Below, piece by piece: positions 1 to 64,000 of a stretch of 64,000 bases of DNA (its first letter is position 1; each line of letters starts with the position of its first letter). The stretch comes from Thiohalobacter thiocyanaticus (GTDB lineage Bacteria; Pseudomonadota; Gammaproteobacteria; Thiohalobacterales; Thiohalobacteraceae): assembly GCF_003932505.1 (NCBI RefSeq), contig NZ_QZMU01000001.1, forward strand, positions 2,799,001 through 2,863,000, given 5' to 3'. A program made the position numbers and the translations under genes. Under the pieces are notes generated by a model, which worked only from the letters and a program-made list of their open reading frames with translations, had not been told where the DNA came from and searched no databases.

Positions 1-912
1 CTGGGTACCATCGAGCGCGAGTTCGTCTACGATCTGGTACGGGCGCTGGCCGCCGGAGACGGCAGGGCGCTGCTGGCGCGGGTCGCTGATGCCGCCGAGC
101 GCAGCACCGATTTCGCCGCCCTGCTGGCCGAGCTGCTGTCGGTGCTGCAGCGCATCGCGGTCCACCAGGCCCTGCCCGACGGCGGGGTGGACGAGTATGC
201 CGATGCCCCCGAGGTGATCGCCGAACTGGCCGCGGCCCTGAGTCCCGAGGATGTGCAGCTGTTCTACCAGATCGGCCTGATCGGGCGGCGCGACCTGCCG
301 CTGGCGCCGGACCCGCGTGGCGGGCTGGAGATGATCCTGCTGCGCATGCTCAGTTTCCGCCCGGCGGCGGCCGGCAGCGACAGCCCGGCCCCGGCCGCCG
401 GCACGGCGCGACCGGCCCGGGCGGGCAGCGCCGCTGCCGGCGCGTCTGCGGCTGCCCGCGCCTCCGCCCCTGCCGGGGAATCCCCTGCGTCCACGGCGCC
501 CGGTGCCGCCCCGCCCGCTGGCGATGACTGGCCGGGCCTGATCGCCGCCATGGGGCTGCGTGGGCTGGCCGGACAGCTGGCGGAGAACTGCACCCTGCTC
601 AGTTGCGAGGAAAACCGCGTGCAGCTGCACCTGGACCCGGCCCATCAGCACCTGCTCACCCCGGCGCTGCAGGGCAAGCTGGGGGAGGCCCTGAATCGCT
701 GCCTGGGGCGCGAGGTGCGGCTGGAGATCGACAGCGGCAGTGACGCGCAGCCGGCCGCCGAGACCCCGGCCCGGCAGCAGGCCCGGATGGCGCAGGAGCG
801 CCAGCAGGCCGCCGAGAGCGCCATTGCCGGGGACGAGACCGTCCGCGCGCTGCAGGACACCTTCAATGCCAGGGTCCAGCCCGACAGCATCCGGCCCCTG
901 GACGATGCATGA
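1..912 (+). CDS. dnaX: DNA polymerase III subunit gamma/tau, C-terminal part (5' end outside window)
   Basis: The frame is open from the first base, so the gene begins upstream; 303 residues are visible. The start of the fragment matches the end of the clamp-loader domain III (helical collar), followed by an Ala/Pro-rich linker at about residues 120-170. The C-terminal part resembles tau domains IV/V, which bind DnaB and the alpha subunit. The ATPase and zinc-finger regions lie off the window. dnaX-ybaB-recR is the classic gammaproteobacterial order, and it supports the call more strongly than the low-complexity tail. I see no internal frameshift site that would make a short gamma form, but the usual position may lie upstream. 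Confidence 0.88.
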   Translation: MGTIEREFVYDLVRALAAGDGRALLARVADAAERSTDFAALLAELLSVLQRIAVHQALPDGGVDEYADAPEVIAELAAALSPEDVQLFYQIGLIGRRDLPLAPDPRGGLEMILLRMLSFRPAAAGSDSPAPAAGTARPARAGSAAAGASAAARASAPAGESPASTAPGAAPPAGDDWPGLIAAMGLRGLAGQLAENCTLLSCEENRVQLHLDPAHQHLLTPALQGKLGEALNRCLGREVRLEIDSGSDAQPAAETPARQQARMAQERQQAAESAIAGDETVRALQDTFNARVQPDSIRPLDDA

Positions 913-954
913 ATGCTCACTAAGGAGTAAGGATGCAAGGCTACAGTTACACGG

Positions 955-982
955 CGTCATCCCCGCCTTCGCGGGAATGACG
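955..982. repeat. REP-like hairpin (CGTCATCCCCGC family)
   Basis: A single short palindrome: CGTCATCCCCGC and GCGGGAATGACG flank a CTTC loop between dnaX and ybaB. It is half of the longer two-hairpin units at 6973-7043, 10669-10739 and 62579-62649. Confidence 0.75.
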
Positions 983-1076
983 GTGTATTCGGCGTGTCAG
1001 CCGGGATTTCAGACTGCTGTGTAAACCTTCAGATCGTTGATCTGGGTTTATCCGGAAACTATTGAGAGGAAAGGCA

Positions 1077-1400
1077 ATGAAAGGCGGACTAGGCAACATC
1101 ATGAAGCAGGCCCAGCAGATGCAGGCCAACATGGAGAAGGCCCAGCAGGAACTGGCCAATGTCGAGGTCACCGGCCAGGCCGGCGGCGGCATGGTCTCGG
1201 TGGTCATGACCTGCCGCAACGAGGTGCGCCGGGTCAACATCGACGACAGTCTGATCGGCGACGACAAGGAGATGCTCGAGGACCTGATCGCCGCCGCCAT
1301 GAACGATGCCGTGCACAAGGCCGAGGCGACCACCCAGGAGAAGATGTCCGGGCTGACCGCCGGCATGGGTCTGCCGCCCGGCTTCAAGATGCCCTTTTAA
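1077..1400 (+). CDS. ybaB: YbaB/EbfC family nucleoid-associated protein
   Basis: A 107-residue protein with the family hallmarks: an N-terminal Met/Gln-rich amphipathic helix (residues 5-30), a central [12 protein letters not shown]-type beta segment and a C-terminal PPGFKMPF ending. YbaB dimers bind DNA and act as nucleoid-associated proteins. I chose the ATG at 1077 because a GAGAGG Shine-Dalgarno lies just upstream; an in-frame TTG at 1062 is less likely. It sits between dnaX and recR, the conserved order that links it functionally to replication and repair. Confidence 0.95.
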
Positions 1401-1408
1401 CTGCAATC

Positions 1409-2005
1409 ATGACCCTGTCCCCGGCGATCCAGCGCCTGGTCGAGGCGCTGCGCTGCCTGCCCGGCGTGGGGCCCAAGTCGGCCCAGCGCATGGCCTTCCA
1501 GCTGCTGGAGCGCGACCGCGAGGGCGGGCGGCGTCTGGCCGCCGCCCTGGAGGAGGCCATCGACAAGGTGGGCCACTGCGAGCAGTGCCGCACCCTGACC
1601 GAGGAGCCGGTCTGCGGCATCTGCCGCAGTGACAGCCGCGACCGCGGCCAGCTGTGTGTGGTCGAGACCCCGGCCGACATCGTGGCCGTGGAACAGGCCA
1701 CCGATTTCCGCGGCCTGTATTTCGTCCTCATGGGCCATCTCTCGCCGCTGGACGGCATCGGCCCGGCCGACATCGGCCTGGACCGGCTGGCCGAACGTCT
1801 GGCCCGGGGCGAGGTGGCCGAGATCATCCTGGCCACCAATCCGACCGTGGAGGGCGAGGCCACGGCCCAGTACATCGCCGATCTGGCCCGCAGCCACGGC
1901 ATCCGGGCCACACGGCTGGCGCATGGCATCCCGCTCGGGGGTGAACTAGAATATGTGGACGGCGGTACCCTGTCGCACGCCTTCAGCGGCCGCCGGGATC
2001 TTTAA
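1409..2005 (+). CDS. recR: Recombination protein RecR
   Basis: 198 residues, the normal RecR length. An N-terminal helix-hairpin-helix ([14 protein letters not shown]) is followed by a four-cysteine zinc finger (C..C...C..C around residues 55-70) and a TOPRIM domain. The Walker-B-like [13 protein letters not shown] segment is typical of the family. RecR works with RecF and RecO to load RecA at single-strand gaps. The ATG lies 8 bases after the ybaB stop, indicating co-transcription with ybaB and probably dnaX. Confidence 0.97.
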
Positions 2006-2060
2006 CCTGCGTTCTCGTCAGTAAGCCGCACCCGGTCACAAGGGAAGGTACGGTCACGGA

Positions 2061-2429
2061 ATGGACGTCTCTCGCTTACCCGTCATCGCTCACGGCCCGG
2101 GCCTGCCCACGCCGGCCGGTTCCCACACCCCGCGCAACCGGGGAGTGGAGCCGTTGCTCGAGGCCGCCGCCACCCGCCGTCCGGGGGACGCCGTCGAGCA
2201 GGTCATCCAGGGCGAGCTGCTCCAGCGCGGCCGCGGCGAGCGCCACTACAGCCCCACCAGTGATTTCCTGCGCTCGCGCCTGTTCGAGGCCGGAGACGAT
2301 GCCGGAAACGGCAGCAGTGCGGCCGCCAATTCCGCCGGCCGCCAGGCCGTCGGTGCCTATCTTGCCCACACCCGCGACCTCATCCAGCCCGACGCCAACC
2401 GCGGCACCGCGGTCGATTATTTCATTTGA
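2061..2429 (+). CDS. Small hypothetical protein
   Basis: A 122-residue protein of unknown function starting 55 bases after recR on the same strand. It has no signal peptide or membrane segment. The composition is polar and Arg/Gly/Ala-rich, with a more ordered C-terminal stretch (AVGAYLAHTRDLIQPD and a final GTAVDYFI) that looks like a conserved tail. The N-terminal half looks disordered. The long open frame, codon usage and position after recR favour a real gene, but I do not recognise the family. Confidence 0.6.
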   Translation: MDVSRLPVIAHGPGLPTPAGSHTPRNRGVEPLLEAAATRRPGDAVEQVIQGELLQRGRGERHYSPTSDFLRSRLFEAGDDAGNGSSAAANSAGRQAVGAYLAHTRDLIQPDANRGTAVDYFI

Positions 2430-2464
2430 GCCTGTGGGTGCTTCATGCCGGGGCGGTATTCGAG

Positions 2465-2752
2465 CTACGGATGAACACGGATGCAACCTGAAATAATTCG
2501 TATAAGCCGCGAATGAACGCGAATAAACGCGAATAATAAAACTACTCGTCATTGTGAAGCGCGTCAGATCGTGGGCCTGAACAGGGGTCGTATGGCCCGT
2601 ATCCGGCATTGTGGTCAACGGATGGATGCCGGGAACACTGTGCTTATCCCGGCCTACGGGTTGATAAAGGTGTTTTGAATTATTTGCGTTTATCCGCGTT
2701 CATTCGCGACTCACACAAATCGTTTCTTATTATCCGTGTTCATCCGTGGCTA
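2465..2752. repeat. Nested inverted repeat block
   Basis: This block fills the 364-bp gap between the hypothetical gene and the HIT gene. Outer arms: TACGGATGAACACGGAT (2466-2482) against ATCCGTGTTCATCCGTGG (2732-2749). Inner arms: the CGCGAATGAACGCGAATAAA type (from 2508) against its complement at 2680-2708. The centre (2577-2660) is a roughly 80-bp element that recurs in the opposite orientation at 7057-7136. No convincing coding frame spans it. Confidence 0.85.
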
Positions 2753-2793
2753 TAATCCCTGGAAACAGGTAACGACCACAAGGAGCGAGCCCG

Positions 2794-3138
2794 ATGACCG
2801 ACTGTCTGTTCTGCAAGATGGCCGCCGGCGAGATCAAGCCCGACACGGTACTGGAAAACGACGATGTCATCGCCTTCCGCGACATCAATCCCCAGGCCCC
2901 GACCCATGTGCTGGTGATTCCCAGGCAGCACATCGCCACCCTCAATGACCTGCAGCCGGCGCACGCCGAACTGGTCGGCAGGATGTACCTGGCCGCCCAG
3001 GAGGTCGCGCGCATCGACGGTCTGGACAGCCGCGGCTACCGCACCGTCATGAATTGCCTGGAGGAGGCCGGCCAGTCGGTGTTTCACCTGCATCTGCACG
3101 TGCTCGGCGGCCGGCCCATGCAGTGGCCGCCGGGGTGA
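2794..3138 (+). CDS. HIT family nucleotide-binding protein (HinT-like)
   Basis: 114 residues with the histidine triad HLHLH near residue 100 and the N-terminal LFCKMAAGEI motif of the Hint branch. Hint proteins hydrolyse purine nucleoside phosphoramidates such as AMP-lysine. Length and motif spacing match E. coli HinT. AAGGAG about 8 bases upstream supports the ATG. A second HIT protein of a different subfamily lies at 32693. Confidence 0.93.
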   Translation: MTDCLFCKMAAGEIKPDTVLENDDVIAFRDINPQAPTHVLVIPRQHIATLNDLQPAHAELVGRMYLAAQEVARIDGLDSRGYRTVMNCLEEAGQSVFHLHLHVLGGRPMQWPPG

Positions 3139-3163
3139 GGTGGTCCGGGCCCTCGTGACGTCA

Positions 3164-3216
3164 GCGCAAAGGCGCGAAGACGCAGAGACATAAAATTAAG
3201 CCGGAATTAATTCCGG
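3164..3216. repeat. Repeat arm plus perfect 16-bp palindrome
   Basis: GCGCAAAGGCGCGAAGACGC (from 3164) is one arm of the dispersed CGCAAAGGCG family. It is followed by CCGGAATTAATTCCGG (3201-3216), a perfect palindrome between the convergent HIT and rsgA genes, which may act as a weak terminator for both strands. Confidence 0.6.
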
Positions 3217-3225
3217 TCTATGATC

Positions 3226-4185
3226 TTAATAATCACCCAGCCGCCCCTCGGCCGCTTCCAGCTGCGCATACAGTTTGCGGTAGCTCTCCAGCCGCCGCGC
3301 GCTGATGTCGCCGGCGTCCACCGCCGCCTGCACGGCGCAGCCGGGCTCGTTCAGGTGGCGGCAGTTGTGGAAGCGGCATTGCTGCGCATAGTCGGCGAAT
3401 TCCCGGAACCCCTGCGCCAGTTCGGTCTTGTCCAGGTGCCAGAGATGGAAGTCGCGCACGCCGGGCGAGTCGATCAGGTCCCCTCCGCCGGGCAGATGAT
3501 AGAGGGTGGTATCGGAGGTGGTGTGGCGGCCCTGGCCGCTGGCCTCGGACAGCTCGCCCACCCGCAGTTCGTGCTCCGGGAGCAGGGCATTGACCAGTGA
3601 GGATTTGCCCACGCCGGACTGGCCGACCAGGATGCTGGTATGGGTCGACAGCAGCCCGGTCAGGGGCGTGAGTGCGTTGGCCTCGCGGGTGTTGACGCGC
3701 ACAACCGGGATTTCCAGGGCGCTGAATTCATCCAGCATACGGTCGATGTCGGTGCGGTTGGCCGGGGTCAGCCGGTCGGACTTGTTCAGGACCAGGGCCG
3801 CCCGGGCCGGCATCAGTTCGGCGGCGATGAGGTAGCGGTCGATGAGTGCCGCAGTGGGTTCCGGTTCCGGGGCGAGGACGATCAGCAGCTGATCGATGTT
3901 GGCCGCCAGCGCCCGCGGCCGGCCCCGGTGATCAGGGCGGGTGAGCACGCTACGGCGGGGCAGTACCTGTTCGATCACGCCCTGGCCGTCGCCGGCGGGG
4001 GACCATTCGATCCGGTCGCCGCAGGCCAGATCCCGGATCCGCTTGCGGGCGGTGCACTCCAGCCGGTTTCCGGCCGGGGTCTCCACCAAGGCGCCGCGGC
4101 CGTGATGCCGGATGATCAGACCGGGATGGCGGTCGCCGTCCGCTGAAGACTCGGCACGGGGTTTCAGCGGGGAACGGCGCGGCAT
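3226..4185 (-). CDS. rsgA: Ribosome small-subunit-dependent GTPase A
   Basis: 319 residues. An N-terminal OB-fold (about 20-85) is followed by a circularly permuted GTPase domain with NKSD (134-137, G4) ahead of the P-loop GQSGVGKS (188-195) and the DSPGVRDF G3 region. A C-terminal zinc knuckle has C270, C275, H277 and C283. RsgA releases or checks factors on the maturing 30S subunit. Somewhat shorter than E. coli RsgA because of a trimmed N-terminus. Same strand as the next gene upstream (phhB), with an 18-base gap. Confidence 0.96.
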   Translation of the reverse strand: MPRRSPLKPRAESSADGDRHPGLIIRHHGRGALVETPAGNRLECTARKRIRDLACGDRIEWSPAGDGQGVIEQVLPRRSVLTRPDHRGRPRALAANIDQLLIVLAPEPEPTAALIDRYLIAAELMPARAALVLNKSDRLTPANRTDIDRMLDEFSALEIPVVRVNTREANALTPLTGLLSTHTSILVGQSGVGKSSLVNALLPEHELRVGELSEASGQGRHTTSDTTLYHLPGGGDLIDSPGVRDFHLWHLDKTELAQGFREFADYAQQCRFHNCRHLNEPGCAVQAAVDAGDISARRLESYRKLYAQLEAAEGRLGDY

Positions 4186-4203
4186 ATTGTGTCCCGGCGT
4201 GGC

Positions 4204-4551
4204 TCAGGCGTCGTCGGCTTCCAGGGCATCCACCCGGGCTGCGCAGATGAAGTCGTTGTCCGACAGCCCGCCCACCGAATGGGTGGTGAAATGCACCACG
4301 CAGCGATTGTAGCTGACCTCCAGGTCGGGGTGATGATCCTCCTGGTTGGCGATCCAGGCCACGGCGTTGACGAAGGCGACGGTGTGGTAGAAATCCCTGA
4401 ACTTGAAGCTGCGCACCAGGGCGGGTGTGTCCCGGTCCAGCGCCCAGTCGTCATGCAGCTGGCTCAGCTTGTCCTGGGCCTGGTCCAGGACCAGCGCCGG
4501 GCTGCCCTTGGGCAGCGGTTTGCAGTGCTGTTCCTTGAGCGGTGTGAACAT
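4204..4551 (-). CDS. phhB: 4a-hydroxytetrahydrobiopterin dehydratase (pterin carbinolamine dehydratase)
   Basis: 115 residues with the diagnostic EDHHPDLEVSYN.....HFTTHSVGGLSDND motif of the PCD/DCoH family, including the paired active-site histidines. The enzyme dehydrates 4a-hydroxytetrahydrobiopterin, normally made by phenylalanine hydroxylase. No hydroxylase gene lies nearby, so here it may serve another pterin pathway or be encoded apart from its partner. It appears to be in one operon with the cytochrome c upstream and rsgA downstream. Confidence 0.94.
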   Translation of the reverse strand: MFTPLKEQHCKPLPKGSPALVLDQAQDKLSQLHDDWALDRDTPALVRSFKFRDFYHTVAFVNAVAWIANQEDHHPDLEVSYNRCVVHFTTHSVGGLSDNDFICAARVDALEADDA

Positions 4552-4573
4552 GGCGGGTGCTCCTTCAACACGA

Positions 4574-4855
4574 TCACTCGAAATGGTAGTGGTTCTGATT
4601 CAGGTACTGCACCACATTCTCGATGTCCTCGTCGAACCATTTCAAGCCCAGGCTCTGCTCGCAACGCCGTACCTGTTTGGTCAGGCCTGCCAGTGAATTG
4701 ACCCGGCGGTCCTCACGGGTATAGACGCCGCTGTCATGACACTGCATGCAGTGCTGGTCGTGCAGATTCTTTCCGGCCTGGATGTCGGCCGCTGCCACCG
4801 GGGCAGACGCCAGTAAACCGAGGCTCAGGGCGAGGGGTGTCAGACGAATAGCCAT
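4574..4855 (-). CDS. Small periplasmic monoheme cytochrome c
   Basis: 93 residues: a Sec signal peptide (cleavage after about residue 22, VAAA) followed by a single CMQCH heme-binding site. No clear axial Met motif is visible near the C-terminus. Likely a small periplasmic electron carrier or a sensor-type cytochrome. Tight spacing (22 bp) to phhB and 13 bp to the peptidase gene suggests a four-gene transcript reading M48 - cytochrome - phhB - rsgA. Confidence 0.85.
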   Translation of the reverse strand: MAIRLTPLALSLGLLASAPVAAADIQAGKNLHDQHCMQCHDSGVYTREDRRVNSLAGLTKQVRRCEQSLGLKWFDEDIENVVQYLNQNHYHFE

Positions 4856-4868
4856 TGTGTACGCTCCT

Positions 4869-6122
4869 TCAGGCAGGCTGCCTGCTGTTGGCGTTCAGCT
4901 GTGCCACCCGCACCGGCGCGGGTGGGTGCGAATCATAGAAGGTGGAATACAGCGGGTCCGGGGTCAGGGTACTGGCGTTCTCCCGGTACAGCTTGACCAG
5001 GGCCTGGACCAGGTCGCCGGCGCGGGTCTGGCTGGCGGCGTAGGCATCGGCCTCGAACTCGTGCTTGCGCGAGAGGGCGTTCATCAGCGGCGACAGGAAG
5101 AAGCCGAACAGCGGGCTGACCAGCAGGAACAGGATCAGGCCCATGTGCAGCGAAGGCTCGTTCACGCCCAGGCCATGGAAGAAGGCCGGCTGCTGGATCA
5201 GCCAGCCCAGTGCCGCCAGTCCGGCCAGGCTCAACAGGGCCATGGAGGCCAGCCGCTTGTGCACGTGTTTGTGCTTGAAATGTCCAAGTTCGTGGGCCAG
5301 CACGGCCTCGACCTCGTCCGGGTCCAGCGACTTGAGCAGGGTGTCGAAGAAGACGATGCGCTTGTTCTCGCCCAGGCCGGTGAAATAGGCATTGCCGTGA
5401 CCGGAGCGTTTGGAGCCGTCCATGACGAAGATGCCGTTGCTGGTGAAACCGCAGCGCTTGAGCAGCGATTCGATGCGCTGTCTGAGCTCGCTGTCCTCCA
5501 GCGGGCTGAACTTGTTGAACAGGGGCGCGATGAAGGCGGGGTAGGCCCACAGCATCAGCAGGGTGAAGCCCATCCAGACGATCCAGACATACAGCCACCA
5601 GAGGCTGCCCGAGGCCTGCATCAGCCACAGCACCAGGGCGATCAGCGGCGTGCCGAGCAGTAGCAGAAGCAGGGCGTTTTTCAGCATGTCGCCGATGAAG
5701 GTTTTCATGTCGGTGCGGTTGAAGCCGAACCGCGCCTCCAGTCCGAAGGTGTGATAGAGCGAAAACGGCAGGTCCAGCAGGCTGGAGACGACGAACAGGC
5801 TCAGGATGACCGCCACCCCGCTCCACAGCGGGCTCCACTCCAGCATCGACCAGGCGCCGTTCAGCAGCGCCAGCCCGCCGCCCAGGGTCCAGGCCAGCAG
5901 GATCAGATAGCCGTATACGCCCTCGATCAGTCCCAGTCGGGTCCTGGCCAGGGTGTAGTCGGCGGCCTTGCGATGGGCATCCAGCGGGATATGGTCGCGA
6001 AAGGCCGCGGGCACCTGATCGCGGTGCCGACGGATGAAATGCATGTGGCGCGATGCCAGCCACCACTGGGTGGCGGCGGTGGCGACCAACATGACGAGAA
6101 AGATGGTGGTATAGAGATTCAT
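4869..6122 (-). CDS. M48 family membrane zinc metallopeptidase (Ste24/CAAX-protease-like)
   Basis: 417 residues from the ATG at 6122; open codons further upstream lack family character. Several hydrophobic segments (start, about 65-90, 100-120, 150-200 and 290-340) surround an HELGH zinc motif (VLAHELGHFKHKH), with the third ligand expected in the later EFEADAYA segment. This matches the M48A group. In bacteria these peptidases are linked to membrane-protein quality control. First gene of the leftward operon; about 190 bp separate it from the divergent orn gene. Confidence 0.93.
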   Translation of the reverse strand: MNLYTTIFLVMLVATAATQWWLASRHMHFIRRHRDQVPAAFRDHIPLDAHRKAADYTLARTRLGLIEGVYGYLILLAWTLGGGLALLNGAWSMLEWSPLWSGVAVILSLFVVSSLLDLPFSLYHTFGLEARFGFNRTDMKTFIGDMLKNALLLLLLGTPLIALVLWLMQASGSLWWLYVWIVWMGFTLLMLWAYPAFIAPLFNKFSPLEDSELRQRIESLLKRCGFTSNGIFVMDGSKRSGHGNAYFTGLGENKRIVFFDTLLKSLDPDEVEAVLAHELGHFKHKHVHKRLASMALLSLAGLAALGWLIQQPAFFHGLGVNEPSLHMGLILFLLVSPLFGFFLSPLMNALSRKHEFEADAYAASQTRAGDLVQALVKLYRENASTLTPDPLYSTFYDSHPPAPVRVAQLNANSRQPA

Positions 6123-6310
6123 GGCATGCCGGCGTGTGGCTGAGGATTGTCCCGGATTATACTCACCGGCGACCAGGCCCGGCCAGCGTCCACGCAGGCA
6201 AACCCGCGCAATCTCCGGTGTTTCGCTGATGGCGGACGGCGCTGGCCTTTGCCGGGGCCATTCGGTAGCATGGCCGGGATCCTCAACCACAGGAAATCTC
6301 ACTGAATACC

Positions 6311-6856
6311 ATGGCCCAGGACCCGAACAACCTTATCTGGATCGATCTGGAAATGACCGGTCTGGATACCCAGAACGACCGGATCATCGAGATCGCCACC
6401 ATCGTCACCGACGCCAATCTCAACCTGGTCGCCGAGGGCCCGGTACTGGCGGTGCACCAGGACGAGGCGTTGATGAAGGCCATGGACGACTGGAACCGCA
6501 AGACCCACGGCGAGTCCGGCCTGATCGAGCGGGTCAAGAACAGCAGGCTCGATGAACGCGCCGCCGAGCAACAGACCCTGGAGTTCCTGCGCCAGCACGT
6601 GCCTCAGGGTAAGTCTCCCATGTGCGGCAACAGCATCTGTCAGGACCGGCGTTTTCTCGCCCGCTGCATGCCCGAACTCGAGGCCTGGTTCCATTACCGC
6701 AACCTGGACGTGAGCACCCTCAAGGAACTGGCCGCCCGCTGGGCGCCGGACCTGCTGTCCCGCTTCACCAAGAAGGCCACCCATCAGGCGCTGGACGACA
6801 TCCGCGAGTCCATCGAGGAGCTGCGCTTCTATCGTGAGCATTTCATCCGGTTGTGA
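6311..6856 (+). CDS. orn: Oligoribonuclease
   Basis: 181 residues, the exact family size. DEDDh exonuclease residues are visible: D12 and E14 in WIDLEMTG, the later [10 protein letters not shown] Asp, and [11 protein letters not shown] with the catalytic His and Asp. Orn degrades 2-5 nt RNAs and the c-di-GMP product pGpG, which is relevant because a c-di-GMP enzyme is encoded at 17.9 kb. Upstream of the start, GAATACC is a weak ribosome site. Confidence 0.98.
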
Positions 6857-6881
6857 GTTTGGGGTTTTGTGGTATTTCAGC

Positions 6882-7240
6882 CACGGATGAACACGGATGT
6901 AAAAAGCTTTAAACCGCCAAGGCGACGAAGGCGCGCAAAGTTTTCTCGACCCCTGAATAACTCCACGGACACCGTCATTCCCGCGCAGGCGGGAATCCAT
7001 AAGCCGCCGTGGCAACTGGATCCCCGCCTGCGCGGGGATGACGGGAAGGAGCTGGTCCGTAGGCCGGGATAAGCGAAGCGTTCCCGGCATCCGTTGTCCA
7101 CAATGCCGGAAACGGGCTATACGACCCTTATTCCGGCCTGTGCCTGTTACTTCACACCAAAGACCACACAGCATTCCTTCGCGCGCCTTCTTCGCCTTGG
7201 CGGTTTAGCGTATTTGATATCCGTGTTTATCCGTGGCCTG
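6882..7240. repeat. Nested inverted repeat block (three layers)
   Basis: This block fills the 397-bp orn-ppsA gap. Layer 1: CCACGGATGAACACGGAT (6882-6899) against ATCCGTGTTTATCCGTGG (about 7219-7236). Layer 2: an AAACCGCCAAGGCGACGAAG-type arm (about 6912-6942) against its complement (7177-7208). Inside are a two-hairpin GTCATTCCCGCGCAGGCGGG unit (6973-7043) and an 80-bp element (7057-7136) shared with 2577-2660. No gene is evident. Confidence 0.88.
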
Positions 7241-7253
7241 AATACTACCGCGG

Positions 7254-9629
7254 TTAGTCCTGAGTCCGCTTCGCCAGGTGGAGCCAGGTCTTGAGCACGC
7301 TGTCGGGGTTGAGGGAGATGGTCTCGATGCCCTGTTCGATCAGCCAGGCGGCGAGATCGGGGTGATCCGAGGGCCCCTGGCCGCAGATGCCGATGTATTT
7401 CCCCTGCTTCCTGCATTTCTCGATCGCCATCGCGATCAGCGCCTTTACCGCCGGATTGCGTTCATCGAAGCCCTCCGACACCAGACCGGAGTCGCGGTCC
7501 AGCCCGAGGGTGAGCTGGGTAAGGTCGTTGGAACCGATGGAAAAGCCGTCGAAGTGCTCAAGGAAATCTCCGGCCAGCAGCGGGTTGGAGGGCAGCTCGC
7601 ACATCATGATGACGCGCAGGTCGTCCTCGCCGCGCCTGAGGTCGTTGTCGGCGAGCAGTGAGACCACCTGTTCCGCCTCCTGCAGGGTGCGCACGAAGGG
7701 AATCATGACATCGACATTGGTCAGGCCGATTTCCTTTCGCACCTTGTTCAGCGCCCGGCACTCCAGCTCGAAGCAGGGGCGGAAGGCCTCGCTGATGTAG
7801 CGCGCCGCGCCGCGGAAACCCAGCATCGGGTTTTCCTCCTCGGGCTCGTACTGTGCCCCGCCGAGCAGGTGGGCGTATTCGTTGGACTTGAAGTCCGACA
7901 GGCGCACGATCACCTTCTTCGGCCAGAAGGCGGCGGCGATGGTGCTGATGCCCTCGGCCAGCTTGTCGACATAGAAGCTGACCGGGTCGGTATAACCGGC
8001 TGTCAGCCGGTCGATCTGTTGTTTGATATCGTCGGACTGGTCGGCGTATTCCAGCACCGCGCGCGGATGCACGGCGATGGACTTGTTGATGATGAATTCC
8101 AGCCGGGCCAGCCCGACACCGTGATTGGGCAGGGCCTGGAAGTTGAAGGCCTGGTCGGGGTTGGCGACGTTCATCATGATCTTCACCGGCAGTTCCGGCA
8201 GATTGTCCAGATCATGAGTGCTGCGTTCGTAATCCAGCTTGCCGCGGTAGACATAACCGGTATCACCCTCGGCGCACGAGACGGTCACCGGCTCGCCGTC
8301 GGGGACCGCTTCGGTGGCATCGCCGCAGCCGACTACCGCCGGGATACCCAGCTCGCGGGCGATGATGGCGGCGTGGCAGGTGCGGCCGCCGCGGTTGGTG
8401 ACGATGGCGGCGGCGCGTTTCATCACCGGTTCCCAGTCCGGGTCGGTCATGTCGGTGACCAGCACGTCGCCGGCCTCGACCCGGTGCATGTCCTCGATAC
8501 TGTCGACGATACGGGCGCGGCCGTCGCCGATGCGTCCGCCGATGGCACGGCCCTCGGCCAGGGCCTCGCCGCGCTCGTGCAGCCTGTATTCTTCCAGCTG
8601 CAGGGCGTTGCTGCGGCTCTTGACCGTCTCGGGCCGGGCCTGGACGATGAACAACCCGCCGTCCTCGCCATCCTTCGCCCACTCGATGTCCATGGGACGG
8701 CCATAGTGGTCCTCGATGGCGATGGCCTGGCGGCCGAGCTCGATCAGCTCCGCGTCGTTGAGGGCGAACTGCAGCCGTTCGGCCTCGGGGACATCCACGG
8801 TCTCCACCGGTGTCTCGCCCGGCGCGGCCTCGCGGTAGATCATTCTTATCGCCTTATCGCCGCGGGTGCGGCGGATGATGGCGGGCCGGCCCTCGCGCAG
8901 CAGCGGCTTGTGGAGATAGAACTCATCCGGATTGACCGCGCCCTGGACCACGGTCTCGCCCAGTCCGAAGGCGGCGGTGATGAAGACGGCGTCACGAAAA
9001 CCGGATTCGGTATCCAGGGTGAACATCACGCCCGAGGCGCCGATGTCACTGCGCACCATGCGCTGGATGCCGGCCGACAGCGCGACCTGGTCGTGGTCGA
9101 AGCCGTGATGCTCGCGGTAGGTGATGGCGCGGTCGTTGAACAGGGAAGCGAATACGCCCTTGACGGCATGCAGCACCGCGTCGATGCCGGCGACGTTGAG
9201 GAAGGTCTCCTGCTGACCGGCGAAGGAGGCACTGGGCAGGTCCTCGGCCGTGGCCGAAGAGCGGACCGCCACCGAAACGCCTTCACCATGGCGGCGCTCC
9301 ATCCCGGAATAGGCCTCGCGGATGGCCGATTCCAGTTCGGCGGGGAAGGGCGTGTCCATGATCCATTGGCGGATTTCACCGCCGCTACGGCTCAGGGCCT
9401 GAACGTCCTCGATGTCGAGTTCGCGCAGGGCGGCATAGATGCGCTGATCCAGGCTCTCATGGGCAAGGAAGGTGCGATAGGCGTCGGCGGTGGTGGCGAA
9501 GCCGCCTGGCACCTGCACGCCGGCCGCGGTCAGTTCACGTACCATCTCACCGAGCGAGGCGTTCTTGCCGCCCACGCGGGGCACGTCATCGATGCTCAGA
9601 TCCTCGAACCAGACAACCAGACTGTTCAT
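7254..9629 (-). CDS. ppsA: Phosphoenolpyruvate synthase
   Basis: 791 residues. The N-terminal ATP-grasp/PPDK_N domain (1-340) has [21 protein letters not shown]. The swivelling phosphohistidine domain has [18 protein letters not shown] (catalytic His near 419). The C-terminal PEP/pyruvate barrel ends with the [12 protein letters not shown] active-site Cys loop. It makes PEP from pyruvate and ATP for gluconeogenesis. It is divergent from ppsR, the regulator of this enzyme. Pgm and glycogen phosphorylase in the same window suggest active gluconeogenesis and glycogen turnover. Confidence 0.98.
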
Positions 9630-9665
9630 TCTATTTCCTGTTTACAGAGGGGTGTGCTGACTGAT

Positions 9666-9751
9666 CGTCATTGCGAGGCGCGAAGCGCCGCGGCAATCTC
9701 CAACCAGCTGATGCTGGATTACGAGATTGCCGCGCTTGGCTCGCAATGACG
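9666..9751. repeat. REP-type inverted repeat (CGTCATTGCGAG family)
   Basis: Arms CGTCATTGCGAG (9666-9677) and CTCGCAATGACG (9740-9751) enclose further complementary GCGGCAATCTC / GAGATTGCCGC segments, forming one long hairpin in the ppsA-ppsR divergent promoter region. A diverged copy lies at 34036-34252. Confidence 0.88.
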
Positions 9752-9827
9752 AAAAATTGAATTGCCCGGAACTTCTCCGAAGTATAGGGTTTCATCGAGA
9801 CTACCACGGCACTGAACGGGATAAAAC

Positions 9828-10646
9828 ATGAACGAAACGTCCGCCTATCCGGTCTTTCTGCTGTCCGATCACACCGGCATCACGGTGGACAAGCTGGCCC
9901 GCAGCCTGCTGTCCCAGTTCTCCGGACTGCAGTTCGAGATCCATAGCTTGTCTTTTGTCGACAGCCCGGAGGCGGTGCGGGCGGCGGTCGAGCGCATCGA
10001 TGCCAGCGCCGGGGTGCGGGGTGAGCCGCCGCTGGTCTTCGCCACCCTGATCGACCCGGCGCTGCGCGAGCAACTGCGCGGCTGCCGGGGGCAGGTGTTC
10101 GATATCTACGCCCTGCTGCTGCAGCCGGTGGCCGAGGCCCTGCATACCCAGGCCACGCCGCGTCGCGGTCAGACCCACGGCCGGACGGACAACGGTTACC
10201 TGGATCGTATCGGGGCGCTGGAATTCGCCCTGGCCACCGATGACGGCGTGGCGGTCAAGCGCTACCAGAACGCAGACGTGATTCTGATCGGTCTGTCGCG
10301 CAGCGGTAAGACTCCGACCTCCCTGTACCTGGCCCTGCAGTACGGTCTGCGCGCAGCCAACGATCCGTTGACAGAAGAGGATCTGGACAGCCCCCGCCTG
10401 CCGGAGCGCCTGCAGGCCTTTCGCCACAAGCTCGTCGCCCTGCGCATCGACCCCGAGCGCCTGCACCGGGTGCGTGAGCAGCGCCGCCCGGACAGCCGCT
10501 ACGCCTCACAGGTGCAGTGCCGCTACGAGGTCCGGCAGTTCGAGTCCCTGCTGAGCGGGCTGGATATTCCCGTGCTGGACAGCTCGCGCATGTCGATCGA
10601 GGAGCTGGCGGCGAGTGTGGTCAGGATAGTGAGGAGTGAGGAGTGA
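9828..10646 (+). CDS. ppsR: PEP synthase regulatory protein (bifunctional kinase/pyrophosphorylase, DUF299)
   Basis: 272 residues, starting with the typical VFLLSDHTGITVDKLARSLLSQF. A P-loop-like GLSRSGKT is at 155-162, and the C-terminal SSRMSIEELAASVVR helix is also typical. PSRP proteins inactivate PEP synthase by ADP-dependent threonine phosphorylation and reactivate it by Pi-dependent dephosphorylation. The divergent placement opposite ppsA fits. The last codons run into a GTGAGGA tandem (about 10629-10650), a slippage-prone end. Confidence 0.97.
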   Translation: MNETSAYPVFLLSDHTGITVDKLARSLLSQFSGLQFEIHSLSFVDSPEAVRAAVERIDASAGVRGEPPLVFATLIDPALREQLRGCRGQVFDIYALLLQPVAEALHTQATPRRGQTHGRTDNGYLDRIGALEFALATDDGVAVKRYQNADVILIGLSRSGKTPTSLYLALQYGLRAANDPLTEEDLDSPRLPERLQAFRHKLVALRIDPERLHRVREQRRPDSRYASQVQCRYEVRQFESLLSGLDIPVLDSSRMSIEELAASVVRIVRSEE

Positions 10647-10668
10647 GGAGAGTGCCTGTATCCCCATG

Positions 10669-10739
10669 CGTCATCCCGGCGAAAGCCGGGATCCAGTGAC
10701 CGCAGCGGGTTATAGACCCCGGCCTTCGCCGGGGTGACG
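10669..10739. repeat. Two-hairpin REP unit (CGTCATCCCGGC family)
   Basis: Two short hairpins, CCCGGCGAAAGCCGGG and CCCCGGCCTTCGCCGGGG, are framed by CGTCATC / GGTGACG. The unit lies between the convergent ppsR and pgm genes and could act as a transcript-end stabiliser. Confidence 0.85.
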
Positions 10740-10790
10740 GAAAGGGTTCACGGTCGTCAATCTCATAACCCTCTCACTCCTCTCTGCCCC

Positions 10791-12461
<1,671 letters not shown>

Positions 12462-12578
12462 TCATTATATTATGGAGCCTGCCGGCACCGCTTTGAAGTG
12501 GCATTGAAAGATATTGCATGCCGGCCGTTACAGGTATAGCGTCGCCTGAACGGCAAATGACTGTGGTATGATTCGACT

Positions 12579-13094
12579 ATGCTGGTCACAGATACCAAAA
12601 CCCGGTTGCGCGATCACCAGAATGATCTCAGTGATCTGATGGCGATCTATGAATGCAACTATATCCGCCTGCGGCAGTTGCTGCGGGAGGCGGGTGCCTA
12701 TGACCTGGATGTCACCTATGTCTCGCAGGTCCCGAGGGCACTCGATCTGCATCTGTACATTCACGAGCGCAGCCGTTATACCACCACCCTGACGCTGACC
12801 TACCTGTTCGCGGACGAACAGGGTGAGTTCCCGGCACCGGATATCCGGGTGCGGCTGTATCACGATGCCAGGCTGGCCGAGGTCATTGCCTGCGGGCGCC
12901 GGCGCGGGCGGCGGGATGCCGTCTATGACCGGATGCGCAACCGCTACAGCCTGGACCGTAAGTGGTACATGAACCGCTTCCTGCAGAAATGGCTCGGCTA
13001 CTGCCTGCGCCAGGGGCACCGCTTCACACCCCCCGGACAGACCGACGCCCCGCTCCCGGACTGGGAGGGACTTCTCAGCGGGATGGTTCGCTAG
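12579..13094 (+). CDS. DUF1249 family protein (YqiB-like)
   Basis: 171 residues, starting with an LMAIYECNYIRLRQLL helix. The protein is rich in basic and aromatic residues, with the LTLTYLF and PDIRVRLYHDARLAEV strands characteristic of the DUF1249/YqiB family. Function unknown; it is widespread in gammaproteobacteria. No membrane or signal segment is seen. The divergent 153-bp gap to pgm contains AT-rich promoter-like DNA with TATGAT at about 12566. Confidence 0.88.
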   Translation: MLVTDTKTRLRDHQNDLSDLMAIYECNYIRLRQLLREAGAYDLDVTYVSQVPRALDLHLYIHERSRYTTTLTLTYLFADEQGEFPAPDIRVRLYHDARLAEVIACGRRRGRRDAVYDRMRNRYSLDRKWYMNRFLQKWLGYCLRQGHRFTPPGQTDAPLPDWEGLLSGMVR

Positions 13095-13199
13095 CCCGCG
13101 CGATTTCCCTGTCTACCGCGCAACTCCCCGGTTTTCCCCCTGTTTTCGGGTCCTTGCCCCGGCACCGGCCTGCCCCCCGGAAAAAACCCTGCGCAGCTT

Positions 13200-13243
13200 A
13201 TAGTTGACTGATTTGCTCAGGATTAGTATAAAGCCTTACTAAT
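13200..13243 (+). promoter_or_regulatory. iscR promoter with type 1 IscR site and overlapping dyad
   Basis: TTGACT (13204-13209) and TATAAA (13227-13232) are separated by exactly 17 bases. The 25-bp segment 13200-13224, starting ATAGTTGACT, matches the E. coli type 1 IscR site consensus at 21 of 25 positions by my count. That is the site class bound by [2Fe-2S]-IscR in autorepression. A perfect dyad ATTAGTA (13222-13228) / TACTAAT (13237-13243) overlaps the -10 and the likely transcription start. Confidence 0.82.
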
Positions 13244-13270
13244 CATGTAAGGATTTGCGGGTACGACATC

Positions 13271-13750
13271 ATGCGACTTTCAACCAAGGGCCGATACGCG
13301 GTCACCGCGATGATGGATCTGGCCGTCCATCAGGACACCGGGCCCGTCACGCTGGCGGACATCTCGCGCTGTCAGGGGATCTCCCTGTCCTACCTGGAAC
13401 AACTGTTCGCCAAGCTGCGCCGCCAGGGTCTGGTCAAGGGCGTGCGCGGCCCCGGCGGCGGCTACCGGCTGGCCAAGCCCGCGGGCGAGATATCGGTGGC
13501 CGATATCATCCTGGCGGTCGACGAGAAGGTCGATACCACCCTGTGCGAGGGCCGGGAGAACTGTCAGGGCGGCGAGCGCTGCCTGACCCACGAACTGTGG
13601 AACAACCTGTCCCGCCAGATCCACGACTACCTGGCCCAGATCAACCTGGAGGAATTCCTCTCCCGCCCCTCGGTGCGCGAGGTGATCGAGCGCCAGGGTG
13701 AGAACGGCCAGACGCACGAGCACGAGGTCAAGCGCTTTACCCTGGCCTGA
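13271..13750 (+). CDS. iscR: Fe-S cluster transcriptional regulator IscR (Rrf2 family)
   Basis: 159 residues. The N-terminal winged helix ([18 protein letters not shown]) carries the [10 protein letters not shown] wing. Cluster ligands C92, C98, C104 and H107 occupy the same positions as in E. coli. IscR senses Fe-S status and represses or activates isc/suf genes. The gene stands alone: the next gene is convergent and iscS/iscU/hscBA are not downstream, which is unusual. The promoter retains an IscR-type site, so autoregulation is likely. Confidence 0.97.
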
Positions 13751-13756
13751 GCTAGT

Positions 13757-13781
13757 CTCCTTCAATGTCATGTTGAAGGAG
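13757..13781. terminator. Hairpin after iscR
   Basis: CTCCTTCAA (13757-13765) and TTGAAGGAG (13773-13781) form a perfect 9-bp stem with a 7-base loop, directly between the convergent iscR and DUF938 genes. There is no strong T-run, so it may be a weak or factor-assisted terminator. Confidence 0.55.
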
Positions 13782-13801
13782 TACCAGGCTCTCCCTCTCC
13801 C

Positions 13802-14398
13802 TCATCGCTTCTCCCACACCAGGATCCGGTTGTTCTCCGGCATCGCGTAGTCCTCGGCCGGCTTCAGACCGGTCTGTTGTGCCAGGGCATTGAGATCGTC
13901 CACATCGCGGATGCCGCTTTCAGGGTCGCGTTCCTTCAGCCACTGGTCGAAGCGCTCGTTGCTCGGGCTGGTGTACTGGCCGTGATAATTGAACGGACCG
14001 TACAGGCAGAAGCGTCCGCCCGGCTTGAGTATCCGGCCGACGCCGCGGAACATGGCCTCGACCTCGTTCCAGTGCATGATGTGGGCGGTGTTGGCGCTGA
14101 ACACACCGTCGAAGCTGTGCTCGGGCCAGGCGTCGGTGGCAACGTCCAGCCTGATGGGCGGGACGACGTTGTCCAGGTCAGCCTCCTCCAGCCACTGCAG
14201 GATGCCGGGGTGGTTCTCGTGCACGTCACTGGTGTGCCAGCGCAGGTGCGGCAGCTCGGCACTGAAGAAGACGGCGTGCTGGCCGGTGCCGCTGCCGATC
14301 TCCAGTACGCTCTCGATACCGGCGAACTCATGCTGGAGCACGGCCAGGATGGGTTGCTTGTTCTGTTCGCTGGATTCGGCGAAGGGTTTTGCACTCAT
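13802..14398 (-). CDS. DUF938 SAM-dependent methyltransferase
   Basis: 198 residues with a class I methyltransferase fold: motif I VLEIGSGTGQHAVFF, DVHEN (motif II) and ILKPGGRFCLYGPFNYHGQYTSPSN, a DUF938 signature. The substrate is unknown. The length is typical of DUF938 proteins. It is separated by a REP element from the Fe-alcohol dehydrogenase gene on the same strand. Confidence 0.92.
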   Translation of the reverse strand: MSAKPFAESSEQNKQPILAVLQHEFAGIESVLEIGSGTGQHAVFFSAELPHLRWHTSDVHENHPGILQWLEEADLDNVVPPIRLDVATDAWPEHSFDGVFSANTAHIMHWNEVEAMFRGVGRILKPGGRFCLYGPFNYHGQYTSPSNERFDQWLKERDPESGIRDVDDLNALAQQTGLKPAEDYAMPENNRILVWEKR

Positions 14399-14427
14399 GG
14401 TCTGTACTCTTTAATCAAAGTTGGTTT

Positions 14428-14508
14428 CGTAGGTCGGGTTAGCGTAGCGTAACCCGACAGGCGCGGTGGATTGTGTCGGGTCACGCCCTGCGGGTGGCCC
14501 GACCTACG
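14428..14508. repeat. GTAGGTCGGGTTAGCG family inverted repeat
   Basis: CGTAGGTCGGGTTAGCG starts the left arm and CCCGACCTACG ends the right arm, with inner complementary GTAACCCGACA / TGTCGGGTCAC segments. Other copies lie at 20881-20957 and 47068-47146, with a degraded one at 41067-41114. Confidence 0.9.
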
Positions 14509-14528
14509 TAACCATGTAATCCCCCGAT

Positions 14529-15716
14529 CTACAGTCGTTGCTCCAGCAGATGGGTGATTTCGGCGTCGGTCAGGACCACCGGGTTGGTCTTCATGCTGCT
14601 GCCGCGGCTGTTGGCCACGATGCGCGGCAGGTCGGTTTCCTCCACACCCAGCTCGCCCAGTTCCGGCAGGTCGAGCTGATCGGTCCACTCGTTCAGCCGG
14701 TCCACCAGTTTCCGCCAGGCGGTCTCGGGCTCGCGAATGCGCTGCTGGCACAGTATCTCCGCCAGCCGGGCGTACCTGGCCAGGGCCGGGTTGTCGGGCT
14801 CGCGCTCGCACATCACCTCGATGTTGATCCGGGTCGCCTCGGCCACCAGGGTGCCGCAGGCCACGCCGTGGGCGATGGGAAAGAAAGCCCCCAGCGGCGA
14901 AGCCAGCCCGTGCACCGAGCCCAGCCCGGTCTGGGCCAGGGTGACGCCCGAGATCAGTGCGGCATAGGCCATACGCGCACGCGCCTCGATGGCACTGCTG
15001 CCGTGCTGGTACCAGTCCAGCAGGCCGTCACGCGCCGCCCGCAGCCCGGAGATGGCCAGGGCGTCGGTGATGGTGCTGGCTCGCAGGGATACGTAGGATT
15101 CGATCAGCTGGGTGAGTGCGTCCATGCCGTTGGCGGCGATGAGTTGCGGCGGGCAGCCGCTGAGCAGGTCCGGATCGACCACGGCGTATTCGGGCACCAG
15201 CTGTTCGTCGCGGAAGGATTTCTTGAAGCCGTCCTCGCCCTGGCGGCTGAGCACGGCGTTCCTGGTCGCCTCGCTGCCGGTGCCGGCGGTGGTCGGCACC
15301 GCGACGAAGGGCACGGCCGGCCCCGCATAGGGGAGTTCGGGGCCCACACCCTCCAGGTGGTCCATCACCGAATTGCCGGGCCGCAGCAGCCCGGCGATGG
15401 CCTTGGCCGCATCCAGCACGCTGCCGCCGCCGATGCCGATGACCACGGCGAAGTCCCCGTCACGGTATTTCGCCACGGCGTCATCGACCAGCTCGGGTGA
15501 GGGCTCATGGCTGACCTGGAACTGCTTCCAGCCCACGCCTGCCTCTTTCAGGCCGGAGTAGAGACCGGCGGCATGGGGTGAATCGGTGAAGGAGCGCGCA
15601 CCGGTGACAAGCAGGGCGCGGGTGCCGTAGCGTGCAGCCAGTTCGGGCACCCGCTGCAGTCGGCCGCTGCCGAACTCGATACGCGGCAGGCGGGCAAGCG
15701 AGAAGGGCGCGATCAT
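14529..15716 (-). CDS. Iron-containing alcohol dehydrogenase family protein
   Basis: 395 residues. The NAD(P)-binding GIGGGSVLDAAKAIA is followed by the metal-domain motifs TTAGTGSEAT and NGMDALTQLIESYVS. HGLASPLGAFFPIAHGVACG supplies the iron-ligand histidines. Substrate unknown; members oxidise alcohols or reduce aldehydes and maleylacetate-like compounds. The start codon overlaps the stop of the upstream monooxygenase-like gene by 4 bases, so the pair is translationally coupled and probably acts on the same compound. Confidence 0.92.
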   Translation of the reverse strand: MIAPFSLARLPRIEFGSGRLQRVPELAARYGTRALLVTGARSFTDSPHAAGLYSGLKEAGVGWKQFQVSHEPSPELVDDAVAKYRDGDFAVVIGIGGGSVLDAAKAIAGLLRPGNSVMDHLEGVGPELPYAGPAVPFVAVPTTAGTGSEATRNAVLSRQGEDGFKKSFRDEQLVPEYAVVDPDLLSGCPPQLIAANGMDALTQLIESYVSLRASTITDALAISGLRAARDGLLDWYQHGSSAIEARARMAYAALISGVTLAQTGLGSVHGLASPLGAFFPIAHGVACGTLVAEATRINIEVMCEREPDNPALARYARLAEILCQQRIREPETAWRKLVDRLNEWTDQLDLPELGELGVEETDLPRIVANSRGSSMKTNPVVLTDAEITHLLEQRL

Positions 15717-16021
15717 GCCTCCTCCCCGGCGCGGGGCAACAGCCCCTGGTACGGGATGCCCTGGCGCGGCGCGGCCATCCAGTCGGCGACGGCATCGCGC
15801 CAGGCCTGGTAGTGCGGGGTGTCCTTGTGCGCCCGTGCCGCCGCGGCATCGGTATAGGCCTCGTAGAGCACGAACCGGGTGGCGTCTTCGGGGGACTGCA
15901 GCACGTCGAAGCGCAGGTTGCCGGGCTCCTGGATCGAGGCCCGGTGATTGACCTCGGTCGCGGTGATGAAATCCTCCACATGCTCGGGCCGGACATGAAC
16001 CTGAACCAGGGTGACGTGCAT
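15713..16021 (-). CDS. Antibiotic biosynthesis monooxygenase (ABM) domain protein, putative quinol monooxygenase
   Basis: 102 residues forming one ferredoxin-like ABM domain (TLVQVHVRPEHVEDFITATEVNH...GNLRFDVLQSPEDATRFVLYEAYTD). LsrG and YgiN are relatives that act on small ketones or quinols. A good AGGAGA ribosome site precedes the ATG. It is the first gene of a two-gene operon with the Fe-alcohol dehydrogenase. Confidence 0.88.
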   Translation of the reverse strand: MHVTLVQVHVRPEHVEDFITATEVNHRASIQEPGNLRFDVLQSPEDATRFVLYEAYTDAAAARAHKDTPHYQAWRDAVADWMAAPRQGIPYQGLLPRAGEEA

Positions 16022-16148
16022 AACAATCTCCTGTTATTCAATCAGTTTATTCGGCCGTTTCGGAGCCCGGGTTCAAGCTCCCGGACAGCTGACCGACACA
16101 TTATGATAAAGAATGCTTCCGGTTAACCCTACCCTCCCAGGGTCAATT

Positions 16149-17660
16149 ATGGCAGACGATGCAGTCCTGAACGCCGGTTCCGACGACGCCAAGCCGGCGC
16201 CCGACGCCAGGAACCCACGCAACCTGACCGAATGGGTCGATGTGCTGAGTCAGCAGGGCATGCCCATTTTCGCCCATACCCTGCGCTCGGTCTCGGGCAT
16301 GGCCGCCGACCGCCAGAGTTCGGCCTCGGAGCTGGCCAACGTGATCCTGCAGGACGCGGCCATGACCGCCAAACTGCTGCGCATCGCCAACAGCCCCTAT
16401 TACAACACCCAGGGCAAGAGCATCAGCACCGTCTCCCGCGCCGTGGTGCTGCTGGGTTTCGACACGGTGCGCAGCCTGGCGCTGTCCATCGCCGTGGTGG
16501 AGTCGGCCGCCAAGGGCGCCAACAAGGCACGGCTGGCCGCTGACATGGCCCGGGCCTTTCATGCCGCGGTGCAGGCGCGCGCCTTCGCCCAGCAGCGCCG
16601 CGACCGCTCGCCCGAGGAGGTCTTCATCGCCACCCTGCTGTACAGCCTGGGGCGGCTGGCCTTCTGGGGCCATGCCAGCGAAGTGGCCGACCGCCTCAAC
16701 ACCGAACTGGAACAGCCCGGTGCCGACCCGGCGGCGCTGGAGCGGGAGCTGCTGGGATTCGAATTCGAGGCATTGTCGCTGCAGCTGGCCCGTGAGTGGC
16801 GCCTGGGCACCCTGGTGGAGCATGCCCTGGAGGGCAAGAGCGAGGCCGATCCCCGGGTCAGTAATGTGGAACTGGCGCGTGAGCTGGCGCTGACCGCCGA
16901 GCAGGGCTGGGAGACGCCGGAGATGAAACAGCTGCTGGCGCGCGTGGCGGAGAATCTGTATCTGCCGGTCAGCGATGTGGAGCAGATGGTGGTCAGGAAC
17001 GCCGGCCAGGCGCAGAAGACGGCAGCCTGCTTCGGTGCCGGCACTGCCTCGGAGCTGATTCCTCTGCCGGAAAAACCGCGGGCGCGGGTGCGGCGCGAGG
17101 CCGAGGAGGAGCCGGGGCAGATCAATCGCTTCCCCGAACCCGACCCCATGCTGCAGCTGAAGATCCTGCGCGAGGTGACCTCGCTGATCGAGGGCCGGTT
17201 CGATTTCAACCTGATGCTGGAGATGGTGCTGGAGGGTATCTACCGCGGCGTGGGTATGGACCGCACCCTGTTCGCCCTGATGTCCCGGGACCGCAGCCAG
17301 CTCAAGGCCCGCTATGTGCTGGGCTGGGACCAGCAGGCGCTGCGCCAGCGCTTCGCCTATGAGGTCTCGCCGGTCAAGGCCAACATCTTTCTGCATGTGC
17401 TGGACAGCCGGGAGCCCTGCTGGATTTCGCGCGAGAGTGATTCGCGCCTGCTCGGGCTGGTGACCGAGGAGGTGCGCAGCGTCACCGGCGAGGCCCCCTT
17501 CATGGCCATGCCGATCCTGATCCAGAACCGGGCCATCGGGCTGTTCTATGCCGACCGCCTGCCCAGCCGGCGGCCGCTCAGGGAAGACGATTTTTCCAGC
17601 TTCAAGCATTTCGGGCAGCAGGCCAACATGGCCCTGTCACTGCTGTATCAGGGGAGGTAG
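16149..17660 (+). CDS. HDOD domain protein with C-terminal GAF domain
   Basis: 503 residues from the ATG at 16149, which has an AGGG ribosome site; an in-frame ATG at 16113 would add 12 residues. The HDOD domain (about 30-230) has MPIFAHTLRSVSGMA, ANVILQDAAMTAKLLRIANS and FDTVRSLALSIAVVE. A linker with acidic and basic clusters leads to a GAF domain (about 340-500). HDOD proteins are non-catalytic HD relatives used as signalling scaffolds. The gene lies upstream of a GGDEF-EAL protein in the same direction, hinting at joint c-di-GMP-linked control. Confidence 0.88.
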   Translation: MADDAVLNAGSDDAKPAPDARNPRNLTEWVDVLSQQGMPIFAHTLRSVSGMAADRQSSASELANVILQDAAMTAKLLRIANSPYYNTQGKSISTVSRAVVLLGFDTVRSLALSIAVVESAAKGANKARLAADMARAFHAAVQARAFAQQRRDRSPEEVFIATLLYSLGRLAFWGHASEVADRLNTELEQPGADPAALERELLGFEFEALSLQLAREWRLGTLVEHALEGKSEADPRVSNVELARELALTAEQGWETPEMKQLLARVAENLYLPVSDVEQMVVRNAGQAQKTAACFGAGTASELIPLPEKPRARVRREAEEEPGQINRFPEPDPMLQLKILREVTSLIEGRFDFNLMLEMVLEGIYRGVGMDRTLFALMSRDRSQLKARYVLGWDQQALRQRFAYEVSPVKANIFLHVLDSREPCWISRESDSRLLGLVTEEVRSVTGEAPFMAMPILIQNRAIGLFYADRLPSRRPLREDDFSSFKHFGQQANMALSLLYQGR

Positions 17661-17891
17661 GTGCGGTAAGGCCACCGTCATCAGCAGTCAGCGGCTGCCC
17701 GGCAGCCTGCCGGCCGTGGCCGGGGTGCAGTCGTGACCCGGGGCCGGGTGCAGCGCGGACCCATTTGCCCGCATGCCTGGGAAGCGGTATTGTCTGAGCC
17801 AGTCTTGCGACCCAGGGACGGCGTCAGAAACTGCATTTTTTCAGGGGATTATCCCGTTTATTGAGTTGTCGGCGGCTGCCTTCCGGGGTGG

Positions 17892-20777
17892 TTGTCCTGT
17901 GGGGAAGGTTTGACTGCACGCGTCACATTTGCCCCGGCCTCGCCCGTAGGGCTGGCCGGTGTCTGGCTGCTGCTCGCCGCCGGCTATTTTCTGACCGCGC
18001 TCGTGAACGGCCAGTTCGTCCTGTCCAGCAGCCAGGATATCGGCCTGTGGTCGCCCCTGTGGCTGCCCACCGGGCTGGCCGTTGCCGCGGTCCTGCGACT
18101 GGGCGCACGGGTCTGGCCGGGTATCCTGATCGGCGCTCTGGTCCACGATTACTTCATCCTGGAACTGCCGCTGGCGCTGGCGCTGGCACTGGATACCGCC
18201 AACGTGCTGGAGGCCCTGGTCGCGGCCGCGCTGTTCCGGCGGCTGAGCGGCACGACCGACCCCCTGTCCGGTTCCCGCAGCGTGCTGCTGTTCGCCCTGG
18301 CCGTATTCATCGCCGTGGCCGGCCTGAGCGCCACCCTGGGTGTGGGCGCCCTGGCTCTGAGCGGGGTGATCGCCTGGCAGAACGCCGGTCTGATGTGGTG
18401 GATCTGGAGCCTGGGCAATACGGCCGGTGCCCTGGTGCTGACGCCGTTGCTATTGAGTGGGTACGACGCGGGTGCGCGCAGCTGGAACCGGCACCGTCTG
18501 CTGGAATCAGCCCTGATCATCCTGCTCGCCCTGGGGGTTACGCACACCGCCTTCGGCGGCTGGCTGAACACCCCGGCCAGCGGACTGCCGCTGGGTTTCC
18601 TCGCCCTGCCGTTCCTGGTCTGGGCGGCCTTTCGCACCGGCCGGTGTGGCACCACCGTTCTGATCGCCCTGCTGACGCTGATCGCGCTCTGGAATACCGT
18701 CCAGGGCGCGGGTCCCTTCGTGCGGGAAACGGGACTGGAGTCGGTCTGGCTGCTGCAGGGTTATATCCTGGTGGTGGCCCTGACCGGCCTGCTGCTGGGT
18801 GCAGTGGTCGATGAGCGTGAACGCGCCAGACGTTCGCTGCAGCAGACGCTGGACGGGCTGGAGGCGCGGATCCAGGCCGGTACCCGGGAGCTGCGTCAGG
18901 CCAACAGTACCCTGGAGCGGGAGATCGGCGAGCGGACCCGCGCCGAGCGCATCAGCCGCGGCCGCGGCCGGGTGCTGGAGATGCTCGCCACCGGCATGCC
19001 CCTGCCGGACATACTCCATACCCTGATGGAAGAGACCGAGGCGGCGCGGCCCGACATCATCTGTTCCATCCTGCTGCTCGATACCGACGGCCGGCACCTG
19101 CGCCACGGGGCGGCCCCCAGCCTGCCGCAGCATTACTGCGAGGCGGTCGATGGCCTGGAGATCGGCCCCCGGGTGGGCTCCTGCGGTGCGGCCTGCTACA
19201 CCGGTGAGCGGGTCATCGTCGAGGACATCATGACCCACCCCTACTGGGAAGGCCTGCGCGAGCTGGCGGCCGGCGCGGGCTTGCGCGCCTGCTGGTCCGA
19301 GCCCGTCAAGTCCGCCGCCGGCGAGGTGCTGGGGGCCTTCGGCATCTATCAGCGGGAAGTGGCCTCGCCCCATCCTGATGATCTGGAGCTGTTGTCCGGT
19401 GCCGCCCACCTGGCCGGCATCGCTATCGAGCGCAAGCAGGTCGAGGAGCGCCTGTATGATCTGGCCAACTTCGACAAGCTGACCGGCCTGCCCAACCGCT
19501 CGGCCTTCAGCTCCGCGCTCAATCACGCCCTGCAGCATGCCCGTCGTCACCAGGCCCGGGTGGCCATCTTCTTTCTGGACCTGGATGACTTCAAGCTCAT
19601 CAATGATACGTTAGGGCACGACGTCGGCGATCGGCTACTGCAGGATGTGGCGCAGCGGCTGCGCGAGAACGTGCGCAGCGACGACCAGCTGGCCCGGCTG
19701 GGCGGCGACGAGTTCACGGTGCTGCTCAGTGACGCCGACGATTTCCAGCGGGTGGGCGAGCTTGCCGAACGCCTGCTGGAGGTTCTGGCCCTGCCTTACC
19801 GCCTGGCCGGTCAGGATACCGCGGTTTCCGCCAGTATCGGCATCAGCCTGTTCCCGGACGATGCCGAGGACGCCGCCACCCTGCTCAAGAACGCCGATAT
19901 CGCCATGTACCGCAGCAAGCGCCAGGGCGGACACAGCGTACAGTTCTTCACCCCGGAGATGAATGCCGAGGCGCACGACCGTCTGCAGCTGGAAAACGAG
20001 CTGCGCAAGGCGCTGGAACGGGACGAGTTCCGGCTGTACTTCCAGCCGCAGTGGGATCTGGACGGCAGCACGGTGGTCGGCCTGGAGGCCCTGCTGCGCT
20101 GGGAACACCCCACCCAGGGCCTGGTCGGCCCCGACCGTTTCATGGCCACGGCCGAGCACAGCGGCCTGATCGTGCCCATCGGCAACCGGGTGCTGCAGGC
20201 GGCCTGCGAACAGGGCATGGCCTGGCTGGAACAGGGCCTGCTGCCGCAGCGCATCGCGGTGAACATCTCCTCGCGCCAGTTCCAGCGTCAGGACATGACC
20301 GAGGTGATCTCGCGCACCCTGCGCGAGACCGGCTTCGAGGCAGGCCGGCTGGAACTGGAGCTGACCGAGACGGTGCTGATGGACAACGGCGAAGACACCG
20401 TGACCATGCTGCGTGCGCTCAAGACCATGGGCGTGCATCTGGCCATTGATGATTTCGGTACCGGCTATTCCTCCCTGGCCTATCTCAAGCGCTTCCCCAT
20501 CGACCGGCTCAAGATCGACCGCTCCTTCGTCATGGATCTGACCCGCGACTCGGACGATGCCGCCATTGTTGCCGCGACGATTGCCCTCGGCCACAACCTC
20601 AACCGCACTGTCATCGCCGAGGGCGTGGAGACGCAGGCCCAGCTCGATTTCCTGCGCCAGCACGGTTGCGATCTGGTGCAGGGCTATCTGCTGAGTCGGC
20701 CGCTGCCGGCGGAAGCAATCACCGAGCTGCTGCGGGCGCAGCGGGCAGAGGCACCCGACGCGGATGCCCTGGCCTGA
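17892..20777 (+). CDS. MASE1-GAF-GGDEF-EAL membrane c-di-GMP enzyme
   Basis: About 961 residues. The N-terminal MASE1-type sensor has eight or so hydrophobic segments (1-300). A coiled coil (310-350) and a GAF domain (about 360-510) follow, then GGDEF at 604-608 (LARLGGDEFTVLL) and EAL at 732-734 (GLEALLRWEHP) with DDFGTGYSSLAYL. Both signature motifs are intact, so both cyclase and phosphodiesterase activities are possible. The start is uncertain: the frame opens with TTG codons (17892 or 17910) and no ATG precedes the first membrane helix. The 231-bp upstream gap shows no clear promoter. Confidence 0.92.
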   Translation: MSCGEGLTARVTFAPASPVGLAGVWLLLAAGYFLTALVNGQFVLSSSQDIGLWSPLWLPTGLAVAAVLRLGARVWPGILIGALVHDYFILELPLALALALDTANVLEALVAAALFRRLSGTTDPLSGSRSVLLFALAVFIAVAGLSATLGVGALALSGVIAWQNAGLMWWIWSLGNTAGALVLTPLLLSGYDAGARSWNRHRLLESALIILLALGVTHTAFGGWLNTPASGLPLGFLALPFLVWAAFRTGRCGTTVLIALLTLIALWNTVQGAGPFVRETGLESVWLLQGYILVVALTGLLLGAVVDERERARRSLQQTLDGLEARIQAGTRELRQANSTLEREIGERTRAERISRGRGRVLEMLATGMPLPDILHTLMEETEAARPDIICSILLLDTDGRHLRHGAAPSLPQHYCEAVDGLEIGPRVGSCGAACYTGERVIVEDIMTHPYWEGLRELAAGAGLRACWSEPVKSAAGEVLGAFGIYQREVASPHPDDLELLSGAAHLAGIAIERKQVEERLYDLANFDKLTGLPNRSAFSSALNHALQHARRHQARVAIFFLDLDDFKLINDTLGHDVGDRLLQDVAQRLRENVRSDDQLARLGGDEFTVLLSDADDFQRVGELAERLLEVLALPYRLAGQDTAVSASIGISLFPDDAEDAATLLKNADIAMYRSKRQGGHSVQFFTPEMNAEAHDRLQLENELRKALERDEFRLYFQPQWDLDGSTVVGLEALLRWEHPTQGLVGPDRFMATAEHSGLIVPIGNRVLQAACEQGMAWLEQGLLPQRIAVNISSRQFQRQDMTEVISRTLRETGFEAGRLELELTETVLMDNGEDTVTMLRALKTMGVHLAIDDFGTGYSSLAYLKRFPIDRLKIDRSFVMDLTRDSDDAAIVAATIALGHNLNRTVIAEGVETQAQLDFLRQHGCDLVQGYLLSRPLPAEAITELLRAQRAEAPDADALA

Positions 20778-20804
20778 GGCTCACCTGTTACGCGAGGCGA
20801 GGGA

Positions 20805-21001
20805 TAACGCAGAGCACGCAGAGACGCAAGGACGCAAAAATGAAATCCAGGCCTCGAATCATGGGAAGTTTCTGGCAGCACGTAGGTCGGGTTGGCGCAG
20901 CGTAACCCGACAGCCTGCAGGATGTCGGGTTGTGCTGCTACGCACCCAACCCGATTTGCATCCTGTGCGCCTGAGCGCCTTTGCGTCCACTGCGTTTCTG
21001 T
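20805..21001. repeat. Nested inverted repeat block
   Basis: This block fills the 239-bp gap between the GGDEF-EAL gene and the exonuclease. Outer arms of the ACGCAGAGACGCAAGGACGC type (from about 20805) oppose GCGCCTTTGCGTCCACTGCG (from 20977). Inside sits a GTAGGTCGGGTTGGCGCAGC unit (20881-20957). Confidence 0.82.
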
Positions 21002-21016
21002 CTCCCACGCCGATCT

Positions 21017-21691
21017 TCAGCACAGCACCTCGCGCAACCGGCAATCGGCGTCCGGCAGCAGCGCCAGGAACAGTTCCGCCGTGGCCAGGGCGTCACTCAA
21101 CGCATGATGGGCGCGGTAGCGCGGCAGGCCCAGCTCGGCGCGCAGGTTGTACAGGCGCAGGTCGCGCCCGCGGAAGGCCTGACCGCGGCGCTGCAGACGG
21201 CGTCGCGCCAGCAACTGGGTGTCGACCGCCCGGGTGAGCAGGGGGGCGTCGTACCAGTCCCGGCACAGCCGGTTCAGAAACCCCAGTTCCAGGGCGGCAT
21301 GATGGGCCAGCAGCACCCGCCCGGCCAGCTGTTCGAGCAGCTCCGGCAGCACCGTGGACAGCGGCAGACCGGCGGCGGCTTGATCATCGGTTATGTGATG
21401 GATGCGTACATTGTCCCCGGACAACGGTCGTCCGGGCCGCACCAGCCGGTACCAGGCGCTGTCGAGCGGCACGGCGAGGTCGCGGACCACGACCGTGCCC
21501 AGGCTCAGGATGCGGTCGCGGGCCGGATCCAGTCCGCTGGTCTCGATGTCCAGGGCCAGAAATTCCAGTTCCCGGCACCGGGCCCGGCGCGCGGGCAGGG
21601 GCGCGGCCAGATAGGCCTGCAGGGGATTGGGCGGAAGCCGCCGCCGCAGCCAGCGGCGGCGCAGGTCCGCGCCCGGCAGCCGTGTCCACAT
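21017..21691 (-). CDS. DnaQ-type 3'-5' exonuclease
   Basis: 224 residues from the ATG at 21691. The N-terminal basic stretch (RRRWLRRRLPP) is followed by an exonuclease domain with ExoI LALDIETSGLDPARD, ExoII LLAHHAALELGFLNR and ExoIII HHALSDALATAELFLAL, the DEDDh set. The start overlaps the DUF294 gene stop by one base (TGATG), so it is translationally coupled. This companion exonuclease is commonly encoded next to CBS/DUF294 proteins; its substrate is unknown. It is distinct from the replicative epsilon subunit at 47222. Confidence 0.9.
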   Translation of the reverse strand: MWTRLPGADLRRRWLRRRLPPNPLQAYLAAPLPARRARCRELEFLALDIETSGLDPARDRILSLGTVVVRDLAVPLDSAWYRLVRPGRPLSGDNVRIHHITDDQAAAGLPLSTVLPELLEQLAGRVLLAHHAALELGFLNRLCRDWYDAPLLTRAVDTQLLARRRLQRRGQAFRGRDLRLYNLRAELGLPRYRAHHALSDALATAELFLALLPDADCRLREVLC

Positions 21692-23538
21692 CAGCTGAAG
21701 CGCCCCGCCTGGTAGCGGTTCTCCAGGGTTGCCTGCAGGCTCTGGATCAGTCGAAAGGCGTCCTTGAGGTGATTGCGCTCCAGGCCGGAGAGTGTATCCG
21801 GCGGCAGGTAATTGTCGGGTGAGTGGCCTTCGCGCAGACACCGGGCCTGGTGACGGATGCGCAGGCCGGCGATGAATTCCAGCGCGTCCAGCAGGCTGCT
21901 GCCCAGGTCGATGCCGAGCGCGCCGGTGGCTATCGCCGCCTCCAGACGCTCGCGGGTGTTGACCGCGTCGATGCCTTCGGACAGGGCGTAGATCCGGGCC
22001 AGGTCCACGATCGGGAGCAGTCCGCGACGCTTGAGGTCCAGGGTGGCGTCGTGCTCGCCGTCATGGATGAACACGAAGTTGCGGAAAAAGCCCAGCGGCG
22101 GCCGGTGCTGCAGGGCGGCGGCGGTCAGATGGGCAATGAAGATCCGGTTGGCGCGGGTCCGGGCCAGCACCTGTTCCTGCAGGGATTGCAGCAGTACGGG
22201 CTCGCCGTGGATGGCGCGCAGGTCAAAGAAGATGCTGGCATGCATCAGTGCCTTCGGCTGCGGCCGCTCGATCCAGTCATTGAAGTAGCCGTGCCACACC
22301 TGCAACGGCTGACACCACTGCGGGTTGCTGGCCATGGCGTTGCCGGGACAGTAGGGGAAACCGCAGGCGTTCAGCCCGTCGCTGACGAAGCGGGCGAGTT
22401 CGGCGAAATATTCCCTGTCCGTGTCGCGCAGGTCGTCGGAGATGATCAGGGCATGATCCTGATCCGAATGCACCGTCTGCTCCTGTCGGCCCTGGGAGCC
22501 GCCCGCCGCCCAGACATAAGGCACCGGTGCCGGTCCCAGCCGCGATTCGGCCAGTTCCAGCAGCCGGCGGGTGAGGGCGTCGGTGATCGAGGCGATGGCC
22601 GCACCGATGTACGAGGGTCGGGTGTTCGCCAGTCCCAACTGTAATTGAAGTTCCGGTAGCCGGCGACAGATCTGCGCCAGTGCCTCGATGCCGTCGGCGC
22701 GCTGGATGTCGGTGGCAAGCAGTACCGGGCTGCTGCCCTGGTGACGGGCCAGGTCGGACAGGGTGAGCATGCCGGCCAGCCGGCCCTGTATCAGCACCGG
22801 CAGATGATGGACCTGCATCCGGGTCATGCACAGCAGGGCCTCGGCCAGCAGTTCATCGCCGTCGATGGTGACCGGATCGGGCGTCATGATGCTGCGTGCA
22901 GGACTGTCCGGTGACAGGCCGCGGGCCAGACAGCGGTGCCGCAGGTCGCTGTCGGTGATCAGTCCGGCCAGGCGCTCACCTTCCGTGACCAGCACCGAGG
23001 AGACCCGCTGGGCCGACATCAGCTGCGCGGCCTGGCGGATGGTCATGTCGGCGTCAAGGGTCACGGGTTCGCGGTGCCGCAGGTCAGCCGCCTTCAGGCT
23101 CAGTACGTCGATTCCCGCGCCGGGCCGCGGGGCGGCCGCCCGACGCAGACGCTCGGCGCGGTCGGCGGCGAACTGACGGTCGAAGGCTGCCGAAGCCTCA
23201 CGCAGGCTGGCCAGGGCCCGGCAGTCGAGCAGATACAGCAGGCTGTCCTCGACCGTGACCCCGGAGACTGAGCTGTCCGCTTCGCACAAGCCGGCATACA
23301 GGTCGCCTTCGCCCAGCTTGTCGGACAGGGTTCCGTCGCTGTTGCGGAGCTCGACGGCGCCGCTGCGCAGGATGTACAGGGCGGGTGCTGTGGCATCGGC
23401 CGGTGGAAAGGCCGTGCCGCGGCGCAGGTAGCGCACCACCAGCTGATGCGGCAGCACCTCCAGCAGGTCCGGGCTGAGGACATCGAAGGGTGCGTGGTCA
23501 GCGAGAAAGTCCCGGATCTCGAGCAGTTCGACCTCCAT
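21691..23538 (-). CDS. cNMP-binding / CBS pair / DUF294 nucleotidyltransferase-like protein
   Basis: 615 residues. A cyclic-nucleotide-binding-like domain (1-125) and two CBS domains (about 150-275) precede the DUF294 putative nucleotidyltransferase region. The latter has GGSQGRQEQTVHSDQDHALI (GS...D.D pattern near 345-365) and a C-terminal helical DUF294_C. The architecture resembles GlnD/GlnE-like signalling transferases and is typically found beside SSS acetate-type symporters. It probably senses adenylate or cyclic-nucleotide levels and modifies a partner. It sits 16 bp downstream of the symporter. Confidence 0.92.
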   Translation of the reverse strand: MEVELLEIRDFLADHAPFDVLSPDLLEVLPHQLVVRYLRRGTAFPPADATAPALYILRSGAVELRNSDGTLSDKLGEGDLYAGLCEADSSVSGVTVEDSLLYLLDCRALASLREASAAFDRQFAADRAERLRRAAAPRPGAGIDVLSLKAADLRHREPVTLDADMTIRQAAQLMSAQRVSSVLVTEGERLAGLITDSDLRHRCLARGLSPDSPARSIMTPDPVTIDGDELLAEALLCMTRMQVHHLPVLIQGRLAGMLTLSDLARHQGSSPVLLATDIQRADGIEALAQICRRLPELQLQLGLANTRPSYIGAAIASITDALTRRLLELAESRLGPAPVPYVWAAGGSQGRQEQTVHSDQDHALIISDDLRDTDREYFAELARFVSDGLNACGFPYCPGNAMASNPQWCQPLQVWHGYFNDWIERPQPKALMHASIFFDLRAIHGEPVLLQSLQEQVLARTRANRIFIAHLTAAALQHRPPLGFFRNFVFIHDGEHDATLDLKRRGLLPIVDLARIYALSEGIDAVNTRERLEAAIATGALGIDLGSSLLDALEFIAGLRIRHQARCLREGHSPDNYLPPDTLSGLERNHLKDAFRLIQSLQATLENRYQAGRFS

Positions 23539-23554
23539 GTCGCCAGCCCCCGCC

Positions 23555-25333
23555 TCAGCCGGTTCCGCCCGGCTGCGCCGCGCGGGGAACCCGGATGTCC
23601 TCGACCAGGTGCTGGATATGCTCGGGCGGCGCGGCAGTGATGCGCGCCACGGCCAGGGCGACGGTGAAATTGATCAGGGCGCCGACCGCGCCGAAGGATT
23701 CGGGCTGGATGCCCAGCAGCCAGTACTCGGCCGTGTTGGGCAGGTTGTTGGTGCCGGGGAGGAACAGCCAACCCTTGTAGACGAAGATGTAGACCAGGGT
23801 CGAACCCAGTCCGGCCAGCATGCCGGCCACCGCACCGGCGCGGTTCATGCGCTTGTGGAAGATGCCCAGCATGAGGGCCGGGAAGATGGAGGAAGCCGCC
23901 AGACCGAAGGCCAGTGCCACCACCTCGGCGGCGAAGCCGGGCGGGTTCATGCCGAGATAGCCGGCCAGGACGATGGCGCCGAACATGGACAGGCGCCCGG
24001 CCAGCAGCTCGCGCTTCTCCGGGATGTCGGGCATGAGCACGCCCTTGAGCAGGTCATGGGAGATGGCCGAGGAGATCGCCAGCAGCAGCCCGGCGGCGGT
24101 GGACAGGGCCGCGGCCAGGCCGCCGGCAGCGACCAGGGCGATGACCCAGTCCGGCAGGCCGGCGATCTCCGGGTTGGCCAGCACCATGATGTCGCGGTCG
24201 ACCGTGACCAGTTCGTTGCCTTCCCAGCCCCACTGGCGTGCCCGTTCGGCGAAGTCCGGATTGGCGTCGTTGTAGTACTGGATGCGGCCGTCGCCGTTCT
24301 TGTCCTGGAATTCCAGCAGCCCGGTGGTCTCCCAGGTGCGGAACCACTGCGGTCGCTCCGCGTACCGCAGATTGGCCTCGGGTGTGCCGACCGGGCCGGT
24401 CTGAACCATCTCGGTGAGATTGAGCCGGGCCATGGAGCCGACCGCCGGCGCGGTGGTATAGAGAATGGCGATGAACAGCAGCGCCCAGCCGGCCGAGTAG
24501 CGCGCATCGCGCACCTTCGGCACGGTGAAGAAGCGGATGATCACGTGCGGCAGCCCGGCGGTGCCGATCATCAACGACAGTGTCAGCAGCGAGAGATTCA
24601 GCGTCGAGCCCTTCTGTTCGGTGTAGGCGGCAAAGCCCAGCTCGGTGATGATCCGATCCAGCTTGTCCAGCATATAGGTGCCGTTGCCGGCCAGCTCGCT
24701 GCCCAGGCCCAGCTGCGGGATGGGGGTGCCGGTGAGCTGCAGCGAGATGAACACGGCCGGCACCGTGTAGGCGAAGATCAGCACACAGTACTGGGCGATC
24801 TGGGTGTAGGTGATGCCCTTCATGCCGCCCATGACGGCATAGATGAACACGATGCCCATGCCGACCAGCACCCCGGTCTCGAACTCCACCTCCAGGAAGC
24901 GGCCGAAGGCCACACCCACGCCCTTCATCTGGCCGATGACGTAGGTGATGGAGGCCGCGATCAGGCACACCACGGCCACCAGACGCGCGGTCTGGGAGTA
25001 GTAGCGCTCGCCGATGAACTCGGGCACGGTGAACTTGCCGAACTTGCGCAGGTAGGGCGCGAGGAGCATGGCCAGCAGCACATAGCCGCCGGTCCAGCCC
25101 ATCAGATACACCGAGGCGTCATAGCCAGTGAAGGCGATCAGCCCGGCCATGGAGATGAAGGAGGCTGCCGACATCCAGTCCGCGGCCGTGGCCATGCCGT
25201 TGGCGACCGGATGCACGCCCTTGCCGGCGACATAGAACTCGCCGGTGCTGGCCGCCCGCGCCCAGATGGCGATGCCGATATAGAGCGCGAAGCTCGCGCC
25301 CACCACCAGATAGATCAGGGTCTGCAGCTCCAT
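23555..25333 (-). CDS. Sodium:solute symporter, VC_2705-type (ActP-like)
   Basis: 592 residues with about 13 membrane segments and SSS-family features: GGMKGITYTQIAQYCVLIFAY, AADWMSAASFISMAGLIAF and PHVIIRFFTVPKVRDAR. It belongs to the subgroup with a separate small DUF4212 subunit, encoded just upstream. It is likely a Na+-coupled uptake system for acetate or other short carboxylates, although the substrate cannot be read from sequence. An extra hydrophilic loop (about residues 280-350) contains a DKNGDGRIQ-like Ca-binding-type stretch, which is odd for a transporter. Confidence 0.93.
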   Translation of the reverse strand: MELQTLIYLVVGASFALYIGIAIWARAASTGEFYVAGKGVHPVANGMATAADWMSAASFISMAGLIAFTGYDASVYLMGWTGGYVLLAMLLAPYLRKFGKFTVPEFIGERYYSQTARLVAVVCLIAASITYVIGQMKGVGVAFGRFLEVEFETGVLVGMGIVFIYAVMGGMKGITYTQIAQYCVLIFAYTVPAVFISLQLTGTPIPQLGLGSELAGNGTYMLDKLDRIITELGFAAYTEQKGSTLNLSLLTLSLMIGTAGLPHVIIRFFTVPKVRDARYSAGWALLFIAILYTTAPAVGSMARLNLTEMVQTGPVGTPEANLRYAERPQWFRTWETTGLLEFQDKNGDGRIQYYNDANPDFAERARQWGWEGNELVTVDRDIMVLANPEIAGLPDWVIALVAAGGLAAALSTAAGLLLAISSAISHDLLKGVLMPDIPEKRELLAGRLSMFGAIVLAGYLGMNPPGFAAEVVALAFGLAASSIFPALMLGIFHKRMNRAGAVAGMLAGLGSTLVYIFVYKGWLFLPGTNNLPNTAEYWLLGIQPESFGAVGALINFTVALAVARITAAPPEHIQHLVEDIRVPRAAQPGGTG

Positions 25334-25340
25334 GGTCGTC

Positions 25341-25595
25341 TCAGTCCTCGTGTACGCCGAAACGGCGATCCAGGGCGTTCATCCCCACCGCATAGACGAA
25401 GATCAGGATCAGAAAGGTATAGATGGAGCCCTGCTGGGCGAACCAGAAGCCCAGCTTGACACCCCCGAGACGGATGCTGTTGAGCGGTTCGACCAGGAGG
25501 ATCCCGAAAACGTAGGAAACAATGAACCAGACGATCAGCAGCAGGCTGACCAGCCGGAGGTTGGCTTTCCAGTAGGCTCTGGCAGGACTGTTCAT
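25341..25595 (-). CDS. DUF4212 small subunit of sodium:solute symporter
   Basis: 84 residues from the ATG at 25595: NSPARAYWKANLRL then two transmembrane helices (LLLIVWFIVSYVFGILL and YTFLILIFVYAVGMNALD). This is the standard small companion of VC_2705-type symporters. It is separated from the symporter start by 7 bases. First gene of the operon DUF4212 - symporter - DUF294/CBS - exonuclease. Confidence 0.92.
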   Translation of the reverse strand: MNSPARAYWKANLRLVSLLLIVWFIVSYVFGILLVEPLNSIRLGGVKLGFWFAQQGSIYTFLILIFVYAVGMNALDRRFGVHED

Positions 25596-25736
25596 GGCGC
25601 TGTCTCCCGGCTTGACCACAGGCCCGGCCAATGTAAAACAATTGAAATCAATCCGGTAGTCCGGCCGCGCAGGGCGCGCCGGATTTCCTTGCATGCTGGC
25701 CTATACTTGGGGCAGAAGGCGGCAGCGGGAGGCATC

Positions 25737-26468
25737 ATGGCAAACACATCTTCCAACCCTATGGTGAGACTGGTCACGTCCGCCCTGGCCAATCACCCCG
25801 AGATCGACATGCATCACTACCCGATCCGGGTCCATTACCGCGATTCCGGCCTGATCCTGGAGGGGGAGGTGGAGAACATCGCCGCCAAACGCTGCGCCGC
25901 GGCGGTGGTCCGCCGTATCGCCCATCAGGTGCCCGTGCTGGACCACCTCCGGGTGGTGCCGGCAGAGCCGGAGGAAGACGGCGCGTTGCGCGACGAGGTG
26001 GTGCGGAGCCTGAGCCAGGAATCGGCCTTCAACGATTACCTGCTGTGCGAGACCCGCAACGGCGTGACCGAACGGATACGCGAGGGTCATAACGGTGAGC
26101 GCGGCTGGATCGAGATCGAGGCCGTCGGCGGGGTGGTCAGGCTGAGCGGCCAGGTCGGGAGCCTGACTCATCGCCGGCTGGCGGATGTCCTGGCCTGGTG
26201 GTCCGGCGGCTGCGAGGATGTGCAGAACGACCTGAGGGTGGTGCCGGCGGAGAAGGACAACGACGGCGAACTGGCCGATGCCGTGCGCATCGTGCTGGAA
26301 AAGGATCCGCTGGTGCATGCCGATCAGCTGCAGGTCAGGGCCCGCGACGGCAGGGTGACCCTGCAGGGCTCCGTGGCCAGTCGGGAGGAAAAGCGCCTGG
26401 CCCGGCTGGATGCCTGGTATGTGCTGGGTGTGCATGAGGTACAGGACCGGATCCAGACCCACGGTTGA
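25737..26468 (+). CDS. Triple BON-domain protein
   Basis: 243 residues from the ATG at 25737, which has a strong GGGAGG site. Three BON-like modules follow one another (about 10-75, 80-160 and 170-240), each with an xxLEGEVEN / VRLSGQVGS / VTLQGSVAS strand and an LRVVPAE-type end. BON domains bind phospholipid and are usually in exported proteins. This one has no signal peptide, so it is predicted cytoplasmic. Divergent from the symporter operon. Confidence 0.82.
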   Translation: MANTSSNPMVRLVTSALANHPEIDMHHYPIRVHYRDSGLILEGEVENIAAKRCAAAVVRRIAHQVPVLDHLRVVPAEPEEDGALRDEVVRSLSQESAFNDYLLCETRNGVTERIREGHNGERGWIEIEAVGGVVRLSGQVGSLTHRRLADVLAWWSGGCEDVQNDLRVVPAEKDNDGELADAVRIVLEKDPLVHADQLQVRARDGRVTLQGSVASREEKRLARLDAWYVLGVHEVQDRIQTHG

Positions 26469-26491
26469 TCCAAGTCAGCCAGGCTTCACTC

Positions 26492-26520
26492 TCCGCCCGA
26501 CCGGGTATTGACCGGGCGGA
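26492..26520. terminator. GC hairpin after BON gene
   Basis: TCCGCCCG (26492-26499) pairs with CGGGCGGA (26513-26520). It lies between the BON gene and the cytochrome-porin gene on the same strand, with no T-run. It could be a terminator or an attenuator ahead of the porin gene. Confidence 0.45.
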
Positions 26521-26577
26521 CGGCATGGGCTTTAGTTCCGGGTGCTGCCGCACATAATCAAAAGGACTGGAGGGACA

Positions 26578-27864
26578 ATGATCACGCGCATCCATCGTTT
26601 CATCGCCGGCACGGGCGTGCTGCTGCTCGGCGCGGTCTTCAGCGACGCGAGCGCCATGCCCGCCTTCGCCCGCAAGTACGAGATGAGCTGCGCCGCCTGC
26701 CATTCGGCCTTCCCCAAGCTGAACCAGTTCGGCGAGCACTTCGCGGCCAACAACATGCGCCTGCCCAACTGGAAGGACGGCACCCTGTCGGGCGGCGACG
26801 AACGCCTGGCCCTGCCGAAGGAACTGCCGCTGGCGGTGCGTGCCCAGGCTTACATGCAGGCGCGCCAGGCCGACAACATCAATCCTCTGGATGGCAGCAG
26901 CCGCTCGGCCACCACCGACTTCCAGTCGCCCTATCTCATCAAGTTGCTCTCCAGCGCCCCACTCAGCGATCACATCACCTATTACTTCTACGCCATCTTC
27001 GCCGAGAAGGGCGGCAACGGCGAGGTGATCGTGGAGGATGCCTGGTTCCAGCACGACGATGTCCTCGGCTCGGGTACCAGCCTGATGCTGGGCCAGTTCC
27101 AGATCTCGGACCTGATGTTCCCGCGCGAGGTGCGCCTCCCGTTCCAGGATTACATGGTCTACCGCCTGGCCGGCATCACCTATGATCGCGGCGTGCTGTT
27201 CGGTCGCGACCTCGGCCCGGTCGAGGCCTCGCTCGGCCTGGTCAACGGCAACGGGGTGAGCAGCAACTTCGACCTCAACAGCCCCGGCCTGAACCGGCCG
27301 GACAACATGTTCGACAATGACAACAGCAAGACCGCCTTCGGCCGCCTGGGCACCGATATCGGGCCGGTCAATGTCGGCCTGTTCGGCCTCAGCGGCAAGC
27401 AGCGCAGCATCACCGGCCCGGCCGGCCTGGACGAGGGGCTGCATAACCGCGACAAGGAGGTCTGGGGGCTGGACGCCTCGGGCGCCTTCGGCCAGAAGCT
27501 TCACTGGTACGCCCAGTTCCTGCACAATCGCTGGGACCGCTTCATCGACGGCGGACCGGACCGGGACTATGAATGGTCCGGCGGTTTTGCCGGCATCGAC
27601 TATATTCCCAATGAGCGCTGGGCCTGGTCCCTGCTGTACAACTACGCCGATGCCGACGACCTGGACAATACCGACACCATCTACGAAGGCATCGACATCA
27701 ACAGCCTGACCCTGACCTCGTCCTACTATTTCATGCGCAACGTCAAGGGCATCGCCGAGCTGAACGTGGACCTGCTGGACAAGGATGACCAGACCGGTCA
27801 GTACTGGACCGGCCATCTCAGCCGGGAGCATTACTTCCTGTTCGGATTCGATGCGGCCTTCTGA
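26578..27864 (+). CDS. Cytochrome c-porin fusion (Cyc2-like outer-membrane cytochrome)
   Basis: 428 residues: a signal peptide (1-27, SDASA|MP), then a short monoheme domain with PAFARKYEMSCAACHSAF (C38, C41, H42) and PKLNQFGEHFAANNMRL. The rest (about 70-428) is rich in alternating polar/aromatic beta strands and ends in HYFLFGFDAAF, a typical outer-membrane barrel C-terminal aromatic. One heme fused to a porin is the Cyc2 layout known from iron oxidisers; related fused proteins occur more widely without proven roles. Electron transfer across the outer membrane is inferred, not shown. A GGAGGG site precedes the ATG. Confidence 0.8.
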   Translation: MITRIHRFIAGTGVLLLGAVFSDASAMPAFARKYEMSCAACHSAFPKLNQFGEHFAANNMRLPNWKDGTLSGGDERLALPKELPLAVRAQAYMQARQADNINPLDGSSRSATTDFQSPYLIKLLSSAPLSDHITYYFYAIFAEKGGNGEVIVEDAWFQHDDVLGSGTSLMLGQFQISDLMFPREVRLPFQDYMVYRLAGITYDRGVLFGRDLGPVEASLGLVNGNGVSSNFDLNSPGLNRPDNMFDNDNSKTAFGRLGTDIGPVNVGLFGLSGKQRSITGPAGLDEGLHNRDKEVWGLDASGAFGQKLHWYAQFLHNRWDRFIDGGPDRDYEWSGGFAGIDYIPNERWAWSLLYNYADADDLDNTDTIYEGIDINSLTLTSSYYFMRNVKGIAELNVDLLDKDDQTGQYWTGHLSREHYFLFGFDAAF

Positions 27865-28399
27865 TCTGTCGCGCCGCGTGGCTGTCGGACTGGTGGCGCT
27901 GGCCCTCGGCGGCCAGGTGCCGGTCGTGTCCGCGGTGGAGCGCTTCCGCATCGATTCCGAGCCGGCCGGCGCCCGGGTATTCACCATAGGCGGCCGGGTC
28001 GGCACCACGCCCCTGACCCTGTCCGAGCGCGACATCTACCCCAACAGCTATCCACCGGAGGATGTCGATCTCTATGGCGTGATCATCCTGCGCCGGGACG
28101 GCTGTACCGACTACCGCCGGCGGGTGACCCGCAGCGATATCGAGCAGGGCATTCTGGCGCGCCTGGACTGCGGGGCGTCTGCGGCAGCCGTTGCACCCGC
28201 CGTGCCGGCCCCGGAACCGCCCGCCACCCGGCCGGCACCTGCACGCCCGTCTGCCGCGCCCCCCCCGGAGGCGGCGGCAGAGTCTCCTGCCCAGCGCCGC
28301 CTGCGTCAGCTGCGGGTGATTCAGGAGCTGCATGACGAGGGCCTGTTGAGCGACGCGGAAGAACAGAGTATCCGCCGCCGCATCCTGGAAGCGGACTGA
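27851..28399 (+). CDS. Secreted PEGA-like / SHOCT-like domain protein
   Basis: 182 residues, starting 14 bases inside the preceding cytochrome-porin gene and therefore probably translationally coupled. The signal peptide (about 1-28) is followed by a PEGA-like segment (FRIDSEPAGARVFTIGG.VGTTPLTLSE), a Pro/Ala linker (about 115-150) and a short C-terminal helix pair (LRVIQELHDEGLLSDAEEQ) resembling a SHOCT motif. PEGA domains sit on surface proteins, so it may accompany the porin at the envelope. Function unknown. Confidence 0.75.
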   Translation: MRPSDLSRRVAVGLVALALGGQVPVVSAVERFRIDSEPAGARVFTIGGRVGTTPLTLSERDIYPNSYPPEDVDLYGVIILRRDGCTDYRRRVTRSDIEQGILARLDCGASAAAVAPAVPAPEPPATRPAPARPSAAPPPEAAAESPAQRRLRQLRVIQELHDEGLLSDAEEQSIRRRILEAD

Positions 28400-28468
28400 T
28401 TCCGTTGTGCGGTTCGCTGCATTCCCGGCTACAATCCAGGGCAATACCAACAACATGCGGAGAGAGCC

Positions 28469-29257
28469 ATGAGACCTGTTCTGATTCTGCTGGCAACACT
28501 GCTTGTCGCCCCCCTGGCCGGTGCCGCGGTGGTCGGCGAGGAAGTGGTCTATACCAGCGGCGACACCGAACTGCACGGTTTCATCGCCCATGACGAGGCG
28601 GTCAGGGGCAAACGGCCCGGTGTACTGGTGGTGCACGAGTGGTGGGGCCACAACGACTATGCCCGCGACCGGGCCCGCCAGCTGGCCGGGCTCGGCTACG
28701 TCGCCCTGGCGGTGGACATGTACGGCCAGGGCAGGCGCGCCGATCATCCCGAGGACGCCGGCAAGTTCGCCGGGGAAGTGAAGGCCAACATGGCCGCGGC
28801 CGAGGCGCGCTTCCGTGCCGCCATGCAGCGGCTGCAGGAACATCCGCTGGTGCGCGAGGATGATATCGCCGCTATCGGCTACTGCTTCGGCGGCGGCATG
28901 GTGCTGGAGATGGCCCGCCGCGGTCTGCCGCTGGACGCCGTGGCCAGCTTCCACGGCTCACTGGGCAGCGATAACCCGGCCGGGCCGGGTGAGATCCAGG
29001 CCGAGATCCTGGTGGCCAACGGCGGCGCCGACCCCTTCGTCAAGCTGGAGCAGATCCAGGCCTTTGTCGCCGAGATGGAACAGGCCGGCGCGGCCTATAC
29101 CTATGTCAGCTATCCCGGTGTCAAGCACAGTTTCACCAACCCGGGTGCCGATGAGATGGGCGAGAAATTCGATCTGCCGCTGGTCTACGACGCCCACGCC
29201 GACAGGGATTCCTGGGAGAAGATGAAGGCCCTGCTGGCCGGCGCCTTTGCGCGCTAG
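28469..29257 (+). CDS. Secreted dienelactone hydrolase family protein
   Basis: 262 residues: signal peptide (1-20, LAGAA), then an alpha/beta-hydrolase with VLVVHEWWGHNDYARDRAR and the Cys-nucleophile elbow GYCFGGG. Asp in NGGADPFV and His in GVKHSFTNP complete the triad. This matches the dienelactone hydrolase family, but periplasmic members act on unknown esters. It has its own ribosome site (GGAGAG) and is separated by 69 bp from the PEGA gene. Confidence 0.92.
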   Translation: MRPVLILLATLLVAPLAGAAVVGEEVVYTSGDTELHGFIAHDEAVRGKRPGVLVVHEWWGHNDYARDRARQLAGLGYVALAVDMYGQGRRADHPEDAGKFAGEVKANMAAAEARFRAAMQRLQEHPLVREDDIAAIGYCFGGGMVLEMARRGLPLDAVASFHGSLGSDNPAGPGEIQAEILVANGGADPFVKLEQIQAFVAEMEQAGAAYTYVSYPGVKHSFTNPGADEMGEKFDLPLVYDAHADRDSWEKMKALLAGAFAR

Positions 29258-29362
29258 CCGGCCATAACCCGACCGGATGCCCGGCTGTCCGGCCGCCGGC
29301 CGTGCAATACCGCCGGCATTTGTTATAGTCAGGGCTGTGGGACAACGCAGCAGGAGGTTCCC

Positions 29363-29830
29363 ATGAACACGACCGACAACTGGCTGGTCCATGATCATCG
29401 CAAGTACGAGGCAGCCCTGCGCGAGGTGGAGCTGGCCGCGGGCGCCGGTCGGTGGGAGGAGGCCGAGCGCCTGTTCCGGGAGTTCGTGGAGGATTTCAAG
29501 CTGCACATGCGCATCGAGGACGAGGTGCTCTATCCCATGTTTCGCGAGACCGTGGCCGATGCCCGCGAGGATATCGACAGCCTGGTCGAGGACCATGACG
29601 ACATTGTCCGCATGCTGCACGACCTTGCCTATGTCCTGAAGCACCGTGAATCCGAGCACTTCGAGGCCTCGCTCGCACCCCTGTACCGGATGATGCTGGA
29701 TCACGACGCCTACGAGGAAGAGATCTTCAGTCGCTTCGGGGACAGCACCCTGCTGGCGCGCCGCGACGAGGCCGTGGCCCGGCTCAACCGGATGCAGCCG
29801 CCGGACAACCGACGGGAGTGGTCGTTCTGA
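29363..29830 (+). CDS. Hemerythrin domain protein
   Basis: 155 residues of four-helix-bundle hemerythrin. Metal-ligand pattern: LVHDHRKYEAAL (H), FKLHMRIEDEVLYPMF (HxxxE), LVEDHDDIVRML (H), MMLDHDAYEEEIF (HxxxxE). No signal peptide. Such proteins bind O2 or NO, or protect iron centres. The end of the gene abuts or slightly overlaps the glycogen phosphorylase gene. Confidence 0.9.
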   Translation: MNTTDNWLVHDHRKYEAALREVELAAGAGRWEEAERLFREFVEDFKLHMRIEDEVLYPMFRETVADAREDIDSLVEDHDDIVRMLHDLAYVLKHRESEHFEASLAPLYRMMLDHDAYEEEIFSRFGDSTLLARRDEAVARLNRMQPPDNRREWSF

Positions 29831-29838
29831 TCGCGTCC

Positions 29839-32343
29839 ATGACCCGCAATCGCGCCAATACCCTCACCGTCCATCCCGAGCTGACCGATCTGCCGCCGCT
29901 GGCGATGGACGAGTCCGCCATCGATGCGGACTTCCTGCGTTATTTCAACCGCACCCTGGGCCGGGACAAGCAGCACTGCACCGATCATTACCTCTACGAG
30001 GCCCTGGCCTATGCCGTGCGCGACCGCCTGATGGAGCGCTGGAAGGCCACCCGCGCGGCTTACGAAAAGCGCAACGCCCGGCGCACCTGCTACCTGTCGC
30101 TGGAATTTCTCATGGGCCGGGCACTCGGCAACGCCATGCTCAACCTGGACATCACCGAGCCGGTACGCCAGGTGCTGCAGCGTTACGGTCTCGCCCTGGA
30201 GGAACTGGCCGAGGCCGAGCACGACGCCGGTCTGGGCAACGGCGGTCTGGGCCGGCTGGCGGCCTGCTTCCTCGACAGCTGTGCCACCCTGCAGCTGCCG
30301 GTGCTGGGATACGGACTGCGTTACGAGTACGGCATGTTCCGCCAGGAGATCGTCGACGGCCGCCAGGTCGAGGAACCCGATCACTGGCTGCGCGACGGCC
30401 ATGTGTGGGAACTGGAACGGCCGGAGTACACCCAGCGCGTCCACTTCGGCGGTCGCACCGAGTTCTACCGCGATGAGAAGGGCCGGCAGCGCGTGCGCTG
30501 GGTCGGCACCCACGACGTACTGGCCGTGCCCTACGACGTGCCGGTGCCGGGCTATGGCAACGATAGCGTCAACAGTCTGCGCCTGTGGTCGGCCACATCC
30601 ACCGACGAGTTCGACCTGGATGACTTCAATGCCGGCGACTATGACCTGGCGGTGGAGTCCAAGTACGACGCCGAACACATCACCATGGTGCTCTACCCGA
30701 ACGATGCCAGCGAGAACGGCAAGGAACTGCGGCTGCGTCAGCAGTATTTCCTGGCCTCGGCCAGTCTCAAGGACGTGCTGCGCCGCCACCTGCGGCTCAA
30801 CGGCAACGACTATGAACAGCTGGCCGGGCGCAATTGCTTCCAGCTCAATGACACCCATCCCAGCATCGCCGTGGCCGAGCTGATGCGGCTGCTGGTCGAC
30901 GAGCAGCGGCTGGACTGGGACCGGGCCTGGGGCATCGTCACCCGCTCCATGGCCTATACCAACCACACCCTGCTGCCGGAGGCGCTGGAGAAGTGGCCGG
31001 TCTATCTGTTCGAGCGGCTGTTGCCGCGCCTGCTGGAGATCATCTACGAAATCAATGCCCGTTTCCTGGGCGAGGTGGAACGGCGCTGGCCCGGCGACAC
31101 CGACCGGCTGCGGCGCATGTCGCTGATCGAGGAGGGCGAGACCCCCATGGTGCGCATGGCCTGGCTGGCCATCGTCGGCAGCTTCTCGGTCAACGGCGTG
31201 GCCGGCCTGCACTCGCGGCTGCTCACGCAAGGCCTGTTCCGCGACTTCTTCGAGCTGTGGCCGGAGAAGTTCAACAACAAGACCAACGGCGTGACCCAGC
31301 GCCGCTGGCTGGCCATGTGCAATCCGCGCCTGAGCCGCCTGATCTCGGAGCACATCGGTGACGGCTGGGTGACCGATCTCGCTCAGCTCCGACAGCTCGA
31401 GACGCTGGCCGATGATGCCGATTTCCAGCGCCGCTGGCGCGAGGTCAAACAGGCCAACAAACAGCGCCTGGCCGCGCTGGTCAGGGACGAGGCCGGGGCG
31501 GTGTTCAGCCCGGATGCCCTGTTCGACATCCAGGTCAAGCGCATCCACGAATACAAGCGCCAGCTGCTCAACTGCCTGCACGTGATTCATCTCTACGCCC
31601 GCATCAAGCGCGGCGATACCGCGGACTGGACGCCGCGCTGCGTGTTGATCGGCGGCAAGGCCGCCCCGGGTTATGCCATGGCCAAGCTGATCATCCGGCT
31701 GATCACGAGCGTGGCCCGGCTGGTCAATGCCGACCCGGATGTGGGCGACCGGCTGAAACTGGTGTTCCTGCCCAATTACCGTGTCTCCAGCATGGAGCTG
31801 ATCTGTCCCGGCGCGGATCTGTCCGAGCAGATCTCCACCGCCGGCAAGGAGGCCTCCGGCACCGGCAACATGAAGTTCATGATGAACGGCGCCATCACCC
31901 TGGGCACTTACGACGGCGCCAATATCGAAATCCTGGAGGAGCTCGGGGAGGAGAACTTCTTCCGCTTCGGCCTGGACGCCGAGGCGGTGGCTGCCACCCG
32001 GGCCGATTACCGGCCGCAGGCGTTCATCGAGGCGGATCCCGATCTGCAGGCGGTGATGGAGCTGCTGCAGGGCGGGCGCTTCAATCCCTACGAGCCCGGG
32101 CTGTTCGACCCCCTGATCCAGGCCCTGACCAGCCCCGGGGATCCCTGGCTCACCCTGGCCGATTTCCGCGCCTATGTCGATGCCCAGGCCCGCGCCGCGG
32201 CCGCCTACCGGGACCCGGCGCGCTGGACCCGGATGAGCATCCTCAACACCGCCCGCAGTGGACGTTTTTCCACCGACCGGACCATGCAGGAATACAACCG
32301 GGACATCTGGAAGCTGGAAGCCGTCCCGCCCGAGGCGCTGTAA
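29839..32343 (+). CDS. glgP: Glycogen/starch/alpha-glucan phosphorylase
   Basis: About 834 residues from ATG 29839; an upstream in-frame GTG at 29818 would overlap the hemerythrin gene and neither has an ideal ribosome site. Family features: GLGNGGLGRLAACFLDSCATL, the NDTHPSIAVAELMR region, VKRIHEYKRQLLNCL, and the PLP-lysine motif EASGTGNMKFMMNGA. It releases glucose-1-P from glycogen, to be converted by Pgm (10.8 kb). Confidence 0.97.
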   Translation: MTRNRANTLTVHPELTDLPPLAMDESAIDADFLRYFNRTLGRDKQHCTDHYLYEALAYAVRDRLMERWKATRAAYEKRNARRTCYLSLEFLMGRALGNAMLNLDITEPVRQVLQRYGLALEELAEAEHDAGLGNGGLGRLAACFLDSCATLQLPVLGYGLRYEYGMFRQEIVDGRQVEEPDHWLRDGHVWELERPEYTQRVHFGGRTEFYRDEKGRQRVRWVGTHDVLAVPYDVPVPGYGNDSVNSLRLWSATSTDEFDLDDFNAGDYDLAVESKYDAEHITMVLYPNDASENGKELRLRQQYFLASASLKDVLRRHLRLNGNDYEQLAGRNCFQLNDTHPSIAVAELMRLLVDEQRLDWDRAWGIVTRSMAYTNHTLLPEALEKWPVYLFERLLPRLLEIIYEINARFLGEVERRWPGDTDRLRRMSLIEEGETPMVRMAWLAIVGSFSVNGVAGLHSRLLTQGLFRDFFELWPEKFNNKTNGVTQRRWLAMCNPRLSRLISEHIGDGWVTDLAQLRQLETLADDADFQRRWREVKQANKQRLAALVRDEAGAVFSPDALFDIQVKRIHEYKRQLLNCLHVIHLYARIKRGDTADWTPRCVLIGGKAAPGYAMAKLIIRLITSVARLVNADPDVGDRLKLVFLPNYRVSSMELICPGADLSEQISTAGKEASGTGNMKFMMNGAITLGTYDGANIEILEELGEENFFRFGLDAEAVAATRADYRPQAFIEADPDLQAVMELLQGGRFNPYEPGLFDPLIQALTSPGDPWLTLADFRAYVDAQARAAAAYRDPARWTRMSILNTARSGRFSTDRTMQEYNRDIWKLEAVPPEAL

Positions 32344-32406
32344 AGACCCCGCCCGCAACCTGCCTTTTCCGGCGACGCATGGGGTATAATGCCGCGCTGG
32401 ATTTCC

Positions 32407-32673
32407 AGGGCCTGTAAACACTAATCCAATCGTCTCTGTTGGGCCTGAAACAGCGCCAATCGAGGCGCGAGGAGCGCAGTTTGGTGATTCCAAATAAGCG
32501 ACGAGCAACGACGAGTGGCGCTGTTTCAGGCGCAACCCGCAGGGCTGGGGCTGATTTTCCGCCCAGCGGCGTTATCATTCGCTCATGTAGAATAACTACA
32601 CTTCGCTCATTCTGCCTTGCTGGACGAAAAATCAGCCCCAGCAGAGGCGATTGGATTAGTGTTTACAGACCCT
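32407..32673. repeat. 267-bp palindromic element with three-way-junction folding potential
   Basis: Three stems are visible. P1: 32407-32438 with 32642-32673, 30 of 32 positions complementary, enclosing the rest. P2: 32443-32458 with 32516-32531, a perfect 16-bp stem. P3: 32544-32567 with 32619-32642, 22 of 24 identical. Smaller hairpins sit at each tip: TTTGG/CCAAA (32480-32494) and TGTAG/CTACA (32586-32600), the latter flanked by TTCGCTCAT direct repeats. P1 enclosing P2 and P3 side by side is a three-way junction. No reading frame or transposase is inside; it may be a MITE-like element or a structured RNA. Confidence 0.85.
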
Positions 32674-32692
32674 AGCAAGCGGTGAGTATTCC

Positions 32693-33088
32693 ATGTCTGA
32701 ATCGGAAAAACCCTGTCTGTTCTGCCGCCAGCACGACAAGGTGCTGGAAAACGACCTGGCCTGGGCCAGCTACGATACCTATCCGGTCTCACCCGGCCAC
32801 ATGCTGGTCATGCCCAAGCGCCATGTGGCGGACTACTTCGACATGACCCGGGAGGAGAAGGTCGCCGTCATGGAACTGATCGACGAGGTCAAGGCGATCA
32901 ACGACCGGGAACGCCAGCCCGACGGCTACAACGTAGGTGTGAACTGCGGCCCCGCCGCCGGTCAGTCGGTCATGCATGTGCACATCCACGTCATGCCCCG
33001 CTACTGGGGGGACATGGAGAACCCGCGCGGCGGCGTGCGCGGCGTGATACCGGACAAGCAGAAATACGTGAAGCAGCAGAGTGCCTGA
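32693..33088 (+). CDS. HIT family protein (second, distinct subfamily)
   Basis: 131 residues: PCLFC at the N-terminus, GHMLVMPKRHVADYFDM, and the triad HVHIH followed by VMPRYWGDMENPRGGVRGVIP. This VRGVIP tail is typical of the Ap4A/HIT-hydrolase branch rather than HinT. It starts 20 bases after the palindromic element, so that element forms its 5' leader region. Confidence 0.92.
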   Translation: MSESEKPCLFCRQHDKVLENDLAWASYDTYPVSPGHMLVMPKRHVADYFDMTREEKVAVMELIDEVKAINDRERQPDGYNVGVNCGPAAGQSVMHVHIHVMPRYWGDMENPRGGVRGVIPDKQKYVKQQSA

Positions 33089-33104
33089 TCCACGGGAGGC
33101 GGGT

Positions 33105-33383
33105 ATGCAGGCGACAGCGGAATTCCAGGTGGTGCCCATCGGCGACGGGGTCTCGGTCCGGCCCCGGATCATGCGGGTGGTGGAACTGCTGCAGGGGCGG
33201 GATTTCGTCATTGAGACGCATGCCTCGGGCACCAACATCCAGGGCGAGCTCAGCGCCATCCTGGCGGCGGTGGAAGAAGTCCACCAGGTGCTGCATGACG
33301 AGGGCACCATCCGGCTGGTGAGCTATCTCAAGCTCGAGACCCGCACCGACAAGGCCCCCGACCTGGCCGGCAAACGACTGTGA
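33105..33383 (+). CDS. MTH1187/YqgV family thiamine-binding protein (DUF77)
   Basis: 92 residues starting at ATG 33105 (GGGAGG site). It has a ferredoxin-like fold signature: AEFQVVPIGDGVSVRPRI and FVIETHASGTNIQGEL, with the EVHQVLHDEG helix. MTH1187-type proteins bind thiamine-like ligands. It starts 16 bases after the HIT gene stop, so it is in the same operon. Confidence 0.9.
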   Translation: MQATAEFQVVPIGDGVSVRPRIMRVVELLQGRDFVIETHASGTNIQGELSAILAAVEEVHQVLHDEGTIRLVSYLKLETRTDKAPDLAGKRL

Positions 33384-33411
33384 GGATGGTTCGTGACGCT
33401 GACGGGACGAG

Positions 33412-33650
33412 ATGAGCAAAGTTTTTTTTAAGAAAACTCGGATGAATCCGCCAGGCCGGCGAAGCCGCATCCAGGGAGACGCCCCCCCCCCCCCCCCCCC
33501 GGGAGCCCGGCCGGCGCCGGGAAGAACGAAAGAAATGAACTCCTGAATAAAGCGCGGCGGCGCCGCGCCGGTGCCGCCGGCGGGGATCCGCGCCACGCAA
33601 AAGTGCTGAAGGGACGACACCAAGGCAGGCAACTGGAACACTCGCCTTAA
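33412..33650 (+). pseudogene. Small basic ORF split by a C19 tract (possible phase-variable gene)
   Basis: An ATG at 33412 opens MSKVFFKKTRMNPPG...IQGDAPPP and runs into an uninterrupted run of 19 C (33482-33500). In the current length it ends soon after at 33543. If the tract were 17 or 20 C, the frame would continue as GSPAGAGKNERNELLNKARR... and end at TAA 33648-33650, giving about 80 residues of a Pro-tract, Arg/Lys-rich protein. I do not recognise a family. It could be slippage-controlled, decayed, or a homopolymer-length error. Confidence 0.5.
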
Positions 33651-34030
33651 TGAGACAGGGTACTGAGCCGACGCTTCTTCCGCGGACGTGCGCGCCGGAG
33701 CGGCCCCGCTGGCGGGAGAGAAACGCGACCGATCCCAGCCATCGAGCGGCACAGAGGCGCAGCCGGGGTGGACGCCGCCACCGCAGGTTGGCACGGTAAC
33801 AGTACGGACACTGTCCCCCTTCTGCAGCAAGGTACGACCACCTGCGGGTACTGTCACTCAACATCGAACTGCGCGATGCCCAGCACGACCTCGAACACCG
33901 ACAGGTGCTCGAAGCCGGCGGCGGCAAGGTCCAGGTCCCTGCCTGCGCATCGAGGAAGATGACGGTCGCGTGTCCTGGCGTGTACGAATCCGATGCCATC
34001 AATCAGTACCTGCATACCCGCTTCGGTTAG
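33650..34030 (+). pseudogene. Degraded glutaredoxin / GST N-terminal-like gene
   Basis: Stitched across frames the sequence reads VDAATARLARYQYGHCPFCSKVR.., LSLNIELRDAQHDLEHRQVL, EAGGGKVQVP, LRIEEDDGRVSW, YESDAINQYLHTRFG and then a stop at 34028-34030. That is a glutaredoxin-like thioredoxin fold with a CPFC active site. At least four indels break it (around 33785, an extra C in CCCC near 33818, near 33940 and near 33981), and the YQY tyrosine codon appears as TAA. No intact frame survives. Either a real pseudogene or poor sequence. Confidence 0.7.
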
Positions 34031-34035
34031 CGAGC

Positions 34036-34252
34036 CGTCATTGCGAGGCGCGTAGCGCCGCGGCACAAGCGAGCTTGCGAGCGCAGAACGCCTTTATGCC
34101 CCATGGGTACGCAGGGCGGTCCTTTATGCCCTATGGGTACGAAGGGGTGAGCGTAGCGAATAATCCCCAACCGACTGATGCTGCTGTGCGAGATTGCTTC
34201 GCTACACCCCAAGGGCACTTTGTCACTTCGTTCGGGCGCGCTCGCAATGACA
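34036..34252. repeat. Expanded CGTCATTGCGAG-family inverted repeat with internal direct repeat
   Basis: Outer arms CGTCATTGCGAG (from 34036) and CTCGCAATGAC (34241-34251) match the 9666-9751 copy, but the interior is longer. It contains a near-perfect 20-bp direct repeat, CTTTATGCCCCATGGGTACG (34092-34111) and 34122-34141, with one mismatch. The following stretch 34253-34426 shows no gene. Confidence 0.8.
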
Positions 34253-34426
34253 GGATTGTTTGAACTGATCAGGGGTTCCTTGGTTTACTAATGAGAACGT
34301 AAGTTAGACGCCACTCAGGGCTTCAAGCCGCGTCTGCATCAAGGCGCGGTGCGCCGGGAATGGCCTAGCCCTTGCCAAGATTAGAAAAAAGCCTTTCCGG
34401 TTTGTTGTCGCGAGTGAGGAGGAACC

Positions 34427-35806
34427 ATGTACTTCAGAAGCATTCTGCTCCTGCCGCTCGTCATGCTGCTGCTGGCCGCAGGCTGTGGCCGGGAACCGGA
34501 TTCCGAGGCGTCCTACCGTGACCTGGACGCGATCCGTGAATCCGGCAAACTGGTCGTCCTCACCCGCAACGCCCCCACCACCTGGTACATCGGCCGCGAC
34601 GACGCGCCCACCGGCCCCGAGCACGACCTGGCCGAGGCCTTCGCCGCCCATCTGGGCGTCGCGGTGGAATTCCGGGTCAAGGAGGGCGTGCCCGGGATCC
34701 TGGATGCGCTGGAAGCGGGTGAAGGCGATCTGGCAGCGCCGGGCCTGACATCATCCTCGACAGCCGGCGTGACCGGTTCGCCTTCGGCCCCGCCTATCAG
34801 GATGTCACCCAGCAGGTGGTGTGCCGGCGCGACAATGTGCAGCCGGAGACGGTGGCGGAACTGGCGGGTCTGAAACTCGAGGTGCTGGTCGACAGCAGCT
34901 ACAGCCGGCGGCTGCAACAGCTCGGGAAGGATCATCCGCAGCTGGAATGGCAGGAGACCACGGAGCACACACCACCGAAGAGCTGTGGCGCGCGGTCTGG
35001 GAGCGCGAGCTGGACTGCACCGTGGCCGATTCCACCATCGTCGATATCAACCGCCGCTACTACCCGGAACTGATCACGCCCATGAACCTCTCCAGGGCCC
35101 AGTCCCTGGGCTGGATGCTGGCGCGCGGCAACCGTTCGCTGCAGCGGGCCGTGGATGACTGGTTCCGGGAGTTCGCCGCCAGCATCCAGCCCAGGGCCGC
35201 CTTGCCGGCCTGCAGGAACGCTACTATGGTTTCTTCGAAGTGTTCGACTATGTGGATATCCGGACCTACATCCGCCGCATCGACGCCCGTTTTCCCGAAT
35301 ACCGTGAACTGTTCCGGCAGGCGGCGGAGCGATACGATCTGCCCTACACGGTGCTGGCCGCGCAGGGCTATCAGGAGTCGCACTGGAACGCCCGGGCCCG
35401 GTCCCCGACCGGGGTGCGCGGCATCATGATGCTGACCCTGAACACGGCCCGGGCGATGGGGGTCGACAACCGCCTCGATCCGAAGCAGAGCATCTTCGGC
35501 GGGGCCAGGTACCTGGCCCGGATGATGGATCGCTTCTCCGAAGAGGTGACAGGCGAAGACCGTATCTGGCTGGCGCTGGCGGCCTACAATGTCGGTCGGG
35601 CCCCACTGCACGATGCCCAGACCCTGGCGCGGCGGCTGGACCTGAGCCCTCATCACTGGCGCGACATCAAACAGGTGCTGCCGCTGCTGGCGAAGAAGGA
35701 ATACTACAAGGATCTGAAATACGGCTATGCCCGCGGTACCGAACCCGTCCGTTATGTGCAGCGCATCCGCGAATACCGGCATGTGCTGGAGAATCACCTG
35801 GAGTGA
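34427..35806 (+). pseudogene. mltF: Membrane-bound lytic transglycosylase F, broken by three frameshifts
   Basis: A lipoprotein signal (LLLAAGC, residues 12-20), an SBP_bac_3-type domain (SGKLVVLTRNAPTTWYIGRDDA) and an SLT domain with the catalytic AQGYQESHWNA and IRGIMMLTLNTA-like sequence read in order, in three frames. Shifts are near 34748 (one base missing in CTGACATC), near 34968-34974 (an extra AC in ACACAC) and near 35204 (one base missing). The shifts sum to zero, so the C-terminus (35240-35806) returns to the first frame. MltF cleaves peptidoglycan at the outer membrane. Truly inactive or a sequence-quality artefact. Confidence 0.85.
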
Positions 35807-35838
35807 GGCCCGGCGGGGTGTCAGAGGGGAGTTGAACC

Positions 35839-36756
35839 ATGCGTTCTGACCGCCGCCGCTTCCTGCAGGGGCTGGCCGGTCTGGGTGCGGCACTCGCCCT
35901 GGGCCCGGCCCGCGCCGGTTGCAAGGCACGGCATACCCGTTCCATTCCGGGCAGCAGCGAGGCCATTCCGGTCATCGGCATGGGCACTTGGCTGACCTTC
36001 GGCATCGACCCCGACAACGAAAGCGCGCTGACGCAGCGCACAGCCGTGCTGCGTACCCTGCTGGAACAGGGCGGCGGGATGGTCGATTCCTCGCCCATGT
36101 ACGGGACCTCCGAACAGGTCGTCGGCCGCTGCCTGGAGCGCATCGGTCGTCACCGCGGCCTGTTCGCCGCCACCAAGGTCTGGACCACCACCGCCCGCCA
36201 GGGCTATGTCCAGATGGAACATTCGAAGGCCCTGTGGGGCCTGCCGCGACTCGACCTGATGCAGGTGCACAACCTGCTGGACTGGAAGACCCACCTGCCC
36301 AACCTGTTCGCCATGAAGGATCGGGGCGAGATCCGCTACGTGGGCGTGACCACCTCTCATGGCCGCCGGCACCAGGAACTGATCCGCATCATGCAGCGAG
36401 AGCCGCTGGATTTCGTCCAGTTCACCTACAATGCGCTCGACCGGGAGGCGGAGGACACCCTGCTGCCCCTGGCCCGCGACCGCGGCATGGCGGTGATCGT
36501 CAACCGGCCCTTCCGCCGCGGCGCCTTGTTCGAGCACATCGGCCGCGCGCCGCTGCCGGGTTGGGCGGCCGAGATCGACTGCGACAACTGGGCCCAGGTG
36601 CTGCTGAAATTCATCATTTCGCATCCGGCCGTGACCTGCGCCATCCCGGCCACCCGGCGGGTCGACCACCTGCGGGAGAACCTGGGCGCGGCCTGCGGCG
36701 CGCTGCCGGATGCGGCCATGCGCCGGCGGATTGCGCAGCATGTCGCCGGTCTGTAG
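35839..36756 (+). CDS. Tat-exported aldo/keto reductase
   Basis: 305 residues with a twin-arginine leader (DRRRFLQGLAGLGAALALG). The AKR barrel shows the tetrad D..Y (VDSSPMYGTSE), K (AATKVWTT) and H (LMQVHNL), followed by NRPFRRGALF. Most AKRs are cytosolic NADPH enzymes; a Tat leader implies folded export, possibly with cofactor bound. It lies 76 bp upstream of the molybdenum hydroxylase genes in the same direction. Confidence 0.88.
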   Translation: MRSDRRRFLQGLAGLGAALALGPARAGCKARHTRSIPGSSEAIPVIGMGTWLTFGIDPDNESALTQRTAVLRTLLEQGGGMVDSSPMYGTSEQVVGRCLERIGRHRGLFAATKVWTTTARQGYVQMEHSKALWGLPRLDLMQVHNLLDWKTHLPNLFAMKDRGEIRYVGVTTSHGRRHQELIRIMQREPLDFVQFTYNALDREAEDTLLPLARDRGMAVIVNRPFRRGALFEHIGRAPLPGWAAEIDCDNWAQVLLKFIISHPAVTCAIPATRRVDHLRENLGAACGALPDAAMRRRIAQHVAGL

Positions 36757-36832
36757 CGTGTGACGGGCAGACGGGGACCGTTCCGCCTTCTATACTCCTG
36801 CACCAGATGCACATGAATATGGGGAGTCGTTC

Positions 36833-37306
36833 ATGATCAAACTCACTGTCAACGGAGAGTCGCATTCACTGGATGTCGATCCCGACATGCCGCTGCTGTG
36901 GGCGCTGCGCGACGTGCTGGGCCTGACCGGCACCAAGTACGGCTGCGGCATCGCCCGCTGCGGCGCCTGTTATGTGCACATGGACGGCCACAGCCTGCCG
37001 TCCTGCGTCACCCCGGTGAGCGCGGCCGAGGGCAAGGCCATCACCACCATCGAGGGCGTGGATTCCGACACGGCGCATGCGGTGCGCACGGCCTGGGCCG
37101 AGCTGAACGTGGTCCAGTGCGGCTACTGCCAGTCCGGCCAGATCATGAGCGCCATCGATCTGCTGGGACGCAATCCCGATCCGGACGACGCGGACATCAA
37201 CGATGCCATGCAGGGTAACCTGTGCCGCTGCAACACCTACGCCCGCATCCGCCAGGCGATCAGGCAGGCTGCCGCCTCACTCCGTGCGCAGGGAGGTGAG
37301 GCATGA
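36833..37306 (+). CDS. iorA: Isoquinoline 1-oxidoreductase-type alpha subunit ([2Fe-2S])
   Basis: 157 residues. A plant-type [2Fe-2S] site (C38, C43, C46, C58) is followed by the second cluster in the helical domain (C96, C99, C131, C133; [10 protein letters not shown]...[11 protein letters not shown]). This is the small electron-transfer subunit of xanthine-oxidase-family hydroxylases of the Ior type. The stop overlaps the large-subunit start by 4 bases. The substrate is not determined by sequence. Confidence 0.92.
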
Positions 37307-39501
37307 ACGCGCCCTTCAGGCTTACCCGTCGCCAGTTCCTGATCCGCAGTCTGTCCACCGGCGCCGGGCTGACCCTGGCCCTGTACCTGCCCGGCTGCGG
37401 CCGCGAGGCCGAATCCGGCGCCGCCGGTCCCGGTCAGGCCGGGGAGCGGGTCGCCCCCGCGGCCGAGTTCGAGCCCAACGCCTTCGTGCGCATCCTGCCC
37501 GACGACCGCGTCGAGGTGGTGATGAAGCACCTGGAGATGGGGCAGGGGACCTTCACCGGGCTGGCCACCCTGGTGGCCGAGGAACTCGACGCCGACTGGT
37601 CGCAGATCGTACCGGTGCCGGCACCGGCCGATCCCGAACGCTACAACAATCTGCAGTGGGGCAAGCTGCAGGGCACCGGCGGCAGCACCGCCATCGCCAA
37701 TGCCTACACCCAGATGCGCCAGGCCGGCGCCACGGCGCGCCATATGCTGGTACAGGCCGCCGCCGCCGAATGGGGCGTGCCGGCCGCGGAGATCCAGGTC
37801 AGTAAGGGGATGCTGAGTCATGCGGACAGCGGCCGTACGGCGCGGTTCGGCGAACTGGCCGCGGCGGCGGCCGACCAGCCGGTGCCGGACGAGGTGCTGC
37901 TCAAGGAGCCGGAGGAGTTCAGCCTGATCGGCACCTTCCTGCCGCGGCTGGACAATGCGGCCAAGCTCGATGGCAGCGCCGCCTATACCCAGGACATCCA
38001 GCTGTCCGACATGCGCGTGGCGGTGGTGGCGCATCCGCCGCGCTTCGGGGCGAAGGTCAAGGGCTTCGACGCTGCCGCGGCGAAGCAGGTCAAAGGGGTC
38101 ACCGAGGTGCTCGAGATCCCCACCGGCGTGGCCGTGCTGGCCGCCGACACCTGGAGCGCGATCAAGGGCCGCGAAGCGCTGCAGGTGCAATGGGATGAAT
38201 CCGGCGCCTTCCGCATGAGCAGCGAGGAGATCCTGGCCGACTACCGGGACAAGGCCAGAGGAGAGGCCGCGGTCGCGCGCAGCGAGGGCGATGCCGCCGG
38301 CGTGCTGGAGAATGCCTCCACCCGTCTGACGGCGGCCATGCATATGCCCTATCTGGCGCATGCCGCGATGGAGCCGCTCAACTGCGTCATGCAGCTCACC
38401 GACGATGGCTGCGAGGTGTGGAACGGCGAGCAGTTCCAGACCGTGGATCAGCAGAACGTGGCAAAGGTGCTGGGCCTGAAGCCGGAGCAGGTGAAGATCA
38501 ACATGCTCTATGCCGGCGGTTCCTTCGGCCGGCGCGCCAATCCGCATTCGGACTACCTGGTGGAGACGGCGCATATCGTCAGGGCCGCACAGGAGCGGGG
38601 ACCGGTGAAGCTGGTCTGGACCCGCGAGGACGACATGCTCGGCGGTTACTACCGGCCGTTTTATTACCATGAGCTCGAGGCCGGCCTGGACGGCGAGGGC
38701 ATGCCGCTGGCCTGGCGTCACCGCATCGTCGGCCAGTCCATCATGGCCGGTACCGTCATGGAGGGCGGCATGGTCAAGGACGGGGTGGACGCCACCTCGG
38801 TCGAGGGCGCGGCCAACCTGCCCTATGCCATTCCCAATCTGGAGGTGGATCTGGTCACCACCGAGCTGCCGGTCACGGTGCAGTGGTGGCGTTCGGTGGG
38901 CTCGACCCACACCGCCTTCGCGGTCGAGACCTTCATCGACAGACTGGCCCGCGCCGCCGGCCGCGATCCGGTCGATTACCGCCGTGGGCTGCTCAAGGAC
39001 CATCCGCGCCACCTTGGCGTACTGGAACTGGCCGCGGAGAAGGCCGGCTGGGGTCGGCCGCTGCCCGAGGGCAGGGCGCGCGGCGTGGCGGTGCACGAGT
39101 CCTTCAACTCCTATGTGGCCGAGGTGGCCGAGGTCAGTGTCGGCGACAACGGGCGCATCAATGTGGAGCGGGTGGTGATCGCCGTGGACTGCGGGGTGGC
39201 GGTCAATCCCGACAATATCCGCGCCCAGATGGAAGGCGGCATGGCCTTCGGCCTGGCCGCGGCCCTGATGAGCGAGATTACCCTGGAGGACGGTCTGGTG
39301 GTGCAGTCGAACTTCGATGGCTACGAGGTGCTGGCCATCGACCGCATGCCCGAGGTCGAGGTGTACATCGTGCCCTCGACCGAGCCGCCCACCGGCGTGG
39401 GCGAGCCGGCCACGCCGGTGATCGCGCCGGCCGTGGCCAATGCACTGAGCGTACTCACCGGCCAGGACTTCGATCGTCTTCCGCTGCGCCTTGCGGTCTG
39501 A
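37303..39501 (+). CDS. iorB: Isoquinoline 1-oxidoreductase-type beta subunit (molybdopterin, Tat-exported)
   Basis: 732 residues. A twin-arginine leader ([14 protein letters not shown], with PGCG at about 29-32) precedes the aldehyde-oxidase/xanthine-dehydrogenase molybdopterin domains. Visible are [30 protein letters not shown] and the terminal [19 protein letters not shown] with the catalytic Glu. It hydroxylates an N-heterocycle or aldehyde in the periplasm using a Mo-MCD cofactor. IorA has no leader and probably hitchhikes through Tat. Confidence 0.92.
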
Positions 39502-39509
39502 TTGATGTT

Positions 39510-40499
39510 ATGACTGAGCCTCGCATCTGCAGTGACGATTACGGGATTCTCACCTCGGCACGCGACTGGCTGGCCGCCGGCCGCGAGCCCGCGCTGGTCA
39601 CGGTGCTGAAAACCTGGGGCTCATCGCCGCGCCCGCCCGGTTCGCTGCTGGTCATGTGCCGCGACGCCGGTCATGCCGGTTCGGTCTCCGGCGGCTGCGT
39701 GGAGGCGGATCTGCTGGAACGCTACCGGTCCGGCGAGCTGGGGGAATTGCCCACCCGCGTCGACTATGGCGTCAACCGCGAGGAAGCGACGCGCTTCGGC
39801 CTGCCCTGCGGCGGACGGCTGGAACTGCTGGTCGAGGCGCTGACCGATGCCGCCCAGCTGGATGAATTGCTCGCGGCCATGGACGCGCACCGGCTGCTGG
39901 CCCGCGAGGTCGATCCGGCGAGCGGCAGGGTGCGGCTGCGGCCGGCCGGTCCGGAGCCGACGTTCGCCTGCGGCGAGTCGGGCGTCACCCGGGTGTTCGG
40001 ACCGGCCTGGCGTATGTTGCTGATCGGGGCGGGGCATCTGTCCCAGTATGTCTCCCGCCTGGCGCTGATGCTGGATTTCGACGTCATCGTCTGCGATCCC
40101 CGGGAAGAGTACGCGCGCGACTGGCAGGTGCCAGGAACCCGTCTGGTTACCCTGATGCCCGACGATGCCGTCGCGGCCTACACGGGCCATCCGCGCAGCA
40201 TTGTGCTGGCCCTGACCCACGACCCCAAGCTGGATGACCTGGCGCTGCTGGATGCGCTGGTGTCCGACGCCTTTTATGTCGGCGCCATCGGCTCGCGCCG
40301 CAACTGCGAGCTGCGGCGCCGACGCCTGCGTGACATGGGGCTGCCGGAGTCGCAGCTGCAGCGCCTGTACGCCCCGGTCGGCCTGCCCATCGGCAGCCAC
40401 ACTCCGCCCGAGATCGCCGTCTCCATCCTGGCCGAGATCACCGCCCTGCGTAACGCCGCGGCGCCCTCGGCAGGCGCGCGCAGCATCACCGCCGCATGA
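39510..40499 (+). CDS. xdhC: XdhC family molybdenum-hydroxylase maturation protein
   Basis: 329 residues from the ATG at 39510. The N-terminal XdhC/CoxI domain (VTVLKTWGSSPRPPGSLLVM, SGGCVEADL, GLPCGGRLELLVE) is followed by a Rossmann XdhC_C domain (LLIGAGHLSQYVSRLA, THDPKLDDLAL, YVGAIGSRRN). XdhC proteins bind the molybdenum cofactor, help its sulfuration and hand it to the apo-hydroxylase. The position directly behind iorB makes IorB its client. Confidence 0.94.
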   Translation: MTEPRICSDDYGILTSARDWLAAGREPALVTVLKTWGSSPRPPGSLLVMCRDAGHAGSVSGGCVEADLLERYRSGELGELPTRVDYGVNREEATRFGLPCGGRLELLVEALTDAAQLDELLAAMDAHRLLAREVDPASGRVRLRPAGPEPTFACGESGVTRVFGPAWRMLLIGAGHLSQYVSRLALMLDFDVIVCDPREEYARDWQVPGTRLVTLMPDDAVAAYTGHPRSIVLALTHDPKLDDLALLDALVSDAFYVGAIGSRRNCELRRRRLRDMGLPESQLQRLYAPVGLPIGSHTPPEIAVSILAEITALRNAAAPSAGARSITAA

Positions 40500-41059
40500 G
40501 CCGGCCCGTGGGTATCCTGCTGGCGGCCGGTCAAAGCCGCCGGTTCGGAACCGACAAGCTGCTGCACCCATTGCCGGACGGCACACCGCTGGCCCTGGCC
40601 GCGGCCAAAAACCTGTGCCTGGCGCTGCCTGAAACCGTCGCAGTGGTGGCGCAGGCCGACTCCGCCGTGGCCGGGCTGATGCGCAATGCCGGTATACCGG
40701 TGGTGGTCAATGCCGGGGCAGAGGACGGGATGGGCACCAGCATCGCCTGCGGCGTGCGTGCCTGTGACCCGGTGGCGGGCTGGGTGATTGCGCTGGCGGA
40801 CATGCCCTTCATCGAACCGGAGACCATCGTCAGGGTGGCAGCTGCGCTTACGGATAAACAGGTCATCGCGGCGCCTGCGTATGTGGGCAGGCGTGGCCAT
40901 CCAGTGGGCTTTGGTGCAGGTTATTATGAGGCGCTGGCACAACTCGTTGGTGATCGGGGCGCGCGTGGAATCGTACAGGAGCACCGTGATCGCCTCCATC
41001 TGGTGCCGACGGACGACCCGGGAGTGCTGCGCGACATCGACCGCCGCGAGGATCTTTGA
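40496..41059 (+). CDS. mocA: Molybdenum cofactor cytidylyltransferase (MocA-like)
   Basis: 187 residues of the NTP_transf_3 family: ILLAAGQSRRFGTDKLLHPL (nucleotide-binding loop), a DGMGTSIACGV loop and ALADMPFIEPETI. MocA makes molybdopterin cytosine dinucleotide for xanthine-oxidase-type enzymes, which fits the IorAB genes. It overlaps the xdhC stop by 4 bases. Last gene of the operon. Confidence 0.9.
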   Translation: MSRPVGILLAAGQSRRFGTDKLLHPLPDGTPLALAAAKNLCLALPETVAVVAQADSAVAGLMRNAGIPVVVNAGAEDGMGTSIACGVRACDPVAGWVIALADMPFIEPETIVRVAAALTDKQVIAAPAYVGRRGHPVGFGAGYYEALAQLVGDRGARGIVQEHRDRLHLVPTDDPGVLRDIDRREDL

Positions 41060-41066
41060 CCCGATG

Positions 41067-41114
41067 CAGGTCGGGTCAGCCCGACATAAGCCGGGTTGTT
41101 ATCTGTCGGGTTGC
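41067..41114. repeat. Degraded GGTCGGGTT-family repeat
   Basis: CAGGTCGGGTCAGCCCGACA and a later TGTCGGGTTG are remnants of the family at 14428, 20881 and 47068. The rest of the 130-bp gap to the next gene shows nothing distinct. Confidence 0.55.
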
Positions 41115-41189
41115 GCTTTTCAGGCCAACACGAACTATGTCACTATTTATCCTGGATTGTGCGCGTAGACAGGTTGTTTTCGGACTGGT

Positions 41190-41405
41190 TCATGATCGGT
41201 AAAGCATCAGCAGATTTTCCCCTGCCCGGGTTATCCGGTATGTCATGCCCCGGTGCTCCAGCGGTAAACCCGTGACCTGACACTGCTCAACAAGGCCGAA
41301 TTCAATCAGTCTGCCCAGTACTGTATCCCGGCATGACGGATCGCTGGTGGATTCCTGCGTTGCAATCCATTCCAGGCATTTCCATTCCTCATCTGTCAGA
41401 TGCAT
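41190..41405 (-). CDS. Small winged-helix-like hypothetical protein
   Basis: 71 residues: HLTDEEWKCLEWIATQE then a GRLIEFGLVEQ helix and MTYRITRAGENLL, the layout of a small winged helix. The family is not recognised and the ribosome site is weak. It lies 69 bp downstream of trkH on the same strand. Confidence 0.55.
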   Translation of the reverse strand: MHLTDEEWKCLEWIATQESTSDPSCRDTVLGRLIEFGLVEQCQVTGLPLEHRGMTYRITRAGENLLMLYRS

Positions 41406-41474
41406 GGGGCGTGGTATCCAGTTACTGTTTCCGATACTGAATCCATGGATTGCGTCCGGATCTCCTGCGTTGAC

Positions 41475-42918
41475 TCACTGCCGCCAGTAGGCCGGCAGGA
41501 ACAGGATGAGCAGGGTGAATACCTCCAGTCGTCCCACCAGCATGCCGAATATTCCGAGCCATTTGACCGTGTCGCTGACATTGGTGAAATTGGCGGCCAC
41601 ATCGCCGAGTCCGGGGCCCAGCAGGTTGATGGTGGCCACCACGGCGCCCAGGGCGGATTCCAGGTCGAGCCCGGCGGCCATCATGGCCACCGTCAGCAGC
41701 AGGGAGGTGACGATATACAGAACATAGAAGCCCCAGACCGAAAACAGTACGTCTTCGGTGACCGGTCTTGCCCCCAGCTTGATCACGGAGATGGCCCTCG
41801 GGTGGGCCAGTTGGAACAGCTGTCTCAGCCCGAGTTTGGCCAGCAGCAGAATGCGCAACACCTTGATACCGCCCGCGGTTGAGCCCGCACAGCCACCCGT
41901 GAAGGACAGCATCACCAGGATCAGGGGAATGTGCAGCGGCCATTCGGCAAAGGTGGCGGTGCCGAATCCGGTGCTGGTGAGGATCGAGGCGACCTGGAAA
42001 CTGGCATGACGGATCGATTCGACCCCATTGTAGACCTGGGTCCAGTACAGGCTGGCAGCGATGAACAGGGAGGCAAGGATGAAAATCAACCCGTAGGCAC
42101 GGACCTCGGGGTCGCTCATGTACGGCATGGGCGAAAGCCGCCGCCAGACCACGAAGTGAATGGCGAAATTGATGCCGCCGGCGAGCATGAAGACGATCGC
42201 GATGGCCTCGATCAGCGGACTGTTGAAATAGCCGATGCTCAGATCATGGGGCGAGAAACCGCCGGTGGCGACTGTGGTGTAGGCATGGCTTACGGCGTCG
42301 AAGGGCGACATTCCGGCCAGCCAGTAGGCAAGCGCACAGGCGATGGTCAGTGACAGGTAGATGATCCACAGGGCGCGGGCGGTCTGGGCGATTCTGGGCG
42401 TCAGCTTCTCATATTTGCTCTACCCCGGAGGCCTCGGCACGGTACAGCTGCATGCCGCCAACCCCGAGCAGGGGAAGTATGGCAACAGCCAGGACGATGA
42501 TGCCCATCCCGCCCAGCCACTGGATCTGCTGGCGGTGATACAGGATCGGAGGCGGCAGTTGATCCAGCCCGACGATGACGGTGGCGCCGGTGGTGGTGAA
42601 GCCGGAGATGGATTCGAATACGGCGTCTGTCAGGTTCAGGTGCAGTCCGAGGATGAAGGGCAGGGCGCCGATCACGCCCAGCACGAACCAGAACAGGGTA
42701 ACGACCAGAAAGCCGTCCCGCACCGACAGCTCGTGGCGATACCGGAGATTGGGCAGCCAGAGCGCCAGACCCAGCACCAGAGACACCAGGGTGGAGCCGA
42801 GAAACACGGTCCATTGGCCATCCGCGTAGCCCAGCGCGAGACCCAGCGAGGGAATGAAGCCCAGGCTGTATATCATCAGCAGGATACCGATGAGCCGTAT
42901 GACCGATCGCCAGTGCAT
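41475..42918 (-). pseudogene. trkH: Trk/Ktr potassium uptake protein TrkH, frameshifted
   Basis: Two open segments together give a full-length TrkH of about 480 residues. The N-terminal part (42918-42409) has pore loop 1, SISGFTTTGATV, and ends GVGGMQLYRAEASGVEQI. The C-terminal part (about 42411-41475) has TTVATGGFS, ILTSTGFGTATF and NLLGPGLGDVA, pore loops 2-4. A one-base shift near 42409-42418 joins them (TGA at 42411-42409). TrkH is the K+-conducting membrane subunit. No trkA lies nearby. Real lesion or sequencing indel. Confidence 0.85.
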
Positions 42919-43065
42919 CGGCTACGCGGGGTCTCTGCCGGGCCTGTGCGGCTGCAGACAGGGATGTGGATATGGCATTGTTATGCGTATCGTCAAGGCC
43001 GGACAGACCGATCCGTTCGGTGTCGCCAGGGCGTATTATGCCGCAAGTGAAACGGTGAGAGGAAA

Positions 43066-43086
43066 TGACCGGTGCATTTCCGGTCA
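43066..43086. terminator. Hairpin at the end of the PhyH gene
   Basis: TGACCGG (43066-43072) and CCGGTCA (43080-43086) form a 7-bp stem overlapping the leftward stop codon. There is no strong T-run, so this is a weak terminator candidate. Confidence 0.4.
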
Positions 43087-43866
43087 GGGCAGCAGCAGCT
43101 CCGGCACCCCGGCTGAGCGGGTGCCCGGCCGCGGGGGATTGTCGGCGGCGCGGAAGGTGAACACCACCGAGTATTTGGTGCGGTCGCTGAAGTTGCGGGT
43201 GGCGGCGTGCAGGGTGCGTGCGTGGAAGAACAGCACGTCGCCCGGCTCCAGCAGGGCGGGTGGCTGCTGCGCAATCAGCTCCCGGTTGGCCTCCAGGTCC
43301 TCGCGGAAGAATTCCTGTTCGTCATAGCGTTCACGCGCCAGCTCCAGCCGATGGCTGCCGGGGATCAGGCGCATGCAGCCGTTGTCCTCGCGTTCCGGGC
43401 CCAGGGCCAGCCAGACATTGACCAGATCGGGCCGGGCGAAATTCCAGTAGCGGGTGTCCTGATGCCAGCCGGTGTCGGAGCTGAACTGCGGTTGCTTGGT
43501 CATGATGCAGTTGTGGTGCGCCAGCGGCACGACCAGCTCCGGGCCGAGCAGCTGGCGCACACGGTTGAGCAGCGGGAAATGGGTGAGCCACTCGGTGAAG
43601 GCCCAGTCGCGCGACTGGGCGCGCAGCAGGCGGCGGACGGTGCGCCCCCCGGCCTGTTCGCGCGAGGCCGGGGCGCCCGGGTAGTGCAGATCGGCCTCGT
43701 ATTCCACCGGCGGTATCTGCGCGGCCAGTTGGGCCTCGGCGACTTCCAGCAGGCGCTGATGCAACGCGGGCGGGGCCAGCCGCGGAACGATGACATAACC
43801 GTCGCGCTGGAACCGGGTCTGTTCCTCCGTGTTGAAGGCGTCGGTCAGGATGGCGGTGTCGGGCAT
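43084..43866 (-). CDS. Phytanoyl-CoA dioxygenase (PhyH) family protein
   Basis: 260 residues of the Fe(II)/2-oxoglutarate PhyH fold: FQRDGYVIVPRL, the facial triad H-x-D (TGWHQDTRYWN) and a distal His in LEPGDVLFFHARTLHAATRN. The substrate is unknown; family members hydroxylate lipids, ectoine and small secondary metabolites. No ectoine genes are adjacent. Single gene between trkH and mltD, same strand. Confidence 0.9.
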   Translation of the reverse strand: MPDTAILTDAFNTEEQTRFQRDGYVIVPRLAPPALHQRLLEVAEAQLAAQIPPVEYEADLHYPGAPASREQAGGRTVRRLLRAQSRDWAFTEWLTHFPLLNRVRQLLGPELVVPLAHHNCIMTKQPQFSSDTGWHQDTRYWNFARPDLVNVWLALGPEREDNGCMRLIPGSHRLELARERYDEQEFFREDLEANRELIAQQPPALLEPGDVLFFHARTLHAATRNFSDRTKYSVVFTFRAADNPPRPGTRSAGVPELLLP

Positions 43867-43981
43867 GGCGGCGGCTGTCGGTCCGGCTGAGGGAAGAAAA
43901 CCGGGGATGCCCCCCGGACCCGGGATTTTATCCTATTGCGGGTCGGGGATTACAGGGTTGGAGCAATGCAGGGGCCGGGGC

Positions 43982-45457
43982 TCAGCCGCTGCCGGCCTGG
44001 CGGGTGACGTCAACGTACAGGGTCAGCACCTGACCCGGCTGCAGGTAGCGGCGGCGGTCCAGGTCGTTCCACTGCTCGAGCTGCGAGATGCTGACCCGGA
44101 AACGCTGTGAAATGCGCGCCAGCGAATCCCCCTGGCGGACCCGGTAGCGCACCCGCTGCAGGGCGATGTTGGGGTTGGCCGCGGTGGGCGCCCGGGTCCA
44201 GACCGCCAGCTTCTGTCCGACCCGCAGGGTGTCGGTCGGGGCCATGGAGTTCCAGCCGGCCAGCTCGCGTACCCCGACCTTGTAGTGCCGGGCCAGGTCC
44301 CAGAAGCTGTCGCCCGGTCGTACCACGTGCACCTGCTTGTGGCCGGCGCGCTTGCGGTTCTGCAGTGCCAGCCTGCGTTGTCCGGCCGAGAGGCTGTAGC
44401 TGTCCAGCGCTTCCCGCGCGGTGGGAATGAGCAGGTGATCGCCGCGGCGGATGCGATGGTCCCTCAGCTGGTTGACCTCCTGCAGCAGGGCGACGGTGGT
44501 GTGATACTGCTTCGCCAGGCCGATCAGGGTGTCGCCGGCGCCGACCCGGTGGCGTTGCCACTGCACCTGCTGCTCCTCGGGCAGCCCTGCCAGCGCCTGG
44601 CGAAAGCCGGTGGCCGCCCCGTGCGGCAGCACCAGCCGGTGCGGTCCCTCGGGCGGGGTGGCCCAGCGGTTGAAGCCGGGATTGAGCCGGTAGATCGTCT
44701 CCAGCGGCAGCCCGGCCAGCTCGGCGGCCAGCGCCAGATCCAGCTGGCTGCCGGTCTCGACCAGCTCCAGGCGCTGGTCCGGGTCCAGCGGCGGCAGTTC
44801 CAGCCCGTAATCCCCGGGATGGGTGAAGACTTCGCGCAGGGCCAGCAGCTTGGGCACGTATTTTTCCGTTTCCCGCGGCAGGTCCAGGCTCCAGAAATCC
44901 GTGGCCCGGGAGCGGGCCTGGTTGCGCCGCTGGGCCTTGAGTACATTGCCCTCGCCGGCGTTGTAGGCGGCCAGGGCCAGCAGCCAGTCGCCGTCAAAGC
45001 GTTCACGGTTGGCCTGCAGGTAGGCCAGGGCGGCGTCGGTGGCGGCGACCCAGTCGCGGCGTCCGTCGTACCACCAGTTCTGTTCCAGGCCGAAGCGCCG
45101 ACCCGTGGCCGGGATGAACTGCCACAGACCGGCAGCGCGGCCGTGGGAATAGGCGAAGGGGTTGAAGCCGCTTTCCACGATGGGCAGCAGGGCGATTTCG
45201 CTCGGCACCCCGGCCTGCTCGATCCGGTCGAGGATCCAGGGCAGGTAGGGTTCGGCGCGGGCCACCACCCGGTTGAGGTAGTCGGGGTGGCGTTTGAACC
45301 ATTGCAGGTGCAGCTGGACCCGGCGGTCGTCGAGCCGGGTCGGCAGGGCGAAGCCCGCGCGCAGGCGCTCCCAGAGGTCCGACGTGGCCGGTGCCGCGGC
45401 GGCCGGCGCCGTCGGGGACAGTTCGGCGACAGGTTCGGCGATGGTTTCGGCGCACAC
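43982..45457 (-). CDS. mltD: Membrane-bound lytic murein transglycosylase D (LysM)
   Basis: The main frame encodes about 491 residues: an SLT domain (IVESGFNPFAYSHGRAAGLWQFIPATG with the catalytic Glu; LALAAYNAGEGNV), then three LysM-type modules near 305-345, 370-415 and 430-480. It would begin at GTG 45457 and lacks an export signal. The proper lipoprotein start lies upstream in another frame (45596-about 45460). Neighbours yafS, rnhA and dnaQ match the E. coli order, where gloB normally lies between mltD and yafS; gloB is absent here. Confidence 0.85.
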   Translation of the reverse strand: MCAETIAEPVAELSPTAPAAAAPATSDLWERLRAGFALPTRLDDRRVQLHLQWFKRHPDYLNRVVARAEPYLPWILDRIEQAGVPSEIALLPIVESGFNPFAYSHGRAAGLWQFIPATGRRFGLEQNWWYDGRRDWVAATDAALAYLQANRERFDGDWLLALAAYNAGEGNVLKAQRRNQARSRATDFWSLDLPRETEKYVPKLLALREVFTHPGDYGLELPPLDPDQRLELVETGSQLDLALAAELAGLPLETIYRLNPGFNRWATPPEGPHRLVLPHGAATGFRQALAGLPEEQQVQWQRHRVGAGDTLIGLAKQYHTTVALLQEVNQLRDHRIRRGDHLLIPTAREALDSYSLSAGQRRLALQNRKRAGHKQVHVVRPGDSFWDLARHYKVGVRELAGWNSMAPTDTLRVGQKLAVWTRAPTAANPNIALQRVRYRVRQGDSLARISQRFRVSISQLEQWNDLDRRRYLQPGQVLTLYVDVTRQAGSG

Positions 45458-45596
45458 TGGCGGGGGCGGGTCCGGAATCGGCTCCGGCGACCGGTGAGAC
45501 CGGGTCTGCGGTCTGGGGTGTCCGAACCAGCGAGGTCTGACAGGCAGCCAGCGAGAACAGAAGACTGCACAGGGCGAGGTTTCGTATTGGTGTCAT
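45458..45596 (-). pseudogene. Out-of-frame lipoprotein signal of mltD
   Basis: Starting at ATG 45596: MTPIRNLALCSLLFSLAACQ, a textbook lipobox signal, then TSLVRTPQTADPVSPVAG.. reading toward the mltD frame. Removing one C from the CCCCC run near 45460 would join it to the main frame. This explains the missing signal of the mltD frame, as a true frameshift or a homopolymer error. Confidence 0.75.
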
Positions 45597-45750
45597 GCGC
45601 GCGCATCCTGACAGCGGGTCGGGTTGAAATCAAGCGGCCGGTCTCAGGGATACAACACCCGCCCTGGCCGTTCCGTGCCCCGGTTCCAAAAAACTGACAC
45701 CGGCGCGGTATCTGGCTTTGGCACTGTGCCGGGCTGTATCATGCAAGCCC

Positions 45751-46518
45751 ATGCAGCGGTTGAAAAAACGATCCCACAGCGTCAAATGTCCGCAACCGGT
45801 CTTTTCCGGGTTGCAAGAATGGTACCGGACCGCCCTGGGGCAGGCCCTGGAAGCGTCGGAACTGGCCGCGGTGCGGGATTGCCTGACCAACCTGTTCGGC
45901 TATCACCTGCTGACGGTGGCGCCGCCCTGGCAGGGCAATCCGCTGGACAGCAGCCGGGTCAGGCACTGCATCGTGCAGACGCCGGAGAGGATAGCGGACG
46001 GGAGCAGCCTGGTCAGTGCCAGTGACGCCTGGCCGGTGGCCGGCGACAGTCTGGATGTCATCCTGTTGCCGCATGTGCTGGAATTCGCGGCTGACCCGCA
46101 CCAGATTCTGCGCGAGGCCGAACGCTGCCTGATCCCGGAGGGACATCTGGTCATTCTCGGCTTCAATCCCTGGGGCATCTGGGGCGGACGCAGCCTGTTC
46201 ACCCGCTGGCGCGGCCGGCTGCCCTGGTGTGGACGCTTCCTGGGCGTGTCCCGGCTGCGCGACTGGCTGGCGCTGCTTGGCTTCGACACCCTGGCGGTGC
46301 AGCCGCTGTGTTACCGTCTGCCGATCAACCATGCGGGTCTGCTGGCGCGGACCGCCCTTCTCGATCACCTGGAAGGGGCCGGTCATGTGCCCGGCAATGC
46401 AGGCTTTCTGCTGCTGGCCCGCAAGCGGGTGGTGGGTATGACGCCCATCCGTCCGCGCTGGCGGCCGCGACGCAGTTTCCTCTCTCCCGGCATGATCGAA
46501 CCCACGCGCCGGAGCTGA
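45751..46518 (+). CDS. yafS: Class I SAM-dependent methyltransferase (YafS-like)
   Basis: 255 residues from ATG 45751; a TTG at 45718 is also in frame. The methyltransferase core is partly degenerate in motif I but has [40 protein letters not shown] and a following RSLFTRWRG. Adjacency to rnhA (5-base gap) and dnaQ matches E. coli yafS-rnhA-dnaQ. The target is unknown. Confidence 0.85.
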
Positions 46519-46523
46519 CACCC

Positions 46524-46973
46524 ATGAACAAGGACAACAATTCAGTCGAGATCTTCACCGACGGTGCCTGCCGCGGTAACCCGGGACCCGGCGGCTGGGG
46601 CGCGGTGCTGCGCTACGGCGGCCACGAACGCGAGCTCTACGGCGGCGAGGCCCACACCACCAACAACCGGATGGAACTGCTGGCCGCCATCCGGGCGCTG
46701 GAAGCCCTCAAGCGCCCCTGCCAGGTGCAACTGACCACCGATTCGCAGTACGTGCGCAAGGGCATTACCGAGTGGCTGCCGAACTGGAAGCGCAAACAAT
46801 GGAAAACGGCCGCCGGCAAGCCGGTCAAGAACGCCGATCTGTGGCGCGAGCTGGATGAACTGGCGGCCCGACATCAGGTAGACTGGCACTGGGTGCGCGG
46901 CCACACCGGTCACCCGGAGAACGAGCGCGCCGACCAGCTGGCCAACCGCGGCATCGACGAGTTGGCGGACTGA
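46524..46973 (+). CDS. rnhA: Ribonuclease HI
   Basis: 149 residues. Catalytic D-E-D-D residues are in [37 protein letters not shown] and [11 protein letters not shown], with the basic handle [11 protein letters not shown]. It removes RNA from RNA-DNA hybrids. The ATG at 46524 follows yafS by 5 bases. Confidence 0.98.
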
Positions 46974-46990
46974 TGTGACGATGGTGGCAG

Positions 46991-47194
46991 CAACGCAGAG
47001 GACGCAGAGGCGCGAAGGTTTATGAAAGCTTTACTGGCTTTGCGCCTCTGCATTATTGCCGGTAAATGTAGGTCGGGTTAGCGCAGCGTAACCCGACATG
47101 TACCGCGAAGCGTCGGGTTACGCCCTTCGGGCTAACCCGACCTACGGGCTAACCATGGATATTTTCCGTGTTAGTCCGTGTGCTTCCGTGGCTG
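46991..47194. repeat. Repeat cluster between rnhA and dnaQ
   Basis: In order: an inverted pair of CAACGCAGAGGACGCAGAGG type (46991-47020) with TTTGCGCCTCTGCA (about 47039-47052); a complete GTAGGTCGGGTTAGCGCAGC unit (47068-47146); and a CCGTGTTAGTCCGTG single arm (47161-47194). No gene in this 248-bp gap. Confidence 0.85.
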
Positions 47195-47221
47195 ATTTGA
47201 TGCACTGAAGGATAACCAAAC

Positions 47222-47947
47222 ATGCGCCAGATCGTGCTGGACACGGAAACCACCGGCCTGGAACCCAGTCAGGGGCACCGGATCATCGAGATCGGCTGCG
47301 TGGAGCTGGTCAACCGGCGTCACACCCGCCGCAGCTTCCACCAGTACCTGCAGCCGGACCGCGAGATCGATGAGGGAGCGATCGAGGTCCACGGCATCAC
47401 CAACGAATTCCTGGCCGACAAGCCGCGCTTCGCCGACGTGGTGGAGGACTTTCTGGCCTTCATCAAAGGCGCGGAGCTGATCATCCACAATGCCCCCTTC
47501 GACGTGGGTTTCATCAACCACGAGCTGTCGCGGCTGGGCGCGGAGCACGGTCGGCTGGAGGATCACTGCACCGTCCTGGACACCCTGGAGCTGGCGCGGC
47601 GCCTGCACCCGGGCCAGAAGAACAACCTGGATGCCTTGTGCCGGCGTTACGAGGTGGACAACTCCAACCGCGAGCTGCACGGCGCGTTGCTCGACGCCGA
47701 GATCCTGGCTGACGTCTATCTGGGCATGACCGGCGGCCAGACCAGCCTGACGCTGGAGGGCCAGGAGGCGGCCCAGGCCGGGCAGGGCGGGGCGCAGGCC
47801 ATCCGCCGGCTGGATCCGGACCGGCCGCCGCTGCCGGTGGTGCGGGCCACTCCGGACGAGGCGGAGGCCCACCGGCGTTACCTGGAATCCATCGCCGCTG
47901 CCGGCAGCTGTGCCTGGCTGGAGCTGGAAGCCACCCCCGGTGGCTGA
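47222..47947 (+). CDS. dnaQ: DNA polymerase III subunit epsilon
   Basis: 241 residues. Exonuclease motifs: RQIVLDTETTGLEPSQGHRIIEIG (D, E), IIHNAPFDVGFINHEL and HGALLDAEILADVY (H, D). A C-terminal tail (180-241) binds alpha. Proofreading exonuclease of the replicase. Follows rnhA in the same direction rather than divergently as in E. coli. Confidence 0.97.
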   Translation: MRQIVLDTETTGLEPSQGHRIIEIGCVELVNRRHTRRSFHQYLQPDREIDEGAIEVHGITNEFLADKPRFADVVEDFLAFIKGAELIIHNAPFDVGFINHELSRLGAEHGRLEDHCTVLDTLELARRLHPGQKNNLDALCRRYEVDNSNRELHGALLDAEILADVYLGMTGGQTSLTLEGQEAAQAGQGGAQAIRRLDPDRPPLPVVRATPDEAEAHRRYLESIAAAGSCAWLELEATPGG

Positions 47948-48029
47948 TTCCCCTGGCGGTTACAGAAAAGGTGCAGGCGGGCCGATATCCGCCTTTGCAG
48001 AATAAGATCAGACAAAAGAGGTAAACAGG

Positions 48030-49307
48030 ATGTTGAAACTGGAACAGGCCCGGATCGCGGTGGTTGGGCTGGGTTATGTCGGTCTGCCGCTGGCGGTCGA
48101 ACTCGGCAAACGCTACGACACCCTCGGCTTTGACATCAATGCGGGGCGCATCGCCGAACTGCGTCAGGGCCATGACAGCACCCTCGAGGTCAGTGACGAG
48201 GAGCTGCGCCAGGCCCCGCGACTGAGCTACACGGATGATAGCGCCGACCTCGCCAGGGCCAATGTCTACATCGCCACTGTGCCCACTCCCATCGACGACG
48301 CCAAACGCCCGGACCTGCGGCCGCTGGAAGGGGCCAGCCGCACCATCGGCCGCGCGCTGAAGCCGGGCGATGTGGCCATCTTCGAGTCCACGGTCTATCC
48401 GGGGGCGACCGAGGAGGTCTGCGTGCCGATCATGGAGGCCGAGTCAGGCCTGAAGTTCAACCAGGACTTCTTTGTCGGTTACAGCCCCGAGCGCATCAAT
48501 CCGGGGGACAAGGAACACCGGGTGACCAATATCCTCAAGGTCACCTCGGGCTCGACCCCGGAGGCCGCCGAGTTCGTCGATGCCCTGTACCGCTCCGTGA
48601 TCACGGCCGGCACCCACAAGGCCAGCAGCATCCGGGTGGCCGAGGCCGCCAAGGTGATCGAGAACACCCAGCGCGACGTCAACATCGCCCTGGTCAACGA
48701 GTTGGCGCTGATCTTCAACCGCCTCGGCATCGATACCGAGGAAGTGCTGAAGGCGGCCGGCACCAAGTGGAATTTCCTGCCCTTCCGGCCCGGTCTGGTC
48801 GGCGGCCACTGCATCGGTGTTGATCCCTATTATCTGACCCACAAGGCGCAGCAGATCGGCTATCACCCCAGCATGATCCTGGCCGGCCGGCGTGTGAACG
48901 ACGGCATGGGGGCCTTCGTGGCCGGACAGGTCATCAAGCTGATGACCAGGAAACGCATTCACGTGGCCGACGCCAACATCCTGATCATGGGGCTGGCCTT
49001 CAAGGAGAACTGCCCGGACCTGCGCAACACCCGGGTGGTGGACGTGGTCGCTGAGTTCCAGGGCTACCATCCGCGCGTGGATGTCTACGATCCCTGGGTC
49101 GACCCCAACGAGGCGCTCGAGGAATACGGCATCGAGGTCATTGATGCGCCCGAACCCGGCAGCTACGACGCCATCATTCTGGCCGTGGCGCACAGCCAGT
49201 TCGTGGAGATGGGGGCCGATCGCATCCGCGCGCTGGGCAAGCCGGACGCGGTACTGTTCGATGTCAAATACGTGCTGCCACCCGACACGGTAGATGGGCG
49301 GCTCTAG
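48030..49307 (+). CDS. tviB: UDP-N-acetyl-hexosamine 6-dehydrogenase (TviB/WbpA type)
   Basis: 425 residues. The NAD-binding site [13 protein letters not shown] is at 10-22, the central domain has [25 protein letters not shown] with catalytic Cys261, and the C-terminal UDP-binding domain has [16 protein letters not shown]. The GlcNAc/GalNAc-specific Vi/WbpA subgroup is most likely, making a UDP-HexNAc uronic acid for exopolysaccharide. It opens the envelope locus that runs to the end of the window. Confidence 0.93.
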
Positions 49308-49313
49308 TTTTTT

Positions 49314-49394
49314 CAACGCAAAGGCGAAAAGAACGCAAAGGTCATTATTAGAAATGCCTTGCTTGCTCTGCGCCTTTGCGCCTCTGCGTTGAGG
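49314..49394. repeat. CGCAAAGGCG-family inverted repeat
   Basis: CAACGCAAAGGCGAAAAGAA opens the left arm and GCGCCTTTGCGCCTCTGCG lies in the right arm, with a short AT-rich loop. It separates tviB from the epimerase gene. Confidence 0.85.
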
Positions 49395-49443
49395 TTTGAA
49401 TGTTTATGGAACCCCAGGCAGGGGTTTCGCAAGGGAGAGAATA

Positions 49444-50451
49444 ATGAAGGTTCTGATTACGGGTTCGGCGGGATTCATCGGTTCGGCATTGTCGCTGCGG
49501 CTGCTCGAGCGCGGCGACGAGGTGGTCGGTATCGACAATCTCAATGACTATTACGATGTCAGTCTCAAGCAGGCGCGTCTCGACCGCACCCTGGGCCATT
49601 CCGGTTACACCGATGTGCGCATCGACCTGGAAGACCGGGAGGGTATCGCCCGCGTATTCGAGCAGCACCGGCCGCAGCGGGTGGTCAATCTCGCCGCCCA
49701 GGCCGGCGTGCGCTACTCGATCGAGAACCCGCTCGCCTATGTCGACACCAACCTGGTCGGCTTCGCCAATATCCTGGAGGGCTGCCGCCACAACGGCGTC
49801 GAGCATCTGGTCTATGCCTCCAGCAGTTCCGTGTATGGCGCCAATACCAAAATGCCATTTTCGGTGCATGACAACGTGGATCACCCGGTCAGTCTGTACG
49901 CCGCCTCCAAGAAGGCCAACGAGTTGATGGCGCATACCTACAGCCACCTGTACCGGGTCCCGACCACGGGACTGCGCTTTTTCACCGTCTACGGTCCCTG
50001 GGGACGGCCCGACATGGCCCTGTTCAAGTTCACCCGCAGCATCCTCGCCGGCGAACCCATCGATGTCTTCAACTACGGCAGGCACCGGCGTGATTTCACC
50101 TTCATAGACGATATCGTCGAAGGCGTGATTCGTACCCTGGACCGGGTGCCCGAACCCAACCCTGACTGGAGCGGGGATGCGCCCGATTCGGCTTCCTCCA
50201 CCGCCCCCTACCGGCTGTACAATATCGGTAACAATCAGCCGGTAGAGTTGTTGCATTACATCAAGGTCCTGGAGGACTGCCTGGGCCGCAAGGCGGAGAT
50301 GAACATGCTGCCGCTGCAGCCCGGTGACGTGCCGGATACCTATGCCGATGTCCAGGACCTGGTCAATGATGTCGGCTACAAACCCGCGACCACGGTCGAG
50401 GATGGGGTGGCGCGCTTTGTGGACTGGTATCGCGACTTCTACCGCAGCTGA
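49444..50451 (+). CDS. NAD-dependent nucleotide-sugar epimerase (UDP-glucuronate 4-epimerase-like)
   Basis: 335 residues of the extended SDR fold: [21 protein letters not shown], active site [14 protein letters not shown] and YAASK, and [20 protein letters not shown], which is typical of CapI/LspL-type UDP-GlcA 4-epimerases. It could instead act on the HexNAc uronate made by the preceding gene. A strong GGGAGAG site precedes ATG 49444. Confidence 0.92.
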
Positions 50452-50471
50452 ATGCCGGGGAGGGCGCAGAG

Positions 50472-50987
50472 GTGGTGCAATCCCTCCAGACACTGCTGCA
50501 ACATCCCGCCTTCGTGGAAGGCGTGCAGTGGCGCCGGGCCGAATATCCGGCGAACCACTGCCTGTTCCGGGCCGGTGAGCCCGGCGGCGACATCTTTGTA
50601 CTGCTCAGCGGTGCGGTTCGCGTCACCGGTAATGTCAGCCTGGACGACGAGCGGCATATTCGTCCCGGCGTATGCGATCTGGAATCGGGTGCCGTGTTCG
50701 GTGAACTGGCGCTGTTCGATGCCGGCCCGCGTTCAGCCAGCGTAACCACCCTCACGCCGGTGGAACTGGCCGTGATCGACGGGGCGGAACTGCTGCGGTT
50801 TTTCGAGGCCCACCCCGATACAGGCTATATGGTGCTGCGTGAAATCATCGAGATGCTGGTGGCCCGGCTGCGACTGACCAACGACAAGGTCTGGTCGCTG
50901 CTGGCCTGGGGGCCTGAAGGTGCATTCCATCGATCGGCTGTTGTGATTGTGGTTAAATATCCTACAGGGTCGCCGATACCCCCATAG
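50472..50987 (+). CDS. Cyclic nucleotide-binding domain protein
   Basis: 171 residues from GTG 50472, 20 bases after the epimerase. A single cNMP-binding (Crp-like) domain: FRAGEPGGDIFVLLSGAVRV, LESGAVFGELALFDAGPRSASVTTLTPVELAVI. The phosphate-binding cassette (GELALFDAGPRSA) looks intact. There is no DNA-binding helix-turn-helix, so it is not a CRP regulator by itself. The C-terminal GAFHRSAVVIVVKYPTGSPIPP looks unlike a helix and may reflect an altered end. Role in the polysaccharide locus unknown. Confidence 0.85.
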   Translation: MVQSLQTLLQHPAFVEGVQWRRAEYPANHCLFRAGEPGGDIFVLLSGAVRVTGNVSLDDERHIRPGVCDLESGAVFGELALFDAGPRSASVTTLTPVELAVIDGAELLRFFEAHPDTGYMVLREIIEMLVARLRLTNDKVWSLLAWGPEGAFHRSAVVIVVKYPTGSPIPP

Positions 50988-51081
50988 AGTCCGAACTATA
51001 ATAAAGTCGTATCCGTGATGCGGCTTTCAATGAGGTGACAATCCCGGCGGGATGCCCCGCATTCCGCCATGGAACGGCATA

Positions 51082-52482
51082 ATGGCTACGATCAGGATAT
51101 TCCGCCACTACATCCCAACGGCCTTTCTCTACCTGGCGGTGCTTGAAGGCGTGTTCTTCTTCCTCGCCTTCGAATGGGCCGTGGCCATCCGGTTCTGGGA
51201 ATCGGATCCCGCCACCCTGGCCAGCGTGCAGCCGGTCTGGCCCAAGGCGATCGTCTTCTCGCTGGTGCTGGTGCTCAGCATGGCCGGGATGGGCCTGTAC
51301 GAGCGGCGTACCCGCGACGGCTTCGAAGGCCTGCTGCTGCGCGCAATGGCCAGCTTCGCCCTGGGCCTGGTGCCCCTGGCCGTTATCTTCTACCTGGCGC
51401 CGGAGCTGTTCCTGGGCCGCGGCGCGCTTGCCATCGCCTATTCCATCAGCCTGCTCGGACTGGTGCTGACCCGCGGCCTGTTCCTGCGCCTGGGCGACCA
51501 GTCCATGCTCAAGCGCCGGGTGCTGGTCCTGGGCACCGGTAGAAAGGCCGCCCTGATCACCCGCTACCGTCGCAGCAGCGACATGCGGGAACTGCATCTG
51601 GTTGGTTTCGCCCGCATGGGCGATGCCGAGGAACACATCGAACCCGAACGCATCCTGGATATCGACAGCCCGCTGGCGGAATACGCCATTGATCATGATA
51701 TTGACGAGATCGTGGTGGCGGTGGACGATCGCCGGCGCGGCCTGCCCGTGCACGAGATCCTGGACTGCAAGATGAGCGGCGTGCATGTGGTCGACCTGCT
51801 GAGCTTCTTCGAGCGCGAGATGGGTAAGATCAAGCTCGATGTGCTGGACCCTAGCTGGATGTTCCTCTCCGACGGCTTCCGCGGCGGGGCCGTCCGCGCC
51901 TATCTCAAGCGCCTGTTCGATATCGTCCTGGCCGTCCTGCTGCTGCCCCTGCTGCTGCCCCTGATGCTGGTGGTGGCCGTTGCCGTTTTCATCGAGGGCG
52001 GGTTGCGCGGCCCCATTCTGTATCGCCAGGTCCGGGTCGGCGAGAACGGCCGGCCGTTCCGGATCGTCAAGTTCCGCAGCATGAAGACGGATGCCGAAAA
52101 GGACGGCGCCCAGTGGGCTACCCGCAACGATACCCGGGTGACCCGCGTGGGCGCCGTTATCAGAAAGGTCCGCCTGGACGAGCTGCCGCAGATCTTCAAT
52201 GTACTCGGGGGCAACATGAGTTTCGTCGGACCGCGTCCCGAACGCCCGGAGTTCGTGGAGCAGCTGGCGGAGAAGATCCCGTATTACAACGAGCGCCACC
52301 GGGTCAAACCGGGCCTGACCGGCTGGGCGCAGATCTGCTACCAGTACGGCGCCTCGGAAGAGGACGCCTTCGAGAAGCTGCAGTACGACCTGTACTACGT
52401 GAAGAACTACAGCCTGCTGCTGGATCTGATGATACTGGTGCAGACCGTCGAGGTGGTTCTCATGGGCAAGGGTGCCCACTGA
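51082..52482 (+). CDS. PEP-CTERM/exosortase-associated sugar transferase (TIGR03013/EpsB type)
   Basis: 466 residues from ATG 51082 (an ATG at 51052 is also in frame). Several N-terminal membrane helices and a CoA-binding-like GTGRKAALITRYRR domain precede one further helix (LAVLLLPLLLPLMLVVAVAVF). The bacterial sugar transferase catalytic domain has ILYRQVRVGENG, FRIVKFRSMKTDAEKDG, GNMSFVGPRPERPEF and RVKPGLTGWAQ. It transfers the first sugar-1-P to undecaprenyl phosphate. This subtype is characteristically found next to prsK/prsR/prsT. Confidence 0.93.
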   Translation: MATIRIFRHYIPTAFLYLAVLEGVFFFLAFEWAVAIRFWESDPATLASVQPVWPKAIVFSLVLVLSMAGMGLYERRTRDGFEGLLLRAMASFALGLVPLAVIFYLAPELFLGRGALAIAYSISLLGLVLTRGLFLRLGDQSMLKRRVLVLGTGRKAALITRYRRSSDMRELHLVGFARMGDAEEHIEPERILDIDSPLAEYAIDHDIDEIVVAVDDRRRGLPVHEILDCKMSGVHVVDLLSFFEREMGKIKLDVLDPSWMFLSDGFRGGAVRAYLKRLFDIVLAVLLLPLLLPLMLVVAVAVFIEGGLRGPILYRQVRVGENGRPFRIVKFRSMKTDAEKDGAQWATRNDTRVTRVGAVIRKVRLDELPQIFNVLGGNMSFVGPRPERPEFVEQLAEKIPYYNERHRVKPGLTGWAQICYQYGASEEDAFEKLQYDLYYVKNYSLLLDLMILVQTVEVVLMGKGAH

Positions 52483-52668
52483 CGCGGCGCCCGCGCAGGC
52501 TGTGCTGCCGCATCCTCCCGTCATTGCCTGCCGGGCACGGCAATTCCATAATGCAGATATCCGGGCGGGGACACTGCCGTGCCGGCGGCTGATCCACCGG
52601 ACCCCGCCGGGTGATCAGTCTGAGGCCGCAGTCCCCGCCCGGGGTCGCTCAAACCGTCTGGGGGGACA

Positions 52669-54732
52669 GTGAGCATCGGAGTATACAGCTACGGACTGGC
52701 CGCCCTGGCCTACCTGATCCTGGCCCTGGTACTTGCCAGCGGCTGGCGCGGTCGCCTGCAGGGCGGGGTGCTGCTGGTCGGGGTCGGCATCTCGGTGCTC
52801 TGGGCGCTGCACGGCATGCTGGTCGCGGCGGGCTACACGCTGGCAGAGGGTCTGATCCCCACGGCCGAAGCGCTGCGTTTCATCGGCTGGTTCATCTTCC
52901 TGTTCGGGATCCTGCGTACCCAGCGCGGGTCGGCTTCGTTTTTCGGCGCCTTTTCCCCCTGGCCGCTGGCCGCCTACGGGTTGTCTGGCATGCTGGCACT
53001 GCTGCCGCTGGTTCCGGTCTCCGTGTTCGACGCGATCCCCTTCAAACTCGTTTATGCGCTGTATCTCGGCTTGGTCGTGGGGGTGCTGTGGCTGATCGAA
53101 AACCTGTTCCGCAACACCAAATCAGACCAGCGTTGGGGCATCAAGTATCTGTGTTTCGGCATCGCCGGAATCTACATCTACGATTTCTTTCTCTATTCCA
53201 ATGCGGTGATGTTCAATCAGCTCGATCCCGCGATCTGGCAGGCGCGCGGGGCGATCAACGCGCTGGCCGTGCCGCTCATTGCCGTCTCGGCCGCGCGCAA
53301 TCCGGACTGGTCGCTGGATATCTTCGTCTCGAGACGGATGGTATTTCATACCGCCACCCTGATCGGCGCAGGCATCTATCTGCTGGTGATGGCCGCGGCC
53401 GGCTACTATATCCGCGCCGTGGGCGGCGAGTGGGGCGATGTCCTGCAGATCGTGTTCGTTTCGGCCGCCTTGCTGGGCCTGGCCGCGCTCCTGTTCTCGG
53501 GCCATGCCCGGGCGCAGTTGCGGGTCTTCTTCAGCAAGCATTTCTTCAATTACCAGTACGATTACCGTGAACAATGGCTGCGTTTCACCCGGACACTGTC
53601 CGCCTGCAAGCAGGAAGCGGACCCCAGGGTATGCGTGATCCGGGCTGTGGCCAGCATCGTCGACAGTCCGGCGGGGATTCTGTGGCTGTACCGTTCGGCC
53701 GGCGCCTTTACCCCGGTCGCGCACTGGAATCAGCCCTTCGAGTCGTCCTGGATGCTGGACGCGGACTCGGGCCTGGTACGTTTCGTCGAGGCCAACGGTT
53801 GGGTCGTCGATCTGCAGGAATGGCGTGAACAGCCCGGGCGTTATGCGGACATGCGTCTGCCCGGCTGGCTGCCGGAGATCCCCCAGGCCTGGCTGATCGT
53901 CCCGCTGCTCGATGGTAGAGATCTTATCGGGCTGATTTTCCTGGCAAAACCCCTGGCTACTGTGCGGCTCAACTGGGAAGTGATGGATCTGCTGAAGACG
54001 GCGACCTGTCAGGCCGCTGCCTATCTGGGGCAGCTCGAGGCCAACATGGCGCTGACCGAGGCCCGGCAGTTCGAGGGCTTTCACCGCTTGTCGGCCTATA
54101 TTCTTCATGATTTGAAGAATATAATTGCTCAGCAATCAATAATTACCAAGAATGCCGCCAAGCATAAGCACAATCCGGCGTTTGTCGATGACGTGGTTGC
54201 CGTGATGGAACACTCGGTGACCAAGATGAACCGCCTGATGAATCTGCTGAAATCCGGACTGACCGAAAACCGTCCCCGTCCGGTCAGGCTGGATCGGCTG
54301 CTGGAATCGGTGCTGGAGGAACTGTCCGTCTATGAACCCCGGCCGCAGCTGGACAATCATGCCGCGGAGGTGGAGCTGACGGTCGATCCCGATCGCCTGC
54401 GCACCGCGCTGCGCAACATCGTCCAGAACGCCCAGCAGGCAACCACCCGCGAAGGCAGTGTCCTGATCAATGTGGATCGCGCCGAGGGTCATATCCGGAT
54501 CAGTGTCCGGGACGATGGGGTCGGGATGGAACCCGAGTTCGTTCAGGAACGTCTGTTCCGGCCCTTCGACACCACCAAGGGGGACGTGGGCATGGGCATA
54601 GGCGCGTATGAAAGTCGTGAATACATCCGCTCGCTGGGCGGCGATATCCTGGTGGAAAGCCGCCCGGGCACAGGCTCGATCTTCCGGATCCTGCTCCCCA
54701 GCCCCGAGATGGAGCATGAGTATGTCGCCTGA
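52669..54732 (+). CDS. prsK: PEP-CTERM system sensor histidine kinase PrsK
   Basis: 687 residues from GTG 52669 (GGGGGGAC site). About 8-9 membrane helices (1-300), then a GAF-like domain (about 305-455). The phosphoacceptor is in YILHDLKN (His480), and the HATPase core has IVQNAQQA, VRDDGVGM and GMGIGAYESREYI. It matches the PrsK family that pairs with the sigma54 activator PrsR. prsR starts 30 bases downstream. Confidence 0.94.
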   Translation: MSIGVYSYGLAALAYLILALVLASGWRGRLQGGVLLVGVGISVLWALHGMLVAAGYTLAEGLIPTAEALRFIGWFIFLFGILRTQRGSASFFGAFSPWPLAAYGLSGMLALLPLVPVSVFDAIPFKLVYALYLGLVVGVLWLIENLFRNTKSDQRWGIKYLCFGIAGIYIYDFFLYSNAVMFNQLDPAIWQARGAINALAVPLIAVSAARNPDWSLDIFVSRRMVFHTATLIGAGIYLLVMAAAGYYIRAVGGEWGDVLQIVFVSAALLGLAALLFSGHARAQLRVFFSKHFFNYQYDYREQWLRFTRTLSACKQEADPRVCVIRAVASIVDSPAGILWLYRSAGAFTPVAHWNQPFESSWMLDADSGLVRFVEANGWVVDLQEWREQPGRYADMRLPGWLPEIPQAWLIVPLLDGRDLIGLIFLAKPLATVRLNWEVMDLLKTATCQAAAYLGQLEANMALTEARQFEGFHRLSAYILHDLKNIIAQQSIITKNAAKHKHNPAFVDDVVAVMEHSVTKMNRLMNLLKSGLTENRPRPVRLDRLLESVLEELSVYEPRPQLDNHAAEVELTVDPDRLRTALRNIVQNAQQATTREGSVLINVDRAEGHIRISVRDDGVGMEPEFVQERLFRPFDTTKGDVGMGIGAYESREYIRSLGGDILVESRPGTGSIFRILLPSPEMEHEYVA

Positions 54733-54762
54733 ACCGGGCGCGACCGATACGGCGCGGGAGAA

Positions 54763-56145
54763 GTGAGAGCAGCGGTGAACGCGAGGAAGAAAACACTCCT
54801 GATTGTCGAGGATGACCCCGGGCTGCAGAGTGCGCTCAAGTGGTCATTCGATGAGTTCGAGGTGGTTACCGCCAGCGACCGCGAGAGTGCCATCGCCCAG
54901 CTGCGCCGGTACGAACCGGCCGTGGTCACCCTGGACCTGGGTCTGCCGCCGGACCCGGGCGGGGCCAGCGAGGGACTGGCAACGCTGGGCCAGATACTGT
55001 CCATGGCGCCCAGGACCAAGGTGATCGTCGTCACCGGGAACAACGACAGCGAAAACGCCATCCGGGCCATTGCCGAGGGTGCCTGGCTGTTCTGCCAGAA
55101 ACCGGCCGATCCGGAACTGCTGGGATTCATCGTGGATCGTGCCTGGCACCTGCATGAACTGGAAGAGCAGCAACAGAGTCTCAACCCGGCAGCCAACTCG
55201 CCCCTGTCCGGCATTATCGCGACCAGTCCCGAAATGCTGGAGGTCTGCCGCAAGATCGAAAAGGTCGCCCCCACCGATGCCACGGCTCTGCTGCTGGGCG
55301 ACTCCGGCACCGGCAAGGAACTCCTGGCCCGCAGCCTGCACGAACTGAGTCCGCGCGCCGAGCAGCCCTGGATCGCGATCAACTGCGCGGCCATTCCTGA
55401 AAACCTGCTGGAAAGCGAACTGTTCGGTTACGAGAAGGGGGCCTTCACCGGCGCCAACAAGACCACGCCCGGCAATGTCGAATGCGCCAACGGCGGCACC
55501 CTGTTTCTCGATGAGGTCGGCGATCTGCCGCAGCCGCTGCAGGCGAAACTGCTCAGATTCCTGCAGGAAAGGGTGATCGTCCGGGTCGGGGGCAGGAAGG
55601 AGATTCCCGTGGACGTGCGTGTGATCTGCGCCACCCACCGGAATCTGCAGGAACGGATCCAGCAGGGCGCCTTCCGTGAGGACCTGTATTACCGGATCAG
55701 CGAAATCAGCATCACCATTCCCGCCCTGCACGAGCGCCAGGGCGAGACGGTGGTGCTGGCGAATTATTTTCTCAACCAGTATGCAGACCAGTTCCGGAAG
55801 AATTCCGTGCGTTTCTCGCCTGATGCCCTGGCGGCGATCGAGCGCTACAGTTGGCCCGGCAATGTCAGGGAACTGGAAAACCGGGTCAAGCGCGCGATCA
55901 TCATGGCCGAGGGCAAACATATCACTGCCGCCGACCTGGAACTGGAGGCCGACGGCCAGGATGAGGCCCTGCCCTTCAACCTGCGTCAGATCCGGGAGGA
56001 GGCGGAGAGCAAGGCCCTGCTGCGTGCCTATCAGTACGCCTCGGGCAATGTATCCCAGGCGGCCGAGCTGCTGGGTATAACCCGCCCGACCTTCTACTCA
56101 CTGGTGAAGAAATACAACCTGAACATCCAGGCGAAAATAGTATAA
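54763..56145 (+). CDS. prsR: PEP-CTERM system sigma54-dependent response regulator PrsR
   Basis: 460 residues from GTG 54763 (GTG 54775 also possible). The receiver domain (LLIVEDDPGLQ, phosphoacceptor in VVTLDLGLPPDPGG) is followed by an AAA+ domain with Walker A GDSGTGKELLARS, an intact sigma54-contact loop GAFTGA (226-231) and GGTLFLDEVGDL. A Fis-type HTH (GNVSQAAELLGITRPTFYSLVKK) ends it. It activates sigma54 promoters; the -24/-12 promoter at 63814-63830 is a likely target. Confidence 0.95.
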   Translation: MRAAVNARKKTLLIVEDDPGLQSALKWSFDEFEVVTASDRESAIAQLRRYEPAVVTLDLGLPPDPGGASEGLATLGQILSMAPRTKVIVVTGNNDSENAIRAIAEGAWLFCQKPADPELLGFIVDRAWHLHELEEQQQSLNPAANSPLSGIIATSPEMLEVCRKIEKVAPTDATALLLGDSGTGKELLARSLHELSPRAEQPWIAINCAAIPENLLESELFGYEKGAFTGANKTTPGNVECANGGTLFLDEVGDLPQPLQAKLLRFLQERVIVRVGGRKEIPVDVRVICATHRNLQERIQQGAFREDLYYRISEISITIPALHERQGETVVLANYFLNQYADQFRKNSVRFSPDALAAIERYSWPGNVRELENRVKRAIIMAEGKHITAADLELEADGQDEALPFNLRQIREEAESKALLRAYQYASGNVSQAAELLGITRPTFYSLVKKYNLNIQAKIV

Positions 56146-56169
56146 TTACTGATGAGAAGGATGCCGACC

Positions 56170-58932
56170 ATGCATGCCAGCACGAAACTTGTCTGCAGCC
56201 TGATACTGGGCTCGATGTTCTCCATGACGGCTGTAGCCGGAGATTATCTCCAGGATGCCCGTGATTACTATGACAGGAAGGAATACCGCGCGGCTGTGAT
56301 ACAGCTCAAGAATGCCCTGCAGGAGTCCCCCGACGATCGGGCCGCGCGTCTGCTGCTGGCGAAGATCCATCTCGAGACCGGGGATGCGGCCGCCGCGGAA
56401 AAGGAATTCAGACAGGCCCGGCGGCTGGGGGCGCCGCGCGAAGAATGGGTGCGTGGCCTGGCCCAGTCGATGCTGCTGCAGACCCGGTTCGACGCAGCAC
56501 TGAACGAGATCGAGGTGGAATCCTCCGATGCGCCGGCATTGCAGGCCGATATCCTGGTCCTGCGCGGCCAGGCGCTGATAGCGAAGACCGAAGCGGAGCG
56601 GGCCGAGCAGCATTTCAAACAGGCGCTGGAACATGACGACAGGCACGCCGACGCCCATCTGGGGCTGGCCCAACTGGCCTTCAATGCCGGTGATTACGAG
56701 CGTGCGACCGAATTCGTGGATACGGCGCTGGATACCGATCCGGGTGCCTACAGTGCCCGTTTCATCAAGGCCCAGATACTCGCGGCGCAGAAACTCGAGA
56801 CAGCCGCGGTCTGGTACGACAAGGCGCTGGAGGCGCGGCCCGATGACATCAGCGCCCGCCTGGGCAAGGCGAAATTTCTCATCACCCAGGGCGAGTTCGC
56901 GCAGGCGAAACCGGAAGTGGAACGATTGCGGGCGACGTTGCCTGACAGTCCACAGGTCAAGTACCTTGCCGGTCTGATCGACTTCAATGCCGGAAATCTC
57001 GAGCCGGCACGGGTCGCGTTCAATGATGTCCTTGCCGCCGAACCCAAGCATGCGCCGGCCATGCTGTTTCTCGGGACCATCCATTACCAGCGGGACAATC
57101 TCGATCAGGCCCTGTTCTATCTGCGGGATTACCTGGAATACGTCCCTGGCAACATACCGGCGCGGCAGATGCTGGGCAGCATTCACCTGCGTCAGGGCAA
57201 GGCCGGGGAGGCGATCGGGACCATGCAGCCGGGGGCGGACGCCGCCAAAGACAATGCCGGCTACCTGGCGCTGCTCGGCGCTGCCCACATGCAGGTCGGT
57301 GAGGTCGAACAGGCAATGCAATACCTGCAGCGGGCCAGGGAGATTGCCCCCGAAGCACTGCCGTTGCAGGCCCAACTCGCCATGGGGCAGATCCTGCAGG
57401 GTGACAGCAAGGCGGGCCTGGAGGGCCTGCAGGCGCTGACTGACGCTCAGGGCGGCATGGAATACGACCGCCTGCTGGTGATGTCCTACCTGGCTCTGGA
57501 GGATTATCCCAGTGCATTGAATGCCGTCGAGACGATGCGGGAAAAATATCCGGACAGTGTCGAGACGATCAACCTGCACGGCGTTATTCAGCTGGCAATG
57601 GAAGAGCGCGATGCAGCGCGAAAGACCCTGAAGGCGGCGATCGCGCAGGATGAGAGTTTCACCGCCGCCTATATCAATCTGGCCAATATCGAATTCCAGG
57701 ATGGCAATCACGCCGAAGCTGCCGCCATTCTGGAACGCGCCCAGGCGCATGGGGCAAAGTCGGCGCAGATCCTCCTGGCGCGTGCCAGACTCGCCGAGGC
57801 AACGGGAGACCAGGCCGGCGCCGGCAGCTTGTACCGGCAGGCACATGAAGGCCACGAGGGCGAACTGCCACCCGGACTGGCCTATGCGGATTACCTGGCT
57901 CGCAGTGGCGATCCAGACAAGGCTACGGCGGTGCTGTCCGGTCTCAACCGCAGGCATCCCGGGGATCCCCGGGTGCTCGCCAGGCTGGGGATGGTGCAGC
58001 TCGACAGCGGCGATCTTGCCAACGCCGAGGCCAGTATCAAATCGCTGCTTGAAAAGACGCCGGAAAACGGCCATGCGCATTTCCTGCTCGGTCGCTTCCA
58101 TCTGGCGCGTGACCAGGTCGACCAGGCCATTCCCGCCCTGGAGCGTGCGCTCGAGCTGGGGGTGGACGATATCCAGCCCCAGGTTCTGCTGGTCGAATCC
58201 TATGCGGCTCAGGGCCAGGATGAACAGGCGCTGCAGCTGATCGAGCAGACCAAGCAGGACTATCCGGCCATCGGGCTGGGCTTCGAGCTGGAAGGCGATT
58301 TCCACATGCGCAGGGAGGCCCGTGAGAAGGCACTCGAAGCCTACCGCCAGGCCTACGCGATCAGCGCGACACGGCCACTGATGACCAAGCTGTACCGCGT
58401 GCACAAGACGCTGGATCAGCCCGGGGCGGCGCGCGCCATACTGGAGAACTGGCTGCAGGACAATCCGGAGGATACCGGCATCCGGCTGGTCTATGCCTCC
58501 GAGTTGTCCCGGGTGGGAGAGACCGGGGCTGCGCTGCAACAGTACCAGACTGTCATCGAATCGCAGCCGGATAACCTGCCGGCCCTGAACAATGCCGCAG
58601 TCATCGCTGCGGACACGAATCCCGGGCTCGGGCTGGAATATGCCCGGCGGGCCTATGAGCTGGCTTCCTCCCGCCCCGAGATCATCGACACCTACGGCTG
58701 GCTGCTGCTCAGGAACGACCGCCTGCAGGAGGCGGAGCGGCTGCTGAAGGAGGCGGCGGTGCTGGCACCCCACATCCCGGATATACGTTATCACCTGGCC
58801 GTGGCCTACCATCGCAACGGCAAGGACAGTGCGGCCCTGCTCGAGCTCAGGGATATCGAAGACAGCTTCGATGCCCTGTCCGATGCCGCGCAGGCGCATT
58901 CTCTGTACCGGAAACTCAACGGCAAGAACTGA
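56170..58932 (+). CDS. prsT: PEP-CTERM system TPR protein PrsT
   Basis: About 920 residues from ATG 56170, which has GAGAAGG 9 bases upstream; ATGs at 56152 and 56161 are also in frame. A Sec signal (TKLVCSLILGSMFSMTAVAG, cleavage after AVA) is followed by about 20 tandem TPR-like repeats. Family members are described as lipoproteins, but no lipobox Cys is present at the cleavage site here, so it is probably soluble periplasmic. Follows prsR by 24 bases. Confidence 0.9.
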   Translation: MHASTKLVCSLILGSMFSMTAVAGDYLQDARDYYDRKEYRAAVIQLKNALQESPDDRAARLLLAKIHLETGDAAAAEKEFRQARRLGAPREEWVRGLAQSMLLQTRFDAALNEIEVESSDAPALQADILVLRGQALIAKTEAERAEQHFKQALEHDDRHADAHLGLAQLAFNAGDYERATEFVDTALDTDPGAYSARFIKAQILAAQKLETAAVWYDKALEARPDDISARLGKAKFLITQGEFAQAKPEVERLRATLPDSPQVKYLAGLIDFNAGNLEPARVAFNDVLAAEPKHAPAMLFLGTIHYQRDNLDQALFYLRDYLEYVPGNIPARQMLGSIHLRQGKAGEAIGTMQPGADAAKDNAGYLALLGAAHMQVGEVEQAMQYLQRAREIAPEALPLQAQLAMGQILQGDSKAGLEGLQALTDAQGGMEYDRLLVMSYLALEDYPSALNAVETMREKYPDSVETINLHGVIQLAMEERDAARKTLKAAIAQDESFTAAYINLANIEFQDGNHAEAAAILERAQAHGAKSAQILLARARLAEATGDQAGAGSLYRQAHEGHEGELPPGLAYADYLARSGDPDKATAVLSGLNRRHPGDPRVLARLGMVQLDSGDLANAEASIKSLLEKTPENGHAHFLLGRFHLARDQVDQAIPALERALELGVDDIQPQVLLVESYAAQGQDEQALQLIEQTKQDYPAIGLGFELEGDFHMRREAREKALEAYRQAYAISATRPLMTKLYRVHKTLDQPGAARAILENWLQDNPEDTGIRLVYASELSRVGETGAALQQYQTVIESQPDNLPALNNAAVIAADTNPGLGLEYARRAYELASSRPEIIDTYGWLLLRNDRLQEAERLLKEAAVLAPHIPDIRYHLAVAYHRNGKDSAALLELRDIEDSFDALSDAAQAHSLYRKLNGKN

Positions 58933-58950
58933 AACCCACGGATTGACTAT

Positions 58951-61530
58951 ATGACTAATACCGGCGCAATGATCCGGCGTTCGCTTCTGCTGCTGTTGCC
59001 ATGGCTGCTCGCCCTGGGAATGGCTGCATGCGGGTTCGACACGAAGACCCCGGAGGAACTCCGGCTGGAGGCGAAATCCCGGATCAATGATCACGACTAC
59101 AGGGCTGCGGAGATCCATCTTAAGAATCTGCTGCGCGAGGATCCCGGGGATATCGAGGCCAGGTGGCTGCTCGCCGATGCCTATATGCGGCAGTGGAAAC
59201 TGGATGCCGCCTACAAGGAACTGGAGAAGGCCCTGGAGCTGGGCATGGCGCCGGATGCAGTCTATCCGAAGCTGGCCAGGGCCTATTACTCGGCGCCCAG
59301 CCACCGCCGTCTGCTTGAACTCGACCCTCAAGACGTGGGTAACGAGGCCGGGGCGGCGGTGCTGGCCTATCAGGCGCTGGCCCTCATGAACCGCGATGAC
59401 GAACGGGCGGAGGCGCTGCTGGGCAGGGCCGAATCACTCGCCCCCGATGCCGGTGACGTGCAGTTTGCGCGCGTCATGCTGATGTTCGGTCAGGGGCAAC
59501 GGGACGCGGCCCGGGCCCGGCTGGAGTCGCTCTCGATCACCGAGCCCTATATCCATAGCCAGGTCGGGCGCATATACCTGCAGCTCAGGGACATGGATCA
59601 GGCCAGGTCGCATCTCAGCGCTGCGCTCGATGCCGGTGCCAGGTATTACAACGTCCATATCGATCTGGCGTTGATCGAGCTGGCCGCATCGAACCGTGAG
59701 GCGGTGGAATCGCATCTCAAGCAGCTCAGGGCTATAGCACCCAGGCATCCCGCCGTGGATTACATCGAGGGCCTGTTGTTGTTCACTGATGGGGAATATG
59801 CGCAGGCGCAGGGGCACTTCGAACGTGTCGTCAGTACCTATGAGGAGTTCATCCCGGCCTACATGTATCTGGGGCTGACCCACTATGCCCTGAACAATGA
59901 CCAGCAGGCCAGCGATTATCTTGAACGTTTCGTCAGCGCGATGCACAGCTATTATCCGCTGGACAAGATTCGTGCCCATGTCTGGTTCCGGCTCGGTAAC
60001 TACGAGCAGGCCATTCAGCTGCTGGAACGGCTCAGGCAACTCAAGCCGGACGATGCTTCCGTGCTTTCCCTGCTCGGTGAAAGCTATCTGCGTACGGGCG
60101 ATATCGACAGCGTCCGGGACGTGGTCGATGCCCTGCTGGAGCAGGACCCGGACAATATGGCCTTCCGAATGAATCTGGGCATGCTGCTGCTGGATTCAGG
60201 TCAGAGCGAGGCCGGTCTGGCCGAGATCGACCGGGTGGTCGAGACCGCCGCCGAACCGCTGCAGATCCGCAAGCTGGTCGCCCTGAAGCTGATCGACAGA
60301 GGCGAGGTGGACAAGGCTGCGAAACTGATCGATTCGGTGCTGGCCGAGTCCCCGGACAATGCCGAGTTCAGGGAACTGCGCGGTATGGTACATGCTGCCC
60401 GGGGTGAGACGGACCAGGCGGAGGCGGCCTTCCTTGCCGCGGTTGAGGCCGGCCCCGAGGATATCGGCGCCCTGAGCAATCTCGCCGTGTTTTACCTGCG
60501 CCAGGGGAACACGCAGGATGCGGAAAAATATTATCGCAGGATCCTGGCGCTCGACCCGGTTGAGCCGAGGGCCAATCTCGGCCTGGCCAGGATCATGGCA
60601 CAGCGAGGCGAGACCGATACGGCCGAGCGCCACATCGAGGCCGCGCTGCAGGACGGGGATCCGCGTACCCGTGTCAGTGCCGCCAATATCTATAACCAGC
60701 TCGGCCGTTATCACAGGACGGTGACACTGTTGCGCAACCAGCAGGCGGGCGAGCTTTCCGGCCAGGCGGGCCTGGCCCTGGCGCGAGCCTATCTCGAGCA
60801 GGGCAACTATCCCTCGGCCGACTATATGCTTGACAGACTGCCCGATGCCTTCCGGGACCGGATGGAATATCTGCAGCTGCGTGCCCGGACCTCACTGGCA
60901 TTGGGCGATCAGGAACAGGCGGCGGAAGCTGCGGCCCGGGCACTGGAGCGGGACGAGAAGAATTTCACTGCGCTGATGATCCTGTCCCAGACCGCCCTGC
61001 TGCAGGGCCGGATCGATACAGCGGCGTCCATGGTCAGCCGGCTGGAGCGGTTTTATCCGGAGAGCGGCGAGGCCAGGATGTTCGCGGCCGTGCTCGAATC
61101 CGTCAAGGGCGACGAACAGGGCTCGATCGAATACTTCGAGCAGCTGTACCAGCAGCTGCGGATGCCGCGACTGGCGATACTGTTGTCCGACAAATACCTC
61201 AAGACCGGAGCAAACGAGCGGGCCGAAACGATACTGCGCGACTGGCTGGAACAGGAAGGCGAGGACCTGGAAGTCATGGCGGCGCTGGGCCGGCTGTATA
61301 TCCAGACCGAGCAGCATGACCGGGCCCGCGCGCTGTACCGGCGCATCCTCGACCGTTCGCCGGACCATGTCGCCGCCCTGAACAACTATGCCATGCTGAT
61401 CGCCGAGGAGCACCCCGCCGAGGCCCTGCGCCACGCCGAGAAGGCCTATTTCATGCAGCGTGACAATCCGGCCATCAAGGACACCTACAACCGGCTGCTG
61501 GAGCTCAATGGCAAGGCGCCGGTGGAGTAA
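58951..61530 (+). CDS. TPR-repeat lipoprotein, PrsT paralogue
   Basis: 859 residues. It has a lipobox signal (LLPWLLALGMAAC, Cys27) and TPR repeats throughout. Its order resembles PrsT: the openings YRAAVIQLKNALQESPDD (PrsT) and YRAAEIHLKNLLREDPGD align well, and both end in a NPxxxLxxAxxAY..xPxIxDTY repeat. Likely a tandem duplication that diverged, with this copy keeping the lipid anchor. 18 bases after prsT, so same transcript. Confidence 0.88.
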   Translation: MTNTGAMIRRSLLLLLPWLLALGMAACGFDTKTPEELRLEAKSRINDHDYRAAEIHLKNLLREDPGDIEARWLLADAYMRQWKLDAAYKELEKALELGMAPDAVYPKLARAYYSAPSHRRLLELDPQDVGNEAGAAVLAYQALALMNRDDERAEALLGRAESLAPDAGDVQFARVMLMFGQGQRDAARARLESLSITEPYIHSQVGRIYLQLRDMDQARSHLSAALDAGARYYNVHIDLALIELAASNREAVESHLKQLRAIAPRHPAVDYIEGLLLFTDGEYAQAQGHFERVVSTYEEFIPAYMYLGLTHYALNNDQQASDYLERFVSAMHSYYPLDKIRAHVWFRLGNYEQAIQLLERLRQLKPDDASVLSLLGESYLRTGDIDSVRDVVDALLEQDPDNMAFRMNLGMLLLDSGQSEAGLAEIDRVVETAAEPLQIRKLVALKLIDRGEVDKAAKLIDSVLAESPDNAEFRELRGMVHAARGETDQAEAAFLAAVEAGPEDIGALSNLAVFYLRQGNTQDAEKYYRRILALDPVEPRANLGLARIMAQRGETDTAERHIEAALQDGDPRTRVSAANIYNQLGRYHRTVTLLRNQQAGELSGQAGLALARAYLEQGNYPSADYMLDRLPDAFRDRMEYLQLRARTSLALGDQEQAAEAAARALERDEKNFTALMILSQTALLQGRIDTAASMVSRLERFYPESGEARMFAAVLESVKGDEQGSIEYFEQLYQQLRMPRLAILLSDKYLKTGANERAETILRDWLEQEGEDLEVMAALGRLYIQTEQHDRARALYRRILDRSPDHVAALNNYAMLIAEEHPAEALRHAEKAYFMQRDNPAIKDTYNRLLELNGKAPVE

Positions 61531-61575
61531 AGTAACCCGGCTGCAGCCAAGACCGGCCGGGCATTCATTCTCTCA

Positions 61576-62448
61576 TCAAAGCAGCCCGCACTTCATGCCG
61601 GCCAGCCCGAAGATGGTTCTGAGATCCTTCAGGTCGGTTTTGTGGTTGTCCGGCAGGGCGGCGGCGATGGCGGCCAGAGGTGGCCGCAGCCGCGCATGTT
61701 CGTTCGTGCGTGGCGGACTCTTGACCGCCAGCATGAAGGGCATGATCCGCGGGGCATGCAACCGGGCCTGTCCGGCCAGGTGCGCCGCTGCGGTCCGGAA
61801 ATCGGCCACGCTGAAGGCCGCCTTGAGCGAATAGAGGTAATCCAGGGTGAACAGCTCCGGTTGCCGGTCCGCGTACTGGTAGGCGAAGTAGCGGATGGAG
61901 TCCGGTGATCTGAGCCGGGCAAAGTCGGCCAGGTAGATCCCACCGCCCGGTTTGAGCACCCGGTGGATTTCCCGGAAGGTCGCGTCCAGGTGGGCCGGGT
62001 CGGGCAGATGGTGCAGGGCCATGGTGGAGAAGACGGCATCGACGCTGTGGTCTTCCAGAAATTCCAGCCTGCTGATATCCCCCGTGGTCAGGGAGACATT
62101 GTCATAGCCCCGGTCGCGGATATAGCGCTCGGCGATCCCCAGCATCTCGTCCGACAGATCGATCCCGGTGAAGCTCACCTCGGGGGCCAGTTCGGCCACC
62201 AGTCCCAGCTGGGTGGCCGGGCCGCAGGCCAGGTCGATGGCCCGGTCACCGGGCTTCAGGATCTCCAGTATATTGGCACCATGGAACAGGTAGACCGGCG
62301 CCATGACCCCGTCCACGCGGCCGGCGCGGGTGTAGGCGGCGACCTTGTCCGGGTCGTCCATGACCAGGTCCGGTTCGGGTTCGCGCGGGACCTGGCTGAA
62401 GGTCAGCAGTTCCCGGAGCATGACTCTGGCAATGGCGAGGCTGGGCAT
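61576..62448 (-). CDS. Class I SAM-dependent methyltransferase
   Basis: 290 residues from ATG 62448. Motif I is AIDLACGPATQLGLVAELA, followed by FTGIDLSDEMLGIAERY, TMALHHLPDPAHLDATFREIHRVLKPGGGIYLADF. A family of unknown target (UbiE/arsenite-methyltransferase-like core). Convergent with the TPR gene; its link to the locus is uncertain. Confidence 0.88.
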   Translation of the reverse strand: MPSLAIARVMLRELLTFSQVPREPEPDLVMDDPDKVAAYTRAGRVDGVMAPVYLFHGANILEILKPGDRAIDLACGPATQLGLVAELAPEVSFTGIDLSDEMLGIAERYIRDRGYDNVSLTTGDISRLEFLEDHSVDAVFSTMALHHLPDPAHLDATFREIHRVLKPGGGIYLADFARLRSPDSIRYFAYQYADRQPELFTLDYLYSLKAAFSVADFRTAAAHLAGQARLHAPRIMPFMLAVKSPPRTNEHARLRPPLAAIAAALPDNHKTDLKDLRTIFGLAGMKCGLL

Positions 62449-62488
62449 GGTCGGGGCTCTATCCGTGGCTCTCAGTACTGGAAAAGAT

Positions 62489-62770
62489 CTCAACGCAAAG
62501 GCGCCAAGGCGCAGAGATTGCAAGCTTTACCTGACAGTTGCATGAAGAAGCTATCAAATATCATGTATTACTGATTTCCGTCATTCCCGCGCAGGCGGGA
62601 ATCCAGATACCGCTGTGGTTATTGGATCCCCGCCTGCGCGGGGATGACGACGCGGTTATGATAACCGAATATACGCAATAACCGGGCTTACTAAATAAGA
62701 GCGTTTCCAGAGAATAATATAAATTTCTACTGGATTAACAATCTCTGCGTCTTCCGCGCCTTTGCGTTGA
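62489..62770. repeat. Nested inverted repeat block
   Basis: Outer arms TCAACGCAAAGGCGCCAAGG (from 62489) and a complementary CTTCCGCGCCTTTGCGTTGA (ending 62770) enclose a two-hairpin CGTCATTCCCGCGCAGGCGG unit (62579-62649) and AT-rich DNA. It fills most of the 398-bp gap between the methyltransferase and the PEP-CTERM gene. A single half-arm ATCCGTGGCT lies at 62461. Confidence 0.88.
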
Positions 62771-62788
62771 ATTCCTTTTGCAGTGTAC

Positions 62789-62823
62789 AAAAAAAAGCCC
62801 GCAATCTGAATTGCGGGCTTTTT
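62789..62823. terminator. Bidirectional rho-independent terminator
   Basis: GCCCGCAAT (62797-62805) and ATTGCGGGC (62810-62818) form a 9-bp GC-rich stem with a CTGA loop, flanked by A8 on the left and T5 on the right. It reads as an intrinsic terminator on both strands and is 24 bases past the PEP-CTERM stop. Confidence 0.93.
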
Positions 62824-62846
62824 CGTGACTGCCTGAGCTGTTGCGA

Positions 62847-63749
62847 TCAGGCGGCCTTGCGGCGACGGCTCGACAGGGTCAGACCCAGGATGCCGGCACC
62901 CAGCAGGGCCAGGATGCCCGGCTCGGGGATGCGGAAACTGCCGTCTTCCTGGAAGCAGAAGTTGGTCGGCGTGTTGCCGCAGTTGAAGGCTCCGATATCG
63001 AACTGGAATGCATCACCGCCGACACGCGAGTCGAAGTTGGAGTCCGACATGGCGATCAGGTTGCCGTCGGTGGTCAGGTCGTCGCCACCGGCGTCCAGGA
63101 ACACACCGGGCAGGGCCCAGTCCAGCTCGAAGGTGGCATCGTCGGAACCGTCACCGGTCAGGAAGCTGAACACCCCGCCGTCGCCGGCCTTGATCAGGAA
63201 GGTGGCGATGTGGTCGCCGTCGGTGATGCCGGTGCCATCGGAAACGGAAGCCTGGCCGGTGCCGTCGGAGATGTCATCGATGTAGAACTTCAGCTCGCCC
63301 GTGGTGCCACCCATACCGGCGGCCAGGTGGGTGAAATTCGCGTCGCTGGCATCGACATCGGTATAGGTGCCGCTGACCTCGAAGGTGAAGGTCATTTCCC
63401 AGCCATTCAGGCCGCCCAGGGAGGTGGCATTGTTGAACAGCACCGGGCTGATGTTGGTGCTGCTGTTGTCCTGAAAGCCGGTGATGCTGCCATTGGCGAA
63501 GACGTCAAAGGTCTCGCCGATGGTGGGTATGCCATCGGCATTGCTGTCGTTGGTGACGGAGAGACCTTCAGCCAGGAACGTCAACTGGCTGATGCCGGAA
63601 ACAACGGTATTGCCTGCCGGCAGGCCACCGTCTGCAGCATCCAGACCGGTCACGTCCAGGGTCCAGTTATCGAGCAGGAATGCGGCATTGGCGGCGCCGC
63701 TGACGGCAAGGATGCTTGCCCCAAGGCTTGCTAAGATTTGCTTCTTCAT
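62847..63749 (-). CDS. PEP-CTERM sorting-domain surface protein
   Basis: 300 residues: a Sec signal (1-22, SGAANA), a Ser/Thr/Gly/Asn/Asp-rich beta-sandwich-like body, two Cys near 258-268, and a C-terminal PEP-CTERM signal: RIPEPGILALLGAGILGLTL then RRRKAA. Exosortase would cleave after the PEP motif and surface-anchor or release it. The body somewhat resembles flocculation-associated PEP-CTERM proteins (PepA type), a tentative similarity. Preceded by a sigma54 promoter (63814-63830) and followed by an intrinsic terminator. Confidence 0.88.
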   Translation of the reverse strand: MKKQILASLGASILAVSGAANAAFLLDNWTLDVTGLDAADGGLPAGNTVVSGISQLTFLAEGLSVTNDSNADGIPTIGETFDVFANGSITGFQDNSSTNISPVLFNNATSLGGLNGWEMTFTFEVSGTYTDVDASDANFTHLAAGMGGTTGELKFYIDDISDGTGQASVSDGTGITDGDHIATFLIKAGDGGVFSFLTGDGSDDATFELDWALPGVFLDAGGDDLTTDGNLIAMSDSNFDSRVGGDAFQFDIGAFNCGNTPTNFCFQEDGSFRIPEPGILALLGAGILGLTLSSRRRKAA

Positions 63750-63813
63750 TATGTCGCTCCAGTTGTACCTGTTTTCGAAGGCTGATAGCGCGTATCAGGG
63801 TTGCCTTCTCCAA

Positions 63814-63830
63814 TGCAGGCCGCATGCCAA
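63814..63830 (-). promoter_or_regulatory. Sigma54 (-24/-12) promoter of the PEP-CTERM gene
   Basis: On the minus strand the sequence is TTGGCATGCGGCCTGCA. It has GG and GC exactly 10 bases apart as required, and compares with the consensus YTGGCACG-N4-TTGCW with two mismatches. It lies about 65 bases upstream of the start codon, which fits transcription starting near 63803. Confidence 0.8.
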
Positions 63831-63852
63831 CTTTATTTTTTTTTTAATCATT

Positions 63853-63869
63853 GAGATACAAATTATCTC
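63853..63869. promoter_or_regulatory. Candidate activator dyad upstream of the sigma54 promoter
   Basis: GAGATACAAATTATCTC is a 6-bp inverted repeat with a 5-base spacer, 23 bases upstream of the -24 element on the minus strand, next to a T-rich run (63832-63845) that could bend or bind IHF. It is a possible enhancer site for PrsR or another factor; this assignment is inference. Confidence 0.35.
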
Positions 63870-64000
63870 TGGGGGAAGCGGCTGTGGCTGTAAAAAAACT
63901 GGACATGACGACCTGTGTGCTGCCGGTGTCAGCCGCTGTCCTGCGCGACACAAGGGTTGCTGATTGATAACTAGCTGAAAATAATACAGATATATTTGTA
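63870..64000. other. Upstream regulatory region, no gene seen
   Basis: No convincing coding frame. It contains AGCGGCTG and CAGCCGCT in inverted orientation and GTGTC/GACAC pairs that could be activator sites of the PEP-CTERM gene. The end of the window is AT-rich. Confidence 0.4.

Follow-up and report, generated by a model that had tools for sequence, protein, structure and literature searches.

A 267-bp IS5-family MITE of Thiohalobacter thiocyanaticus belongs to a family whose fold appears to be conserved by selection, with an inferred role at the DNA level

Introduction

The leader of a HIT-family gene in Thiohalobacter thiocyanaticus contains a 267-bp stretch of self-complementary DNA, which raises the question of what kind of unit this is and whether its fold matters as RNA or as DNA. 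The stretch lies in a window of 64,000 nt (the whole piece of DNA analyzed here; contig NZ_QZMU01000001.1, assembly GCF_003932505.1, positions 2,799,001-2,863,000 of the forward strand). An earlier note on this DNA considered a MITE-like element, a structured ncRNA or a leader RNA, and proposed looking for further copies, empty sites, target-site duplications and covariation among homologues; a single copy without covariation was to refute it. Our overall reading, which we hold with good confidence, is that the sequence is an IS5-family MITE with a fold of about 267 bp that is conserved by selection, the role of this fold at the DNA level being an inference.

Results

Architecture and position of the element

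The boundaries proposed previously, 32407-32673, proved to be exact, and the closing stem is complementary at 30 of its 32 positions. The side stem P2 (GCCTGAAACAGCGCCA / TGGCGCTGTTTCAGGC) is a perfect 16 bp within a 25-nt arm that is 92% complementary, while P3 has the 22 of 24 complementary positions claimed for it. The three-way junction described in the earlier note is correct in its stems and two arms, but a 3-bp hairpin, CCC-GCA-GGG, at 32536-32544 had been missed and the junction is strictly four-way. The features of the locus, in window coordinates, are as follows.

32407..32673, + strand: whole element, 267 bp with the A/T of each end counted (once it is removed, the locus is collinear with the empty sites; 10 full-length host copies)
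32407..32438, no strand: closing stem, 5' side (30/32 paired with 32642-32673; inner half free in sequence, pairing kept family-wide)
32642..32673, no strand: closing stem, 3' side
32438..32536, + strand: arm A, with an outer stem that varies and a tip that is conserved (AGGCGCGAGGAGCG.AGTTTGG..CCAAAT.AGCGACGAGCAACG)
32536..32544, no strand: central mini-hairpin CCC-GCA-GGG between the arms (pairs kept in 26-27 of 27 copies)
32544..32642, - strand: arm B, an inverted version of arm A that has diverged from it, the tip being laid out alike
32407..32423, + strand: left terminal inverted repeat AGGGCCTGTAAACACTA (family consensus AGGGCCTGTTAACACTA; from the alignment, matches IS5-family ends)
32657..32673, - strand: right terminal inverted repeat
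32406..32407, no strand: left target copy, CA (51 of 63 family members have TA here)
32673..32674, no strand: right target copy, TA
32385..32390, + strand: TATAAT, -10-like, 5' of the element (kept in the empty sites)
32693..33088, + strand: HIT-family gene, 131 aa, a host gene outside the element and downstream of it

Arm B can be described as an inverted, diverged arm A because the element, over its full length, matches its reverse complement (68% identity over 1-267). The predicted RNA folding energy is -153.7 kcal/mol for the plus strand and -159.7 kcal/mol for the minus strand (z about -14; none of 200 shuffles folded as well), and folding with DNA parameters gave a z of -14.5. Two mechanical reading frames (78 aa on the plus strand, 111 aa on the minus strand) cross the element and run into its ends, with no sign of being genes.

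The placement of the element in the HIT leader was also correct: the gene starts at 32693 and the TATAAT at 32385-32390 lies upstream of the element and is conserved in the empty sites. The element would then belong to the transcribed part of the probable leader, with use of the TATAAT as promoter inferred; a promoter scan at the locus found no sigma-70 pair. The insertion leaves the region just before the HIT start codon free, and the empty sites keep the same region.

Copies, empty sites and IS5-family ends

The host genome carries 10 full-length copies, on both contigs and in both orientations, six of them at 93-100% identity and the most diverged at about 75%. Nearly all begin with AGGGYCTGTWAACRCT and finish with its mirror image. 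Relatives were found in 10 of 56 genomes. In two congeners the HIT locus lacks the element, and the empty site is precise and without rearrangement: the window minus exactly 267 bp aligns to both empty sites without gaps, with small differences only around the junction. Copy number and empty sites, two of the checks proposed at the outset, therefore both came out in favor of a mobile element. The third concerned target-site duplication. Among 63 mini-elements, the dinucleotide beside GGG is TA in 51 and that beside CCC is TA in 49, with TA on both sides in 42. The window copy is flanked by CA and TA, its left copy being altered.

The left flank reads CCAGGG in place of CTAGGG in five copies of the host genome (L001, L005, L009, L010 and L033). 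This recurrent change of CTAGG to CCAGG at left junctions is the product expected of very-short-patch (Vsr) repair, although such an origin is speculation. Solitary terminal repeats without a mate also occur in this genome, at G000:C1:371483 (L045), G000:C1:12084 (L028) and G000:C1:1216901 (L047). The CTAGGG junction of L045 lies directly before a clpX-like gene, and its TAG may be the stop codon of the upstream frame.

The ends of the element (AGGGCCTGTTAACACTA) match those of IS5-family elements of 810-825 bp that carry a two-frame transposase. A genome of the same family (G006) contains an element of 809-810 bp with ends AGGGCGTGTTAACACTAAT and an IS5 transposase in two overlapping frames (DUF4096 and DDE_Tnp_1, NF033580 IS5), one of the 17 end bases being different. 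Scanning named genomes for the terminal 17-mer TAGGGCCTGTTAACACTA revealed further elements of this type. One of 825 bp, in Pelomonas, carries the 17-mer unchanged at each end; those in MAGs of Acidobacteria and Nitrospira measure 817 bp and have one perfect end and one that is a single base off. Each has a split transposase of the same kind. At 267 bp, with terminal repeats of about 17 bp, the window element meets the size (under about 500 bp) and end criteria for a MITE. The multiple copies, the empty sites, the terminal repeats shared with IS5 elements and the TA flanks establish that it is one, a DNA transposon that is non-autonomous. Derivation from IS630 or Tn3 was ruled out by the IS5 transposase found between matching ends, and a single-copy leader RNA by the copy number.

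In the host genome itself (assembly 92% complete), searches for PF01609 and for relatives of the G006 transposase were negative. A genome with an active MITE usually holds the matching transposase as well, although this is not an absolute requirement. Current mobility there is therefore unproven, and mobilization in trans, or in the past, is inferred.

One might instead suppose that the element is kept for a service to the host at its insertion sites, as an insulator, a nucleoid-protein site or a means of leader control. An insertion that falls in a gene leader yet spares the stretch ahead of the start codon is compatible with such a service, as is the age of copies that have had time to diverge to about 75% within one genome. 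Against this, two congeners do without the element at this locus and show no rearrangement, and the ends of the family track IS elements. We consider a host service of this kind very improbable.

Length, host range and ends of the family

A search on the ends alone gave elements between 36 and 393 bp long, with 28 of the 55 falling at 265-268 bp. This search was unselected with respect to the interior; searches based on the interior could favor lengths like that of the query, whereas searches based on the ends could not. Hosts of the end-found elements are Ca. Thiodiazotropha, Ca. Tenderia, Thiogranum, Competibacteraceae, Woeseiaceae, Marinicella, Neptuniibacter, Agaribacterium, Variovorax, Ideonella, Achromobacter, Pusillimonas, Zetaproteobacteria and Acidobacteriaceae. 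These assignments come from record titles, many of them of metagenome bins, and single ones may be wrong. The 265-268 bp cluster spans Gamma-, Beta- and Zetaproteobacteria and Acidobacteria. Most end-found elements have the same fold, and a few in which the arms are still alike are predicted to form one long hairpin. In Betaproteobacteria and Acidobacteria, identity to the window copy falls to 49-53%; the members share the fold down to about 50% identity.

A search based on the interior found the element in 41 of 369 genomes of the class. Homologues found in this way with other ends (AGAGCCTGTCTGTGAATAAATC, AGGGGGTGTTAACAATTAATAAGG, AGGGCCTGTTCACACTACG) are mostly 266-269 bp long. Versions of 267 bp with ends AGGGTCTGTTGACGTT occur on plasmids of Pseudomonas aeruginosa and Azotobacter, and a 266-bp version on a Variovorax plasmid; two contigs catalogued as viral carry two-arm copies of 268 and 265 bp, which were found via the terminal repeat. 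With the window copy as blastn query, no match came from plasmids, phages or E. coli genomes, while more distant copies did match plasmids, and the exact tip-motif pattern returned nothing in viral contigs. Two-arm repeats with the ends AGAGCCTGTCTGTGAATAAATC, AGGGGGTGTTAACAATTAATAA or AGGGTCTGTTGACGTT follow the same interior plan at 266-268 bp but have different terminal repeats, and therefore presumably use a different IS5-type transposase. For the AGAGCCTGTCTGTGAATAAATC ends, the loci examined for an IS contained only MITE-sized end pairs.

Several variants in size and interior were observed. The 27-bp palindrome ACCCCAAGGGCACTTCCTTCGGGGCGC is inserted in the arms or stems of L154, L189, L193, L212, L232, L241 and L250, all from Thiodiazotropha and relatives, and of L272, giving lengths of 294 bp (+27) or 321 bp (+54), that is, a mini-palindrome nested in a MITE. 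L276 has a similar 27-bp insert located at the same tip bulge. There are 320-bp versions in the host genome (L007, G000:C2:78382-78701) and in G002 (L060). L007 carries a 16-bp palindromic insert of the ATACCCATAGGGCATA type at the AAGGCG bulge, which is an insert site in other genomes also (L011, L272, L276). At the other extreme, minimal elements of about 53-61 bp comprise little beyond the two ends (L033, G000:C1:1634399; L029, G000:C1:85249; L178, L219 and L225), L029 sharing the left end but enclosing another palindromic sequence. Two elements of 159-163 bp in a Maribacter MAG (L174, L210) combine the same ends with an unrelated hairpin interior; they may represent a separate MITE that depends on this type of transposase, or the contig may be mis-binned. 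In the 269-bp element L289, arm B apparently runs the other way round, as though an inversion had affected one arm.

Conservation and covariation of the fold

An alignment of 27 diverse copies yielded a consensus structure of 91 pairs, which was compared with 500 shuffles and with slid structures. Paired cells amounted to 94.8% in the 27 copies, against 75.8% in the shuffles and 36-44% for the slid structures. Two-sided changes were present at 71 of the 91 pairs (39.5 shuffled, 32-39 slid), and the covariation score was 0.492, compared with 0.138 +/- 0.007 and 0.07-0.10. No shuffle out of 500 reached any of the five measures. Taking the consensus structure from the same alignment favors it; nevertheless, the slid controls lay very far off. 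The earlier suggestion of selection or descent as a folded unit thus finds support in covariation across 27 diverse homologues that is stronger than its author could have known, and the case of one copy without covariation does not apply.

Averaged over columns, conservation reaches 94% for the terminal repeats, 87% for the center, and 86% and 77% for the tips of arms A and B respectively. The arm stems reach 72-74% and the inner closing stem only 54%, although its pairs hold. Between copies at least 97% identical, single-sided changes outnumber compensated ones by 9 to 2, and between copies 93-97% identical by 156 to 67; below 75% identity the order is reversed, with 14,451 single-sided and 37,206 compensated changes. 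As the sequence pairs are not independent, these counts indicate a trend and are not a test. The trend fits the pattern expected if mutation and then compensation had occurred stepwise. As far as sequence comparison can tell, stems that change letters yet stay paired, together with conserved tips, support selection on the fold across bacterial phyla.

Long inverted repeats are known to undergo quasipalindrome correction, in which template switching or conversion during replication keeps the arms complementary; the fold could be a passive product without function, and the mostly two-sided stem changes between distant copies would suit this. Such correction should, however, remove the non-complementary tip loops (AAGGCG / CAACGCCG, GAGCG / AGCGA), which persist. 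Nor does it sit well with tips that are more conserved than stems, with the prevalence of single-sided changes between near-identical copies, or with a length that is constant across phyla. A purely passive origin seems to us rather doubtful. Template switching within the element could still yield some paired changes without selection and may add to the pairing, but this leaves the kept non-complementary tip loops unexplained.

Discussion

DNA or RNA level

Selection on the fold could act on RNA, if the element is transcribed in mRNAs such as that of the HIT gene and the folded transcript is favored, for example as an RNase III-cleaved or stabilizing leader, for which the Correia/NEMIS or ERIC elements offer a comparison. 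The position between the conserved TATAAT and the HIT start, the RNA fold z of -14 and a covariation pattern that is that of a structured RNA would all agree with this. Selection on one RNA strand should, however, favor G-U pairs, and mismatches in the outer stems of the 27 copies comprise 50 G-T and 40 A-C, about equal numbers. By stem, the G-T:A-C counts are 23:15 (closing stem), 13:8 (arm A) and 14:17 (arm B), and in 33 representatives the closing stem has 33:19. The G-T excess visible in these comparisons is at best weak, where one-strand RNA selection should give a clear one, and the counts behind this strand test are small. A large excess in a crude 34-nt count came from positions beyond the closing stem and was discarded. 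The earlier remark that the stem differences would give G-U wobble on one strand holds for the minus strand in three of four cases, while the fourth gives it on the plus strand and the family as a whole does not bear out a clear bias.

Further points weigh against a function as RNA: the arms are inverted, so that each strand has one sense and one antisense tip, the copies lie in both orientations, and there is no Rfam family, with no match for the locus at E <= 1 and none for eight relatives at the gathering score. Of the identities first considered, the MITE is upheld, whereas nothing specific for an ncRNA or leader RNA emerged. We judge an RNA-level function unlikely. Because the mismatches show no clear strand bias and the arms are inverted copies, selection on folded DNA appears the more likely of the two, an inference that has not been demonstrated.

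Proposed mechanism

The following scheme may be envisaged for the movement of the element and the part played by its fold. An IS5-type transposase supplied in trans would recognize the terminal repeats of about 17 bp, although the acting transposase and the cell in which it works have not been shown, and would place the element into TA, frequently inside CTAG or YTAR. Beyond the ends, the element has a fixed plan of about 267 bp, consisting of the closing stem, arm A, the CCC-hairpin and the inverted arm B. In a cruciform, or in a hairpin formed while the DNA is single-stranded at replication or excision, both ends could come together in one paired stem. The closing stem would then join the termini of a single strand as a duplex, and the transposase site would lie at the base of that duplex. 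The arm tips might be bound by the transposase or a host protein, or might promote extrusion; there are no binding data on this point. That the fold acts as DNA by making the element a better substrate is our tentative proposal, inferred without binding, transcription or transposition data.

With similar reserve, we suggest that this is a phylum-spanning mobile family whose inherited unit is a folded nucleic acid of about 267 bp, with ends exchangeable among IS5 specificities and a fold needed for propagation, a possibility that remains short of a firm conclusion. If the fold does aid transposition, this would represent a DNA-structure requirement in a DDE transposon, and one that is directly testable. 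The elements also form a new family for annotation, present but unmarked between the genes of many genomes, plasmids and contigs catalogued as viral among them.

Comparison with known systems

The closest relatives by their ends are the IS5 elements of about 810-825 bp with two overlapping transposase frames and TA duplication, which we take to be IS427-like. Those examined (L103, L164, L175, L211) share the ends AGGGC(C/G)TGTTAACACTA and the TA flanks; unlike the MITE, they encode a transposase, and they have no arm sequence in common with it beyond the ends. Correia/NEMIS, ERIC, R0/R2 and REPIN repeats differ from the element in length, ends and fold (they were not aligned), and REPINs consist of REP hairpins, which bear a GTAG tag, with REP-associated tyrosine transposases rather than DDE/IS5 ends. 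The terminal repeats and TA flanks of the element point away from a REP/REPIN origin. All of these repeats, including R0/R2 of P. fluorescens (PMC2718517), are likewise small, dispersed, palindromic and gene-free. The structure motifs of Borrelia plasmids (PMC2674063) are also intergenic repeats with compensatory stem changes and have been discussed beside MITEs, but they are short single stem-loops and not a phylum-spanning transposable element.

A known IS5-family MITE is MITEPsy1 of Pseudomonas syringae, of 100 nt and with a narrow distribution (PMC3189936). According to the portion of that report available to us, it resembles our element in being non-coding, in having near-identical IS5-family terminal repeats, in being dispersed and mobilized in trans (the latter inferred for our element), and in its target, CTAG or YTAA; the same portion reports no conserved two-arm interior, fixed length or covariation, which are features of the element studied here. 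Topic and sequence-word searches of the open-access literature found no MITE that combines a conserved fold with a constant length and ends that can be exchanged; ISfinder and subscription papers were outside their scope, and single members may possibly have been named before. IS5-ended MITEs are already known, and what is unusual is the conserved, covarying interior of fixed length. Whereas MITEs are usually regarded as short-lived debris, defined by their ends only, the gene-free interior of this one keeps its length and its four-way fold even where identity has dropped to about 50%, and it covaries in the manner of a structured RNA.
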